A stretch of 64,000 nucleotides of DNA from positions 60,769,369 to 60,833,368 of the forward strand of contig OX442314.1 of assembly GCA_949358305.1 (NCBI GenBank). The letters run 5' to 3'. Position 1 is the first letter of the stretch. Every line of letters starts with the position of its first letter. Source of the DNA: Strigamia acuminata (taxonomy: Eukaryota; Arthropoda; Chilopoda; Geophilomorpha; Linotaeniidae). The notes beneath the pieces are model-generated. The model had not been told where the DNA came from. It saw only the letters and a list, made by a program, of their open reading frames with translations, and ran no database searches. The position numbers and the translations under genes are program-made. Positions 1-64,000 of the stretch are shown piece after piece.

Positions 1-1
1 T

Positions 2-325
2 ACTTCAAACGGCACCGAAATATCCACGATTCCGACAAAAGCTGAAATAAACGAAAATGTAGAATTTCACTCGGAAGCCACGCCGTTTCCATGTCGACTC
101 AAAGATATGGTTAAAAGAAAGAAGAAAATGTTTTTAGCCATGAAAACATTAAAAGATAAACAAAACAACTCACCCGTTGATTTGTACAAGTTTGTTTATT
201 TTCAAAAACCAAAGTTTAATCTTCAAACCGAGAGTGAACTTTGTATTCCACCCTTTGAGCGTACCCAGCTCAAAAATCAACTCTGTGACGCAGAGCTTGA
301 TCAATCACCGTCTAGTAAACGTTAA
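2..325 (+). CDS. C-terminal end of an unassigned reading frame, cut by the window edge
   Basis: The frame is open from base 2 to a TAA at 323-325, about 107 residues, and continues to the left of the window. The first internal ATG is at 107. The visible part is lysine-rich in the middle (a KRKKK run) and shows no recognised domain. It lies upstream of another unassigned frame and of a polypurine tract and LTR, so by position it is probably the 3' end of a retroelement ORF (pol or a third ORF). That is inference from context only. It contains short perfect inverted repeats (for example TTTGAGC paired with GCTCAAA around 255-275) like the rest of this element. Confidence 0.35.
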   Translation, partial: TSNGTEISTIPTKAEINENVEFHSEATPFPCRLKDMVKRKKKMFLAMKTLKDKQNNSPVDLYKFVYFQKPKFNLQTESELCIPPFERTQLKNQLCDAELDQSPSSKR

Positions 326-510
326 GCATACGGTGATAATTAGTGACGTCATATCGTGTCACTAACATAATTCCTCTACTCCGATGATTGGATTATTCCA
401 CTTTTCGAAGTAGCGCGCTTCCGACAACTAGTATTGAGACTCGCGTCCCGTGAAAAAGAAGAAAAACCTTACTTAAAATCTCGATTTCAAGCGATACTGA
501 AACAGTTTCG
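326..510. other. Non-coding gap between two frames of the hairpin-rich element
   Basis: No supported reading frame. It holds a perfect 8-bp inverted repeat, TTAGTGAC (340-347) with GTCACTAA (358-365), and shorter ones further on. It probably separates two ORFs of the same retroelement. Confidence 0.4.
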
Positions 511-2409
511 ATGTCCGATAGACGTAAATCGGGAAAAGGGCGCCTAACGGGAAAGAAATCCCGTAGCCCGACAAAGACTGACCAGAGTCAGGAGCCACAA
601 TCTGATTTATTAAATCAGATTGCCTTAGGAGGACAAGTGATTACCACTTTGAGCCGTTTCCCGTCCCGAAGAGCGCAGACAGCAGCCGCTCAAATAGCAG
701 CTCAAGTTGCCGCCAAACGTCAACTTGCCGCGGAGCACGAAGCTCGCGAATCCCTTCCGTTTTGTTGGCTTTTGTTCTCCGAGATTTGTGATATGCAATT
801 GATTATTGATGTTACACATGTTTGATTTGTAATTATTTATGATTTTATAGTTTATTATCATGTAAACATTGATGTATCAATTGGGTTACCGTAGTTGGAG
901 TTGTTTTTTAACTGCTTAGCAACTGTTGTTTTTACTTGTTCTCTTGTTGTTGATTTTTCTCCATGCTTGCATGAGATGATTAAATCTTGTTCTTTTACTC
1001 ACTTTTGGCCTGGAATTTGTTCATCAATCCATACTTTTAACACGTTTTACGGAGAAGAAGTGGTTGAAGTCCCGTCGTCATCTTCTACCGACCCGATTGA
1101 CATGGACGACGCAGCCGTGGCTTCCTCAGATCGTTCCACGTTCCGAAAGCTGAAAAAAGCAGCCGCTCGAGCCACCGCCAAACAGCGACTGATTGATGAG
1201 CAAGAGGCTCAAGAAGAACTTCTGTTCTTCGAGGAAAAGTTGGGGATGCCGTTGCTGCATCGACCTCTTCCAGGAGAGGGTTGTCTAGTTACCGACCAGG
1301 ACTCGTCCACATCTAGCAACGAGACTGATGAACAGGACGTAATGGAGGTTTATCAGTCAGACCCGTCCTCATCTTCGCTCCACGACATGGAGCGACCAGA
1401 TTCTCCGTCCGCACGTCCCGAATCAAGACAAGGACCAATCGCTGGATCATCGAACATACCAGCAACCGCCGACATCAGCGAGTGGGAACGAAACGCACCA
1501 CCAATGTGTCGCGGAGAGTGGCCCAACCTTTCGTCACGTCCCGCTTCACCGACTCCAGCTCGAAGTCGTTCGCCAACGCCGCCTTTAGATAAGACTTTGG
1601 ACTCAGACTCATCGTTTGAGTCGTTCCAAGATGATGGGGAAAAACTGGAATATGTCCCCGAAATTCCTATTCCTCCCTACGCAGTGCGTAACATGATTGG
1701 TAACACTGCCACCAATTTTAGTGTGCCCATACCAGAGCACACTAATCATCCGAAAGGAGACTTTGAAAGTATGGCACCCGAGCCATACTTTGACGAATTC
1801 TTCAGAGCTCACTGGGAACGCTGCGAGCTGTACCCAATGCAGATACAGCATGAAATGCTGCCTGAGCTCGATTCTTACCAGAGAGCTCAAATAGTAGAAG
1901 CCATTAAAGATTGGCAGTGAGTGGCAGGAAAAATCAGCCACTTGGAGATTAGTGATATTCATCATCACATGTTGAACCAGCTACAACGCGAACTGGTTCC
2001 GGGGTTAACCCATCTGCTATTCCCCGGTGTGTTCACCTCACACAAGCAAGCGTTGGCCGCGGCCTCGTACTTGTGGTCGTCACCAATGGGTTTAGCCCCA
2101 GAGTACCTAGATGCGTGGTACTCGATCCGTTTGGACCCACCAGCGGTGCGTTCCGAGTTGGTGCGCCAGATGATGGCCCGCGGAGAAAGGCCATATGACG
2201 CAGGAGTTCGTCTACAACGAGAGTGGGCCTACACGCCCACTCCACAACAGGAACGCGCAAGAGCTCGACCTGCCGGAGCTCCACTTCCGCCTGCCACGCG
2301 AGCGACTGCCGCTGCATCGCTCGGCGCCTTGAAGGAAGCGCAAAAGTCGCCAAAGACTTTACCCGGCATCGGCCGAGCACAAGTTCGGCGCCCCCGACCC
2401 AAGCATTAA
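511..2409 (+). pseudogene. Unassigned 3' ORF of a hairpin-rich LTR retroelement, split by a solo LTR and an in-frame TGA
   Basis: Starts at ATG 511 and runs in one frame through 511-762 and 1048-1920, then past a TGA (1918-1920) through 1921-2406 to TAA 2407-2409. The LTR inserted at 763-1042 plus its 5-bp duplication is 285 bp, a multiple of three, so the frame is the same on both sides, but the insert itself brings stops. The product would be about 540 residues. It has a basic Ser/Arg/Lys N-terminus, Ala/Gln-rich segments, a Ser/Asp/Glu-rich and Pro-rich centre and a more globular-looking C-terminus. I recognise no family: no protease, reverse transcriptase, integrase or zinc knuckle is visible. 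It sits just before a polypurine tract and LTR, so its place is that of a third (post-pol) ORF. The TGA falls in CAGTGAGT, which also looks like a splice donor, so readthrough, splicing or simple decay are all possible. Confidence 0.5.
763..1042. mobile_element. Solo LTR (family X), 280 bp, inserted in the 511-2409 frame
   Basis: Begins TGTTGGC and ends TTTTAACA (TG...CA). It is flanked by the perfect 5-bp duplication CGTTT at 758-762 and 1043-1047. A related but diverged copy lies at 59657-59991, with the shared blocks GTTCTCCGAGAT, CTCCATGCTTGCATG and a conserved 3' end. No internal coding region or second LTR is present, which fits LTR-LTR recombination leaving a solo LTR. Confidence 0.85.
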
Positions 2410-2523
2410 AGGTCTTGGGGGTGAGGAGAAGAAAAAAGACATTTTATATTTTCTCGTTTCTTTTACTTCTCTTATTCTTTCCTTTTTATTATTCGTTTTT
2501 TGTAAATCTCGTAAGATTTGAAT
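2410..2523 (+). other. 3' untranslated stretch before the polypurine tract
   Basis: T-rich sequence after the TAA at 2407-2409. It contains a 6-bp inverted repeat, AAATCT...AGATTT, near its end. No reading frame is supported. Confidence 0.4.
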
Positions 2524-2538
2524 AAAAAGGGGGGGAAA
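2524..2538 (+). other. Polypurine tract (plus-strand primer)
   Basis: An uninterrupted purine run of A, G and A (5 A, 7 G, 3 A) ends directly at the TG start of the LTR at 2539, the standard position of a retroelement polypurine tract. Confidence 0.75.
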
Positions 2539-2539
2539 T

Positions 2540-2935
2540 GTGGTGACCCTGAGTCACTTTTATTTAATTCAATGTGTGTTTATTAATAAAAAGAGTCACC
2601 ACGAAAGAAGTTGTATTTGCATTTTATTTTGGTAATATTTGTGTTTGGCACACGCCAAACAGTTACATAATTTAGGGGAGAAAATCCTCCCCTAACACGG
2701 CTAACCCCAATATTGTGTGGGGTGAGGCGTTAATTAACCGCTTAGTGAGGCGAAATCCTTTGTCTCACTAAATTACAACGTCCGCGCAGCATCCGCTGCG
2801 CATATTTGAAGCGTGCCTGGCACACGCCACCCTTCCCATAGCCAACGGTTATGGTGCAATAATAACGGCTTTTGGCGCAACAAAATCCTTTGTTGTGCCA
2901 AAATTAGTAATCTGCACATATTTCGTGCGCAGATT
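2540..2935 (+). other. Stem-loop array I in the LTR (U3 side)
   Basis: Consecutive inverted repeats: GTGGTGAC (2540-2547/2595-2602); GTTTGGC loop ACAC (2643-2649/2654-2660); TTAGGGGAG loop AAAATC (2672-2680/2687-2695); TTAGTGAG (2742-2749/2764-2771); GCGCAGC loop ATCC (2784-2790/2795-2801); GTGCC (2813-2817/2819-2823); CCATAGCC loop AAC (2836-2843/2847-2854, one G-T pair); a 15-bp stem with loop ATCC (2870-2884/2889-2903, one G-T pair); AATCTGC (2909-2915/2929-2935). The apical sequence ATCC or AAATCC recurs in several of them. They lie immediately upstream of the TATA-like site, so they could act in DNA (protein binding, cruciform) or in read-through RNA. Confidence 0.75.
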
Positions 2936-2944
2936 TCGAGAGTG

Positions 2945-2951
2945 CATAAAA
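2945..2951 (+). promoter_or_regulatory. Possible TATA box of the LTR promoter
   Basis: CATAAAA within GTGCATAAAACC, at a plausible U3 position just after stem-loop array I. Only a motif match. Confidence 0.3.
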
Positions 2952-3067
2952 CCCCAACAACACCAACAACAAACAACCCAAATGATCATCACTGAAGAAC
3001 TTCAAACAAAAGGATTCCAAGTGCTGACCGGGTTTATACGTTTCTGTGAGTTGAGAGACATTGCTGT

Positions 3068-3091
3068 TTCCACTGAATAAATTCGGTGGAA
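3068..3091 (+). promoter_or_regulatory. Hairpin presenting an AATAAA poly(A) signal
   Basis: TTCCACTGAA (3068-3077) pairs with TTCGGTGGAA (3082-3091), 10 bp including one G-T pair, loop TAAA. The hexamer AATAAA spans 3076-3081 at the apex. A poly(A) signal held in a hairpin is used by some retroviral LTRs to control processing; that role here is inference. Confidence 0.4.
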
Positions 3092-3234
3092 CCAGCCACA
3101 TTTGCGTACAGAACACGAATTTCGGGTAACGCCCGAGAAACTCCGCTCACCCGCCGCCGTCGAGTCGCGTTGACTTGTTCCGTGATTCGCCTCCGTCGAT
3201 CGAGCAACCCGTCGCCGTCAACCATCGTGAGAAG

Positions 3235-3452
3235 ACAGTGAACCACCTGCGAGCTTTACTCCGGAGTTCACTGTTCCATCGCCATCGTACGAGCGAAGGA
3301 AATTTTGTTCCCGCTCGTTGTTGATTATTGTGAGAGCGCCATCGAGTTTACTCTGGTACTCTCATTGTCGTCGTCAACGGCAAAACTTCTCGTAGAGAAC
3401 CATCGCCGATATTCGTAAGCCACCTGCGAGCTTTACTCCGGAGCTTACGAAT
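3235..3452 (+). other. Three stem-loops with a shared 22-nt loop and unrelated stems
   Basis: Stem 1 ACAGTGAAC (3235-3243) / GTTCACTGT (3266-3274); stem 2 TGAGAG (3331-3336) / CTCTCA (3359-3364); stem 3 ATTCGTAAGC (3411-3420) / GCTTACGAAT (3443-3452). Each encloses exactly 22 nt. Loops 1 (3244-3265) and 3 (3421-3442) are identical, starting CACCTGCGAG and ending CTCCGGA. Loop 2 (3337-3358) is clearly related. All three loops can form an inner CC..GAG/CTC..GG pairing. A further hairpin, ACGAGCG (3289-3295) / CGCTCGT (3312-3318), lies between 1 and 2. Loop conservation with fully complementary but different stems is the pattern of a selected RNA structure. Confidence 0.75.
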
Positions 3453-3472
3453 AGAAAGTCATCGTTTTCATC

Positions 3473-3621
3473 GAGAAATAATATTTCTCAGGCGAGTCCG
3501 ACTCGCCATTTTCCGAGCGCAACAAACGCCGTTTGTTGCGCGCCAAACACTCGCGCCCAACGATCAACCGCCGTCGTTGGCGCCTTTCCTTTGTTTCAAG
3601 TGAGTGTAATCGCTCACTTGA
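3473..3621 (+). other. Stem-loop array II in the LTR (R/U5 side)
   Basis: Back-to-back perfect hairpins: GAGAAAT loop AAT (3473-3479/3483-3489); GGCGAGT loop CCG (3491-3497/3501-3507); GCGCAACAAAC loop GCC (3517-3527/3531-3541, 11 bp); GCGCC-AACGA with one bulge (3553-3563/3574-3583); TCAAGTGAG (3596-3604/3613-3621, 9 bp). The 11-bp stem shares GCGCAACAAA with the 15-bp hairpin of array I. Confidence 0.75.
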
Positions 3622-3914
3622 CTCATTTCTCACTCATTTTCTCTTCCCTTCCCTAGTCTTAACCGCTATTTCATTTAAATCTCTCTTTATAATTGTTTAT
3701 TATATTCCGGATAATTATTATTGTAATTTTCGCACAAATAAAACATTTTTGTATTTTATTCAATTCAAACTGTCGTTTTCCTTTCATAAAATTACCCCTA
3801 GACACCACACAGGCAACCGAGTATAAGGCCTATAAACGGCATCTCAATTGCGAACCACTCCAAACAAGGTACGTATTTGTTTTAGAGTGGAAAGCCCGGA
3901 GGAATCGCAACACT

Positions 3915-3932
3915 TGGGGGCCCGGCCGGGAT
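3915..3932 (+). other. Primer-binding site, tRNA-Pro type
   Basis: TGGGGGCCCGGCCGGGAT resembles the 18-nt site complementary to tRNA-Pro 3' ends used by several retroviruses, with a few differences. It starts two bases after the LTR end at 3912. The similarity is from memory of the tRNA-Pro site and was not checked against the host tRNA. Confidence 0.6.
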
Positions 3933-4866
3933 TTATTTGAATAATTCATTATTTAACGTTAAATTTCGACAGTTTAAAAAATTTACCCACCTACTTGTCT
4001 TTCTTCCTCATCTTTCTTCCTCTTTACTAACAAAATGGAATCTTCTCCAAAAGTTAAGATGCCACGAGGAAGACCAGCTAAGAAGAGAATGGCCGAAACA
4101 CCTTCGACCATTATCCAGTCAACTAGCCAGACAAAAAATGATATTTTGACTGGAAATACAAAGCAGGCTCGATACGACTTAAAATCAAGTCCGCCAAAAA
4201 CAACACAGAGTGCGCCGCACTCATGGCTCATGCTGCCGTCCGCGCGAGGCGTAGAGTCGCCTCCTCCCGTGGCATGCAACCCCAAACCAATAACAGTCAC
4301 ATCGTCAACTGTTACGAGTGTTGTAAAACCACTCGACGACCAACCTGAACTTAATATTCCAACTATGAATAGTTGTTGCGAGTCAGTGATGGTCGAAGTA
4401 GATCGAAATGGTTTACAAGTGATGCACTGGAAAAAAAATCAGATTTACTCACTTGTAAAGAATTGTAAATATATAGGTAGATGGATTTTACAAGTTTGTA
4501 AATTAGATTTACAAACAATTGAAAATAAGTCTTTTCCAAACATATTTTCAATCTGGAAAGAGACCATTTCCGTGACTTTTTTTACAATCACTTTACAAAC
4601 ATTTTCAATTGTGTAATTATAAAATTTCATAATATATTTCCAATCTATTTCCAATATATTTCCAATATATTTCCAATAAAAAATCTACTACCCTCCATTT
4701 TGAAAAATTTAAATACATGAACTCAATTTTTTTTTTTAAACTGTTTGATTTTGTTTTCAAACACCATTCAACAATTAGTTTTTATTGATTTGATCACAAT
4801 TTGCATTTTTATTAACAGTTTTATTTAAATTTATTTTAATCTTATAGTTTTCTTTTTTCTTACCTT

Positions 4867-4938
4867 GACCTCTGCTGGAATTGAACCTGGGACCCTTCGT
4901 TCTAAAGCCCACTGCCCTATCCACTAGGCTAGTATGGC
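4867..4938 (-). pseudogene. Degenerate tRNA-like sequence with Pol III box A and box B
   Basis: On the minus strand, TAGCCTAGTGG (4931-4921) fits box A and GGTTCAATTCC (4887-4877) fits box B exactly, at tRNA-like spacing. The D arm pairs. The anticodon, T and acceptor stems are mostly mismatched, so it is not a working tRNA. It may be the head of a tRNA-derived SINE or a tRNA fragment captured by the surrounding DNA transposon. No SINE body was recognised. Confidence 0.55.
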
Positions 4939-5040
4939 TTGTAATAGTTTAATGCATAACTTCCTATAAATAGTAACTTCTTTGTTAAATAATCTATTTG
5001 AGATTCATTGTATTAAAAATACAATCAATCTCACATTGAT

Positions 5041-5093
5041 TACCGTCGATGAAACAATCCGACTCCTGGAGTCGGATTGTTTCATCGACGGTA
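5041..5093. repeat. Perfect 26-bp inverted repeat with a 1-nt centre
   Basis: 5041-5066 is the exact reverse complement of 5068-5093, with a single T between. Part of the arm (CGTTTCATCGAC) is repeated directly right after it (5094-5105). It lies in the middle of the CACTG transposon. Confidence 0.9.
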
Positions 5094-7384
5094 CGTTTCA
5101 TCGACACGAATTTTTCCGTCCCTGCGCCCTGATTGGCCCGATTTCATATTGTCCATGTCGGTTCGAAATTGGACCGTTTTATACATTATTTTATCTTCTG
5201 AGTTGAAATTTGATACAATTTTATTGTTCCTGACTGTATTTTACCTTGTTCTTGTTACATTTCAGATATTTAAATGTTACATTTAAATTTCAGGTATTTT
5301 CTTGCTTTTACATTATTTTTACAATCATTGTGAAATGAAGTTTACAATACATATCCATCCAAAAGAAAATTGATTGGAAACAACATTTCAAACAACAGAT
5401 TTACAACTAATTGAAAATATGACTTTTCATCTCTAGGATTTACTACCCATTTTCAGAAGTTTGGAAATATATAAATATTTCCAACATATTTCCAAAAAAT
5501 TTCCGCATCATAGTAAATTCAACTTTTCCATATAAATTTTCAACTTAGAAATGTTTGGAAATATGCTTTTTTTTCCAGTGATGTGGCCAAAGGAGATTAG
5601 TCCCACATCATCATCTCCTTCGCCTACACTTGGTGAAGAACCACCTGATTTATGCGAAAATTCAGATGAAGGAATTTCAAACTCTTTCGAGTATGTCATT
5701 CCGACAAACTCATTGTGCGAGCAAAACGTGCTCCACAAAAATAAATTGAATCAACAAATGACTGTAGATAAAGCACCTGATTCAACGGAATCAGCCTGCA
5801 GTCTTGATAAAAAAGAGACTACTAAAAATAGTCCACCTGTTGAGTTTAAGCAACATAATGCTGAACTCAATCAACAATACGCCGAGGCGCGTATTCAAAA
5901 TCCAGAAGTTAGTCAGGAGACTAAAAAAGAATCGAATGTGCTTCAATCTGAACAAAAATTAGAATTAGCACATAGAAAACTGCAAATTGCAACTGAAAAT
6001 TTGAAAGTTGCAAGAGAAAGATTGAAAATTGCCAATTCGAATGCACAAATGGCTGCAACCAATTTACAAGTGGTGCAGCAGGCAAATACAAGATTTCTCG
6101 CTCGCCTAACAGCGATTGATGAGGCTGATCGACTCACGAGACGACAGTCTACCAGGGGTCGCCCACCAAAGGCTAATTTAGTTAACAAGGCCCCTGAAAC
6201 CAAAAGTTCCTGCGCCGCTTCTGCAAACACCCAAGCGATAGCTAACCAGGAACCAACGAAAAGCAAAGATGATATTTTTGTACAATCTACACAAATATCC
6301 TCAAAAGGTGCTCAAAACTCACCTTTGACAGTCAATCTAAATTGGTCTGATTTTTCAATTGAAAATCAGATGGACTTATCAGATAGTGACGAATCACTAA
6401 ACGAATGTAATATTCGTAAAAAATCAGCTACCACGCTACGAGATAATGCTACACGCAGAATCTTGAAGAATTTAGATCGTTTGAGTGAAATCGGTGATAA
6501 CTTAACCGATATCCTGAATTCACCTATTCCAGAAACCGCCGACCATCCAGAGTCGTCTGACGACTTGCCCGGTAGACAATTAAATCAAGAAAGTCAATCC
6601 GACATTATTGATTTAATAAAAAATAACGGCAACCTTCAGGTAACCGTTAACTGTTCAAATCAAGAGGAAGTGACCGGTAGAGATTGTCACTTAATAAAGG
6701 ACTATGACTCACCCGAGTTACTTAACTACCCGATTCAATCAAATGAAAATTTGAATGAATTTTCCATTGCAAAAGACTCCTCACTGTTAAGACAGAGAAG
6801 TCAGCCTAGAGTTAGGATACGTAAAAAAGGTGTAGAAGAACCGAAATTCGAACTTTTTTATACTGATCAAGAAATCAGTATTCTTAAACAAGCTGATCAA
6901 CATGAAGATTTTATTCTTCGCAAAATTGACAGCTATGCATCTGTGAACTGGACACATAATCGAATCAACGAAAAATTCATTCGTTGGGATCAAATATCGC
7001 CACCCCTCTTTAATGGAGAATGGCAGATTGGATCCAATTTTCTGGATATGATCCTGAAAATAGCCCAGAAATATGGCTGTGGACCTCAAGACACGCTTAC
7101 AAAATTAATACCCCTTGATGGGAGAAGCCCGAGATTGGTTCAGGAGAAAGAGATTTACAAATTGGAATGAATTTGTAAGAGAATTTATGTACACATTCGG
7201 AGAACTGTACGAAGACGCCCTCTCACGTTGGAACAAATTAAAACAAGAGCAAGGAGAAGGGCTGCGCTCTTACCTACGTCGTACAGAAGAAATACTGTTG
7301 CAAATAGCTCAGCAACCTGACGATGCAACAGTTGACATGAAATTCCGGAATGGATTAACATATTACTTCTATCAAGCTGCATCA

Positions 7385-7468
7385 GTGTAAAAATCAGCAC
7401 TTTTTCACTTTTTCCATAGTTTATTTAATGGCCGTCAGCACTCTTTCACTTCTTGCATAGTTTTTCAA
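7385..7468 (+). repeat. 84-bp block S, copy 1
   Basis: Starts GTGTAAAAATCAGCAC. It is itself two diverged copies of a 43-bp unit (CAGCACTTTTTCAC... and CAGCACTCTTTCAC...). Nine copies occur in the satellite domain. This one is fused to the end of the gag frame at the shared TATCAAGCTGCATCAG (7370-7385). Confidence 0.85.
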
Positions 7469-8134
7469 CTTTTATCAGGCTGCATCAGACTACATAAAAA
7501 GTTGATCAACTTTTATCAAGCTGCATCAGACTAGATTAAAAGTTGATCAACTTTTATCAAGCTGCATCAGACTAGATACAAAGTTGATCAAGTTTTATCA
7601 AGCTGCATCAGACTACATAAAAAGTTGATCAACTTTTATCAAGCTGCATCAGACTAGATTAAAAGTTGATCAAGCTGCATCAGACTACATAAAAAGTTGA
7701 TCAACTTTTATCAAGCTGCATCAGACTAGATACAAAGTTGATCAAGTTTTATCAAGCTGCATTAGACTACATAAAAAGTTGATCAACTTTTATCAAGCTG
7801 CATCAGACTAGATTAAAAGTTGATCAACTTTTATCAACTGCATCAGACTAGATACAAAGTTGATCAACTTTTATCAAGCTACATCAGACTACATAAAAAG
7901 TTGATCAACTTTTATCAAGCTGCATCAGACTACATAAAAAGTTGATCAACTTTTATCAAGCTGCATCAGACTAGATACAAAGTTGATCAACTTTTATCAA
8001 GCTGCATCAGACTAGATTAAAAGTTGATCAACTTTTATCAAGCTGCATCAGACTAGATTAAAAGTTGATCAACTTTTATCAAGCTGCATCAGACTAGCTA
8101 CAAAGTTGATCAACTTTTATCAACTGCATCAGAC
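7469..8134 (+). repeat. 41-bp palindromic satellite, array A1
   Basis: Monomer: GACTACAT or GACTAGAT(T/AC), then AAAAGTTGATCAACTTTT (18-bp perfect palindrome centred on TGATCA), then ATCAAGCTGCATCA. Some monomers are shortened (AAGTTGATCAAGCTGCATCAG). The array is 666 bp, the same length and variant order as 13636-14301, 22475-23140 and 28562-29227. Confidence 0.9.
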
Positions 8135-9586
8135 TTGAAGGAATTTGAAGGACTTTGAAGGAATTTGAAGGAATTCGAAGGATGGATTTTGAAGGATGGA
8201 TTTTGAAGGAATTTGAAGAAATTTGAAGTTATTTGTAGGAATTTGAAGGAATTTGAAGAAATTTGAAGTTATTTGTAGGAATTTGTAGGAATTTGAAGGA
8301 ATTTGAAGTAATTTGTAGGAATTTGAAGGATTTTGAAGGATTTTAAATGATGGATTTTGAAGGATGGATTTTGAAGGATGGAATTTGAAGGAATTTGACG
8401 GATTTGAAGGAATTTGACGGAATTTGAAGGAATTTGAAGGAATTTGAAGGATTTTGAAGGAATATTGTGAAATTTTGAGAAAATTTGAGAAAAAATAACT
8501 ATGCAACTATCTGCAACAATTTCCAACTATCTGCAACCAAAATCCAACAAATTTTCTCGAGATTTCTCAAATTTTCTCGAGATTTCTCAAATTTTCTCGA
8601 GATTTCTCAAATTTTCTCGAGATTTCTCAAATTTTTTCGAGATTTCTCAAATTTTCTCGAGATTAATCAAATTTTCTCGAGATTTCTCAAATTTTCTCGA
8701 GATTTCTCAAATTTTCTCGAGATTTCTCAAATATTCTCGAGATTTCTCAAATTTTCTCGAGATTTCTCAAATTTTCTCGAGATTTCTCAAATTTTCTCAA
8801 GATTTCTCAAATATTCTCGAGATTTCTCAAATTTTCTCGAGATTTCTCAAATTTTCTCGAGATTTCTCAAATTTTCTCGAGATTTCTCAAATTTTCTCGA
8901 GTTTCTCAAATTTTCTCGAGATTTCTCAAATTTTCTCAAGATTTCTCAAATTTTCTCGAGATTTCTCAAATTTTCTCGAGGTTTCTCAAATTTTCTCGAG
9001 GTTTCTCAAATTTTCTCGAGGTTTCTCAAATTTTCTCGAGATTTCTCAAATTTTCTCGAGATTTCTCAAATTTTCTCGAGATTTCTCAAATTTTCTCGAG
9101 ATTTATCAAATTTTCTCGAGATTTCTCAAATTTTCTCGAGATTTCTCAAATTTCCTCGAGATTTCTCAAATTTTCTCGAGACTTCTCAAATTTTCTCGAG
9201 ATTTCTCAAATTTTCTCGAGATTTCTCAAATTTTCTCGAGATTTCTCAAATCTTGAGAGAAATCTTTGATTGCAGATAGTTGGAAATTGGTTGCAGATAG
9301 TTGGAAATTGGTTGCAAATAGTTGGATTTTGGTTGCAGATAGTTGGAAATTGTTGCAGATAGTTGGAAATTGGTTGCAGATAGTTGGAGATTGGTTGCAG
9401 ATAGTTGGATTTTGGTTGCAGATAGTTGGAAATTGTTGCAGATAGTTGGAAATTGGTTGCAGATAGTTGGAAATTGGTTGTGTGTATGACAGTGTAACCG
9501 TCAAACACTGCTCAATACCTAACGCATAGTAATAAATAAGACATCTGCACAATAGTAGTAAATACAATGGGAATCTAAGTTACTAC
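8135..9586 (+). repeat. Composite satellite module, copy 1
   Basis: Order: a 10-bp array (GAAGGAATTT type, 8135-8490); a short stretch of CAACTATCTGCAACAATTTC repeats; a 20-bp array (ATTTCTCAAATTTTCTCGAG, about 8548-9250); a 21-bp array (TTGCAGATAGTTGGAAATTGG, about 9270-9480) in inverted orientation to the earlier short stretch; and a 107-bp unique tail with a CAGTGT...ACACTG hairpin. Long open frames across it are by-products of the repeat periods. Confidence 0.9.
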
Positions 9587-10462
9587 AAAAAAAGTTGATC
9601 AATTTTTATCAAGCTGCATCAGACTACATAAAAAGTTGATCAACTTTTATCAAGCTGCATCAGACTAGATAAAAAGTTGATCAACTTTTATCAAGCTACA
9701 TCAGACTACATAAAAAGTTGATCAACTTTTATCAAGCTGCATCAGACTACATAAAAAGTTGATCAACTTTTATCAAACTACATCAGACTAGATACAAAGT
9801 TGATCAACTTTTATCAAACTACATCAGACTACATAAAAAGTTGATCAACTTTTATCAAGCTGCATCAGACTACATAAAAAGTAGATCAACTTTTATCAAG
9901 CTGCATCAGACTACATAAAAAGTTGATCAACTTTTATCAAGCTGCATTAGACTACATAAAAAGTTGATCAACTTTTATCAAGCTGCATCAGACTACATAA
10001 AAAGTTGATCAACTTTTATCAAGCTGCATCAGACTAGATACAAAGTTGATCAACTTTTATCAAACTACGTCAGACTACATAAAAAGTTGATCAACTTTTA
10101 TCAAGCTGCATCAGACTACATAAAAAGTTGATCAACTTTTATCAAGCTGCATCAGACTAGATACAAAGTTGATCAACTTTTATCAAACTACATCAGACTA
10201 CATAAAAAGTTGATCAACTTTTATCAAGCTGCATCAGACTACATAAAAAGTTGATCAACTTTTATCAAGCTGCATCAGACTACATAAAAAGTTGATCAAC
10301 TTTTATCAAGCTGCATCAGACTAGATTAAAAGTTGATCAACTTTTATCAAGCTGCATCAGACTAGATTAAAAGTTGATCAACTTTTATCAAGCTGCATCA
10401 GACTAGATTAAAAGTTGATCAAGCTGCATCAGACTAGATTAAAAGTTGATCAAGCTGCATCA
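9587..10462 (+). repeat. 41-bp palindromic satellite, array A2
   Basis: Same monomer family as A1, mostly the ACTACATAAAAAG variant, with some TCAAACTACATCAG changes. It ends in two shortened monomers at the next S block. Confidence 0.9.
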
Positions 10463-10546
10463 GTGTAAAAATCAGCACTTTTTCACTTTTTCCATAGTTT
10501 ATTTAATGGCCGTCAGCACTCTTTCACTTCTTGCATAGTTTTTCAA
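10463..10546 (+). repeat. 84-bp block S, copy 2
   Basis: Full match to S. It separates the 41-bp array from a 10-bp array. Confidence 0.85.
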
Positions 10547-10814
10547 ATGTTCATCAGACAAAATCTGACAAAATCTCATAAAATTTCCACAAAAGAAAAT
10601 CCAACAAAATCCAACAAAATCCAACAAAATCCGACAAAATCCGACAAAATCCGACAAAATCCGACAAAATCCGACAAAATCCGACAAAATCCGACAAAAT
10701 CCGACAAAATGCGACAAAATCCGACAAAATGCGACAAAATCCGACAAAATCCGACAAAATCCGACAAAATCCGACAAAATCCGACAAAATCCGACAAAAT
10801 CCGACAAAATCCGA
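10547..10814 (+). repeat. 10-bp satellite patch (AAAATCCGAC)
   Basis: Tandem AAAATCCGAC with an irregular entry segment that includes CCACAAAAGAAAATCC. The same entry segment occurs in the 10-bp satellite at 50-56 kb, so the two belong to one family. Confidence 0.9.
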
Positions 10815-12547
10815 CTACATAAAAAGTTGATCAACTTTTATCAAGCTGCATCAGACTAGATACAAAGTTGATCAACTTTTATCAAACTACATCAGACTAC
10901 ATAAAAAGTTGATCAACTTTTATCAAGCTACATCAGACTACATAAAAAGTTGATTAACTTTTATCAAGCTGCATCAGCCTAAATTAAAAGTTGATCAACT
11001 TTTATCAAGCTGCATCAGACTACATAAAAAGTTGATCAACTTTTATCAAGCTGCATCAGACTACATAAAAAGTTGATCAACTTTTATCAAGCTGCATCAG
11101 ACTAGATTAAAAGTTGATCAACTTTTATCAAGCTGCATCAGACTAGATTAAAAGTTGATCAACTTTTATCAAGCTGCATCAGACTAGATTAAAAGTTGAT
11201 CAACTTTTATCAAGCTGCATCAGACTAGATTAAAAGTTGATCAACTTTTATCAAGCTGCATCAGACTAGATTAAAAGTTGATCAACTTTTATCAAGCTGC
11301 ATCAGACTAGATTAAAAGTTGATCAACTTTTATCAAGCTGCATCAGACTAGATTAAAAGTTGATCAAGCTGCATCAGACTACATAAAAAGTTGATCAACT
11401 TTTATCAAGCTACATCAGACTACATAAAAAGTTGATCAACTTTTATCAAGCTGCATTAGACTACATAAAAAGTTGATCAACTTTTATCAAGCTGCATCAG
11501 ACTAGATTAAAAGTTGATCAACTTTTATCAAGCTGCATCAGACTAGATACAAAGTTGATCAAGTTTTATCAAGCTGCATTAGACTACATAAAAAGTTGAT
11601 CAACTTTTATCAAGCTGCATCAGACTAGATTAAAAGTTGATCAACTTTTATCAAGCTGCATCAGACTAGATACAAAGTTGATCAAGTTTTATCAAGCTGC
11701 ATCAGACTACATAAAAAGTTGATCAACTTTTATCAAGCTGCATCAGACTAGATTAAAAGTTGATCAAGCTGCATCAGACTACATAAAAAGTTGATCAACT
11801 TTTATCAAGCTGCATCAGACTAGATACAAAGTTGATCAAGTTTTATCAAGCTGCATTAGACTACATAAAAAGTTGATCAACTTTTATCAAGCTGCATCAG
11901 ACTAGATTAAAAGTTGATCAACTTTTATCAACTGCATCAGACTAGATACAAAGTTGATCAACTTTTATCAAGCTACATCAGACTACATAAAAAGTTGATC
12001 AACTTTTATCAAGCTGCATCAGACTACATAAAAAGTTGATCAACTTTTATCAAGCTGCATCAGACTAGATACAAAGTTGATCAACTTTTATCAAGCTGCA
12101 TCAGACTAGATTAAAAGTTGATCAACTTTTATCAAGCTGCATCAGACTAGATTAAAAGTTGATCAACTTTTATCAAGCTGCATCAGACTAGATACAAAGT
12201 TGATCAACTTTTATCAAGCTGCATTAGACTACATAAAAAGTTGATCAACTTTTATCAAGCTGCATCAGACTAGATTAAAAGTTGATCAACTTTTATCAAG
12301 CTGCATCAGACTAGATACAAAGTTGATCAAGTTTTATCAAGCTGCATTAGACTACATAAAAAGTTGATCAACTTTTATCAAGCTGCATCAGACTAGATTA
12401 AAAGTTGATCAACTTTTATCAAGCTGCATCAGACTAGATACAAAGTTGATCAAGTTTTATCAAGCTGCATCAGACTACATAAAAAGTTGATCAACTTTTA
12501 TCAAGCTGCATCAGACTAGATTAAAAGTTGATCAAGCTGCATCAGAC
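10815..12547 (+). repeat. 41-bp palindromic satellite, array A3
   Basis: Standard monomers with an internal duplication of the pattern that includes shortened monomers (around 11360, 11765 and 12530). It ends abruptly in a module in the opposite orientation. Confidence 0.9.
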
Positions 12548-13635
12548 AATTTGAGAAATCTCGAGAAAATTTGAGAAATCTCGAGAAAATTTGAGAAATC
12601 TCGAGAAAATTTGAGAAATCTCGAGAAAATTTGAGAAATCTCGAGAAAATTTGAGAAATCTCGAGAAAATTTGATAAATCTCGAGAAAATTTGAGAAATC
12701 TCGAGAAAATTTGAGAAATCTCGAGAAAATTTGAGAAATCTCGAGAAAATTTGAGAAACCTCGAGAAAATTTGAGAAACCTCGAGAAAATTTGAGAAACC
12801 TCGAGAAAATTTGAGAAACCTCGAGAAAATTTGAGAAATCTCGAGAAAATTTGAGAAATCTCGAGAAAATTTGAGAAACTCGAGAAAATTTGAGAAATCT
12901 CGAGAAAATTTGAGAAATCTCGAGAAAATTTGAGAAATCTCGAGAAAATTTGAGAAATCTCGAGAATATTTGAGAAATCTTGAGAAAATTTGAGAAATCT
13001 CGAGAAAATTTGAGAAATCTCGAGAAAATTTGAGAAATCTCAAGAATATTTGAGAAATCTCGAGAAAATTTGAGAAATCTCGAGAAAATTTGAGAAATCT
13101 CGAGAAAATTTGATTAATCTCGAGAAAATTTGAGAAATCTCGAAAAAATTTGAGAAATCTCGAGAAAATTTGAGAAATCTCGAGAAAATTTGAGAAATCT
13201 CGAGAAAATTTGAGAAATCTCGAGAAAATTTGTTGGATTTTGGTTGCAGATAGTTGGAAATTGTTGCAGATAGTTGCATAGTTATTTTTTCTCAAATTTT
13301 CTCAAAATTTCACAATATTCCTTCAAAATCCTTCAAATTCCTTCAAATTCCTTCAAATTCCGTCAAATTCCTTCAAATCCGTCAAATTCCTTCAAATTCC
13401 ATCCTTCAAAATCCATCCTTCAAAATCCATCATTTAAAATCCTTCAAAATCCTTCAAATTCCTACAAATTACTTCAAATTCCTTCAAATTCCTACAAATA
13501 ACTTCAAATTTCTTCAAATTCCTTCAAATTCCTACAAATAACTTCAAATTTCTTCAAATTCCTTCAAAATCCATCCTTCAAAATCCATCCTTCGAATTCC
13601 TTCAAATTCCTTCAAAGTCCTTCAAATTCCTTCAA
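12548..13635 (-). repeat. Composite satellite module, copy 2 (truncated)
   Basis: Reverse orientation. It starts inside the 20-bp array and lacks the 21-bp array and tail. The rest (20-bp array, short CAACTATCTGC stretch, 10-bp array) matches module 3 with an offset of 3,690. Confidence 0.9.
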
Positions 13636-14301
13636 GTCTGATGCAGTTGATAAAAGTTGATCAACTTTGTATCTAGTCTGATGCAGCTTGATAAAAGTTG
13701 ATCAACTTTTAATCTAGTCTGATGCAGCTTGATAAAAGTTGATCAACTTTTAATCTAGTCTGATGCAGCTTGATAAAAGTTGATCAACTTTGTATCTAGT
13801 CTGATGCAGCTTGATAAAAGTTGATCAACTTTTTATGTAGTCTGATGCAGCTTGATAAAAGTTGATCAACTTTTTATGTAGTCTGATGTAGCTTGATAAA
13901 AGTTGATCAACTTTGTATCTAGTCTGATGCAGTTGATAAAAGTTGATCAACTTTTAATCTAGTCTGATGCAGCTTGATAAAAGTTGATCAACTTTTTATG
14001 TAGTCTAATGCAGCTTGATAAAACTTGATCAACTTTGTATCTAGTCTGATGCAGCTTGATAAAAGTTGATCAACTTTTTATGTAGTCTGATGCAGCTTGA
14101 TCAACTTTTAATCTAGTCTGATGCAGCTTGATAAAAGTTGATCAACTTTTTATGTAGTCTGATGCAGCTTGATAAAACTTGATCAACTTTGTATCTAGTC
14201 TGATGCAGCTTGATAAAAGTTGATCAACTTTTAATCTAGTCTGATGCAGCTTGATAAAAGTTGATCAACTTTTTATGTAGTCTGATGCAGCCTGATAAAA
14301 G
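13636..14301 (-). repeat. 41-bp palindromic satellite, array A4
   Basis: 666 bp, the reverse-orientation equivalent of A1. Confidence 0.9.
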
Positions 14302-14385
14302 TTGAAAAACTATGCAAGAAGTGAAAGAGTGCTGACGGCCATTAAATAAACTATGGAAAAAGTGAAAAAGTGCTGATTTTTACAC
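14302..14385 (-). repeat. 84-bp block S, copy 3
   Basis: Reverse orientation, between two 41-bp arrays. Confidence 0.85.
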
Positions 14386-15884
14386 TGATGCAGCTTGATA
14401 AAAGTTGATCAACTTTTAATCTAGTCCGATGCAGCTTGATAAAAGTTGATCAACTTTTAATCTAGTCTGATGCAGCTTGATAAAAGTTGATCAACTTTTT
14501 ATGTAGTCTGATGCAGCCTGATAAAAGTTGATCAACTTTGTATCTAGTCTGATGCAGCTTGATAAAAGTTGATCAACTTTGTATCTAGTCTGATGCAGCT
14601 TGATAAAAGTTGATCAACTTTGTTTCTAGTCTGATGCAGCTTGATAAAAGTTGATCAACTTTGTATCTAGTCTGATGCAGCTTGATAAAAGTTGATCAAC
14701 TTTGTATCTAGTCTGATGCAGCTTGATAAAAGTTGATCAACTTTGTATCTAGTCTGATGCAGCTTGATAAAAGTTGATCAACTTTGTATCTAGTCTGATG
14801 CAGCTTGATAAAAGTTGATCAACTTTGTATCTAGTCTGATGCAGCTTTATAAAAGTTGATCAACTTTGTATCTAGTCTGATGCAGCTTGATAAAAGTTGA
14901 TCAACTTTTTATGTAGTCTGATGCAGCTTGATAAAAGTTGATCAACTTTGTATCTAGTCTGATGCAGCTTGATAAAAGTTGATCAACTTTGTATCTAAAA
15001 GTTGATCAACTTTTTATGTAGTCTGATGCAGCTTGATAAAAGTTGATCAACTTTGTATCTAGTCTGATGCAGCTTGATAAAAGTTGATCAACTTTTTATC
15101 TAGTCTGATGCAGCTTGATAAAAGTTGATCAACGTTTTATGTAGTCTGATGCAGCTTGATAAAAGTTGATCAACTTTGTATCTAGTCTGATGCAGCTTGA
15201 TAAAAGTTGATCAACTTTTTATCTAGTCTGATGCAGCTTGATAAAAGTTGATCAACTTTGTATCTAGTCTGATGCAGCTTGATAAAAGTTGATCAACTTT
15301 GTATCTAAAAGTTGATCAACTTTTTATGTAGTCTGATGCAGCTTGATAAAAGTTGATCAACTTTGTATCTAGTCTGATGCAGCTTGATAAAAGTTGATCA
15401 ACTTTGTATCTAGTCTGATGCAGCTTTATAAAAGTTGATCAACTTTGTATCTAGTCTGATGCAGCTTGATAAAAGTTGATCAACTTTTTATGTAGTCTGA
15501 TGCAGCTTGATAAAAGTTGATCAACTTTGTATCTAGTCTGATGCAGCTTGATAAAAGTTGATCAACTTTGTATCTAAAAGTTGATCAACTTTTTATGTAG
15601 TCTGATGCAGCTTGATAAAAGTTGATCAACTTTGTATCTAGTCTGATGCAGCTTGATAAAAGTTGATCAACTTTTTATCTAGTCTGATGCAGCTTGATAA
15701 AAGTTGATCAACGTTTTATGTAGTCTGATGCAGCTTGATAAAAGTTGATCAACTTTTTATCTAGTCTGATGCAGCTTGATAAAAGTTGATCAACTTTTTA
15801 TCTAGTCTGATGCAGCTTGATAAAAGTTGATCAACTTTTTATGTAGTCTGATGCAGCTTGATAAAAATTGATCAACTTTTTTTG
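14386..15884 (-). repeat. 41-bp palindromic satellite, array A5
   Basis: Contains short monomers (ATCTAAAAGTTGATC) and the marker variant AACGTTTTATG at about 15132 and 15711, which sets a 579-bp higher-order period. Confidence 0.9.
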
Positions 15885-17325
15885 TAGTAACTTAGATTCC
15901 CATTGTATTTACTACTATTGTGCAGATGTCTTATTTATTACTATGCGTTAGGTATTGAGCAGTGTTTGACGGTTACACTGTCATACACACAACCAATTTC
16001 CAACTATCTGCAACCAATTTCCAACTATCTGCAACAATTTCCAACTATCTGCAACCAAAATCCAACTATCTGCAACCAATCTCCAACTATCTGCAACCAA
16101 TTTCCAACTATCTGCAACAATTTCCAACTATCTGCAACCAAAATCCAACTATTTGCAACCAATTTCCAACTATCTGCAACCAATTTCCAACTATCTGCAA
16201 TCAAAGATTTCTCTCAAGATTTGAGAAATCTCGAGAAAATTTGAGAAATCTCGAGAAAATTTGAGAAATCTCGAGAAATTTTGAGAAATCTCGAGAAAAT
16301 TTGAGAAATCTCGAGAAAATTTGAGAAATCTCGAGAAAATTTGAGAAATCTCGAGAAAATTTGATAAATCTCGAGAAAATTTGAGAAATCTCGAGAAAAT
16401 TTGAGAAATCTCGAGAAAATTTGAGAAATCTCGAGAAAATTTGAGAAACCTCGAGAAAATTTGAGAAACCTCGAGAAAATTTGAGAAACCTCGAGAAAAT
16501 TTGAGAAATCTCGAGAAAATTTGAGAAATCTCGAGAAAATTTGAGAAATCTCGAGAAAATTTGAGAAACTCGAGAAAATTTGAGAAATCTCGAGAAAATT
16601 TGAGAAATCTCGAGAAAATTTGAGAAATCTCGAGAAAATTTGAGAAATCTCGAGAATATTTGAGAAATCTTGAGAAAATTTGAGAAATCTCGAGAAAATT
16701 TGAGAAATCTCGAGAAAATTTGAGAAATCTCGAGAATATTTGAGAAATCTCGAGAAAATTTGAGAAATCTCGAGAAAATTTGAGAAATCTCGAGAAAATT
16801 TGATTAATCTCGAGAAAATTTGAGAAATCTCGAAAAAATTTGAGAAATCTCGAGAAAATTTGAGAAATCTCGAGAAAATTTGAGAAATCTCGAGAAAATT
16901 TGAGAAATCTCGAGAAAATTTGTTGGATTTTGGTTGCAGATAGTTGGAAATTGTTGCAGATAGTTGCATAGTTATTTTTTCTCAAATTTTCTCAAAATTT
17001 CACAATATTCCTTCAAAATCCTTCAAATTCCTTCAAATTCCTTCAAATTCCGTCAAATTCCTTCAAATCCGTCAAATTCCTTCAAATTCCATCCTTCAAA
17101 ATCCATCCTTCAAAATCCATCATTTAAAATCCTTCAAAATCCTTCAAATTCCTACAAATTACTTCAAATTCCTTCAAATTCCTACAAATAACTTCAAATT
17201 TCTTCAAATTCCTTCAAATTCCTACAAATAACTTCAAATTTCTTCAAATTCCTTCAAAATCCATCCTTCAAAATCCATCCTTCGAATTCCTTCAAATTCC
17301 TTCAAAGTCCTTCAAATTCCTTCAA
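15885..17325 (-). repeat. Composite satellite module, copy 3
   Basis: Complete module in reverse order (tail, 21-bp, 20-bp, 10-bp arrays). It is the inverted partner of module 5; paired positions add up to 42,284. Confidence 0.9.
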
Positions 17326-19506
17326 GTCTGATGCAGTTGATAAAAGTTGATCAACTTTGTATCTAGTCTGATGCAGCTTGATAAAAGTTGATCAACTTTT
17401 AATCTAGTCTGATGCAGCTTGATAAAAGTTGATCAACTTTTAATCTAGTCTGATGCAGCTTGATAAAAGTTGATCAACTTTGTATCTAGTCTGATGCAGC
17501 TTGATAAAAGTTGATCAACTTTTTATGTAGTCTGATGCAGCTTGATAAAAGTTGATCAACTTTTTATGTAGTCTGATGTAGCTTGATAAAAGTTGATCAA
17601 CTTTGTATCTAGTCTGATGCAGTTGATAAAAGTTGATCAACTTTTAATCTAGTCTGATGCAGCTTGATAAAAGTTGATCAACTTTTTATGTAGTCTAATG
17701 CAGCTTGATAAAACTTGATCAACTTTGTATCTAGTCTGATGCAGCTTGATAAAAGTTGATCAACTTTTTATGTAGTCTGATGCAGCTTGATCAACTTTTA
17801 ATCTAGTCTGATGCAGCTTGATAAAAGTTGATCAACTTTTTATGTAGTCTGATGCAGCTTGATAAAACTTGATCAACTTTGTATCTAGTCTGATGCAGCT
17901 TGATAAAAGTTGATCAACTTTTAATCTAGTCTGATGCAGCTTGATAAAAGTTGATCAACTTTTTATGTAGTCTAATGCAGCTTGATAAAACTTGATCAAC
18001 TTTGTATCTAGTCTGATGCAGCTTGATAAAAGTTGATCAACTTTTAATCTAGTCTGATGCAGCTTGATAAAAGTTGATCAACTTTTTATGTAGTCTAATG
18101 CAGCTTGATAAAAGTTGATCAACTTTGTATCTAGTCTGATGCAGCTTGATAAAAGTTGATCAACTTTTAATCTAGTCTGATGCAGCTTGATAAAAGTTGA
18201 TCAACTTTTAATCTAGTCTGATGCAGCTTGATAAAAGTTGATCAACTTTGTATCTAGTCTGATGCAGCTTGATAAAAGTTGATCAACTTTTTATGTAGTC
18301 TGATGCAGCTTGATAAAAGTTGATCAACTTTTTATGTAGTCTGATGTAGCTTGATAAAAGTTGATCAACTTTGTATCTAGTCTGATGCAGTTGATAAAAG
18401 TTGATCAACTTTTAATCTAGTCTGATGCAGCTTGATAAAAGTTGATCAACTTTTTATGTAGTCTAATGCAGCTTGATAAAACTTGATCAACTTTGTATCT
18501 AGTCTGATGCAGCTTGATAAAAGTTGATCAACTTTTTATGTAGTCTGATGCAGCTTGATCAACTTTTAATCTAGTCTGATGCAGCTTGATAAAAGTTGAT
18601 CAACTTTTTATGTAGTCTGATGCAGCTTGATAAAACTTGATCAACTTTGTATCTAGTCTGATGCAGCTTGATAAAAGTTGATCAACTTTTAATCTAGTCT
18701 GATGCAGCTTGATAAAAGTTGATCAACTTTTTATGTAGTCTAATGCAGCTTGATAAAACTTGATCAACTTTGTATCTAGTCTGATGCAGCTTGATAAAAG
18801 TTGATCAACTTTTAATCTAGTCTGATGCAGCTTGATAAAAGTTGATCAACTTTTTATGTAGTCTAATGCAGCTTGATAAAAGTTGATCAACTTTTTATGT
18901 AGTCTGATGTAGCTTGATAAAAGTTGATCAACTTTTTATGTAGTCTGATGCAGCTTGATCAACTTTTAATCTAGTCTGATGCAGCTTGATAAAAGTTGAT
19001 CAACTTTTAATCTAGTCTGATGCAGCTTGATAAAAGTTGATCAACTTTTAATCTAGTCTGATGCAGCTTGATAAAAGTTGATCAACTTTTAATCTAGTCT
19101 GATGCAGCTTGATAAAAGTTGATCAACTTTTAATCTAGTCTGATGCAGCTTGATAAAAGTTGATCAACTTTTAATCTAGTCTGATGCAGCTTGATAAAAG
19201 TTGATCAACTTTTAATCTAGTCTGATGCAGCTTGATAAAAGTTGATCAACTTTTTATGTAGTCTGATGCAGCTTGATAAAAGTTGATCAACTTTTTATGT
19301 AGTCTGATGCAGCTTGATAAAAGTTGATCAACTTTTAATTTAGGCTGATGCAGCTTGATAAAAGTTAATCAACTTTTTATGTAGTCTGATGTAGCTTGAT
19401 AAAAGTTGATCAACTTTTTATGTAGTCTGATGTAGTTTGATAAAAGTTGATCAACTTTGTATCTAGTCTGATGCAGCTTGATAAAAGTTGATCAACTTTT
19501 TATGTA
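17326..19506 (-). repeat. 41-bp palindromic satellite, array A6
   Basis: Continues the direct duplication of 13636 onwards. From 17774 it is the right arm of the large inverted repeat. Confidence 0.9.
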
Positions 19507-19775
19507 GTCGGATTTTGTCGGATTTTGTCGGATTTTGTCGGATTTTGTCGGATTTTGTCGGATTTTGTCGGATTTTGTCGGATTTTGTCGCATTTTGTCG
19601 GATTTTGTCGCATTTTGTCGGATTTTGTCGGATTTTGTCGGATTTTGTCGGATTTTGTCGGATTTTGTCGGATTTTGTCGGATTTTGTCGGATTTTGTTG
19701 GATTTTGTTGGATTTTGTTGGATTTTCTTTTGTGGAAATTTTATGAGATTTTGTCAGATTTTGTCTGATGAACAT
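19507..19775 (-). repeat. 10-bp satellite patch (inverted copy of 10547-10814)
   Basis: GTCGGATTTT units ending in the irregular CTTTTGTGG segment. Same length and variants as the left-arm patch. Confidence 0.9.
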
Positions 19776-19859
19776 TTGAAAAACTATGCAAGAAGTGAAA
19801 GAGTGCTGACGGCCATTAAATAAACTATGGAAAAAGTGAAAAAGTGCTGATTTTTACAC
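19776..19859 (-). repeat. 84-bp block S, copy 4
   Basis: Reverse orientation, between a 10-bp patch and a 41-bp array. Confidence 0.85.
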
Positions 19860-21022
19860 TGATGCAGCTTGATCAACTTTTAATCTAGTCTGATGCAGCT
19901 TGATCAACTTTTAATCTAGTCTGATGCAGCTTGATAAAAGTTGATCAACTTTTAATCTAGTCTGATGCAGCTTGATAAAAGTTGATCAACTTTTAATCTA
20001 GTCTGATGCAGCTTGATAAAAGTTGATCAACTTTTTATGTAGTCTGATGCAGCTTGATAAAAGTTGATCAACTTTTTATGTAGTCTGATGCAGCTTGATA
20101 AAAGTTGATCAACTTTTTATGTAGTCTGATGTAGTTTGATAAAAGTTGATCAACTTTGTATCTAGTCTGATGCAGCTTGATAAAAGTTGATCAACTTTTT
20201 ATGTAGTCTGATGCAGCTTGATAAAAGTTGATCAACTTTTTATGTAGTCTGACGTAGTTTGATAAAAGTTGATCAACTTTGTATCTAGTCTGATGCAGCT
20301 TGATAAAAGTTGATCAACTTTTTATGTAGTCTGATGCAGCTTGATAAAAGTTGATCAACTTTTTATGTAGTCTAATGCAGCTTGATAAAAGTTGATCAAC
20401 TTTTTATGTAGTCTGATGCAGCTTGATAAAAGTTGATCTACTTTTTATGTAGTCTGATGCAGCTTGATAAAAGTTGATCAACTTTTTATGTAGTCTGATG
20501 TAGTTTGATAAAAGTTGATCAACTTTGTATCTAGTCTGATGTAGTTTGATAAAAGTTGATCAACTTTTTATGTAGTCTGATGCAGCTTGATAAAAGTTGA
20601 TCAACTTTTTATGTAGTCTGATGTAGCTTGATAAAAGTTGATCAACTTTTTATCTAGTCTGATGCAGCTTGATAAAAGTTGATCAACTTTTTATGTAGTC
20701 TAATGCAGCTTGATAAAAGTTGATCAACTTTTTATGTAGTCTGATGCAGCTTGATAAAAGTTGATCTACTTTTTATGTAGTCTGATGCAGCTTGATAAAA
20801 GTTGATCAACTTTTTATGTAGTCTGATGTAGTTTGATAAAAGTTGATCAACTTTGTATCTAGTCTGATGTAGTTTGATAAAAGTTGATCAACTTTTTATG
20901 TAGTCTGATGCAGCTTGATAAAAGTTGATCAACTTTTTATGTAGTCTGATGTAGCTTGATAAAAGTTGATCAACTTTTTATCTAGTCTGATGCAGCTTGA
21001 TAAAAATTGATCAACTTTTTTT
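19860..21022 (-). repeat. 41-bp palindromic satellite, array A7
   Basis: Inverted partner of A2 with seven extra monomers. It contains a visible internal duplication around 20390-20660 and 20700-20960 (shared GTTGATCTACTTTTTATG variant). Confidence 0.9.
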
Positions 21023-22474
21023 GTAGTAACTTAGATTCCCATTGTATTTACTACTATTGTGCAGATGTCTTATTTATTACTATGCGTTAGGTATTGAGCA
21101 GTGTTTGACGGTTACACTGTCATACACACAACCAATTTCCAACTATCTGCAACCAATTTCCAACTATCTGCAACAATTTCCAACTATCTGCAACCAAAAT
21201 CCAACTATCTGCAACCAATCTCCAACTATCTGCAACCAATTTCCAACTATCTGCAACAATTTCCAACTATCTGCAACCAAAATCCAACTATTTGCAACCA
21301 ATTTCCAACTATCTGCAACCAATTTCCAACTATCTGCAATCAAAGATTTCTCTCAAGATTTGAGAAATCTCGAGAAAATTTGAGAAATCTCGAGAAAATT
21401 TGAGAAATCTCGAGAAAATTTGAGAAGTCTCGAGAAAATTTGAGAAATCTCGAGGAAATTTGAGAAATCTCGAGAAAATTTGAGAAATCTCGAGAAAATT
21501 TGATAAATCTCGAGAAAATTTGAGAAATCTCGAGAAAATTTGAGAAATCTCGAGAAAATTTGAGAAATCTCGAGAAAATTTGAGAAACCTCGAGAAAATT
21601 TGAGAAACCTCGAGAAAATTTGAGAAACCTCGAGAAAATTTGAGAAATCTCGAGAAAATTTGAGAAATCTTGAGAAAATTTGAGAAATCTCGAGAAAATT
21701 TGAGAAACTCGAGAAAATTTGAGAAATCTCGAGAAAATTTGAGAAATCTCGAGAAAATTTGAGAAATCTCGAGAAAATTTGAGAAATCTCGAGAATATTT
21801 GAGAAATCTTGAGAAAATTTGAGAAATCTCGAGAAAATTTGAGAAATCTCGAGAAAATTTGAGAAATCTCGAGAATATTTGAGAAATCTCGAGAAAATTT
21901 GAGAAATCTCGAGAAAATTTGAGAAATCTCGAGAAAATTTGATTAATCTCGAGAAAATTTGAGAAATCTCGAAAAAATTTGAGAAATCTCGAGAAAATTT
22001 GAGAAATCTCGAGAAAATTTGAGAAATCTCGAGAAAATTTGAGAAATCTCGAGAAAATTTGTTGGATTTTGGTTGCAGATAGTTGGAAATTGTTGCAGAT
22101 AGTTGCATAGTTATTTTTTCTCAAATTTTCTCAAAATTTCACAATATTCCTTCAAAATCCTTCAAATTCCTTCAAATTCCTTCAAATTCCGTCAAATTCC
22201 TTCAAATCCGTCAAATTCCTTCAAATTCCATCCTTCAAAATCCATCCTTCAAAATCCATCATTTAAAATCCTTCAAAATCCTTCAAATTCCTACAAATTA
22301 CTTCAAATTCCTTCAAATTCCTACAAATTCCTACAAATAACTTCAAATTTCTTCAAATTCCTTCAAATTCCTACAAATAACTTCAAATTTCTTCAAATTC
22401 CTTCAAAATCCATCCTTCAAAATCCATCCTTCGAATTCCTTCAAATTCCTTCAAAGTCCTTCAAATTCCTTCAA
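21023..22474 (-). repeat. Composite satellite module, copy 4
   Basis: Complete inverted copy of module 1, of the same length (1,452 bp), with shared private variants such as GAGGAAATTTG and GAGAAGTCTCG in the 20-bp array. Confidence 0.9.
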
Positions 22475-23140
22475 GTCTGATGCAGTTGATAAAAGTTGAT
22501 CAACTTTGTAGCTAGTCTGATGCAGCTTGATAAAAGTTGATCAACTTTTAATCTAGTCTGATGCAGCTTGATAAAAGTTGATCAACTTTTAATCTAGTCT
22601 GATGCAGCTTGATAAAAGTTGATCAACTTTGTATCTAGTCTGATGCAGCTTGATAAAAGTTGATCAACTTTTTATGTAGTCTGATGCAGCTTGATAAAAG
22701 TTGATCAACTTTTTATGTAGTCTGATGTAGCTTGATAAAAGTTGATCAACTTTGTATCTAGTCTGATGCAGTTGATAAAAGTTGATCAACTTTTAATCTA
22801 GTCTGATGCAGCTTGATAAAAGTTGATCAACTTTTTATGTAGTCTAATGCAGCTTGATAAAACTTGATCAACTTTGTATCTAGTCTGATGCAGCTTGATA
22901 AAAGTTGATCAACTTTTTATGTAGTCTGATGCAGCTTGATCAACTTTTAATCTAGTCTGATGCAGCTTGATAAAAGTTGATCAACTTTTTATGTAGTCTG
23001 ATGCAGCTTGATAAAACTTGATCAACTTTGTATCTAGTCTGATGCAGCTTGATAAAAGTTGATCAACTTTTAATCTAGTCTGATGCAGCTTGATAAAAGT
23101 TGATCAACTTTTTATGTAGTCTGATGCAGCCTGATAAAAG
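22475..23140 (-). repeat. 41-bp palindromic satellite, array A8
   Basis: 666 bp, the inverted partner of A1. Confidence 0.9.
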
Positions 23141-23224
23141 TTGAAAAACTATGCAAGAAGTGAAAGAGTGCTGACGGCCATTAAATAAACTATGGAAAAA
23201 GTGAAAAAGTGCTGATTTTTACAC
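23141..23224 (-). repeat. 84-bp block S, copy 5
   Basis: Inverted partner of copy 1, likewise fused to gag. Confidence 0.85.
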
Positions 23225-24451
23225 TGATGCAGCTTGATAGAAGTAATATGTTAATCCATTCCGGAATTTCATGTCAACTGTTGCATCGTCAGGTTGCTGA
23301 GCTATTTGCAACAGTATTTCTTCTGTACGACGTAGGTAAGAGCGCAGCCCTTCTCCTTGCTCTTGTTTTAATTTGTTCCAACGTGAGAGGGCGTCTTCGT
23401 ACAGTTCTCCGAATGTGTACATAAATTCTCTTACAAATTCATTCCAATTTGTAAATCTCTTTCTCCTGAACCAATCTCGGGCTTCTCCCATCAAGGGGTA
23501 TTAATTTTGTAAGCGTGTCTTGAGGTCCACAGCCATATTTCTGGGCTATTTTCAGGATCATATCCAGAAAATTGGATCCAATCTGCCATTCTCCATTAAA
23601 GAGGGGTGGCGATATTTGATCCCAACGAATGAATTTTTCGTTGATTCGATTATGTGTCCAGTTCACAGATGCATAGCTGTCAATTTTGCGAAGAATAAAA
23701 TCTTCATGTTGATCAGCTTGTTTAAGAATACTGATTTCTTGATCAGTATAAAAAAGTTCGAATTTCGGTTCTTCTACACCTTTTTTACGTATCCTAACTC
23801 TAGGCTGACTTCTCTGTCTTAACAGTGAGGAGTCTTTTGCAATGGAAAATTCATTCAAATTTTCATTTGATTGAATCGGGTAGTTAAGTAACTCGGGTGA
23901 GTCATAGTCCTTTATTAAGTGACAATCTCTACCGGTCACTTCCTCTTGATTTGAACAGTTAACGGTTACCTGAAGGTTGCCGTTATTTTTTATTAAATCA
24001 ATAATGTCGGATTGACTTTCTTGATTTAATTGTCTACCGGGCAAGTCGTCAGACGACTCTGGATGGTCGGCGGTTTCTGGAATAGGTGAATTCAGGATAT
24101 CGGTTAAGTTATCACCGATTTCACTCAAACGATCTAAATTCTTCAAGATTCTGCGTGTAGCATTATCTCGTAGCGTGGTAGCTGATTTTTTACGAATATT
24201 ACATTCGTTTAGTGATTCGTCACTATCTGATAAGTCCATCTGATTTTCAATTGAAAAATCAGACCAATTTAGATTGACTGTCAAAGGTGAGTTTTGAGCA
24301 CCTTTTGAGGATATTTGTGTAGATTGTACAAAAATATCATCTTTGCTTTTCGTTGGTTCCTGGTTAGCTATCGCTTGGGTGTTTGCAGAAGCGGCGCAGG
24401 AACTTTTGGTTTCAGGGGCCTTGTTAACTAAATTAGCCTTTGGTGGGCGAC
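23219..24451 (-). pseudogene. gag: Inverted partial copy of gag
   Basis: The reverse complement of 6159-7390: the same capsid-like frame (23219-23494) and the same preceding frame (23439 to about 24451), including the same one-base frame offset between them. No differences were seen in the translated parts I compared. The frameshift therefore predates the duplication, which is recent or an assembly effect. The copy is cut at 24451, where 41-bp satellite resumes. Confidence 0.8.
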
Positions 24452-24938
24452 ATAAAAAGTTGATTAACTTTTATCAAGCTGCATCAGCCTAAATTAAAAG
24501 TTGATCAACTTTTATCAAGCTGCATCAGACTACATAAAAAGTTGATCAACTTTTATCAAGCTGCATCAGACTACATAAAAAGTTGATCAACTTTTATCAA
24601 GCTGCATCAGACTAGATTAAAAGTTGATCAACTTTTATCAACTGCATCAGACTAGATACAAAGTTGATCAACTTTTATCAAGCTACATCAGACTACATAA
24701 AAAGTTGATCAACTTTTATCAAGCTGCATCAGACTACATAAAAAGTTGATCAACTTTTATCAAGCTGCATCAGACTAGATACAAAGTTGATCAACTTTTA
24801 TCAAGCTGCATCAGACTAGATTAAAAGTTGATCAACTTTTATCAAGCTGCATCAGACTAGATTAAAAGTTGATCAACTTTTATCAAGCTGCATCAGACTA
24901 GATACAAAGTTGATCAACTTTTATCAACTGCATCAGAC
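24452..24938 (+). repeat. 41-bp palindromic satellite, array A9
   Basis: Short forward array between the gag copy and module 5. It begins with ACATAAAAAGTTGATTAAC, a variant also found in A3. Confidence 0.9.
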
Positions 24939-26399
24939 TTGAAGGAATTTGAAGGACTTTGAAGGAATTTGAAGGACTTTGAAGGAATTTGAAGGAATTC
25001 GAAGGATGGATTTTGAAGGATGGATTTTGAAGGAATTTGAAGAAATTTGAAGTTATTTGTAGGAATTTGAAGGAATTTGAAGAAATTTGAAGTTATTTGT
25101 AGGAATTTGAAGGAATTTGAAGTAATTTGTAGGAATTTGAAGGATTTTGAAGGATTTTAAATGATGGATTTTGAAGGATGGATTTTGAAGGATGGAATTT
25201 GAAGGAATTTGACGGATTTGAAGGAATTTGACGGAATTTGAAGGAATTTGAAGGAATTTGAAGGATTTTGAAGGAATATTGTGAAATTTTGAGAAAATTT
25301 GAGAAAAAATAACTATGCAACTATCTGCAACAATTTCCAACTATCTGCAACCAAAATCCAACAAATTTTCTCGAGATTTCTCAAATTTTCTCGAGATTTC
25401 TCAAATTTTCTCGAGATTTCTCAAATTTTCTCGAGATTTCTCAAATTTTTTCGAGATTTCTCAAATTTTCTCGAGATTAATCAAATTTTCTCGAGATTTC
25501 TCAAATTTTCTCGAGATTTCTCAAATTTTCTCGAGATTTCTCAAATATTCTCGAGATTTCTCAAATTTTCTCGAGATTTCTCAAATTTTCTCGAGATTTC
25601 TCAAATTTTCTCAAGATTTCTCAAATATTCTCGAGATTTCTCAAATTTTCTCGAGATTTCTCAAATTTTCTCGAGATTTCTCAAATTTTCTCGAGATTTC
25701 TCAAATTTTCTCGAGTTTCTCAAATTTTCTCGAGATTTCTCAAATTTTCTCGAGATTTCTCAAATTTTCTCGAGATTTCTCAAATTTTCTCGAGGTTTCT
25801 CAAATTTTCTCGAGGTTTCTCAAATTTTCTCGAGGTTTCTCAAATTTTCTCGAGATTTCTCAAATTTTCTCGAGATTTCTCAAATTTTCTCGAGATTTCT
25901 CAAATTTTCTCGAGATTTATCAAATTTTCTCGAGATTTCTCAAATTTTCTCGAGATTTCTCAAATTTTCTCGAGATTTCTCAAATTTTCTCGAGATTTCT
26001 CAAAATTTCTCGAGATTTCTCAAATTTTCTCGAGATTTCTCAAATTTTCTCGAGATTTCTCAAATCTTGAGAGAAATCTTTGATTGCAGATAGTTGGAAA
26101 TTGGTTGCAGATAGTTGGAAATTGGTTGCAAATAGTTGGATTTTGGTTGCAGATAGTTGGAAATTGTTGCAGATAGTTGGAAATTGGTTGCAGATAGTTG
26201 GAGATTGGTTGCAGATAGTTGGATTTTGGTTGCAGATAGTTGGAAATTGTTGCAGATAGTTGGAAATTGGTTGCAGATAGTTGGAAATTGGTTGTGTGTA
26301 TGACAGTGTAACCGTCAAACACTGCTCAATACCTAACGCATAGTAATAAATAAGACATCTGCACAATAGTAGTAAATACAATGGGAATCTAAGTTACTA
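24939..26399 (+). repeat. Composite satellite module, copy 5
   Basis: Complete, with one extra 20-bp step in the 10-bp array. It is the inverted partner of module 3. Confidence 0.9.
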
Positions 26400-28477
26400 C
26401 AAAAAAAGTTGATCAATTTTTATCAAGCTGCATCAGACTACATAAAAAGTTGATCAACTTTTATCAAGCTGCATCAGACTAGATAAAAAGTTGATCAACT
26501 TTTATCAAGCTGCATCAGACTAGATAAAAAGTTGATCAACTTTTATCAAGCTGCATCAGACTACATAAAACGTTGATCAACTTTTATCAAGCTGCATCAG
26601 ACTAGATAAAAAGTTGATCAACTTTTATCAAGCTGCATCAGACTAGATACAAAGTTGATCAACTTTTATCAAGCTGCATCAGACTACATAAAAAGTTGAT
26701 CAACTTTTAGATACAAAGTTGATCAACTTTTATCAAGCTGCATCAGACTAGATACAAAGTTGATCAACTTTTATCAAGCTGCATCAGACTACATAAAAAG
26801 TTGATCAACTTTTATCAAGCTGCATCAGACTAGATACAAAGTTGATCAACTTTTATAAAGCTGCATCAGACTAGATACAAAGTTGATCAACTTTTATCAA
26901 GCTGCATCAGACTAGATACAAAGTTGATCAACTTTTATCAAGCTGCATCAGACTACATAAAAAGTTGATCAACTTTTAGATACAAAGTTGATCAACTTTT
27001 ATCAAGCTGCATCAGACTAGATACAAAGTTGATCAACTTTTATCAAGCTGCATCAGACTAGATAAAAAGTTGATCAACTTTTATCAAGCTGCATCAGACT
27101 AGATACAAAGTTGATCAACTTTTATCAAGCTGCATCAGACTACATAAAACGTTGATCAACTTTTATCAAGCTGCATCAGACTAGATAAAAAGTTGATCAA
27201 CTTTTATCAAGCTGCATCAGACTAGATACAAAGTTGATCAACTTTTATCAAGCTGCATCAGACTACATAAAAAGTTGATCAACTTTTAGATACAAAGTTG
27301 ATCAACTTTTATCAAGCTGCATCAGACTAGATACAAAGTTGATCAACTTTTATCAAGCTGCATCAGACTACATAAAAAGTTGATCAACTTTTATCAAGCT
27401 GCATCAGACTAGATACAAAGTTGATCAACTTTTATAAAGCTGCATCAGACTAGATACAAAGTTGATCAACTTTTATCAAGCTGCATCAGACTAGATACAA
27501 AGTTGATCAACTTTTATCAAGCTGCATCAGACTACATAAAAAGTTGATCAACTTTTAGATACAAAGTTGATCAACTTTTATCAAGCTGCATCAGACTAGA
27601 TACAAAGTTGATCAACTTTTATCAAGCTGCATCAGACTAGATAAAAAGTTGATCAACTTTTATCAAGCTGCATCAGACTAGATACAAAGTTGATCAACTT
27701 TTATCAAGCTGCATCAGACTACATAAAACGTTGATCAACTTTTATCAAGCTGCATCAGACTAGATAAAAAGTTGATCAACTTTTATCAAGCTGCATCAGA
27801 CTAGATACAAAGTTGATCAACTTTTATCAAGCTGCATCAGACTACATAAAAAGTTGATCAACTTTTAGATACAAAGTTGATCAACTTTTATCAAGCTGCA
27901 TCAGACTAGATACAAAGTTGATCAACTTTTATCAAGCTGCATCAGACTACATAAAAAGTTGATCAACTTTTATCAAGCTGCATCAGACTAGATACAAAGT
28001 TGATCAACTTTTATAAAGCTGCATCAGACTAGATACAAAGTTGATCAACTTTTATCAAGCTGCATCAGACTAGATACAAAGTTGATCAACTTTTATCAAG
28101 CTGCATCAGACTAGATACAAAGTTGATCAACTTTTATCAAGCTGCATCAGACTAGATACAAAGTTGATCAACTTTTATCAAGCTGCATCAGACTAGATAC
28201 AAAGTTGATCAACTTTTATCAAGCTGCATCAGACTAGAAACAAAGTTGATCAACTTTTATCAAGCTGCATCAGACTAGATACAAAGTTGATCAACTTTTA
28301 TCAAGCTGCATCAGACTAGATACAAAGTTGATCAACTTTTATCAGGCTGCATCAGACTACATAAAAAGTTGATCAACTTTTATCAAGCTGCATCAGACTA
28401 GATTAAAAGTTGATCAACTTTTATCAAGCTGCATCGGACTAGATTAAAAGTTGATCAACTTTTATCAAGCTGCATCA
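26400..28477 (+). repeat. 41-bp palindromic satellite, array A10, with 579-bp higher-order repeats
   Basis: Marker variant CATAAAACGTTGATC at about 26571, 27150 and 27729, spaced 579 bp. Each higher-order unit includes short monomers (ACTTTTAGATACAAAG) and a TATAAAGCTGC variant. Confidence 0.9.
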
Positions 28478-28561
28478 GTGTAAAAATCAGCACTTTTTCA
28501 CTTTTTCCATAGTTTATTTAATGGCCGTCAGCACTCTTTCACTTCTTGCATAGTTTTTCAA
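28478..28561 (+). repeat. 84-bp block S, copy 6
   Basis: Forward. It is followed by a 666-bp array and module 6, the same order as copy 1. Confidence 0.85.
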
Positions 28562-29227
28562 CTTTTATCAGGCTGCATCAGACTACATAAAAAGTTGATC
28601 AACTTTTATCAAGCTGCATCAGACTAGATTAAAAGTTGATCAACTTTTATCAAGCTGCATCAGACTAGATACAAAGTTGATCAAGTTTTATCAAGCTGCA
28701 TCAGACTACATAAAAAGTTGATCAACTTTTATCAAGCTGCATCAGACTAGATTAAAAGTTGATCAAGCTGCATCAGACTACATAAAAAGTTGATCAACTT
28801 TTATCAAGCTGCATCAGACTAGATACAAAGTTGATCAAGTTTTATCAAGCTGCATTAGACTACATAAAAAGTTGATCAACTTTTATCAAGCTGCATCAGA
28901 CTAGATTAAAAGTTGATCAACTTTTATCAACTGCATCAGACTAGATACAAAGTTGATCAACTTTTATCAAGCTACATCAGACTACATAAAAAGTTGATCA
29001 ACTTTTATCAAGCTGCATCAGACTACATAAAAAGTTGATCAACTTTTATCAAGCTGCATCAGACTAGATACAAAGTTGATCAACTTTTATCAAGCTGCAT
29101 CAGACTAGATTAAAAGTTGATCAACTTTTATCAAGCTGCATCAGACTAGATTAAAAGTTGATCAACTTTTATCAAGCTGCATCAGACTAGATACAAAGTT
29201 GATCAACTTTTATCAACTGCATCAGAC
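28562..29227 (+). repeat. 41-bp palindromic satellite, array A11
   Basis: 666 bp with the same variant order as A1. Confidence 0.9.
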
Positions 29228-30689
29228 TTGAAGGAATTTGAAGGACTTTGAAGGAATTTGAAGGAATTCGAAGGATGGATTTTGAAGGATGGATTTTGAA
29301 GGAATTTGAAGAAATTTGAAGTTATTTGTAGGAATTTGAAGGAATTTGAAGAAATTTGAAGTTATTTGTAGGAATTTGAAGGAATTTGAAGTAATTTGTA
29401 GGAATTTGAAGGATTTTGAAGGATTTTAAATGATGGATTTTGAAGGATGGATTTTGAAGGATGGAATTTGAAGGAATTTGACGGATTTGAAGGAATTTGA
29501 CGGAATTTGAAGGAATTTGAAGGAATTTGAAGGATTTTGAAGGAATATTGTGAAATTTTGAGAAAATTTGAGAAAAAATAACTATGCAACTATCTGCAAC
29601 AATTTCCAACTATCTGCAACCAAAATCCAACAAATTTTCTCGAGATTTCTCAAATTTTCTCGAGATTTCTCAAATTTTCTCGAGATTTCTCAAATTTTCT
29701 CGAGATTTCTCAAATTTTTTCGAGATTTCTCAAATTTTCTCGAGATTAATCAAATTTTCTCGAGATTTCTCAAATTTTCTCGAGATTTCTCAAATTTTCT
29801 CGAGATTTCTCAAATATTCTTGAGATTTCTCAAATTTTCTCGAGATTTCTCAAATTTTCTCGAGATTTCTCAAATTTTCTCAAGATTTCTCAAATATTCT
29901 CGAGATTTCTCAAATTTTCTCGAGATTTCTCAAATTTTCTCGAGATTTCTCAAATTTTCTCGAGATTTCTCAAATTTTCTCGAGTTTCTCAAATTTTCTC
30001 GAGATTTCTCAAATTTTCTCGAGATTTCTCAAATTTTCTCGAGGTTTCTCAAATTTTCTCGAGGTTTCTCAAATTTTCTCGAGGTTTCTCAAATTTTCTC
30101 GAGGTTTCTCAAATTTTCTCGAGATTTCTCAAATTTTCTCGAGATTTCTCAAATTTTCTCGAGATTTCTCAAATTTTCTCGAGATTTATCAAATTTTCTC
30201 GAGATTTCTCAAATTTTCTCGAGATTTCTCAAATTTTCTCGAGATTTCTCAAATTTTCTCGAGATTTCTCAAATTTTCTCGAGATTTCTCAAATTTTCTC
30301 GAGATTTCTCAAATTTTCTCGAGATTTCTCAAATTTTCTCGAGATTTCTCAAATCTTGAGAGAAATCTTTGATTGCAGATAGTTGGAAATTGGTTGCAGA
30401 TAGTTGGAAATTGGTTGCAAATAGTTGGATTTTGGTTGCAGATAGTTGGAAATTGTTGCAGATAGTTGGAAATTGGTTGCAGATAGTTGGAGATTGGTTG
30501 CAGATAGTTGGATTTTGGTTGCAGATAGTTGGAAATTGTTGCAGATAGTTGGAAATTGGTTGCAGATAGTTGGAAATTGGTTGTGTGTATGACAGTGTAA
30601 CCGTCAAACACTGCTCAATACCTAACGCATAGTAATAAATAAGACATCTGCACAATAGTAGTAAATACAATGGGAATCTAAGTTACTAC
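29228..30689 (+). repeat. Composite satellite module, copy 6
   Basis: Complete. It shares the variant TATTCTTGAGATTTC with module 7, offset 3,370 bp. Confidence 0.9.
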
Positions 30690-31997
30690 AAAAAAAGTTG
30701 ATCAATTTTTATCAAGCTGCATCAGACTACATAAAAAGTTGATCAACTTTTATCAAGCTGCATCAGACTAGATAAAAAGTTGATCAACTTTTATCAAGCT
30801 GCATCAGACTAGATAAAAAGTTGATCAACTTTTATCAAGCTGCATCAGACTACATAAAACGTTGATCAACTTTTATCAAGCTGCATCAGACTAGATAAAA
30901 AGTTGATCAACTTTTATCAAGCTGCATCAGACTAGATACAAAGTTGATCAACTTTTATCAAGCTGCATCAGACTACATAAAAAGTTGATCAACTTTTAGA
31001 TACAAAGTTTATCAACTTTTAGATACAAAGTTGATCAACTTTTAGATACAAAGTTGATCAACTTTTATCAAGCTGCATCAGACTAGATACAAAGTTGATC
31101 AACTTTTATCAAGCTGCATCAGACTACATAAAAAGTTGATCAACTTTTATCAAGCTGCATCAGACTAGATACAAAGTTGATCAACTTTTATAAAGCTGCA
31201 TCAGACTAGATACAAAGTTGATCAACTTTTATCAAGCTGCATCAGACTACATAAAAAGTTGATCAACTTTTATCAAGCTGCATCAGACTAGATACAAAGT
31301 TGATCAACTTTTATAAAGCTGCATCAGACTAGATACAAAGTTGATCAACTTTTATCAAGCTGCATCAGACTAGATACAAAGTTGATCAACTTTTATCAAG
31401 CTGCATCAGACTAGATACAAAGTTGATCAACTTTTATCAAGCTGCATCAGACTAGATACAAAGTTGATCAACTTTTATCAAGCTGCATCAGACTAGATAC
31501 AAAGTTGATCAACTTTTATCAAGCTGCATCAGACTAGAAACAAAGTTGATCAACTTTGTATCTAGTCTGATGCAGCTTGATAAAAGTTGATCAACTTTTT
31601 ATGTAGTCTGATGCAGCTTGATAAAAGTTGATCAACTTTGTATCTAGTCTGATGCAGCTTGATAAAAGTTGATCAACTTTGTATCTAAAAGTTGATCAAC
31701 TTTGTATCTAAAAGTTGATCAACTTTTTATGTAGTCTGATGCAGCTTGATAAAAGTTGATCAACTTTGTATCTAGTCTGATGCAGCTTGATAAAAGTTGA
31801 TCAACTTTTTATCTAGTCTGATGCAGCTTGATAAAAGTTGATCAACGTTTTATGTAGTCTGATGCAGCTTGATAAAAGTTGATCAACTTTTTATCTAGTC
31901 TGATGCAGCTTGATAAAAGTTGATCAACTTTTTATCTAGTCTGATGCAGCTTGATAAAAGTTGATCAACTTTTTATGTAGTCTGATTTTTTATGTAG
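30690..31997. repeat. 41-bp palindromic satellite, array A12, with an orientation switch
   Basis: Forward up to about 31551 and reverse after it. The switch falls inside the palindromic core (ACAAAGTTGATCAACTTTGT at 31540-31559). Confidence 0.9.
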
Positions 31998-32129
31998 TCG
32001 GATTTTGTCGGATTTTGTCGGATTTTGTCGGATTTTGTCGGATTTTGTCGGATTTTGTCGGATTTTGTCGGATTTTGTCGGATTTTGTCGGATTTTGTCG
32101 GATTTTGTCAGATTTTGTCTGATGAACAT
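31998..32129 (-). repeat. 10-bp satellite patch (GTCGGATTTT)
   Basis: Reverse orientation, shorter than the first two patches and without the CTTTTGTGG segment. Related to the patches at 35.5 and 36.8 kb. Confidence 0.9.
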
Positions 32130-32213
32130 TTGAAAAACTATGCAAGAAGTGAAAGAGTGCTGACGGCCATTAAATAAACTATGGAAAAAGTGAAAAAGTG
32201 CTGATTTTTACAC
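32130..32213 (-). repeat. 84-bp block S, copy 7
   Basis: Reverse orientation, next to the 10-bp patch. Confidence 0.85.
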
Positions 32214-32356
32214 TGATGCAGCTTGATAAAAGTTGATCAACTTTTAATCAACTTTTAATCAACTTTTAATCTAACACTGCTCAATACCTAACGCATAGTA
32301 ATAAATAAGACATCTGCACAATAGTAGTAAATACAATGGGAATCTAAGTTACTACA
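32214..32356. repeat. Rearranged junction with an orphan module tail
   Basis: A short reverse 41-bp piece ends in a triplicated ACTTTTAATCA. It is joined to the last 85 bp of the module tail (ACACTGCTCAATACC to GTTACTAC) in forward orientation without the arrays that normally precede it. Confidence 0.8.
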
Positions 32357-32597
32357 AAAAAAGTTGATCAACTTTTATCAAGCTGCATCAGACTACATAA
32401 AAAGTTGATCAACTTTTATCAAGCTGCATCAGACTAGATACAAAGTTGATCAACTTTTATCAAGCTGCATCAGACTAGATTAAAAGTTGATCAACTTTTA
32501 TCAAGCTGCATCAGACTAGATTAAAAGTTGATCAACTTTTATCAAGCTGCATCAGACTAGATACAAAGTTGATCAACTTTTATCAACTGCATCAGAC
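32357..32597 (+). repeat. 41-bp palindromic satellite, array A13
   Basis: Short forward array leading into module 7. Confidence 0.9.
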
Positions 32598-34059
32598 TTG
32601 AAGGAATTTGAAGGACTTTGAAGGAATTTGAAGGAATTCGAAGGATGGATTTTGAAGGATGGATTTTGAAGGAATTTGAAGAAATTTGAAGTTATTTGTA
32701 GGAATTTGAAGGAATTTGAAGAAATTTGAAGTTATTTGTAGGAATTTGAAGGAATTTGAAGTAATTTGTAGGAATTTGAAGGATTTTGAAGGATTTTAAA
32801 TGATGGATTTTGAAGGATGGATTTTGAAGGATGGAATTTGAAGGAATTTGACGGATTTGAAGGAATTTGACGGAATTTGAAGGAATTTGAAGGAATTTGA
32901 AGGATTTTGAAGGAATATTGTGAAATTTTGAGAAAATTTGAGAAAAAATAACTATGCAACTATCTGCAACAATTTCCAACTATCTGCAACCAAAATCCAA
33001 CAAATTTTCTCGAGATTTCTCAAATTTTCTCGAGATTTCTCAAATTTTCTCGAGATTTCTCAAATTTTCTCGAGATTTCTCAAATTTTTTCGAGATTTCT
33101 CAAATTTTCTCGAGATTAATCAAATTTTCTCGAGATTTCTCAAATTTTCTCGAGATTTCTCAAATTTTCTCGAGATTTCTCAAATATTCTTGAGATTTCT
33201 CAAATTTTCTCGAGATTTCTCAAATTTTCTCGAGATTTCTCTAATTTTCTCAAGATTTCTCAAATATTCTCGAGATTTCTCAAATTTTCTCGAGATTTCT
33301 CAAATTTTCTCGAGATTTCTCAAATTTTCTCGAGATTTCTCAAATTTTCTCGAGTTTCTCAAATTTTCTCGAGATTTCTCAAATTTTCTCGAGATTTCTC
33401 AAATTTTCTCGAGGTTTCTCAAATTTTCTCGAGGTTTCTCAAATTTTCTCGAGGTTTCTCAAATTTTCTCGAGGTTTCTCAAATTTTCTCGAGGTTTCTC
33501 AAATTTTCTCGAGATTTCTCAAATTTTCTCGAGATTTCTCAAATTTTCTCGAGATTTCTCAAATTTTCTCGAGATTTATCAAATTTTCTCGAGATTTCTC
33601 AAATTTTCTCGAGATTTCTCAAATTTTCTCGAGATTTCTCAAATTTTCTCGAGATTTCTCAAATTTTCTCGAGATTTCTCAAATTTTCTCGAGATTTCTC
33701 AAATTTTCTCGAGATTTCTCAAATCTTGAGAGAAATCTTTGATTGCAGATAGTTGGAAATTGGTTGCAGATAGTTGGAAATTGGTTGCAAATAGTTGGAT
33801 TTTGGTTGCAGATAGTTGGAAATTGTTGCAGATAGTTGGAAATTGGTTGCAGATAGTTGGAGATTGGTTGCAGATAGTTGGATTTTGGTTGCAGATAGTT
33901 GGAAATTGTTGCAGATAGTTGGAAATTGGTTGCAGATAGTTGGAAATTGGTTGTGTGTATGACAGTGTAACCGTCAAACACTGCTCAATACCTAACGCAT
34001 AGTAATAAATAAGACATCTGCACAATAGTAGTAAATACAATGGGAATCTAAGTTACTAC
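32598..34059 (+). repeat. Composite satellite module, copy 7
   Basis: Complete, near-identical to module 6. An extra run of GAGGTTTCTC variants is seen in the 20-bp array. Confidence 0.9.
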
Positions 34060-35452
34060 AAAAAAAGTTGATCAATTTTTATCAAGCTGCATCAGACTAC
34101 ATAAAAAGTTGATCAACTTTTATCAAGCTGCATCAGACTAGATAAAAAGTTGATCAACTTTTATCAAGCTGCATCAGACTAGATAAAAAGTTGATCAACT
34201 TTTATCAAGCTGCATCAGACTACATAAAACGTTGATCAACTTTTATCAAGCTGCATCAGACTAGATAAAAAGTTGATCAACTTTTATCAAGCTGCATCAG
34301 ACTAGATACAAAGTTGATCAACTTTTATCAAGCTGCATCAGACTACATAAAAAGTTGATCAACTTTTAGATACAAAGTTGATCAACTTTTAGATACTAAG
34401 TTGATCAACTTTTATCAAGCTGCATCAGACTAGATACAAAGTTGATCAACTTTTATCAAGCTGCATCAGACTACATAAAAAGTTGATCAACTTTTATCAA
34501 GCTGCATCAGACTAGATACAAAGTTGATCAACTTTTATAAAGCTGCATCAGACTAGATACAAAGTTGATCAACTTTTATCAAGCTGCATCAGACTACATA
34601 AAAAGTTGATCAACTTTTATCAAGCTGCATCAGACTAGATACAAAGTTGATCAACTTTTATAAAGCTGCATCAGACTAGATACAAAGTTGATCAACTTTT
34701 ATCAAGCTGCATCAGACTAGATACAAAGTTGATCAACTTTTATCAAGCTGCATCAGACTAGATACAAAGTTGATCAACTTTTATCAAGCTGCATCAGACT
34801 AGATACAAAGTTGATCAACTTTTATCAAGCTGCATCAGACTAGATACAAAGTTGATCAACTTTTATCAAGCTGCATCAGACTAGAAACAAAGTTGATCAA
34901 CTTTTATCAAGCTGCATCAGACTAGATACAAAGTTGATCAACTTTTATAAAGCTGCATCAGACTAGATACAAAGTTGATCAACTTTTATCAAGCTGCATC
35001 AGACTACATAAAAAGTTGATCAACTTTTATCAAGCTGCATCAGACTAGATACAAAGTTGATCAACTTTTATCAAGCTGCATCAGACTAGATACAAAGTTG
35101 ATCAACTTTTATCAAGCTGCATCAGACTAGATACAAAGTTGATCAACTTTTATCAAGCTGCATCAGACTAGATACAAAGTTGATCAACTTTTATCAAGCT
35201 GCATCAGACTAGAAACAAAGTTGATCAACTTTTATCAAGCTGCATCAGACTAGATACAAAGTTGATCAACTTTTATCAAGCTGCATCAGACTAGATACAA
35301 AGTTGATCAACTTTTATCAGGCTGCATCAGACTACATAAAAAGTTGATCAACTTTTATCAAGCTGCATCAGACTAGATTAAAAGTTGATCAACTTTTATC
35401 AAGCTGCATCGGACTAGATTAAAAGTTGATCAACTTTTATCAAGCTGCATCA
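34060..35452 (+). repeat. 41-bp palindromic satellite, array A14
   Basis: Forward, mostly the GATACAAAG variant, with internal higher-order duplication. Confidence 0.9.
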
Positions 35453-35536
35453 GTGTAAAAATCAGCACTTTTTCACTTTTTCCATAGTTTATTTAATGGC
35501 CGTCAGCACTCTTTCACTTCTTGCATAGTTTTTCAA
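35453..35536 (+). repeat. 84-bp block S, copy 8
   Basis: Followed by a 10-bp patch; 1,261 bp upstream of copy 9 in the same context. Confidence 0.85.
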
Positions 35537-35668
35537 ATGTTCATCAGACAAAATCTGACAAAATCCGACAAAATCCGACAAAATCCGACAAAATCCGACA
35601 AAATCCGACAAAATCCGACAAAATCCGACAAAATCCGACAAAATCCGACAAAATCCGACAAAATCCGA
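35537..35668 (+). repeat. 10-bp satellite patch (AAAATCCGAC)
   Basis: Eleven or so units after AAAATCTGAC. It is duplicated at 36798-36929. Confidence 0.9.
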
Positions 35669-36713
35669 CTACATAAAAAATCAGACTACATAAAAAGTTG
35701 ATCAACTTTTATCAAGCTGCATCAGACTAGATAAAAAGTTGATCAACTTTTATCAAGCTGCATCAGACTAGATAAAAAGTTGATCAACTTTTATCAAGCT
35801 GCATCAGACTACATAAAACGTTGATCAACTTTTATCAAGCTGCATCAGACTAGATAAAAAGTTGATCAACTTTTATCAAGCTGCATCAGACTAGATACAA
35901 AGTTGATCAACTTTTATCAAGCTGCATCAGACTACATAAAAAGTTGATCAACTTTTAGATACAAAGTTGATCAACTTTTAGATACAAAGTTGATCAACTT
36001 TTATCAAGCTGCATCAGACTAGATACAAAGTTGATCAACTTTTATCAAGCTGCATCAGACTACATAAAAAGTTGATCAACTTTTATCAAGCTGCATCAGA
36101 CTAGATACAAAGTTGATCAACTTTTATAAAGCTGCATCAGACTAGATACAAAGTTGATCAACTTTTATCAAGCTGCATCAGACTACATAAAAAGTTGATC
36201 AACTTTTATCAAGCTGCATCAGACTAGATACAAAGTTGATCAACTTTTATAAAGCTGCATCAGACTAGATACAAAGTTGATCAACTTTTATCAAGCTGCA
36301 TCAGACTAGATACAAAGTTGATCAACTTTTATCAAGCTGCATCAGACTAGATACAAAGTTGATCAACTTTTATCAAGCTGCATCAGACTAGATACAAAGT
36401 TGATCAACTTTTATCAAGCTGCATCAGACTAGATACAAAGTTGATCAACTTTTATCAAGCTGCATCAGACTAGAAACAAAGTTGATCAACTTTTATCAAG
36501 CTGCATCAGACTAGATACAAAGTTGATCAACTTTTATCAAGCTGCATCAGACTAGATACAAAGTTGATCAACTTTTATCAGGCTGCATCAGACTACATAA
36601 AAAGTTGATCAACTTTTATCAAGCTGCATCAGACTAGATTAAAAGTTGATCAACTTTTATCAAGCTGCATCGGACTAGATTAAAAGTTGATCAACTTTTA
36701 TCAAGCTGCATCA
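35669..36713 (+). repeat. 41-bp palindromic satellite, array A15
   Basis: Begins with the aberrant ACATAAAAAATCAGACTAC join that also starts A16. Confidence 0.9.
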
Positions 36714-36797
36714 GTGTAAAAATCAGCACTTTTTCACTTTTTCCATAGTTTATTTAATGGCCGTCAGCACTCTTTCACTTCTTGCATAGTTTTTCAA
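36714..36797 (+). repeat. 84-bp block S, copy 9
   Basis: Direct duplicate of copy 8. Confidence 0.85.
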
Positions 36798-36929
36798 ATG
36801 TTCATCAGACAAAATCTGACAAAATCCGACAAAATCCGACAAAATCCGACAAAATCCGACAAAATCCGACAAAATCCGACAAAATCCGACAAAATCCGAC
36901 AAAATCCGACAAAATCCGACAAAATCCGA
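36798..36929 (+). repeat. 10-bp satellite patch (AAAATCCGAC)
   Basis: Direct duplicate of 35537-35668. Confidence 0.9.
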
Positions 36930-37247
36930 CTACATAAAAAATCAGACTACATAAAAAGTTGATCAACTTTTATCAAGCTGCATCAGACTAGATAAAAAGT
37001 TGATCAACTTTTATCAAGCTGCATCAGACTAGATAAAAAGTTGATCAACTTTTATCAAGCTGCATCAGACTAGAAACAAAGTTGATCAACTTTTATCAAG
37101 CTGCATCAGACTAGATACAAAGTAGATCAACTTTTATCGAGCTGCATAAAAAGTTGATCAACTTTTTATGTAGTCTGATGCAGTTGATAAAAGTTGATCA
37201 ACTTTGTATCTAGTCTGATGCAGCTTGATAAAAGTTGATCAACTTTG
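36930..37247. repeat. 41-bp palindromic satellite, array A16, with an orientation switch
   Basis: Forward up to about 37157, then reverse. The switch is centred in a 26-bp perfect palindrome (37145-37170) formed by extension of the monomer core. Its last 5 bp (CTTTG, 37243-37247) are duplicated beyond the inserted gypsy element. Confidence 0.9.
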
Positions 37248-37453
37248 TGTTAGATTCTGATGATAAATTAGTTATTAAACGTAATATGATGGTTGTAACA
37301 ATAGGCCATGGCTGGGGTTTTGTTGTGTAAACTAGCCATGGTTACACATGTATTCTGGAATTCAGTCGTGAGCGACACGCCAATAAATGAAGAAGTTGAG
37401 CTTATTCTTCCTATCTAAATTGAGAGTTGTGCTTTATTTATAAGGATTTATCA
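37248..37453 (+). repeat. 5' LTR of element 1
   Basis: 206 bp, TGTTAG...TTATCA. It contains an inverted repeat, CCATGGCT...AGCCATGG, nested in GTAAC...GTTAC, and an AATAAA (in CCAATAAATG). Confidence 0.95.
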
Positions 37454-37573
37454 GTGGTATCCACGATAATAGGACAATTGCAAACCATGTTGTGGTTCAG
37501 TGGACAGTTCGATGTTAGTTGGGAGTGAGAAACCAAGAAATTGTGAGTTTTTTTTTTTCCATTTTATCAATTG
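37454..37573 (+). other. Leader of element 1 with putative primer-binding site
   Basis: Starts GTGGTATCCACGATAA one base after the LTR. A TGG start is expected for a primer site, but I cannot match the following bases to a tRNA. GTGG-TAT-CCAC is self-complementary. Element 2 has the same sequence at its equivalent position. Confidence 0.5.
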
Positions 37574-40500
37574 ATGAAGTCCGCGTCGGCGAGTCGACGT
37601 TCGGGCGGAGTATTGAACGGATTTTTGTGGCGTGCGGCGTGTGAGCCGTCGGTGACGTTGTGTGGACGTCAGCTGGACGAATTTCGACGACAAGACGAAC
37701 GTCAGGCCTACGTGATCGAACACGGGTCGTCGAACGCGAAGTTTGCCGTTTTGTGTGGGTTTGTGCTGTTGTTGGTCATGGCGCAATTGATGCTGGGCGG
37801 CATTCCGCCGTTTTCTGGATCCACGTTGCACGAGTGGACAAGCTGGAAGCAGACTTACCAGCAGTTTGTACTTCTAAACAAGGTAGAAGCGGAAAGACAA
37901 GTGCCGTTGCTTTTGACAGTGATTGGCATACCAATGTTTGACAAAATCAAACGATGGGCGCATCCAAAGGACGTCGTGACCATGGCTTTGGACGTCATTT
38001 TAGAGGTGGTGGACGACCATTACACGTCGGTCGACACCCCGTACATGGCTCGACAGCGCTTTGGAGCGCGGAGGCGACACGACGGCGAGTCGATCGAAAC
38101 TTATATTTCACAGTTGAGGGTTTTGTCGCAACGTTGCGGATTCGCAACCAAAGAAGAGACGGATGGCGCAATCGTTCATCAGGTCGTGCGCGGGTCGCGC
38201 AACGAGGTGTTAGTGAGGGAAATTCTCCTAAACATGCCCTTAACAGCAGCAGCGATGACAAAGAGAGCGGTGGCCCACGAGATGGCTCACATCGCGGCGA
38301 CGGGACGAGAGGAGCCGCTGCCTTTTACGGATGAGGAGCCGGCCAAAGCGTCTTCTTCGGCGGCGGTGATGCAGGTGTCAACAGGTGGACGGCGTGGTGT
38401 GCAGAGAGGCCGTGGAAGAGCCAACCAATTTGGTTCACCCGGTACTCCAGGCCCAGGAACCAGTATGCAACGCGGATCGTTTCAGCGACCTTGGCGCGGG
38501 CGTCAGGGGCAGAGCAGTGGGCGAGGCGGCCAACCTGTAAAAAGGGACGGCACGCCCGTCGACTGTTTTCGTTGCGGCGGACCGCACTTCGTAAGGGATT
38601 GCCCTTTCGAACCTGCGCTGGGACCAAGGGCCGGTCAAAATCAAGGAGCGGGCGGACGTTTGATTGGCGAGTGGCGGAAGAAGGCGAGTGACCAGGAGGG
38701 AGCTTGCCCACCAGCGGCGTTTCCACCTGAGGTTGATGGCAGTTTCGGTGGAGCAGGGGCATCCGAGGAAAAGTGGAGGCAACGGAACGTCCCGATCAAT
38801 GTCATCCAAGAGCAGGACGAGGACTTCGCCCTGTTTCACGTGGTTGGAGCAAGAGTGAGGTCGCCACCCCTTATTGTGCAGGTGGTTTTGAATACTTTCA
38901 GATTTAACTTGTTGCTGGACACCGGCAGCGAGTTGTCGGTGCTGAATGCGACTGATTGCAACGCCTTGCTGACCAAGCGATTGATTTCGAGGAGGGCGAT
39001 CACCCCCACTTCTGTCAAGCTGTTTGCATACCAGCACCAGCCCATTGAGGTGCTAGGACAGGTGTGGCTAAATATGCACATGGGTGAGGAAACAGCAAGG
39101 GTGAATTTTGTCGTGGTGGGGCGTCAGGGCCCCAGTCTTATTGGTCGAGACGCAGTGCGTAAATTTGGTTGGCATAATATTTCTGCCGCTTTAATTTCAG
39201 GAGATGGACGTGGCCCGGCGGCGCCAGCGGAGGGTGATGGAGCGGCGGGTAATGGTCAACACCCGTCAGCGAGCCCGGTGGATCACGTTGAAATGGCGAG
39301 TGGGAGCGCGCAGAGAGCTGGTTCCTTGAGCGAACTATTATTGCGATACGCACATGTGTTCAGTGAGTGCCTTGGAACATATAAAGGTGAACCGGTGGAT
39401 CTTATTTTAAGACCAGATGCGGTCCCCAGATTTTATAGGCCTAGGCCTATCCCATTACCACTTAGAGAAGCGGTCAGTAGTGAGATTGATGACTTGATTG
39501 GCAAGGGGGTTTTCAAACCAATTCCGTTCTCTGTGTGGGGAACTCCCCTTGTCACGGTGCAGAAGAAGGACGGGGGGGTTCGCTTGTGCGGGGACTATAG
39601 GTCCACCGTGAATGCTAATCTACAGCCGGACCCGTACCCCCTGCCTCGTATTGCCGAGTTGCTAGCTTCTATCGGGAGAGCGCGGGTGTTCAGTACGCTT
39701 GACCTCAGGCAAGCGTATTTGCAAATCCCGCTGTCCGAGCGGTCGGCTGTTATTGCAGCCGTTAACACCCCGAAAGGCCTAATGGCCGTTACCAGGCTCC
39801 CGTTTGGGACCATGCCATCCGCAGGTATTTTCCAGCGGATTATTATCTCGGTCCTGGACGGGGTGCCACGTATTTTCGTCTATTTGGACGATATTCTCGT
39901 AGCGACGTGGGATTTACCAGAGCATTTGTGGGTTTTAGAACAGATTTTTCGCAGATTGGCTGATAGGGGTTTACACCTGGCTAGGGAGAAATGTTTATTT
40001 TGCGAAAGTGGATTGAATTTTCTGGGTTTTTCGATCAGTCAGAAGGGAGTGAGACCGATCTCGTCAAAAGTGGAGGCAGTTTTGGCGATCCCACCTCCTG
40101 TTGATGTAAAGGGGCTTCGAACTTTCCTTGGGATGGTGGCGTTTTACGCCGTGTTCATTGAACATTTAGCTGACAAGGCGACTCCGCTTTATGAACTGCT
40201 GTGCGCGGAGGCAAATTGGGTTTGGAACCAGCGCAGGCAGCGAGCATTTGACGAGATTAAACGGGCTTTGACCTCCGCTCCCATTTTAACATATTACGAT
40301 TTGCACCGTCCGTTGGTGATCGCCGCGGACGCGTCCCCGTATGGGGTAGGGGCGGTCCTGGCCCACGTTGACAAACTGGAAAGAGAACATCCAGTTGCTT
40401 TCGCCTCAAGATCTCTCAGCCGCGCCGAGAGTAACTATGCGCACATCGACAAGGAGGCGCTGTCGGTTGTATTCGCGGTGAAAAAGTTTCACATATACCT

Positions 40501-42538
40501 TATGGGCAGGGAATTTACCATCTACACCGACCACAAGCCCCTGTTGGGCATTTTGGGGTCTGACCGACCGATTCCGTTGGTGGTCAGCCCCAGAATGCTC
40601 CGTTGGGCCCTCCTTTTGTCAGCTTACTCTTATGTGTTGCGGTACCGCAGGGGAGCTGACAATTCCAACGCTGATGTCCTCAGCAGATTCCCTTGCGATC
40701 CGGCGCCAGCTGAGGTAGATGACCGACCGGTATTTTTGGTCGAAATGGAGGGGGAGAACTTGTTGACAGCGGTGGAAGTCGCGAAGGCGACGGCAGTCGA
40801 CACAGAGTTGACTGTGGTGGTTGCTGCGGTCCGTGAAGGAGATTTTGCCTCGCTTTCAGGTCACCCTGAGTTGGCTGTTTATGCCAACCGTTTTGAGGAA
40901 CTCTCACTTATGGCGGGAGTCCTCTTGTGGGGGGCTAGAGTGGTGGTACCAGGGGCCTTGCAGACCAGGATGCTGCGGCTCCTTCATGAAGGCCATCCTG
41001 GCATTGTGGCCATGAAAAAGAGGGCCCGCAGTGCAGTGTGGTGGGCGGGAATTACCCCGCAAATCATTAACTTCGTGCAGAAGTGCGTCATCTGCGCGCA
41101 AAGCAGACCTTTGCCGCCACACGCACTGCCTATTTCATGGCCGCGTGCCGAGGAGCCATGGGCCCGTGTACACATCGACTACGCCGGTCCCATTCAGTCC
41201 CAGATGGTTTTGGTGTTGGTTGACGCCTACTCTGGCTGGATTGAGGCGAGGGCGACACGAACGGCCACTTCAGCGACCACAATCTCGATTCTCAGGCGTG
41301 TGTTTAGTACTTTTGGGCTCCCGCACCTCTTGGTCAGCGACAACGGAGCCCAGTTCACGTCTGCAGAGTTTGCCAGTTTTTTGAGGAGAAATGGGGTCGA
41401 GCATATGTTCTCCCCCCCATACCACGCCCAGTCTAACGGGCAGGCAGAACGTGCGGTGCGTTGGGTCAAGGACCGTTTGGTGAAGTTCACCAAGGGAGAT
41501 TTGGAGCTGCGCTTGTTGAGACTTATGCTGTATCAGCATACAAGTTTCCGTGGGCGTGACAATCAGTCGCCAGCAATGCTGTTCATTGGACGGCAGCCTT
41601 TCACCTTTTTGGACTTGGTGAAACCCAGATGCACAGTTGGCGGGGCAGCGACTAACTCTCGTTTCAGGAACTTCACCGTTGGTGACAAGTTGTGGTACAA
41701 GTCGTTTCCAGCAAGTACTCCACCGTGGCGACCGGCGGTTGTCCTAGAGAGGAGTGGCGAGGTCGTTTACCGATTGAGGGACGTACAAACCAGCAAGCAA
41801 GTGGTCAGACATCTGAACCACGTCAGGAGGCGGGATGCGACGGACGCGAGCGAGGTGACTGTCCCAGCGCCGGTTGAAGTGTCAGCGACTCCTGAAGTTG
41901 GGGAGGGACAGCGAGCTTACACGTATGCACCCTTGCTGGCGACGCCACCTGTGATGCCGCCACCGACGCCACCGACACCACCACAGCTTTTTCTCACCCC
42001 ACCGCAAGCCGCGAGACCCCCAATACCCGTGCAGACACCTGGAGGAGCTCAAGTTTCACCAGGTGGTGAACAGGTCCCAGTGCTCGTCCCGGAGGCGCCA
42101 TACGCGCCGATGCTAGTCGAGGAGGCAGGGAACGAGCAGCAGTTGGATGAACCCCGGCGTGACACCATCAATTTGGAGCAGAGACCTAGAACGCGTGCGG
42201 CCAGGAACATCGAAATTAACTACAAAGACCTATCCTCGGGGGAGGAGGACGATGACGAGGAAACGGTTTTGGCTAGTTACCGCAATGCACCGGTGGCGAG
42301 GCTACCCAAGCACGGTTTAAAAGTCGCCGAGATGGTGCGTTTGGAGCCCATAGGAGATCCGGATCAGCCTGGTCCAAGCACGACGACAGATCCTATGGAG
42401 AGAGGGGCACCTCGCGCCACCTTACCGACAAAAAAGACTGGTAAAGGGCCATCAGATAAGACACAGATCTACAGCAAGGAGGACGCAGAACGGACCCGCC
42501 TGCTGTTGAAGCGCATGGCAGATAAGGGAAAGCAATAG
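37574..42538 (+). CDS. gag-pol: Gag-Pol polyprotein of gypsy element 1
   Basis: One uninterrupted frame of 1,654 residues from ATG 37574; an in-frame ATG at 37778 (GTCATGGCG) is a good alternative start. Residues counted from 37574: Gag with a CX2CX3HX4C zinc knuckle (331-343); aspartic protease DTGSE (from 449); reverse transcriptase with LPFGTMPSAG and YLDD (770-773); RNase H (ADASPYG near 919, TDHKPL); integrase with HEGH (from 1138) and CVIC, then a catalytic triad Asp1202, Asp1256, Glu1292 (35 residues between the last two), and a GPY/F-like region; then about 250 residues rich in Pro and later Asp/Glu, kept in element 2. Gag and Pol are fused without frameshift or stop, so their ratio must be set by another means, such as differential processing. 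All key catalytic residues are present. Confidence 0.93.
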   Translation: MKSASASRRSGGVLNGFLWRAACEPSVTLCGRQLDEFRRQDERQAYVIEHGSSNAKFAVLCGFVLLLVMAQLMLGGIPPFSGSTLHEWTSWKQTYQQFVLLNKVEAERQVPLLLTVIGIPMFDKIKRWAHPKDVVTMALDVILEVVDDHYTSVDTPYMARQRFGARRRHDGESIETYISQLRVLSQRCGFATKEETDGAIVHQVVRGSRNEVLVREILLNMPLTAAAMTKRAVAHEMAHIAATGREEPLPFTDEEPAKASSSAAVMQVSTGGRRGVQRGRGRANQFGSPGTPGPGTSMQRGSFQRPWRGRQGQSSGRGGQPVKRDGTPVDCFRCGGPHFVRDCPFEPALGPRAGQNQGAGGRLIGEWRKKASDQEGACPPAAFPPEVDGSFGGAGASEEKWRQRNVPINVIQEQDEDFALFHVVGARVRSPPLIVQVVLNTFRFNLLLDTGSELSVLNATDCNALLTKRLISRRAITPTSVKLFAYQHQPIEVLGQVWLNMHMGEETARVNFVVVGRQGPSLIGRDAVRKFGWHNISAALISGDGRGPAAPAEGDGAAGNGQHPSASPVDHVEMASGSAQRAGSLSELLLRYAHVFSECLGTYKGEPVDLILRPDAVPRFYRPRPIPLPLREAVSSEIDDLIGKGVFKPIPFSVWGTPLVTVQKKDGGVRLCGDYRSTVNANLQPDPYPLPRIAELLASIGRARVFSTLDLRQAYLQIPLSERSAVIAAVNTPKGLMAVTRLPFGTMPSAGIFQRIIISVLDGVPRIFVYLDDILVATWDLPEHLWVLEQIFRRLADRGLHLAREKCLFCESGLNFLGFSISQKGVRPISSKVEAVLAIPPPVDVKGLRTFLGMVAFYAVFIEHLADKATPLYELLCAEANWVWNQRRQRAFDEIKRALTSAPILTYYDLHRPLVIAADASPYGVGAVLAHVDKLEREHPVAFASRSLSRAESNYAHIDKEALSVVFAVKKFHIYLMGREFTIYTDHKPLLGILGSDRPIPLVVSPRMLRWALLLSAYSYVLRYRRGADNSNADVLSRFPCDPAPAEVDDRPVFLVEMEGENLLTAVEVAKATAVDTELTVVVAAVREGDFASLSGHPELAVYANRFEELSLMAGVLLWGARVVVPGALQTRMLRLLHEGHPGIVAMKKRARSAVWWAGITPQIINFVQKCVICAQSRPLPPHALPISWPRAEEPWARVHIDYAGPIQSQMVLVLVDAYSGWIEARATRTATSATTISILRRVFSTFGLPHLLVSDNGAQFTSAEFASFLRRNGVEHMFSPPYHAQSNGQAERAVRWVKDRLVKFTKGDLELRLLRLMLYQHTSFRGRDNQSPAMLFIGRQPFTFLDLVKPRCTVGGAATNSRFRNFTVGDKLWYKSFPASTPPWRPAVVLERSGEVVYRLRDVQTSKQVVRHLNHVRRRDATDASEVTVPAPVEVSATPEVGEGQRAYTYAPLLATPPVMPPPTPPTPPQLFLTPPQAARPPIPVQTPGGAQVSPGGEQVPVLVPEAPYAPMLVEEAGNEQQLDEPRRDTINLEQRPRTRAARNIEINYKDLSSGEEDDDEETVLASYRNAPVARLPKHGLKVAEMVRLEPIGDPDQPGPSTTTDPMERGAPRATLPTKKTGKGPSDKTQIYSKEDAERTRLLLKRMADKGKQ

Positions 42539-42764
42539 GAGTCAAGTGCCCGTATTGTGTAATTTAAAAAGAGAAAAAGTGTTTGAAATTATTTAATGGA
42601 GTTGTTGTAAAAAGTAAAAGTAGGAGTTGTGTTCAGTAGTCCTAGGTTGAAAGTAGTAAATTGTAAAATGTATGGTGAAGAAGCTTTAATGAACAAATGT
42701 TGTGATTTTAATTAATTTAAAAAGTGTGAAATTACAAGTGATAATCATTGTAACTGGGGAGGAA
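42539..42764 (+). other. 3' untranslated region and polypurine tract of element 1
   Basis: AT-rich and non-coding, ending in the purine run GGGGAGGAA directly before the 3' LTR. Confidence 0.75.
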
Positions 42765-42970
42765 TGTTAGATTCTGATGATAAATTAGTTATTAAACGTA
42801 ATATGATGGTTGTAACAATAGGCCATGGCTGGGGTTTTGTTGTGTAAACTAGCCATGGTTACACATGTATTCTGGAATTCAGTCGTGAGCGACACGCCAA
42901 TAAATGAAGAAGTTGAGCTTATTCTTCCTATCTAAATTGAGAGTTGTGCTTTATTTATAAGGATTTATCA
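42765..42970 (+). repeat. 3' LTR of element 1
   Basis: 206 bp, identical to the 5' LTR. Confidence 0.95.
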
Positions 42971-43080
42971 CTTTGTATCTAGTCTGATGCAGCTTGATAA
43001 AAGTTGATCAACTTTGTACCTAGTCTGATGCAGCTTGATAAAAGTTGATCAACTTTTTATGTAGTCTGATGCAGCTTGAT
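42971..43080 (-). repeat. 41-bp satellite remnant, array A17
   Basis: About 2.7 monomers in reverse orientation continue the array interrupted by element 1. The array ends at GCTTGAT before unrelated sequence. Confidence 0.9.
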
Positions 43081-43790
43081 CGTGCCGCTACGCCGGAGAC
43101 GCTTGATACCGTTCTGCATGGCAAGGCGTGTTTATCGATGGCAACTGCGTGATTGCGACGGGAAGTATTAATCATTATTTTATAGCAACAATAAGGACAA
43201 CCAAGAATTGACTTGAATACAAGTCAAACCATCAAATCTTACGATTGAATTACATGCACAACAAATCATTGTTTTGCAATGATAAATTGGCGACAATTTA
43301 TCGGCGAACTAAATCACAACGCTTCGAGCTAAACATAATTCGAAGTCGGAATAATTGGTAAGTAAATGATTCCATTTACTTAAACCAATATCCTCCCAAG
43401 TTGTGGCGGTGCACATGAGTCAACCGCATCTCTCAGATCATTTGATTCATCGACGTGCGATGATTTACACAAGCGAACCCAGGAACCAGCAAAGCCGTAT
43501 TTGGACTCGAGGACGCAGCCAGACCGGCCCCGATGACATCTGTAAACCAGGTCGAGCGATGGGGAAACCGCTCCCGAATCCAGGACACGTAATGATATTA
43601 TTTCAGGGCCAATTGGCCAACTCATTGTATAGTTTAATGATACTTTTAACTGGCCAAATGTCGGCTTAATCTCATGTATAACTTTAGAAGCGATCATATT
43701 GTTTGGTAACAATAAATGTAGTTGTTTTGATAGCCATCTTTGTCTTGTATTTATCTCCAATGTATTCACTGTTTATGCGACTTATACCCG
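43081..43790. other. Unassigned sequence, possibly internal to the copia remnant
   Basis: No supported gene. There are small inverted repeats (AAGTAAATG...CATTTACTT near 43360; several around 43265-43310). A minus-strand frame at 43380-43769 has no recognised domain and no convincing start. If the copia remnant to the right is collinear, this would be its LTR end and leader, but I could not find the LTR border or a primer site. Confidence 0.3.
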
Positions 43791-44376
43791 GTACTAGCCG
43801 AGCTAGGAAGTTGTGGTCGTCACCGTCACACGGGCTAAGCGCACAATGATGTGGGCTAAGCGCACCATCGCTTGGACTAAGCGCACCATGACTGACGATG
43901 ATAAGTGAAGTTGTCAACGCCGGGAAATAAACTGGAGACGAAACGAAAGTCATTTTGTGCCCGAAAACCGCACAAACGCGTCGGCCATCTTTATTCAGGC
44001 AAGAACAGGTGAGCAAGTGAATATGTACAAGTGTCGAGGCTATTTGCCCTCGATCTAAAAGTAGAACAAATCATCCTGATGGAAAGGTTGATTTGTTCTT
44101 TACATAACCAAAGTAAAGATAACTCAAAGCCAGCATTAACACTGGATAATGCACTGGGGGAAATAATAGATAAACTAAATCATAGCAGACGACAACTCGA
44201 AATCCATTGTGAAACATGAGCCAACTGGAATGCTAAGCATGTATTAAAACAATCCAAAGCAGTTGGCTCTCGATTTCGGGACATTAAACAATGCGACACG
44301 AATTCCGCCTTTATCGCACTTAACCGGAAACGGTGCGACGTTAACTACGTGAAATGAAAACTGCTTTGACCCAACA
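43791..44376 (-). mobile_element. Putative LTR region of a Ty1/copia remnant
   Basis: On the minus strand, TGTTGGGTCAAAG starts at 44376 directly after the purine-rich TTTAGAGGGGG that follows the copia pol stop, as expected for a 3' LTR. An AATAAA is visible on the minus strand near 43990. The other end is not resolved, so the left border is arbitrary. Confidence 0.45.
43832..43894. repeat. Three tandem copies of a 21-bp unit
   Basis: GGGCTAAGCGCAC(A/C)AT units start at 43832, 43853 and 43874. They lie within the putative copia LTR. Confidence 0.75.
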
Positions 44377-44402
44377 GAACCCCCTCTAAACAGTTATCCA
44401 AT

Positions 44403-44560
44403 TCAATCAAAAATGTGATCGCATAATGCGTCAAGACGTGGGCGGGAAACCCACTTGGTCATAATGTCTGCGATGTTCAGCTTCCCACTGACATGATGAA
44501 TATCAAACAGGCCAGCTTCATAAAGGTCGCGCAGAAAATGGAACTTTACTTCGATGTGCT
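44403..44560 (-). pseudogene. pol: C-terminal RNase H fragment of a Ty1/copia pol
   Basis: The minus-strand frame begins KHIEVKFHFLRDL, passes GKLNIADIMTK and ends in TGA (44405-44403). This is the typical end of copia RNase H (KHIDVRYHFIR ... ADIFTK pattern). The upstream part of pol is cut off by the 5' LTR of gypsy element 2 at 44561. Confidence 0.8.
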
Positions 44561-44762
44561 TGTTAGATTCTGATTATAAATTAACTATTAAGTGTGAATT
44601 GACAGTATTATATGATTGTTGTAACAATGGTGATTGTTTGGAAACTAACCATGGCAACACATATTCTGGAATTCAGTTGTGTACGATGAGTTCATTAAAT
44701 GAGAGTGAACATGTTTTCCGTGTCTAAATTAAAGAGTGACATCGAGTTGTAAGAACTCTTCA
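44561..44762 (+). repeat. 5' LTR of element 2
   Basis: TGTTAGATTC...CTCTTCA, lacking the 11 bp present in the 3' LTR after AACAATG. Confidence 0.93.
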
Positions 44763-44883
44763 GTGGTATCCACGATAAAAAGAAGCCTGAGTAGTACAAT
44801 TGGACAGTATGTTGGACAGAAGAAGCTCCCGAGATGGGACACATTAGGAAATTGTGAGTTTTTGCCTACTTTTGCTGCAATTG
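44763..44883 (+). other. Leader of element 2
   Basis: Begins GTGGTATCCACGATAA, as in element 1, then an AG-rich leader. Confidence 0.5.
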
Positions 44884-47800
44884 ATGAGTGCCGCGTCGGC
44901 GAGTCGACGTTCGGGCGGAGCTTTGGACTCTTATTGGTGGCGTGCGGCGTGCGAGCCGTCGGCGACGTCGTGTAGACGTGTGCAAGAGAGATTTCGACGT
45001 CGAGACGAACGTCGGAGCGACGTGATCGAACACGGGTCGTCGAACACGAGGTTTATCGGTTGGTGTGGTTTTGCGTTGCTGTTAGCCATGGCGCAATTGA
45101 TGCTTGGCGGCATTCCGCCGTTTTCCGGTTCCACGCTGCATGAGTGGACAAGCTGGAAGCAAACTTACCAGCAGTTTGTCCTGTTGAACAAGGTGGAAGC
45201 AGACAGACAGGTCCCGCTACTTTTGACTGTCATTGGCATACCAATGTTCGATAAAATCAAGCGGTGGGCGCATCCGAAGGAAGTCGTCACGATGGGTTTG
45301 GATGCGATTTTGGACGTGGTTGAGGAGCACTACACGTCAGTTGACACCCCGTATATGGCTCGACAGCGATTCGGAGCGCGCAAACGCCACGAGGGAGAGT
45401 CGGTGGAAAAATACATAGCAGAGTTGCGGATTCTGTCTCAACGTTGCGGATTCGCAACCAAGGACGAAACGGACGGGGCGATCGTCCATCAGGTGGTACG
45501 AGGATCGCGGAATGAGGTTTTGGTCCGCGAGATTCTTCTCAACATGCCGTTGACGGCAGAACAGGTGACAAAACGTGCCGTCGCCCACGAGATGGCTCAC
45601 ATTGCGGCGTCGGGACGCGAAGAACCATTGCCATTCACGGATGAAGAGCCGACCAAGGCGCCAGCTGCGGCGGCGTTGATGCAGTTGTCGATGGGTGGCC
45701 GCCGCGGTCCGCAGAGGGGCCGTGGAAGAGCCAACCAATTCGGTTCACCCGGGTTTTCAGGCGCAGGGACCAGTGCTCAACGTGGTTTGTTTCAGCGACC
45801 TTGGCGCGGGCGCCAGGGGCAGAGTAGTGGGCGAGGCGGCCAACCTGTAAAAAGGGATGGCACGCCCGTCGACTGTTTTCGTTGCGGCGGACCGCATTTC
45901 GTTAGGGATTGCCCTTTTGAGCCAGCATTGGGACCAAGAGCCGGTCAAGATCAACGACCGGGTGGCCGCATGATTGGTGAGTGGCGTAAGAAGGCGAACG
46001 ATCAGGAGGGAGCGTGCCCACCGGCGACGTTTCCAGCCGAGGTTGATGGCGGTTTTGGTGGAGCAGGAGGTTCTGATGAGAAGTGGAGGCAGCGGAACGT
46101 TCCAATCAACGTGATACAGGAGCAAGACGAGGATTTCGCCTTGTTCCATGTCGTTGGAGCGAGAGTGAGGTCGCCGCCTCTTATTGTGCAGGTGGTTTTG
46201 AATTCTTTCAGGCTTAACCTATTGTTGGATACCGGCAGTGAGCTGTCGGTGCTGAATGCGACTGATTGCAACGTCTTGCTGACCAAGCGATTGATTTCAA
46301 GGAGGGCGATTACCCCCACTTCTGTTAAGCTGTTTGCATACCAACACCAGCCCATTGAGGTGTTGGGACAGGTGTGGCTGAATATGCATATGGGTGAGGT
46401 AACTGCAAGGGTAAATTTTGTAGTGGTGGGGCGTCAGGGCCCTAGTCTTATTGGTCGGGATGCTGTACACAAGTTTGGTTGGCATAATATTTCTGCCGCT
46501 TTAATTTCAGGAGATGGACGTGACCCGGCGCCGCCAGCGGAGGGTGACGGAGCTGCTGTGAGTGGTCAACACCCGTCGGCGAGCCCAGTGGATCACGTTG
46601 AAGCGTCGAGTGCGAGTGCCCAGAGAGCTGGTTCCTTGAGTGAATTGTTATTGCGTTACGCACACGTGTTTAGCGAGTGCCTTGGAACTTACAAAGGTGA
46701 ACCGGTTGATCTTATTTTAAGACCAGATGCGGTTCCCAGATTTTACAGGCCGAGGCCTATTCCACTGCCACTTAGAGATGCGGTCAGTTTGGAGATAGAC
46801 GATTTGATTTCCAAAGGGGTGTTCAAGCCAATTCCGTTCTCCGTGTGGGGGACTCCCCTGGTCACAGTTCAAAAGAAAGACGGGGGGGTTCGCCTGTGCG
46901 GGGATTACAGGTCCACCGTGAACGCTAATTTACAGCCTGACCCGTACCCCCTGCCTCGCATAGCCGAGTTGCTTGCGTCGATTGGCAGAGCGCGGTTCTT
47001 CAGTACGCTTGACCTCAGGCAAGCGTATCTGCAAATTCCGCTATCAGAAAGGTCGGCTGTTATTGCGGCTGTGAACACCCCAAAAGGCCTTATGGCCGTT
47101 ACCAGGCTCCCGTTTGGGACCATGCCATCCGCTGGGATTTTCCAGCGGATTATTATTTCAGTCCTGGACGGGGTGCCCCGCATCTTCGTCTACTTGGACG
47201 ACATTCTTGTCGCAACGTGGGATTTGCCAGAACATTTGTGGGTTTTGGAGCAGATTTTTCGTAGATTGGCTGATAGGGGTTTACACCTGGCTAGGGAAAA
47301 ATGTTTGTTTTGTGAGAGTGGCCTAAATTTTTTGGGTTTCTCAATTAGTCAGAAGGGGGTCAGACCAATCTCGTCAAAAGTTGAGGCTGTTTTGGCAATC
47401 CCACCTCCTGTTGACGTGAAGCAGCTTAGAACATTTTTAGGGATGGTGGCGTTTTACGCCGTGTTCATTGAACACTTGGCCGACAAGGCGACCCCGCTTT
47501 ACGAGCTATTGTGTGCGGAGGCAATTTGGGTCTGGAACCAGCGCAGGCAGCAGGCATTTGACGTGATCAAACGAGCTTTAACGTCCGCTCCCATTTTGAC
47601 GTACTACGATCTTCATCGTCCGCTGGTGATCGCTGCGGACGCGTCCCCTTATGGGGTAGGGGCGGTCTTGGCCCACGTTGACAAACTGGAGAGAGAACAT
47701 CCAGTTGCTTTTGCCTCGAGATCCCTCAGCCGTGCCGAGAGTAACTATGCGCACATCGACAAGGAGGCGTTGTCGGTGGTATTCGCGGTGAAAAAGTTCC

Positions 47801-49854
47801 ATATATATCTTATGGGCAGGGAGTTCACCATCTACACCGACCACAAGCCCTTGTTGGGCATTTTGGGGTCTGACCGACCAATTCCGTTGGTGGTCAGCCC
47901 CAGAATGCTCCGCTGGGCCCTCCTGCTGTCAGCTTATTCTTATGTGTTGCGGTATCGCAGGGGAGCCGACAATTCCAATGCTGATGTCCTCAGCAGATTC
48001 CCTTGCGATCCGGCGCCAGCTGAGGTTGATGACCGACCGGTATTTTTGGTTGAGATGGAGGGGGAGAACTTGTTGACAGCGGTGGAAGTCGCGAAGGCGA
48101 CGGCAGTCGACACAGAGTTGACTGTGGTGGTTGCTGCGGACCGTGGAGGAGATGTTGCCTCGCTTGCAGGTCGCCCTGAGTTGGCTGTTTATGCCAACCG
48201 TTTTGAGGAACTTTCACTTATGGCGGGAGTCCTCTTGTGGGGGGCCAGAGTGGTGGTGCCCGGGGCCTTGCAGCCTAGGATGCTGCGGCTCCTTCATGAA
48301 GGTCATCCCGGCATTGTGGCCATGAAAAAGAGGGCCCGCAGTGCCGTGTGGTGGGCGGGAATTACCCCGCAAATCATTAACTTCGTGCAGAAGTGCGTCA
48401 TCTGCGCGCAAAGCAGACCTTTACCGCCACACGCACTGCCTATTTCATGGCCGCGTGCCGAGGAGCCGTGGGCCCGTGTGCACATTGACTACGCCGGTCC
48501 CATTCAGTCCCAGATGGTTTTGGTGTTGGTTGACGCCTACTCTGGATGGATCGAGGCGAGGGCGACACGAACGGCCACTTCAGCGACCACAATTTCGATT
48601 CTCAGGCGTGTGTTTAGTACTTTCGGGCTCCCGCACCTTTTGGTCAGCGACAACGGAGCCCAGTTTACGTCTGCAGAGTTTGCCAGTTTTTTGAGGAGAA
48701 ATGGGGTCGAGCATATGTTCTCCCCCCCATACCACGCCCAGTCTAACGGGCAGGCGGAACGTGCGGTGCGTTGGGTCAAGGACCGTTTAGCAAAGTTCAC
48801 CAAGGGAGATTTGGAACTGCGCTTGCTCAGACTCATGCTTTACCAACATACGAGTTTCCGCGGACGGGACAATCAGTCGCCAGCGATGCTATTCATAGGG
48901 CGACAGCCGTTTACTTTTTTGGATTTGGTAAAACCCAGGTGTGCGGTGAGTGTGGCGGCTACTAACTCTCGTTTCAGGAACTTTGCTGTGGGCGACAGAC
49001 TATGGTACAAGTCGTTTCCAGCAAGTACCCCGCCGTGGCGGCCGGGGGTTGTTTTGGAGAGGAGCGGCGAGGTCGTCTATCGCTTGAGGGATGTCCAGAC
49101 CAACAAGCAAGTGGTCAGACACCTGAACCACGTGAGGAGACGCGATGCGGCGGACCCGAGCGAGGTGGCGATTTCAGTGCCGGTCGTGGCGCCGGTTACC
49201 CCCGAAGGTGGGGGCGAGCCGAGGCTTTACACGTATGCGCCGTTGCCAGGGACGCTACTCGTCCAGTTGCCTCCAACACCTCCAACACCACAGACGCCAC
49301 CGCAACCTTTTCTCACCCCACCCCAAGTTGTGAGACTCCCAACACCCGTGCAGACACCTGTAGGAGCCCAAGTGGTACCAGTGGGCGGTCAAGTTCCAGT
49401 GCTAGCCCCGGAGGCGCCACCCGCGCCGACGATGGCCGAGGAGGTAGCGGTCGATCAGCAGATGGAGGAACCCCACCGCGACGCCGTCAACTTGCAACAG
49501 AGACCTAGAACGCGCGCGGCCAGGAACATCGAGATTAATTATAAAGACCTGTCCTCGGGGGAGGAGGAAGATGACGAGGAGACGGTTTTGGCCAGCTACC
49601 GCAATGCACCAGTGGCGAGATTACCCAAACACGGACTAAAAGTCGCGGAGATGGTGCGGATGGAGCCCATACAAGATCCAGACCAACCTGGTCCAAGTGG
49701 GACGGCGGATCCTTTGGAGAGAGGGGCACCACGCACCACCTTACCAGCAAAGAAGACTAGTAAAGGGGCTCCAGAAAAAGCGCAACTCTACAGTAAAGAG
49801 GACGCGGAGCGGACTCGCCTGTTGTTGCGCCGGATGGCAGACAAAGAAAAGTAA
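44884..49854 (+). CDS. gag-pol: Gag-Pol polyprotein of gypsy element 2
   Basis: A single frame of 1,656 residues from ATG 44884, with an alternative in-frame ATG at 45088 (GCCATGGCG, strong context) that corresponds to 37778 in element 1. The order and spacing of domains match element 1: CX2CX3HX4C knuckle (331), protease DTGSE (449), RT YLDD (770), RNase H, integrase HEGH/CVIC and DDE residues, then a Pro-rich and acidic tail. The N-terminal 68 codons before the second ATG are less conserved than the rest, which favours the second start. No inactivating change was seen. Confidence 0.92.
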   Translation: MSAASASRRSGGALDSYWWRAACEPSATSCRRVQERFRRRDERRSDVIEHGSSNTRFIGWCGFALLLAMAQLMLGGIPPFSGSTLHEWTSWKQTYQQFVLLNKVEADRQVPLLLTVIGIPMFDKIKRWAHPKEVVTMGLDAILDVVEEHYTSVDTPYMARQRFGARKRHEGESVEKYIAELRILSQRCGFATKDETDGAIVHQVVRGSRNEVLVREILLNMPLTAEQVTKRAVAHEMAHIAASGREEPLPFTDEEPTKAPAAAALMQLSMGGRRGPQRGRGRANQFGSPGFSGAGTSAQRGLFQRPWRGRQGQSSGRGGQPVKRDGTPVDCFRCGGPHFVRDCPFEPALGPRAGQDQRPGGRMIGEWRKKANDQEGACPPATFPAEVDGGFGGAGGSDEKWRQRNVPINVIQEQDEDFALFHVVGARVRSPPLIVQVVLNSFRLNLLLDTGSELSVLNATDCNVLLTKRLISRRAITPTSVKLFAYQHQPIEVLGQVWLNMHMGEVTARVNFVVVGRQGPSLIGRDAVHKFGWHNISAALISGDGRDPAPPAEGDGAAVSGQHPSASPVDHVEASSASAQRAGSLSELLLRYAHVFSECLGTYKGEPVDLILRPDAVPRFYRPRPIPLPLRDAVSLEIDDLISKGVFKPIPFSVWGTPLVTVQKKDGGVRLCGDYRSTVNANLQPDPYPLPRIAELLASIGRARFFSTLDLRQAYLQIPLSERSAVIAAVNTPKGLMAVTRLPFGTMPSAGIFQRIIISVLDGVPRIFVYLDDILVATWDLPEHLWVLEQIFRRLADRGLHLAREKCLFCESGLNFLGFSISQKGVRPISSKVEAVLAIPPPVDVKQLRTFLGMVAFYAVFIEHLADKATPLYELLCAEAIWVWNQRRQQAFDVIKRALTSAPILTYYDLHRPLVIAADASPYGVGAVLAHVDKLEREHPVAFASRSLSRAESNYAHIDKEALSVVFAVKKFHIYLMGREFTIYTDHKPLLGILGSDRPIPLVVSPRMLRWALLLSAYSYVLRYRRGADNSNADVLSRFPCDPAPAEVDDRPVFLVEMEGENLLTAVEVAKATAVDTELTVVVAADRGGDVASLAGRPELAVYANRFEELSLMAGVLLWGARVVVPGALQPRMLRLLHEGHPGIVAMKKRARSAVWWAGITPQIINFVQKCVICAQSRPLPPHALPISWPRAEEPWARVHIDYAGPIQSQMVLVLVDAYSGWIEARATRTATSATTISILRRVFSTFGLPHLLVSDNGAQFTSAEFASFLRRNGVEHMFSPPYHAQSNGQAERAVRWVKDRLAKFTKGDLELRLLRLMLYQHTSFRGRDNQSPAMLFIGRQPFTFLDLVKPRCAVSVAATNSRFRNFAVGDRLWYKSFPASTPPWRPGVVLERSGEVVYRLRDVQTNKQVVRHLNHVRRRDAADPSEVAISVPVVAPVTPEGGGEPRLYTYAPLPGTLLVQLPPTPPTPQTPPQPFLTPPQVVRLPTPVQTPVGAQVVPVGGQVPVLAPEAPPAPTMAEEVAVDQQMEEPHRDAVNLQQRPRTRAARNIEINYKDLSSGEEEDDEETVLASYRNAPVARLPKHGLKVAEMVRMEPIQDPDQPGPSGTADPLERGAPRTTLPAKKTSKGAPEKAQLYSKEDAERTRLLLRRMADKEK

Positions 49855-50083
49855 TGATGGAGCTAAATAGTGTTGTTGTGAAAAGTAAAGAAAACTGTTT
49901 GAAATTGTATAAAAAGGTCGTTTTTATTAGCAATGAGATAAGAATTGTAGTTTGTGTTTTCTTGGCTCAAATTGAAAATTGTAAAGTGTTTTATTGAAGA
50001 AGTTTTAATCATTAGATGTGGCTATTTGGGTTAATTTGAAAAGTGTGAAATTACAAGTTGTGAACATTGTAACTGGGGAGGAA
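49855..50083 (+). other. 3' untranslated region and polypurine tract of element 2
   Basis: Non-coding, ending in AACTGGGGAGGAA before the 3' LTR. Confidence 0.75.
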
Positions 50084-50296
50084 TGTTAGATTCTGATTAT
50101 AAATTAACTATTAAGTGTGAATTGACAGTATTATATGATTGTTGTAACAATGTGCCATGGTTGGTGATTGTTTGGAAACTAACCATGGCAACACATATTC
50201 TGGAATTCAGTTGTGTACGATGAGTTCATTAAATGAGAGTGAACATGTTTTCCGTGTCTAAATTAAAGAGTGACATCGAGTTGTAAGAACTCTTCA
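50084..50296 (+). repeat. 3' LTR of element 2
   Basis: 213 bp. It is followed by CCTAC, the same 5 bp that precede the LTR fragment at 51068. Confidence 0.93.
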
Positions 50297-51067
50297 CCTA
50301 CAAAAGCCAACATTTGCCAACATTTGTCAACATTTGTCAACATTTGCCAACAAAAGTCAACAAAAGCCAACAAAAGCCAACAAAAGCCAACAAAAGCCAA
50401 CAAAAACCAACAAAAGCCAACAAAAGCCAACAAAAGCCTACAAAAGCTAACATTTGCCAACATTTGCCAACATTTGCCAACAAAAGCCTACAAAAGCCAA
50501 CATTTGCCAACATTTGCCAACATTTGCCAACAAAAGTCAACAAAAGCCAACAAAAGCCAACAAAAGCTAACAAAAGCCAACATTTGCCAACAAAAGCCAA
50601 CAGAAGCCAACAAAAGCCAACAAAAGCCAACAAAATCTGACAAAATCTGACAAAATCTGACAAAATCTGACAAAATCTCATAAAATCTCCACAAAAGAAA
50701 ATCCAACAAAATCCAACAAAATCCAACAAAATCCGACAAAATCCGACAAAATCCAACAAAATCCGACAAAATCCGACAAAATCCGACAAAATCCGACAAA
50801 ATCTGACAAAATCTGACAAAATCTGACAAAATCTGACAAAAGAAAATCTGACAAAAGAAAATCTGACAAAATCTGACAAAAGCCGACAAAAGCCAACATT
50901 TGCCAACATTTGCCAACATTTGCCAACAAAAGTCAACATTTGCCAACATTTGCCAACAAAAGCCAACAAAAGCCAACAAAAGCCAACAAAAGCCAACAGA
51001 AGCCAACAAAAGCCAACAAAAGCCAACAAAAGCCAACAAAAGCCAACAAAAGCCAACAAAAGCCTAC
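50297..51067 (+). repeat. 10-bp satellite, first part
   Basis: Units of exactly 10 bp, AAAAGCCAAC, ATTTGCCAAC, AAAATCTGAC and AAAATCCGAC, in mixed order, with one CCACAAAAGAAAATCC segment near 50690. All long frames here are by-products of the period. Confidence 0.92.
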
Positions 51068-51914
51068 TGTTAGATTCTGATTATAAATTAACTATTAAGT
51101 GTGAATTGACAGCAGAGGGGCCGTGGAAGAGCCAACCAATTCGGTTCACCCGGGTTTTCAGGCGCAGGGACCAGTGCTCAACGTGGTTTGTTTCAGCGAC
51201 CTTGGCGCGGGCGCCAGGGGCAGAGTAGTGGGCGAGGCGGCCAACCTGTAAAAAGGGATGGCACGCCCGTCGACTGTTTTCGTTGCGGCGGACCGCATTT
51301 CGTTAGGGATTGCCCTTTTGAGCCAGCATTGGGACCAAGAGCCGGTCAAGATCAACGACCGGGTGGCCGCATGATTGGTGAGTGGCGTAAGAAGGCGAAC
51401 GATCAGGAGGGAGCGTGCCCACCGGCGACGTTTCCAGCCGAGGTTGATGGCGGTTTTGGTGGAGCAGGAGGTTCTGATGAGAAGTGGAGGCAGCGGAACG
51501 TTCCAATCAACGTGATACAGGAGCAAGACGAGGATTTCGCCTTGTTCCATGTCGTTGGAGCGAGAGTGAGGTCGCCGCCTCTTATTGTGCAGGTGGTTTT
51601 GAATTCTTTCAGGCTTAACCTATTGTTGAATACCGGCAGTGAGCTGTCGGTGCTGAATGCGACTGATTGCAACGTCTTGCTGACCAAGCGATTGATTTCA
51701 AGGAGGGCGATTACCCCCACTTCTGTTAAGCTGTTTGCATACCAACACCAGCCCATTGAGGTGTTGGGACAGGTGTGGCTGAATATGCATATGGGTGAGG
51801 TAACTGCAAGGGTAAATTTTGTAGTGGTGGGGCGTCAGGGCCCTAGTCTTATTGGTCGGGATGCTGTACACAAGTTTGGTTGGCATAATATTTCTGCCGC
51901 TTTAATTTCAGGAG
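51068..51914 (+). pseudogene. Fragment of gypsy element 2 (LTR start joined to gag/protease)
   Basis: 51068-51112 is the first 45 bp of the LTR, preceded by CCTAC. It is joined at 51112 to sequence matching 45711-46513 of element 2 (constant offset 5,401). The coding part spans the zinc knuckle and protease. One visible change turns the protease Asp codon GAT into AAT, so the motif reads NTGSE. The right end switches into 10-bp satellite at GGAG|CCAAC. Confidence 0.9.
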
Positions 51915-54900
51915 CCAACAAAAGCCAACAACAGCCAACAAAAGCCAACAGAAGCCAACAAAAGCCAACAAAAACCAACAAAATCTGACAAAATCTGACA
52001 AAATCTGAAAAAATCTGACAAAATCTCACAAAATCTCATAAAATCTCCACAAAAGAAAATCCAACAAAATCCAACAAAATCCAACAAAATCCAACAAAAT
52101 CCAACAAAATCAAACAAAATCAAACAAAATCCGACAAAATCTGACAAAATCTGACAAAAGAAAATCTGACAAAATCTGACAAAATCTGACAAAAGCCGAC
52201 AAAAGCCAACATTTGCCAACATTTGCCAACATTTGCCAACATTTGCCAACAAAAGTCAACAAAAGCCAACATTTGCCAACAAAAGCCAACAAAAGCCAAC
52301 AAAAGCCAACAAAAGCCAACAAAAGCCAACAAAAGCCTACAAAAGCCAACATTTGCCAACATTTGCCAACATTTGTCAACATTTGCCAACAAAAGTCAAC
52401 AAAAGCCAACAAAAGCCAACAAAAGCCAACAAAAGCCAACAAAAACCAACAAAAGCCAACAAAAGCCAACAAAAGCCTACAAAAGCTAACATTTGCCAAC
52501 ATTTGTTAACATTTGCCAACAAAAGCCTACAAAAGCCAACATTTGCCAACATTTGCCAACATTTGCCAACAAAAGTCAACAAAAGCCAACAAAAGCCAAC
52601 AAAAGCCAACAAAAGCCAACAAAAGCCAACATTTGCCAACAAAAGCCAACAGAAGCCAACAAAAGCCAACAAAAGCCAACAAAATCTGACAAAATCTGAC
52701 AAAATCTGACAAAATCTCACAAAATCTCACGAAATCTCATAAAATCTCCACAAAAGAAAATCCAACAAAATCCAACAAAATCCAACAAAATCCGACAAAA
52801 TCCGACAAAATCCAACAAAATCCGACAAAATCCGACAAAATCCGACAAAATCCGACAAAATCCGACAAAATCTGACAAAATCTGACAAAAGAAAATCTGA
52901 CAAAATCTGACAAAATCTGACAAAAGCCGACAAAAGCCAACAGAAGCCAACAAAAGCCAACAAAAGCTAACAAAAGCCAACAAAAGCCAACAAAAGCCAA
53001 CAAAAGCCAACAAAAGCCAACAAAAGCCAACAAAAGCCAACAGAAGCCAACAAAAGCCAACAAAAGCCAACAAAAGCCAACAAAAGCCAACATTTGCCAA
53101 CAGAAGCCAACAAAAGCCAACAAAAGCCAACAAAATCTGACAAAATCTGACAAAATCTGACAAAATCTGACAAAATCTCACAAAATCTCATAAAATCTCC
53201 ACAAAAGAAAATCCAACAAAATCCAACAAAATCCAACAAAATCCGACAAAATCCGACAAAATCCAACAAAATCCGACAAAATCCGACAAAATCCGACAAA
53301 ATCCGACAAAATCCGACAAAATCTGACAAAATCTGACAAAAGAAAATCTGACAAAATCTGACAAAATCTGACAAAAGCCGACAAAAGCCAACAGAAGCCA
53401 ACAAAAGCCAACAAAAGCTAACAAAAGCCAACAAAAGCCAACAAAAGCCAACAAAAGCCAACAAAAGCCAACAAAAGCCAACAAAAGCCAACAAAAGCCA
53501 ACAGAAGCCAACAAAAGCCAACAAAAGCCTACAAAAGCCAACATTTGCCAACATTTGTCAACATTTGTCAACATTTGCCAACAAAAGTCAACAAAAGCCA
53601 ACAAAAGCCAACAAAAGCCAACAAAAGCCAACAAAAGCCAACAAAAGCCAACAAAAGCCAACAAAAGCCAACAAAAGCCAACAAAAACCATCAAAAGCCA
53701 ACAAAAGCCAACAAAATCTCACAAAATCTAACAAAATCTGACAAAATTTGACAAAATCTAACAAAATCTGACAAAATCTGACAAAATCTGACAAAATCTG
53801 ACAAAAGAAAATCTGACAAAATCTGACAAAATCCGACAAAATCCAACAAAATCCAACAAAATCCGACAAAATCCGACAAAATCTGACAAAATCCGACAAA
53901 TTCTGACAAAAGCCAACAAAAGCCAATATTTGCCATCATTTGCCAACATTTGTCAACATTTGCCAACAAAAGCCAACAAAAGCCAACAAAAGCCAACAGA
54001 AGCCAACAAAAGCCAACAACAGCCAACAAAAGCCAACAGAAGCCAACAAAAGCCAACAAAAACCAACAAAATCTGACAAAATCTGACAAAATCTGAAAAA
54101 ATCTGACAAAATCTCACAAAATCTCATAAAATCTCCACAAAAGAAAATCCAACAAAATCCAACAAAATCCAACAAAATCCAACAAAATCCAACAAAATCA
54201 AACAAAATCAAACAAAATCCGACAAAATCCGACAAAATCTGACAAAATCTGACAAAAGAAAATCTGACAAAATCTGACAAAATCTGACAAAAGCCGACAA
54301 AAGCCAACAAAATCTGACAAAATCTGACAAAATCTGACAAAATTTGACAAAATCTAACAAAATCTGACAAAATCTGACAAAATCTAACAAAATCTGACAA
54401 AATCTGACAAAATCTGACAAAATCTCACAAAAGAAAATCCAACAAAATCCGAAAAAATCCGAAAAATTCCGACAAAATCCGACAAAATCCGACAAAATCC
54501 GACAAAATCTGACAAATGAAAATCTGACAAAATCTGACAAAATCTGACAAAAGCCGACAAAAGCCAATACTTGCCAACATTTGCCAACATTTGCCAACAA
54601 AAGCCAACAAAAGCCAACAAAAGCCAACAAAAGCTCACAAAAGCCAACAAAATCTCACAAAATCTAACAAAATCTGACAAAATTTGACAAAATCTAACAA
54701 AATCTGACAAAATCTGACAAAATCTGACAAAATCTGACAAAAGAAAATCTGACAAAATCTGACAAAATCTTACAAAAGAAAATCCGACAAAATCCAACAA
54801 AATCCAACAAAATCCGACAAAATCCGACAAAATCTGACAAAATCCGACAAATTCTGACAAAAGCCAACAAAAGCCAACATTTGCCAACATTTGCCAACAA

Positions 54901-55936
54901 AAGTCAACAAAATCTGACAAAATCTAACAAAATCTGACAAAATCTGACAAAATCTGACAAAATCTGACAAAATCTCACAAAAGAAAATCCAACAAAATCC
55001 GAAAAAATCCGAAAAATTCCGACGAAATCCGACAAAATCCGACAAAATCCGACAAAATCCGACAAAATCTGACAAATGAAAATCTGACAAAATCTGACAA
55101 AATCTGACAAAAGCCGACAAAAGCCAATACTTGCCAACATTTGCCAACATTTGCCAACAAAAGCCAACAAAAGCCAACAAAAGCCAACAAAAGCCAACAG
55201 AAGCCAACAGAAGCCAACAAAAGCCAACAAAAGCCAACAAAAGCCAACAAAAGCCAACAAAAGCCAACATTTGCCAACATTTGCCAACAAAAGTCAACAA
55301 AAGCCAACAAAAGCTAACAAAAGCCAACAAAATCTCACAAAATCTAACAAAATCTGACAAAATTTGACAAAATCTAACAAAATCTGACAAAATCTGACAA
55401 AATCTGACAAAATCCGACAAAATCCGACAAAATCCGACAAAATCCGACAAAATCTGACAAATGAAAATCTGACAAAATCTGACAAAATCTGACAAAAGCC
55501 GACAAAAGCCAATACTTGCCAACATTTGCCAACATTTGCCAACAAAAGCCAACAAAAGCCAACAAAAGCCAACAAAAGCCAACAGAAGCCAACAGAAGCC
55601 AACAAAAGCCAACAAAAGCCAACAAAATCTGACAAAATCTGACAAAATCTGACAAAATCTGACAAAATCTCACAAAATCTCACAAAATCTCACAAAAGAA
55701 AATCCAACAAAATCCAACAAAATCCAACAAAATTCGACAAAATCCGACAAAATCCGACAAAATCCGACAAAATCCGACAAAAGCCAACATTTGCCAACAT
55801 TTGCCAACATTTGCCAACAAAAGTCAACAAAAGCCAACATTTGCCAACAAAAGCCAACAAAAGCCAACAAAAGCCAACAAAAGCCAACAAAAGCCAACAA
55901 AAGCCTACAAAAGCCAACATTTGCCAACATTTGCCA
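51915..55936 (+). repeat. 10-bp satellite, second part, with ~450-bp higher-order structure
   Basis: Same units as the first part. The marker segment CTCCACAAAAGAAAATCC recurs, for example at 52746 and 53197 (451 bp apart), and blocks of AAAAGCC, AAAATCC and AAAATCTG units recur in the same order. A (CTCACAAAAGAAAATCC) variant marks later units near 54430, 54975 and 55690. Confidence 0.92.
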
Positions 55937-56590
55937 CCCTTGGTGAATTTTGCCAGGCGGTCCTTTACCCAACGCACCGCGCGTTCTGCCTGCCCGTTAG
56001 ACTGGGCGTAGTATGGGAGGAGAACATATGCTCGACCCCATTTCTCCTCAAAAAACTGGCAAACTCTGCAGACGTGAATTGGGCCCCGTTGTCACTCACC
56101 AAAAGGTGAGGGAGCCTAAAAGTGCTAAAGACACGCCTGAGAATCGAGATTGTGGTGGCCGAAGTGGCCGTTCGCGTCGCCCTCGCCTCGATCCACCCAG
56201 AGTAGGCGTCAACCAACACTGAATAGGGCCGGCATAATTGATATGTACCCTGGCCCATGGCTCCTCGGCACGCGGCCACGAAACAGGCAGTGCGTGCGGT
56301 GGCAACGGTCTGCTTTGCGCGCAGATAACGCACTTCTGCATGAAGTTAATGATTTGCGGGGTAATTCCCGCCCACCACACAGCACTGCGGGCCCTCTTTT
56401 TCATGACCACAATGCCGGGATGGCCTTCATAAAGGAGCCGCAGCAAGGCTGCTGGCACAACCACTCTAGCCCCCCACAAGAAAACTCCCGCCATAAGCGA
56501 GAGTTCTTCAAAACGGTTGGCCTAAACAGCCAACTCAGAGCGACCAGAAAGCGAGGCAAAATTCCCTTCACGGACCGCAGCAACTACCAC
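55937..56590 (-). pseudogene. Integrase part of decayed gypsy copy (element 4, piece 5)
   Basis: The minus strand matches the integrase region of elements 1/2: CVIC, VDAYSGWIEA, SDNGAQFTS. The reading alternates between frames, and small deletions are present. It starts at the code for FTKG, cut by 10-bp satellite on the left, and is interrupted on the right by element 3, with the CCAC duplication at 56587-56590. Confidence 0.88.
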
Positions 56591-56845
56591 TGTGGAGTTT
56601 TTCGGGTGTAAAGGGCGATAACGATCGCCAGGGGGCGGGCGGACACAAACGGAATATGTCCGATAAACGTTTTGGGGGTGAACAGCCAATTGGGGGCCGT
56701 TCTTTGTAATCAACCAATCAGGGTTGACCAGTGTGATATATAATCAGTTTGTTTTGTTTAATAAAATCACTTGAAGTTTAACTAAGCTAGCGGTTGTGTC
56801 TTGGTAATTTCGGGTCAGCTGATCCCAAGTTTGGGATAGTTTACA
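56591..56845 (+). repeat. 5' LTR of element 3
   Basis: 255 bp with TATATAA (TGATATATAATC) and AATAAA at suitable positions. It is followed by TCAGAAGTGGGAT, which resembles the complement of a tRNA-Leu acceptor end and may be the primer site. Confidence 0.88.
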
Positions 56846-57066
56846 TCAGAAGTGGGATAGACGAATCCGATGCGACGATAGAAGGATTCGATGCGACGAT
56901 AGACGATAAAGTAGACGAGAAAGTAGAAGAAGTAAGAGGCGACGACTGTTTTTGGCAACGGGAACGAAAGTCGGGGTAACAAATAGCGCGTAGACGGTTC
57001 GGGAAACGAGAGACGATTCGCCGAATAAACACGTGCTACAAAGGTTAGCCGAACTTCGAACGAGAA

Positions 57067-57531
57067 ATGGCCGACGCGGAAGCAGTATTAGCAAAAATCC
57101 AACGTAAAGAGATCCCAACGTACGAAGATTTAAACGTGCTGAGGACCCGAGAGATCAGACCGCTATTACGGGAGCGAAAAATTGTGCCACAGAAGTTGAA
57201 AACAGACATGTTGACACAATTATGGCGCGCGTTACGTACGGAAGCGGGAATCGTAGAACGAGTAGAAAGCGACGACAAAGATGACGACGAAGAGAAAGAC
57301 GAAGAGAAAGACGAAGAGAAAGTAGAAAACAACGATCCGAAGATAGAAGAAAACGCACCGATACAAGCGATGATGAACGGCGGTTTTAGTGCAGATCAAA
57401 TGCAAAAGCTGATGCAAACGCAAATGAAGCAAATGATGGAGGCAATGCTAGCAAGCAGTACGATATGGGTTGAAGAAACGGGAGTTGACGCCACGAATCG
57501 GGAGATGGGTGTTGGCGCTTTCGGAATATAA
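57067..57531 (+). pseudogene. gag: gag N-terminus of element 3, fused by deletion to pol sequence
   Basis: ATG 57067 starts a frame of 154 codons with an N-terminal helical region and a Lys/Asp/Glu-rich repeat (DEEKDEEKDEEK). After the Met/Gln-rich stretch (about 57450) the sequence jumps into the end of RNase H in another frame. The capsid, nucleocapsid, protease and reverse transcriptase are deleted. Confidence 0.7.
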
Positions 57532-57673
57532 TTTCAAAACAATACATCGACCAGGATTACTCATGGGCCACGTCGACGCCCTGAGTAGGAACGCGGAACT
57601 AGCAAGCGGCGAGGAAACGGAGATGGAACGACGGTTCAAAGTTAACCAAATTAAATTTACAGAAGGCGACTGA
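57470..57673 (+). pseudogene. pol: End of RNase H of element 3
   Basis: Contains RIGRWVLALSEYNF, then HRPG and VDALSR, the usual end of gypsy RNase H. A TGA at 57671-57673 ends the frame; the integrase frame continues in the same phase after it, so one nonsense change separates them. Confidence 0.75.
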
Positions 57674-58972
57674 CTCGTAGCTGCGCAGGAAAGCGATCCC
57701 GAGTGTAAAGAGTTGAAGGACGCGTTGTTGGTGGAAGATAAAAATTTATTAGACGAACGAATGCAGCACAAGATTCGAGGATACAAGATCAAGAAGGGAC
57801 ACGTTTACTTTGAGTTAACGGTGAACGGACGGCGAAGAGATGTGTTGTATTTGCCCAAGATGATGCGGAGACAGATCACGAACGAAGTACATATTAGACA
57901 CGCGCATCCGGGAGTCGACGCAACGATTGAGGCGATTCGGAAGAGATTTTGGTTCCCCAGGATGCGAAGTTACGTGAAAGCAGCCGTAGGAGCGTGTATC
58001 GAGTGTTTGATGAGGAAGGAACCAGGAGGAAAACGAGCCGGCGAGTTGAATATCATCGAGAGGCAAAGGGTGGCGTTCCACACGGTTCACCTGGATCATG
58101 TGGGCCCCTTTCCAAAGAGCGGCATTGGGTACCGACACATTTTGGTGGCGGTATGCAATTTTTCGAAATTGGTTTTTCTGATGCCGGTAAAATCGACGAA
58201 CGCAACGACTACGTGCAGAGAGATTCGGAAGTTATGCGCACGAATGTGGATCCCGACGCGGATTATTACAGATCGAGGAACTGCGTTTACCAACGTGTTG
58301 TTTGCAGAAATGTGCAAAGAATTCGAGATTCGACACGTGCTGACTTCGACGGAAAATCCGAGAGCGAACAGGCTAGTGGAAAGGATGAACCGAACGATAG
58401 TCCCGATGTTGGCGAGCCAAACGACGAAGGACGACGGGAGCGATTGGAGCAGAGGGATTGACAAGGTCGAAATCGCGATCAACTCAAGAGCCAACCAATC
58501 GACCAAGAAAACACCATTGGAGGTGTTGTACGGGTTCCAGCCGAGAACGATCATCGAGCCAAGATTGGCAGCGATAGTAGTTGAGGAAAACGATGAAGAC
58601 AAGACGGAAATCGAAGACGTAAGAAACGAAGCCTACGAAACACTGACGGAAAACCAGATCAAGCAGAAAAAGGCGTTCGATAGACATCGAGGACCAAACC
58701 GGACATACAAAGTTGGGGATATGGTCGTCGTACGAAGGAAAGCGATCGCAATACAAGGCAAAGCGGGAAAACTCAGTAATCTGTACCGAGGACCTTTGCG
58801 AGTAAGTCGGAGGATTTCGAGCACAGTGTACGAGATTACAAGTCTCGAGAACCCGCCTCGATACAAAACGACCGCACCAATCGACCAGATGAAGAAATGG
58901 ACATTCGAGGACGACGCGACATCAGGAGCCGAAGACGAATTAACAAGTGTCGGCGGGGACGCCGACATTTAG
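57674..58972 (+). CDS. Integrase of gypsy element 3
   Basis: Open in one phase from just after the TGA at 57671-57673; the first ATG is at 57713, giving 419 residues. It shows the HHCC zinc motif (HIRHAHPG ... CIECL), the catalytic core with HLDHVGPF, TDRGTAF and a VERMNR glutamate (ENPRANRLVERM), and a GPY/F-like end (LYRGPLRV). The intact frame contrasts with the large deletion upstream. Whether it is expressed is unknown. Confidence 0.8.
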   Translation, partial: LVAAQESDPECKELKDALLVEDKNLLDERMQHKIRGYKIKKGHVYFELTVNGRRRDVLYLPKMMRRQITNEVHIRHAHPGVDATIEAIRKRFWFPRMRSYVKAAVGACIECLMRKEPGGKRAGELNIIERQRVAFHTVHLDHVGPFPKSGIGYRHILVAVCNFSKLVFLMPVKSTNATTTCREIRKLCARMWIPTRIITDRGTAFTNVLFAEMCKEFEIRHVLTSTENPRANRLVERMNRTIVPMLASQTTKDDGSDWSRGIDKVEIAINSRANQSTKKTPLEVLYGFQPRTIIEPRLAAIVVEENDEDKTEIEDVRNEAYETLTENQIKQKKAFDRHRGPNRTYKVGDMVVVRRKAIAIQGKAGKLSNLYRGPLRVSRRISSTVYEITSLENPPRYKTTAPIDQMKKWTFEDDATSGAEDELTSVGGDADI

Positions 58973-58985
58973 TCAGATGACCGAG

Positions 58986-59240
58986 TGTGGAGTTTTTCGG
59001 GTGTAACGGGCGATAACGATCGCCAGGGGGCGGGCGGACACAAACGGAATATGTCCGATAAACGTTTTGGGGGTAAACAGCCAATTGGGGGCCGTTCTTT
59101 GTAATCAACCAATCAGGGTTGACCAGTGTGATATATAATCAGTTTGTTTTGTTTAATAAAATCACTTGAAGTTAACTAGAGCTTGTAGTTGTGTCTTGGT
59201 AATTTCGGGTCAGCTAGTCTCAGCTTTGAGATAGTTTACA
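58986..59240 (+). repeat. 3' LTR of element 3
   Basis: 255 bp. It differs from the 5' LTR at scattered positions, mainly near the end (GATCCCAAGTTTGG versus GTCTCAGCTTTGA), so the insertion is older than element 1. Confidence 0.88.
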
Positions 59241-59656
59241 CCACAATCAATTCGACGTCCACTGAGGTCGCCTTCGCGACTTCCACTGCTGTTAATAAGT
59301 TCTCGCCCTCCATCTCGACCAAAAACACAGGTCGGTCGTCCACTTCAGCCGGCGCCGGATCGCAAGGGAATCTGCTCAAGACATCAGCATTAGAATTGTC
59401 GGCTCCCCTGCGATACTAAAACACATAGGAGTAAGCCGACAAGAGCAAAGCCCAGCGGAGCATCCTGGGGCTGACCACCAAAGGAATTGGGCGGTCAGAC
59501 CCCAAAATGCCCAGCAACGACTTGTGATCGGTGAAGATGGTAAATTCCCTACCCATCAAATAGATATGGAATTTTTTCACAGTGCCTCCTTGTCGATGTG
59601 CGCGTAATTACTCTCGGCGCGGCTGAGGGATCTCGAGGCAAAAGCAACTGGGTGTT
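59241..59656 (-). pseudogene. RNase H part of element 4 (piece 4)
   Basis: The minus strand matches the RNase H / connection region of element 1 (TDHKPLLGILG and FPCDPAPAEVDD regions). Stop codons are present (for example where the YVLRYRR stretch of element 1 is changed, near 59415). Confidence 0.85.
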
Positions 59657-59991
59657 GTTGGGTTTTTCTTGTTCTCCGAGATCCGTAATTTGTGGTTGCT
59701 GATAGATGTGATACATTATTTATTCGGGTTTATTATGTAGTGATTTATTATATAGTTATTATTATATAATTGTATTTTATCCTTGTGTAAACCTTGAGTG
59801 TGTATGTATCGGATGGATTACCGTAGCTGCATATTATGTTATTGTGTATGGCTTTTGTTTAAATTCCCTAGCAACTACTGTTGTATCTTCTCTCTTCTTG
59901 TTTTCTCCATGCTTGCATGGTATTAAAATATGTTATGTTCTTTTTACTCACTTTTGGCCTGGAATTTGTTCATCAATCCATATTTTCTACA
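59657..59991. mobile_element. Solo LTR (family X), 335 bp, in element 4
   Basis: TGTTGGGT...TTCTACA with TSD GGTGT (59652-59656 and 59992-59996). Related to the solo LTR at 763-1042. Confidence 0.85.
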
Positions 59992-60466
59992 GGTGTTCTC
60001 TCTCCAACTCGTCGACGTGGGCCAAGACCGCCCCAACGCCAAACGGGGACGCGTCTGCTGCGATCACCAACGGACGGTGAATGGGAGCGGAGGTTAAAGC
60101 CCGTTTAATCCCGTCAAATGCCCGCTGCCTGCGCTGGTTCCAAACCCAACTTGCGTCCGCGCACAACAGTTCGTATAGCGGAGTTGCCTTGTCGGCCAAG
60201 TGTTCAATGAACACGGCGTAAAACGCCACCATTCCCAAAAAGGTTCTAAGACCCTTCACATCCACGGGCGGTGGGATTGCCAACACTGCCTCCACTTTTG
60301 ACGAGATCGGCCTCACTCCCATCTGGCTAATTGAAAAACCCAAAAAATTCAAGCCACTTTCACAAAATAAACACTTCTCCCTAGCCAGGTGTAAACCCCT
60401 ATCAGCCAATCTACGAAAAATCTGCTCTAAAACCCACAAATGCTCTGGCAGGTCCCACGTTGCTAC
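59992..60466 (-). pseudogene. RT/RNase H part of element 4 (piece 3)
   Basis: A minus-strand frame at 59987-60439 matches the end of RT and start of RNase H of element 1 with amino-acid changes and a missing segment (the TYYDL part). It is interrupted at 60466 by the next insertion. Confidence 0.88.
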
Positions 60467-60904
60467 TGTAGCAGAGGAGTGCGCTCACAGTATGAAATAC
60501 TGTGTGTGGAAGCGAGTTTAAATGCCGAAACACGGCGAATATGAGCGCAATGACGTGCGCGCACCTCCAGCGCTTGAAAATAGTGGAAAATAAAGTCACT
60601 GCACTCTAAAGTGCTCATATGTGACAAACACAATGTAAAAATAAACTAAATGTTTAATAATTTAGGTGGAGAAAATACATGGGTGCTTGCTTGCATGCAA
60701 GCGGCCATTGTGATTGTGAAAAACATACATGTGACACCATCTGGTGTTGGAGTAAACTAATATTAACATGATGCAGGCAGCATTATGCCCAATGTTAAAT
60801 AATGAAAAGAAGTCTAAATAAATACACTAAGCTGCATAATGCAGTAACACACTGATAAATACATGAAATGCATACGGAGGACTATTTGGTATTGGAAAAC
60901 AACA
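60467..60904. mobile_element. Solo LTR (family Y), 438 bp, in element 4
   Basis: TGTAGCAGAG...AAAACAACA with TSD GCTAC (60462-60466 and 60905-60909), splitting the RT active-site region just after the YLDDILVA code. No relation to the other LTRs here. Confidence 0.85.
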
Positions 60905-61766
60905 GCTACAAGAATGTCGTCCAAATAGACAAAAATGCGGGGCATTCCGTCCAGGACCGAAATAATAATCCGCTGGAAAATACCTGGGGATGGCATGGTT
61001 CCAAACGGGAGCCTGGTAACGGCCATTAGGCCTTTCGGGGTGTTCACGGCCGCAATAACAGCTGACCTCTCGGACAGCGGGATTTGCAAGTACGCTTGCC
61101 TAAGGTCAAGCATACTGAACACTCGCGCCCTCCCGATGGAAGCTAGCAACTCGGCTATGCGAGGTAGGGGATACGGGTCCGGCTGTAAATTGGCGTTCAC
61201 GGTGGACCTATAATCTCCGCATAGGCGAACCCCCCGTCCTTCTTCTGCACAGTGACCAGGGGAGTCCCCCACACGGAGAACGGGATTGGCTTGAACACCC
61301 CCTTGGAAATCAAGTCCTCAATCTCCAAACTGACCGCGTCTCTGAGAGGTAGTGGAATAGGCCTGGGCCTGTAAAATCTGGGGACGGCGTCTGGTCTTAA
61401 AATAAGATCAACCGGTTCACCTTTGTAGGTACCAAGGCACTCGCTGAACACGTGCGCATAACGCAATAGCAACTCGCTCAAGGAACCAGCTCTCTGCGCG
61501 CTCGCGCTCGCCATTTCAACGTGATCCACCGGGCTCGCCGACGGGTGTTGACCACTCGCGGCAACTCCATCACCCTCCGCTGGCGCCGCCGAGTCACGTC
61601 CATTTCCTGAAATTAAAGCGGCAGAAATATTATGCCATCCAAACTTTTGCACCGCGTCCCGACCAATAAGGCTAGGGCCTAAACGACCCACCACCACAAA
61701 ATTCACCTTTGCTGTTACCTCACCCATGTGCATATCCAGCCACAGCTGCCCCAACACCTCAACAGG
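60905..61766 (-). pseudogene. Protease-RT part of element 4 (piece 2)
   Basis: Minus-strand frames at 60905-61272 and 61197-61766 match the end of the protease, the linker and the RT of element 1. A small frame break lies at the VQKKDGG region (around 61225). Confidence 0.88.
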
Positions 61767-63053
61767 CACTGCAAAAAAATAGATTTTCGTGGATCAAATA
61801 TTTTGGAAATATAACTGAAATGCGATATTTCCAAACCCGAAAGTTATATATTCCAAATTGTACAAACATCAAATTTCCAATGACTTTCCAACACTGAATG
61901 CAACCGTTTCCAAACTATTTTTCATAGCATGATATATTAAATTTCCAAACAGTAAAACACATATTTCTCAACTAGTAAAGTTAAGATTTCCAAATGTAAA
62001 ATATGAGTTTCCCATCAGTAAATAACAACTTTCCAAATATAAAATTTGATATTTCTTTTTTAATAAAAATTCTAAATTAGTTAAATCTCAAAATAAATCT
62101 CGTAAAAATAAATCCCTAGAAATTTCCATAAAAATTCAATACATCCTAAAAATATGCAGAGGATTCACTTCTGAATCCTGAATCCTAAATTCATTCCTGA
62201 ATCCTGAATCCTAAATTTATTCCTGAATTCTGAATTCATTCCTGAATCCTGAATCCTGAATTCTGAATGCTAAATCCTGAATTTGTTTCTGAATGCATTT
62301 CTGAATCCTGAATCCTGAATCCTGAATCCTGAATCCATTTCTGAATCCATTTCTGAATCCTAAATCCTGAATTCATTCCTGAATCCTGAATTCTGAATTT
62401 ATGAATCTTGAATCCAATAATCTTAAATCCTGAATTCATAAACCAAGGCTATAATCATAGCCTAATACAAAAAATGAGCAAAATCAACTGAAGGCAGTGA
62501 TTAAAACTAGCATTGATATGATGGTGTAACAAATTCTAGAATTAAATTAAAATGTTACACTACAAAACTCTAACAATAATAATCTAATTATTTGTTGAAG
62601 TAGAAATCATAAAACCAATCCCATATTTAATAAATATAAATTTTGAATTAGTTTTGAATTATGTTCGCCATCTGGTGATAAACCCATAAATTTTAAAAGC
62701 TGGAAACATAGGATCTTTAGTCATTAATTTTTAGCCTTGTGAAATGAATGGAAATACAAATTTCCTAATCTAATTTACATTAACATTCCATACAATTACA
62801 ATAACTTGCAACATCATCTTTCAGTGTTTAAAATTTATAGAAATTTAAATTTCCAAACCTAGTTTACATTAGCTTTCCACACATTTAACAAAAACTAAAA
62901 TGTCATCTTTCAGTGTTGTAAATTTACAGAAATTCAACTTTCCATAAAATATTTCACATTTCCTTTCCATTTTATTTCCAAACTGTAATTTGTCCAATTT
63001 CACCATTAACTTTCCAATAATTTTTTTTTTGACATCCAAAATTTTTTGCAGTG
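61767..63053. mobile_element. Non-autonomous DNA transposon with CACTG termini (copy 2)
   Basis: CACTGCAAAAAA at 61767 and its reverse complement ending at 63053. TSD AGG (61764-61766 and 63054-63056). Subterminal TTTCCAA/TTGGAAA motifs as in copy 1. It contains a 7-bp CTGAATC array and no transposase. Confidence 0.8.
62170..62440. repeat. 7-bp tandem repeat CTGAATC
   Basis: About 270 bp of CTGAATC/CTAAATC/CTGAATT units with interspersed TTCATTC. It lies inside DNA transposon copy 2. Confidence 0.88.
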
Positions 63054-63716
63054 AGGTTGGTGTTGATATGCAAACAGCTTGACTGAGGTGGGGGTAATCG
63101 CCCTTCTTGATATTAGACATTGCAATCAGCCACATTTAACACATCATGCCAGTGTCTAGTAATAAATTAAACCTAAAAGAATTCAACACCACCTGCACTA
63201 AAAGGGGTGGCGACCTCACTCTCGCTCCAATCACGTGAAACAAGGCAAAATCCTCATCCTGTTCCTGGATGACATTGATTGGAATGTTCCGCTGCCTCCA
63301 CTTCTCCTCCGGTGCCCCTGCACCACCGAAACTGCCGTCAACTTCAGGCGGGAACGTCGCCGGTGGGCAAGCCCCCTCCTGGTCATTTGCTTTCTTATGC
63401 CACTCACCAATCAACCGTCCACCCGCTCTTTGATCTTGACTGGCTCTCAGTCCCAGCGCTGGCTCAAAAGGGCAATCCCTTACAAAATGCGGTCCGCCGC
63501 AACGAAAACAGTCGACGAGCGTGCCATCCCTTTTTACAGGCTGGCCGCCTCGCCCACTACTCTGCCCCTGGCGCCCGCGCCAAGGTCGCTGAAACGATCC
63601 GCGTTAAGCGCTGGTCCCTGCGCCTGAAAAACCGGGTGTGCTGAATTGGTTGGCTCTTCCACGGCCCCTCTGCGGACCGCGGCGGCCACCCAACGACAAC
63701 TGCTTCAGTGCCGCCG
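63054..63716 (-). pseudogene. Gag-protease part of element 4 (piece 1)
   Basis: The minus strand matches the nucleocapsid and protease of elements 1/2, including the zinc-knuckle region (around 63490-63520) and DTG (near 63145). After DTG the frame is disrupted by substitutions and a deletion. The element is cut at 63716 by 41-bp satellite, so its LTR and gag start are missing. Confidence 0.88.
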
Positions 63717-64000
63717 AAACTTTGTTGAAACTTTGAAACTTTGTTGAAACTTTGTTGATCAACTTTGTATCTAGTCTGATGCAGCTTGATAAAAGTTGAT
63801 CAACTTTGTATCTAGTCTGATGCAGCTTGATAAAAGTTGATCAACTTTGTATCTAGTCTGATGCAGCTTGATAAAAGTTGATCAACTTTTTATGTAGTCT
63901 GATGCAGCTTGATAAAAGTTGATCAACTTTTTATGTAGTCTGATGCAGCTTGATAAAAGTTGATCAACTTTGTATCTAGTCTGATGCAGCTTGATAAAAG
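63717..64000 (-). repeat. 41-bp palindromic satellite, array A18, running off the window
   Basis: After slipped GAAACTTTGTT repeats (63717-63745), regular reverse-orientation monomers reach the window end. This links both ends of the retroelement cluster to the same satellite. Confidence 0.9.

What the first reader, a model, noticed from the sequence alone, without database searches (positions are those of the whole stretch)
1..7390. A retroelement whose LTR and coding regions are packed with short perfect hairpins
Seen directly: perfect inverted repeats follow one another across both non-coding and coding sequence. Examples with loops of 10 nt or less: 12 bp at 598-622 (centre 1 nt), 9 bp at 1718-1745, 10 bp at 1766-1791, 9 bp at 2672-2695, 11 bp at 3517-3541, 9 bp at 3596-3621, 9 bp at 6346-6370, 9 bp at 7155-7178. 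Many 7-8 bp ones also occur (1375-1395, 2101-2123, 2221-2242, 5876-5895, 5987-6013, 6304-6326, 6551-6565, 6860-6881, 6966-6986). For about 6 kb of equal-base random sequence, the rough expectation for perfect stems of 9 bp or more with loops up to 10 nt is 6000 x 10 x 4^-9, about 0.2; I count eight. Two very different reading frames (511-2409 and gag) both show it, so it is not a protein constraint. Possible meanings: genome-wide ordered RNA structure that protects, packages or silences the element, or a mutational process (template switching) that keeps making small inverted duplications. I know of no described LTR element with this property.
Basis: partly seen in the sequence, partly recalled or inferred. 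Interest (0 to 1): 0.88.

Follow-up and report, generated by a model that had tools for sequence, protein, structure and literature searches.

The report
Retrotransposon rich in conserved RNA-like hairpins
A family of jumping genes carries an excess of RNA-style hairpins in the pieces examined, genes included; many hairpins of its terminal repeats persist across diverged copies and the pooled folding excess is stronger on the coding strand, which suggests that the element's RNA is kept folded.

Summary
All eight stems are present; 8 perfect stems of 9 bp or more lie in the two stretches against 0.34 expected. The LTR at 2539-~3920 is the 3' LTR of an element without pol; a second, incomplete copy follows and ends at the satellite at 7390. 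In 35 full-length LTR copies many hairpins recur in place, some with compensatory changes. A gypsy-type relative (L062) has diverged versions of some. Genes of both fold better than codon-shuffled versions (sense z -4.8 to -10.8; controls -1.0 to -2.5). Pooled folding excess is stronger on the sense strand (108 windows, p=1.3e-5), unlike control gypsies. Five integrase segments nearest to L062's (about four lineages) also fold; 12 of 13 others do not.

Best reading: ordered RNA structure, known from RNA viruses, in a gypsy lineage; template switching makes some stems. Against it: no G-U bias in single changes, weak (gag) or no (ORF3) coding covariation, antisense signal as strong in several pieces, and hairpins above chance elsewhere in the genome. 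LTR palindromes are known from Sireviruses. Function is inferred.

The parts
1..325 (+). 3' end of ORF2 of the first element copy (frame open from the upstream locus L052)
   Evidence: the frame 642-1466 of L052 continues into window 2-325
511..2409 (+). ORF3 of the first copy, with an in-frame stop at 1918-1920 and an inserted repeat inside; aligned parts 36-40% identical to the 762-aa ORF of L062
   Evidence: 93 and 172 aligned columns; copies; no Pfam match in the pieces scanned
760..1050 (.). short repeat inserted in ORF3 (approximate borders); 906-1048 is 78% like 59858-59997
   Evidence: the frame without it in L058
2539..3920 (+). 3' LTR of the first copy (5' LTR at C1:60764526, 97% identical over the 1262 bases searched); 3' border near 3920 inferred, not fixed
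2642..2661 (+). LTR hairpin, stem of 7 bp or more in 33 of 35 copies; the outermost pair differs in compensated form in L037 and L039, and further outer pairs in the L062 family
2672..2695 (+). LTR hairpin, 9 bp here, 7-10 bp in 32 of 35 copies
2698..2729 (+). LTR hairpin, 7 bp or more in 29 of 35 copies
2742..2935 (+). run of further local hairpins (2742-2771, 2784-2801, 2808-2835, 2837-2853, 2870-2903, 2909-2935); 2784-2801 carries the template-switch scar in L029
3227..3282 (+). LTR hairpin sharing a stretch of its loop with 3410-3453
3410..3453 (+). LTR hairpin with two main arm types among the copies, each paired throughout in most copies that bear it, around a nearly constant loop
   Evidence: 4 pairs with compensatory change, 27 cells
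3473..3541 (+). three consecutive hairpins (3473-3489, 3491-3507, 3517-3541)
   Evidence: 31, 19 and 33 of 35 copies with 7 bp or more
3596..3621 (+). LTR hairpin, perfect at 7 bp or more in only 9 of 35 copies
3921..7390 (+). leader and gag-like ORF of a second, incomplete copy; hairpins at 6346-6370, 6551-6565, 6860-6881, 7155-7178 recur, with changes, in other gag copies
4425..5580 (.). separate inserted element with inverted ends CACTGGAAAA and ATG on both sides (4422-4424, 5581-5583); 26-bp hairpin at 5041-5093; not part of the retroelement
   Evidence: read from the sequence

Best explanation
The hairpins are the visible part of an ordered secondary structure of the RNA of a Ty3/gypsy-type lineage, present in an abundant family with integrase (L062) and in the family without pol in the window. 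Shown: excess local folding in the LTR and in the five ORF pieces codon-shuffled from the two families, beyond dinucleotide and codon composition; recurrence of many LTR hairpins in diverged copies; a pooled signal stronger on the sense strand. Inferred: that selection acts on the transcript. The mechanism I think most likely is that a compactly folded genomic RNA is harder for small-RNA machinery and nucleases to attack and easier to pack into particles, while LTR hairpins serve as specific cis-structures shared by helper and dependent element. In the genes the amount of folding is kept while individual helices turn over. Template switching supplies some of the perfect stems.
For: Fold z in 120-nt windows, 70 dinucleotide shuffles: 108 family windows mean -2.18 sense and -1.61 antisense, paired difference -0.57, p=1.3e-5; 79 windows of three gypsy stretches of the window -0.40 and -0.37, p=0.87. 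Codon-shuffled total energy (30 shuffles), sense z: gag -6.9, ORF3 -5.4, ORF2 -4.8, L062 integrase frame -10.8, L062 ORF3 -10.2; controls gypsy1 -1.0, gypsy2 -2.1, gypsy3 -1.3, an ORF of L066 -2.5. LTR: 98.8% of cells paired, 16 pairs with compensatory change against 3-4 in slid versions (the structure was predicted on the same alignment); double changes restore pairing in 1158 of 1652 cells against 949 of 2225 in shifted pairs (cells are not independent). A structure-aware model scores the L062 LTR 37.6 bits against 30.8 without structure. Of further copies, the 6 gag, 5 ORF3, 3 LTR and 1 L062-type LTR tested have mean sense z from -1.33 to -2.76. The five integrase segments nearest to L062's, about four lineages, have sense z of -3.1 to -4.0.
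Against: One-sided changes in stems give G-U no more often than A-C (94 against 75 states, p=0.17; Fisher tests not significant). Sense bias is not uniform: window ORF3 -1.45 and -1.45, L062 LTR -2.21 and -2.42; under codon shuffling window ORF3 is lower on the antisense strand (-6.2 against -5.4); three of five other ORF3 copies are lower on the antisense strand, as are four of the five nearest relatives. Coding covariation is weak for gag (206 of 390 against 234 of 559) and absent for ORF3 (170 of 338 against 287 of 598). Controls are not all flat: gypsy2 has -3.8 in its integrase segment and -3.4 antisense in its first half, random stretch L059 has -1.20 (25 windows), and the unrelated insert 4425-5583 has -1.79 and -2.10 (11 windows). 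With dinucleotide shuffles the nearest relatives are only at -0.9 to -1.3. No RNA, small-RNA or probing data were available.
Confidence: 0.56

Rival explanations
1. A mutational process alone: template switching, in reverse transcription or replication, keeps making and repairing small inverted repeats, with no selection for structure.
For: L029 has an 18-bp inverted duplication with inverted loop at 2784-2801; a scan of 35 LTR copies found loop inversions at two sites (2790, 2815), and L042 looks inverted at the first site (read from the alignment). Arms change together in blocks at 3410-3453. Template switching can create and maintain hairpins (PMC8794818, abstract read). Short perfect stems exceed chance in random stretches. 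Antisense folding is also in excess, -1.61 over the family.
Against: It is symmetric between strands, but the pooled excess is stronger on the sense strand. No loop inversion was found in 9 gag copies, 7 ORF3 copies or 13 L062-type LTRs. Of 13 more distant integrase segments of the same genome, also copied by reverse transcription, 12 lack the folding excess. Several LTR hairpins stay in register in 29-33 of 35 copies.
Confidence: 0.18
2. The LTR hairpins are palindromic DNA sites for proteins acting on the promoter, as proposed for Sirevirus LTRs, and the coding signal is a separate matter.
For: The hairpins of 2642-2935 lie upstream of a TATA-like GCATAAAACC at about 2944 (read from the sequence); Sirevirus palindromic boxes lie upstream of the TATA box (PMC2829016, passages). 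No strand preference in single changes.
Against: Hairpins continue through the rest of the LTR, mostly differ in sequence and have loops up to about 22 nt; coding excess is about as strong as in the LTR and survives codon shuffling.
Confidence: 0.15
3. A property of the host genome: short inverted repeats are everywhere, and the element only shares it.
For: 143 stems against 12.0 in fourteen 10-kb stretches; L059 has mean z -1.20; an ORF of L063 has an excess of 8-bp stems.
Against: Fold z of 77 windows from seven of the fourteen stretches is -0.33 sense and -0.38 antisense; of 13 more distant integrase segments 12 lie between -1.4 and +0.9 under codon shuffling.
Confidence: 0.06

Closest known systems
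[quoted passage not shown]
   Same: Folding excess over randomised controls, through coding sequence
   Different: Described for RNA viruses, with persistence and reduced innate sensing (PMC3950689, abstract read); here an LTR retroelement lineage, function untested, sense bias not uniform
Palindromic repeats in LTRs of plant Sireviruses (Ty1/copia)
   Same: Many palindromic motifs in the LTR, upstream of a TATA-like site
   Different: There a repeated motif with a CGG-CCG core in most of them (PMC2829016, passages); here hairpins mostly of different sequence, gypsy-type integrase in the relative, and folding excess in the genes too
Hairpins made and maintained by template switching
   Same: Inverted loop and perfected arms in LTR copy L029
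   Different: Seen at two sites; does not account for the pooled sense bias or the difference between gypsy lineages
RNA genomes of yeast Ty1 and Ty3
   Same: LTR retroelement RNA with structured stretches (PMC11381356, abstract and section 29 read: up to 30% of the RNA in stable regions)
   Different: That paper reports probing and a mosaic of stable and dynamic regions; the words z-score and shuffle do not occur in its main text, so the degree is not comparable

Membership tests
LTR retrotransposon | Two long direct repeats starting TG, around an internal region | tested here: met
   5' and 3' LTR 97% identical, starts 7381 bases apart; all 35 full-length copies begin TGTGGTGA
Ty3/gypsy, window element | Gypsy-type pol | tested here: not met
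   About 2.2 kb between gag and ORF3 holds ORFs without pol domains in Pfam; filed as an element without pol, probably dependent on a relative (inference)
Ty3/gypsy, L062 relative | Integrase domains next to an ORF and LTR related to the window element | tested here: met
   PF17921 4.3e-18, PF00665 4.1e-9; ORF3 36-40% identity in the aligned parts; LTR alignable in part. Reverse transcriptase and gag of this element were not fetched; its place among gypsies rests on the integrase tree
GORS | Folding energy lower than in randomised controls over most of the genome | tested here: met
   tested in pieces, not over the whole element
GORS | Signal stronger on the genomic RNA strand | tested here: inconclusive
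   pooled p=1.3e-5, but no bias in single substitutions, none in window ORF3, and reversed in 4 of 5 nearest relatives
GORS | Altered recognition of the RNA by host defence | not testable with these tools
   no expression or small-RNA data
Sirevirus palindromic LTR | Copia-type element with repeated CGG-CCG palindrome | tested here: not met
   gypsy-type integrase in the relative; hairpin sequences mostly differ from each other
Known RNA family | Rfam match at gathering score in 1-7390 | tested here: not met
   0 matches

The most novel reading that the evidence does not exclude
A clade of Ty3/gypsy retrotransposons keeps its genomic RNA in ordered structure, as persistent RNA viruses do, as a shield against RNA-guided silencing or as a packaging aid, and the element without pol retains both the helper's LTR hairpins and the folding of its genes because it must pass through the same particles.
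Probability: 0.33. Interest if true: 0.82.

Novelty: new variant of a known kind. Interest (0 to 1): 0.62.

Why it matters
Ordered structure along coding RNA is known from RNA viruses and tied to evasion of host sensing. Finding it in one lineage of retrotransposons and not in most other gypsies sampled from the same genome gives a natural comparison in one host for asking what such structure does, including whether it blunts small-RNA silencing. The pair of an abundant family with integrase and a related family without pol allows tests of signals used in trans.

Tried and rejected
Single-substitution test for the RNA strand (G-U against A-C): no preference; the pooled counts (81 GT, 10 AC) looked like a strong bias but come from few sites (7 against 3), so I do not use them. 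RNAalifold pair counts lean towards their own structure; the shifted-pair test is preferred. Public protein search with the L062 ORF3: none of the 7998 candidates scored reached E 0.001. Pfam: nothing at E 0.1 in the window pieces of gag and ORF3, only a hit at E 0.95 at a laxer limit, and a sub-threshold zinc knuckle (E 0.022) in the upstream piece. Rfam: none. A satellite artefact was considered: the 252 stems of 7391-37247 lie largely in the 41-bp arrays, whose unit contains a palindrome (read from the units, not counted), but the retroelement stretches lie outside them. Loop lengths (6 nt seemed common in some control stretches) were not pursued. Changes made on checking: the fifteen integrase segments include near-identical pairs, so I now speak of segments, not families; and more antisense and control results are told. 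For that I lowered confidence from 0.58 to 0.56 and the novel case from 0.35 to 0.33. Papers: searches listed no report, by these terms, of ordered RNA structure over an LTR retrotransposon lineage; the library lacks most subscription journals, only the listed top rows were looked at, and Bousios 2016 was not held and is known only through passages in PMC10760457.
Full report
WHAT IS THERE. The stretch 1-7390 is not one element. Positions 1-2538 are the 3' part of an LTR element whose 5' LTR begins at C1:60764526; its 3' LTR begins at window 2539 and is 97% identical to the 5' one. The LTR runs to about 3920; I did not fix the 3' border. From there a second copy begins; its gag-like ORF is interrupted at 4425-5580 by a separate insert with inverted ends and ATG on both sides (read), and the copy stops at 7390 where the 41-bp satellite region begins. 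A 1233-bp piece of it (6158-7390) recurs, 100% identical and inverted, at 23219-24451, next to satellite. Between gag and ORF3 of the first copy lie about 2.2 kb with ORFs that carry no pol domain in Pfam, so the element has no pol of its own; three other copies (one on C13, two on C5) have a spacing of about 2.3 kb, while the matches on C10 and at C1:6.47 Mb are spaced otherwise.

THE OBSERVATION. All eight stems are present. Against dinucleotide shuffles the excess is large: 6 against 0.23 in 1-4424 and 2 against 0.11 in 5584-7390 for 9 bp or more. Two limits: the genome as a whole also exceeds a Markov null (143 against 12.0 in 140 kb, with 80 of the 143 from two of the fourteen stretches), and the window's gypsies are not free of stems (4 in 13.0 kb against 0.39). 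The density in the finding (8 in 6.2 kb) is above both the gypsies and the median stretch (6 per 10 kb).

COPIES OF THE LTR. The genome search scored 40 of 183 LTR candidates and listed 42 matches. I used 40 LTR loci, of which 35 are full length; each of the 35 has 1 to 4 stems of 9 bp or more and 4 to 8 of 8 bp or more. Several stems of 7 bp or more recur in place: 2651 in 33 of 35, 2683 in 32, 2713 in 29, 3481 in 31, 3528 in 33; but 3499 in 19, 3609 in 9. On an alignment of 28 of the 35 (left out: L007, L013, L014, L015, L018, L035 as close to others, L033 as rearranged), RNAalifold gives a chain of local hairpins over most of the LTR, with 98.8% of cells paired and 16 pairs with compensatory changes against 3 or 4 when partners are slid. 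Because that structure was predicted on the same alignment, I also took pairs from the folding of single copies: when both partners differ between two copies, Watson-Crick pairing is restored in 1158 of 1652 cells in 16 LTR copies, against 949 of 2225 for shifted pairs (related copies, so its p-values are not meaningful). The hairpin at 3410-3453 has two main arm types that differ by three paired changes around a nearly constant loop.

THE RELATIVE. One of the fourteen control stretches, L062 (C1:35000001-35010000), turned out to carry an integrase frame (PF17921 4.3e-18, PF00665 4.1e-9), an ORF of 762 aa that is 36-40% identical to ORF3 over the aligned parts and an LTR. That family is abundant: 59 of 1480 protein candidates were scored, the listed ones at 96% identity or more, and 40 of 503 LTR candidates were scored; several LTR pairs lie about 11.4 kb apart. 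Its LTR keeps diverged versions of the first hairpins: a covariance model of window 2636-2738 scores it 37.6 bits with structure and 30.8 without, with compensated pairs in the first stem. The gain is modest, and for one of the 13 LTRs, L073, it is only 26.5 against 26.0. L062 was counted as a control before this was known.

FOLDING. In non-overlapping 120-nt windows, 108 windows of the two families have mean z -2.18 on the sense and -1.61 on the antisense strand (paired difference -0.57, p=1.3e-5); 79 windows of three gypsy stretches of the window have -0.40 and -0.37 (p=0.87). Within the family, window 1057-2538 (-1.45, -1.45) and the L062 LTR (-2.21, -2.42) show no sense bias. Seven random stretches give -0.33 and -0.38 in 77 windows, though L059 alone gave -1.20 and L069 +0.25 in an earlier run, and the separate insert 4425-5583 gave -1.79 and -2.10. 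Codon-shuffled genes (30 shuffles) give sense and antisense z of -6.9 and -4.0 (gag), -5.4 and -6.2 (ORF3), -4.8 and -2.9 (ORF2), -10.8 and -6.5 (L062 integrase frame), -10.2 and -6.3 (L062 ORF3), against -1.0 and -1.8, -2.1 and -3.4, -1.3 and -0.7 for three gypsy pieces and -2.5 and -1.9 for an unrelated ORF of L066. Of the further copies I tested six of the gag loci, five of the ORF3 loci, three LTRs and one L062-type LTR: mean sense z between -1.33 and -2.76, sense below antisense in 6 of 6 gag and 4 of 4 LTRs but in only 2 of 5 ORF3. So the amount of folding is kept down to about 70% identity. Individual helices are kept less: double changes restore pairing in 206 of 390 cells against 234 of 559 for gag, and 170 of 338 against 287 of 598 for ORF3. 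Single cases of paired change in gag exist, at 7155-7178 and 6860-6881.

OTHER GYPSIES. Fifteen integrase segments were chosen from the 150 scored of 4147 candidates by differing frame length, and compared with L062 and the three gypsies of the window. The tree shows that several are near-identical (L087 and L089, L085 and L086, L094 and L095, L090 and L099, L091 with L097 and L098), so they stand for about nine lineages. Under codon shuffling L062 is lowest (-5.5 for its 1.4 kb); the five others with 33-36% identity to it, L087, L088, L089, L092, L093, lie at -3.1 to -4.0; gypsy2 is at -3.8; the remaining twelve of nineteen lie between -1.4 and +0.9. With dinucleotide shuffles L062 is at -2.2 and the five at -0.9 to -1.3. 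Four of the five have stronger antisense than sense values. The tree puts L062 with L087, L089, L092, L093 (support 0.988) and L088 with the window gypsies (0.871).

HOW IT MIGHT WORK. Codon-independent folding in the ORFs tested, its presence in two families whose ORF3 proteins share 40% identity or less in the aligned parts, and the pooled sense bias favour selection on RNA. The role is inference: shielding of the RNA and packing are the candidates I rank first; the LTR hairpins may serve helper and dependent element alike. Template switching is a likely source of some stems: L029 shows an 18-bp inverted duplication and an inverted loop, L042 looks inverted at the same site (read), and one more site shows a loop inversion. 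A DNA role for the hairpins upstream of the TATA-like site cannot be excluded, since single changes show no strand preference (94 G-U against 75 A-C states, p=0.17).

AGAINST WHAT IS KNOWN. GORS is established for RNA viruses (PMC3950689, abstract). Sirevirus LTRs carry palindromic repeats upstream of the TATA box (PMC2829016, passages); [quoted passage not shown] Template switching can create and maintain hairpins (PMC8794818, abstract and start of the introduction). Ty3 RNA has been probed (PMC11381356, abstract and section 29). Anything on GORS beyond that abstract is recalled. My searches found no report of it for an LTR retrotransposon lineage, within the limits told above.

VERDICT. Observation confirmed; interpretation partly supported; a new variant of a known kind, with RNA-level selection likely but not proved.

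Noticed in passing
window 7391-37247: Satellite of 41-bp units, each with a palindrome around TTGATCAA, accounts for much of the 252 perfect stems there; arrays of 20-bp units with ORFs of about 251-264 aa recur between them in both orientations.
   Followed up: partly
window 23219-24451: Inverted copy, 100% identical over 1233 bp, of the gag piece 6158-7390, next to satellite, as if retroelement and satellite were duplicated together.
   Followed up: partly
L002, C1:60764526: The 5' LTR of the first copy is directly preceded by 41-bp satellite sequence.
   Followed up: no
window 4425-5580: Insert of about 1.16 kb with inverted ends, ATG on both sides and a 26-bp perfect hairpin at 5041-5093; it too folds better than shuffles.
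   Followed up: no
L066 1047-2478: Seven perfect stems of 9-11 bp, most with 6-nt loops, within 1.4 kb.
   Followed up: no
L064 (C2:100001-110000): 55 perfect stems of 9 bp or more in a 10-kb stretch of 56% GC; those printed are CCGTTAACGG-like palindromic repeats.
   Followed up: no
L063 3060-3083 and 4920-4943: The same 9-bp hairpin with 6-nt loop occurs twice around an ORF of 496 aa of unknown kind that has itself an excess of 8-bp stems.
   Followed up: no
L062 2677-4962 and window 511-2409: ORF of unknown family lying between the integrase frame and the 3' LTR in L062; no Pfam match, no homologue among the public candidates scored.
   Followed up: partly
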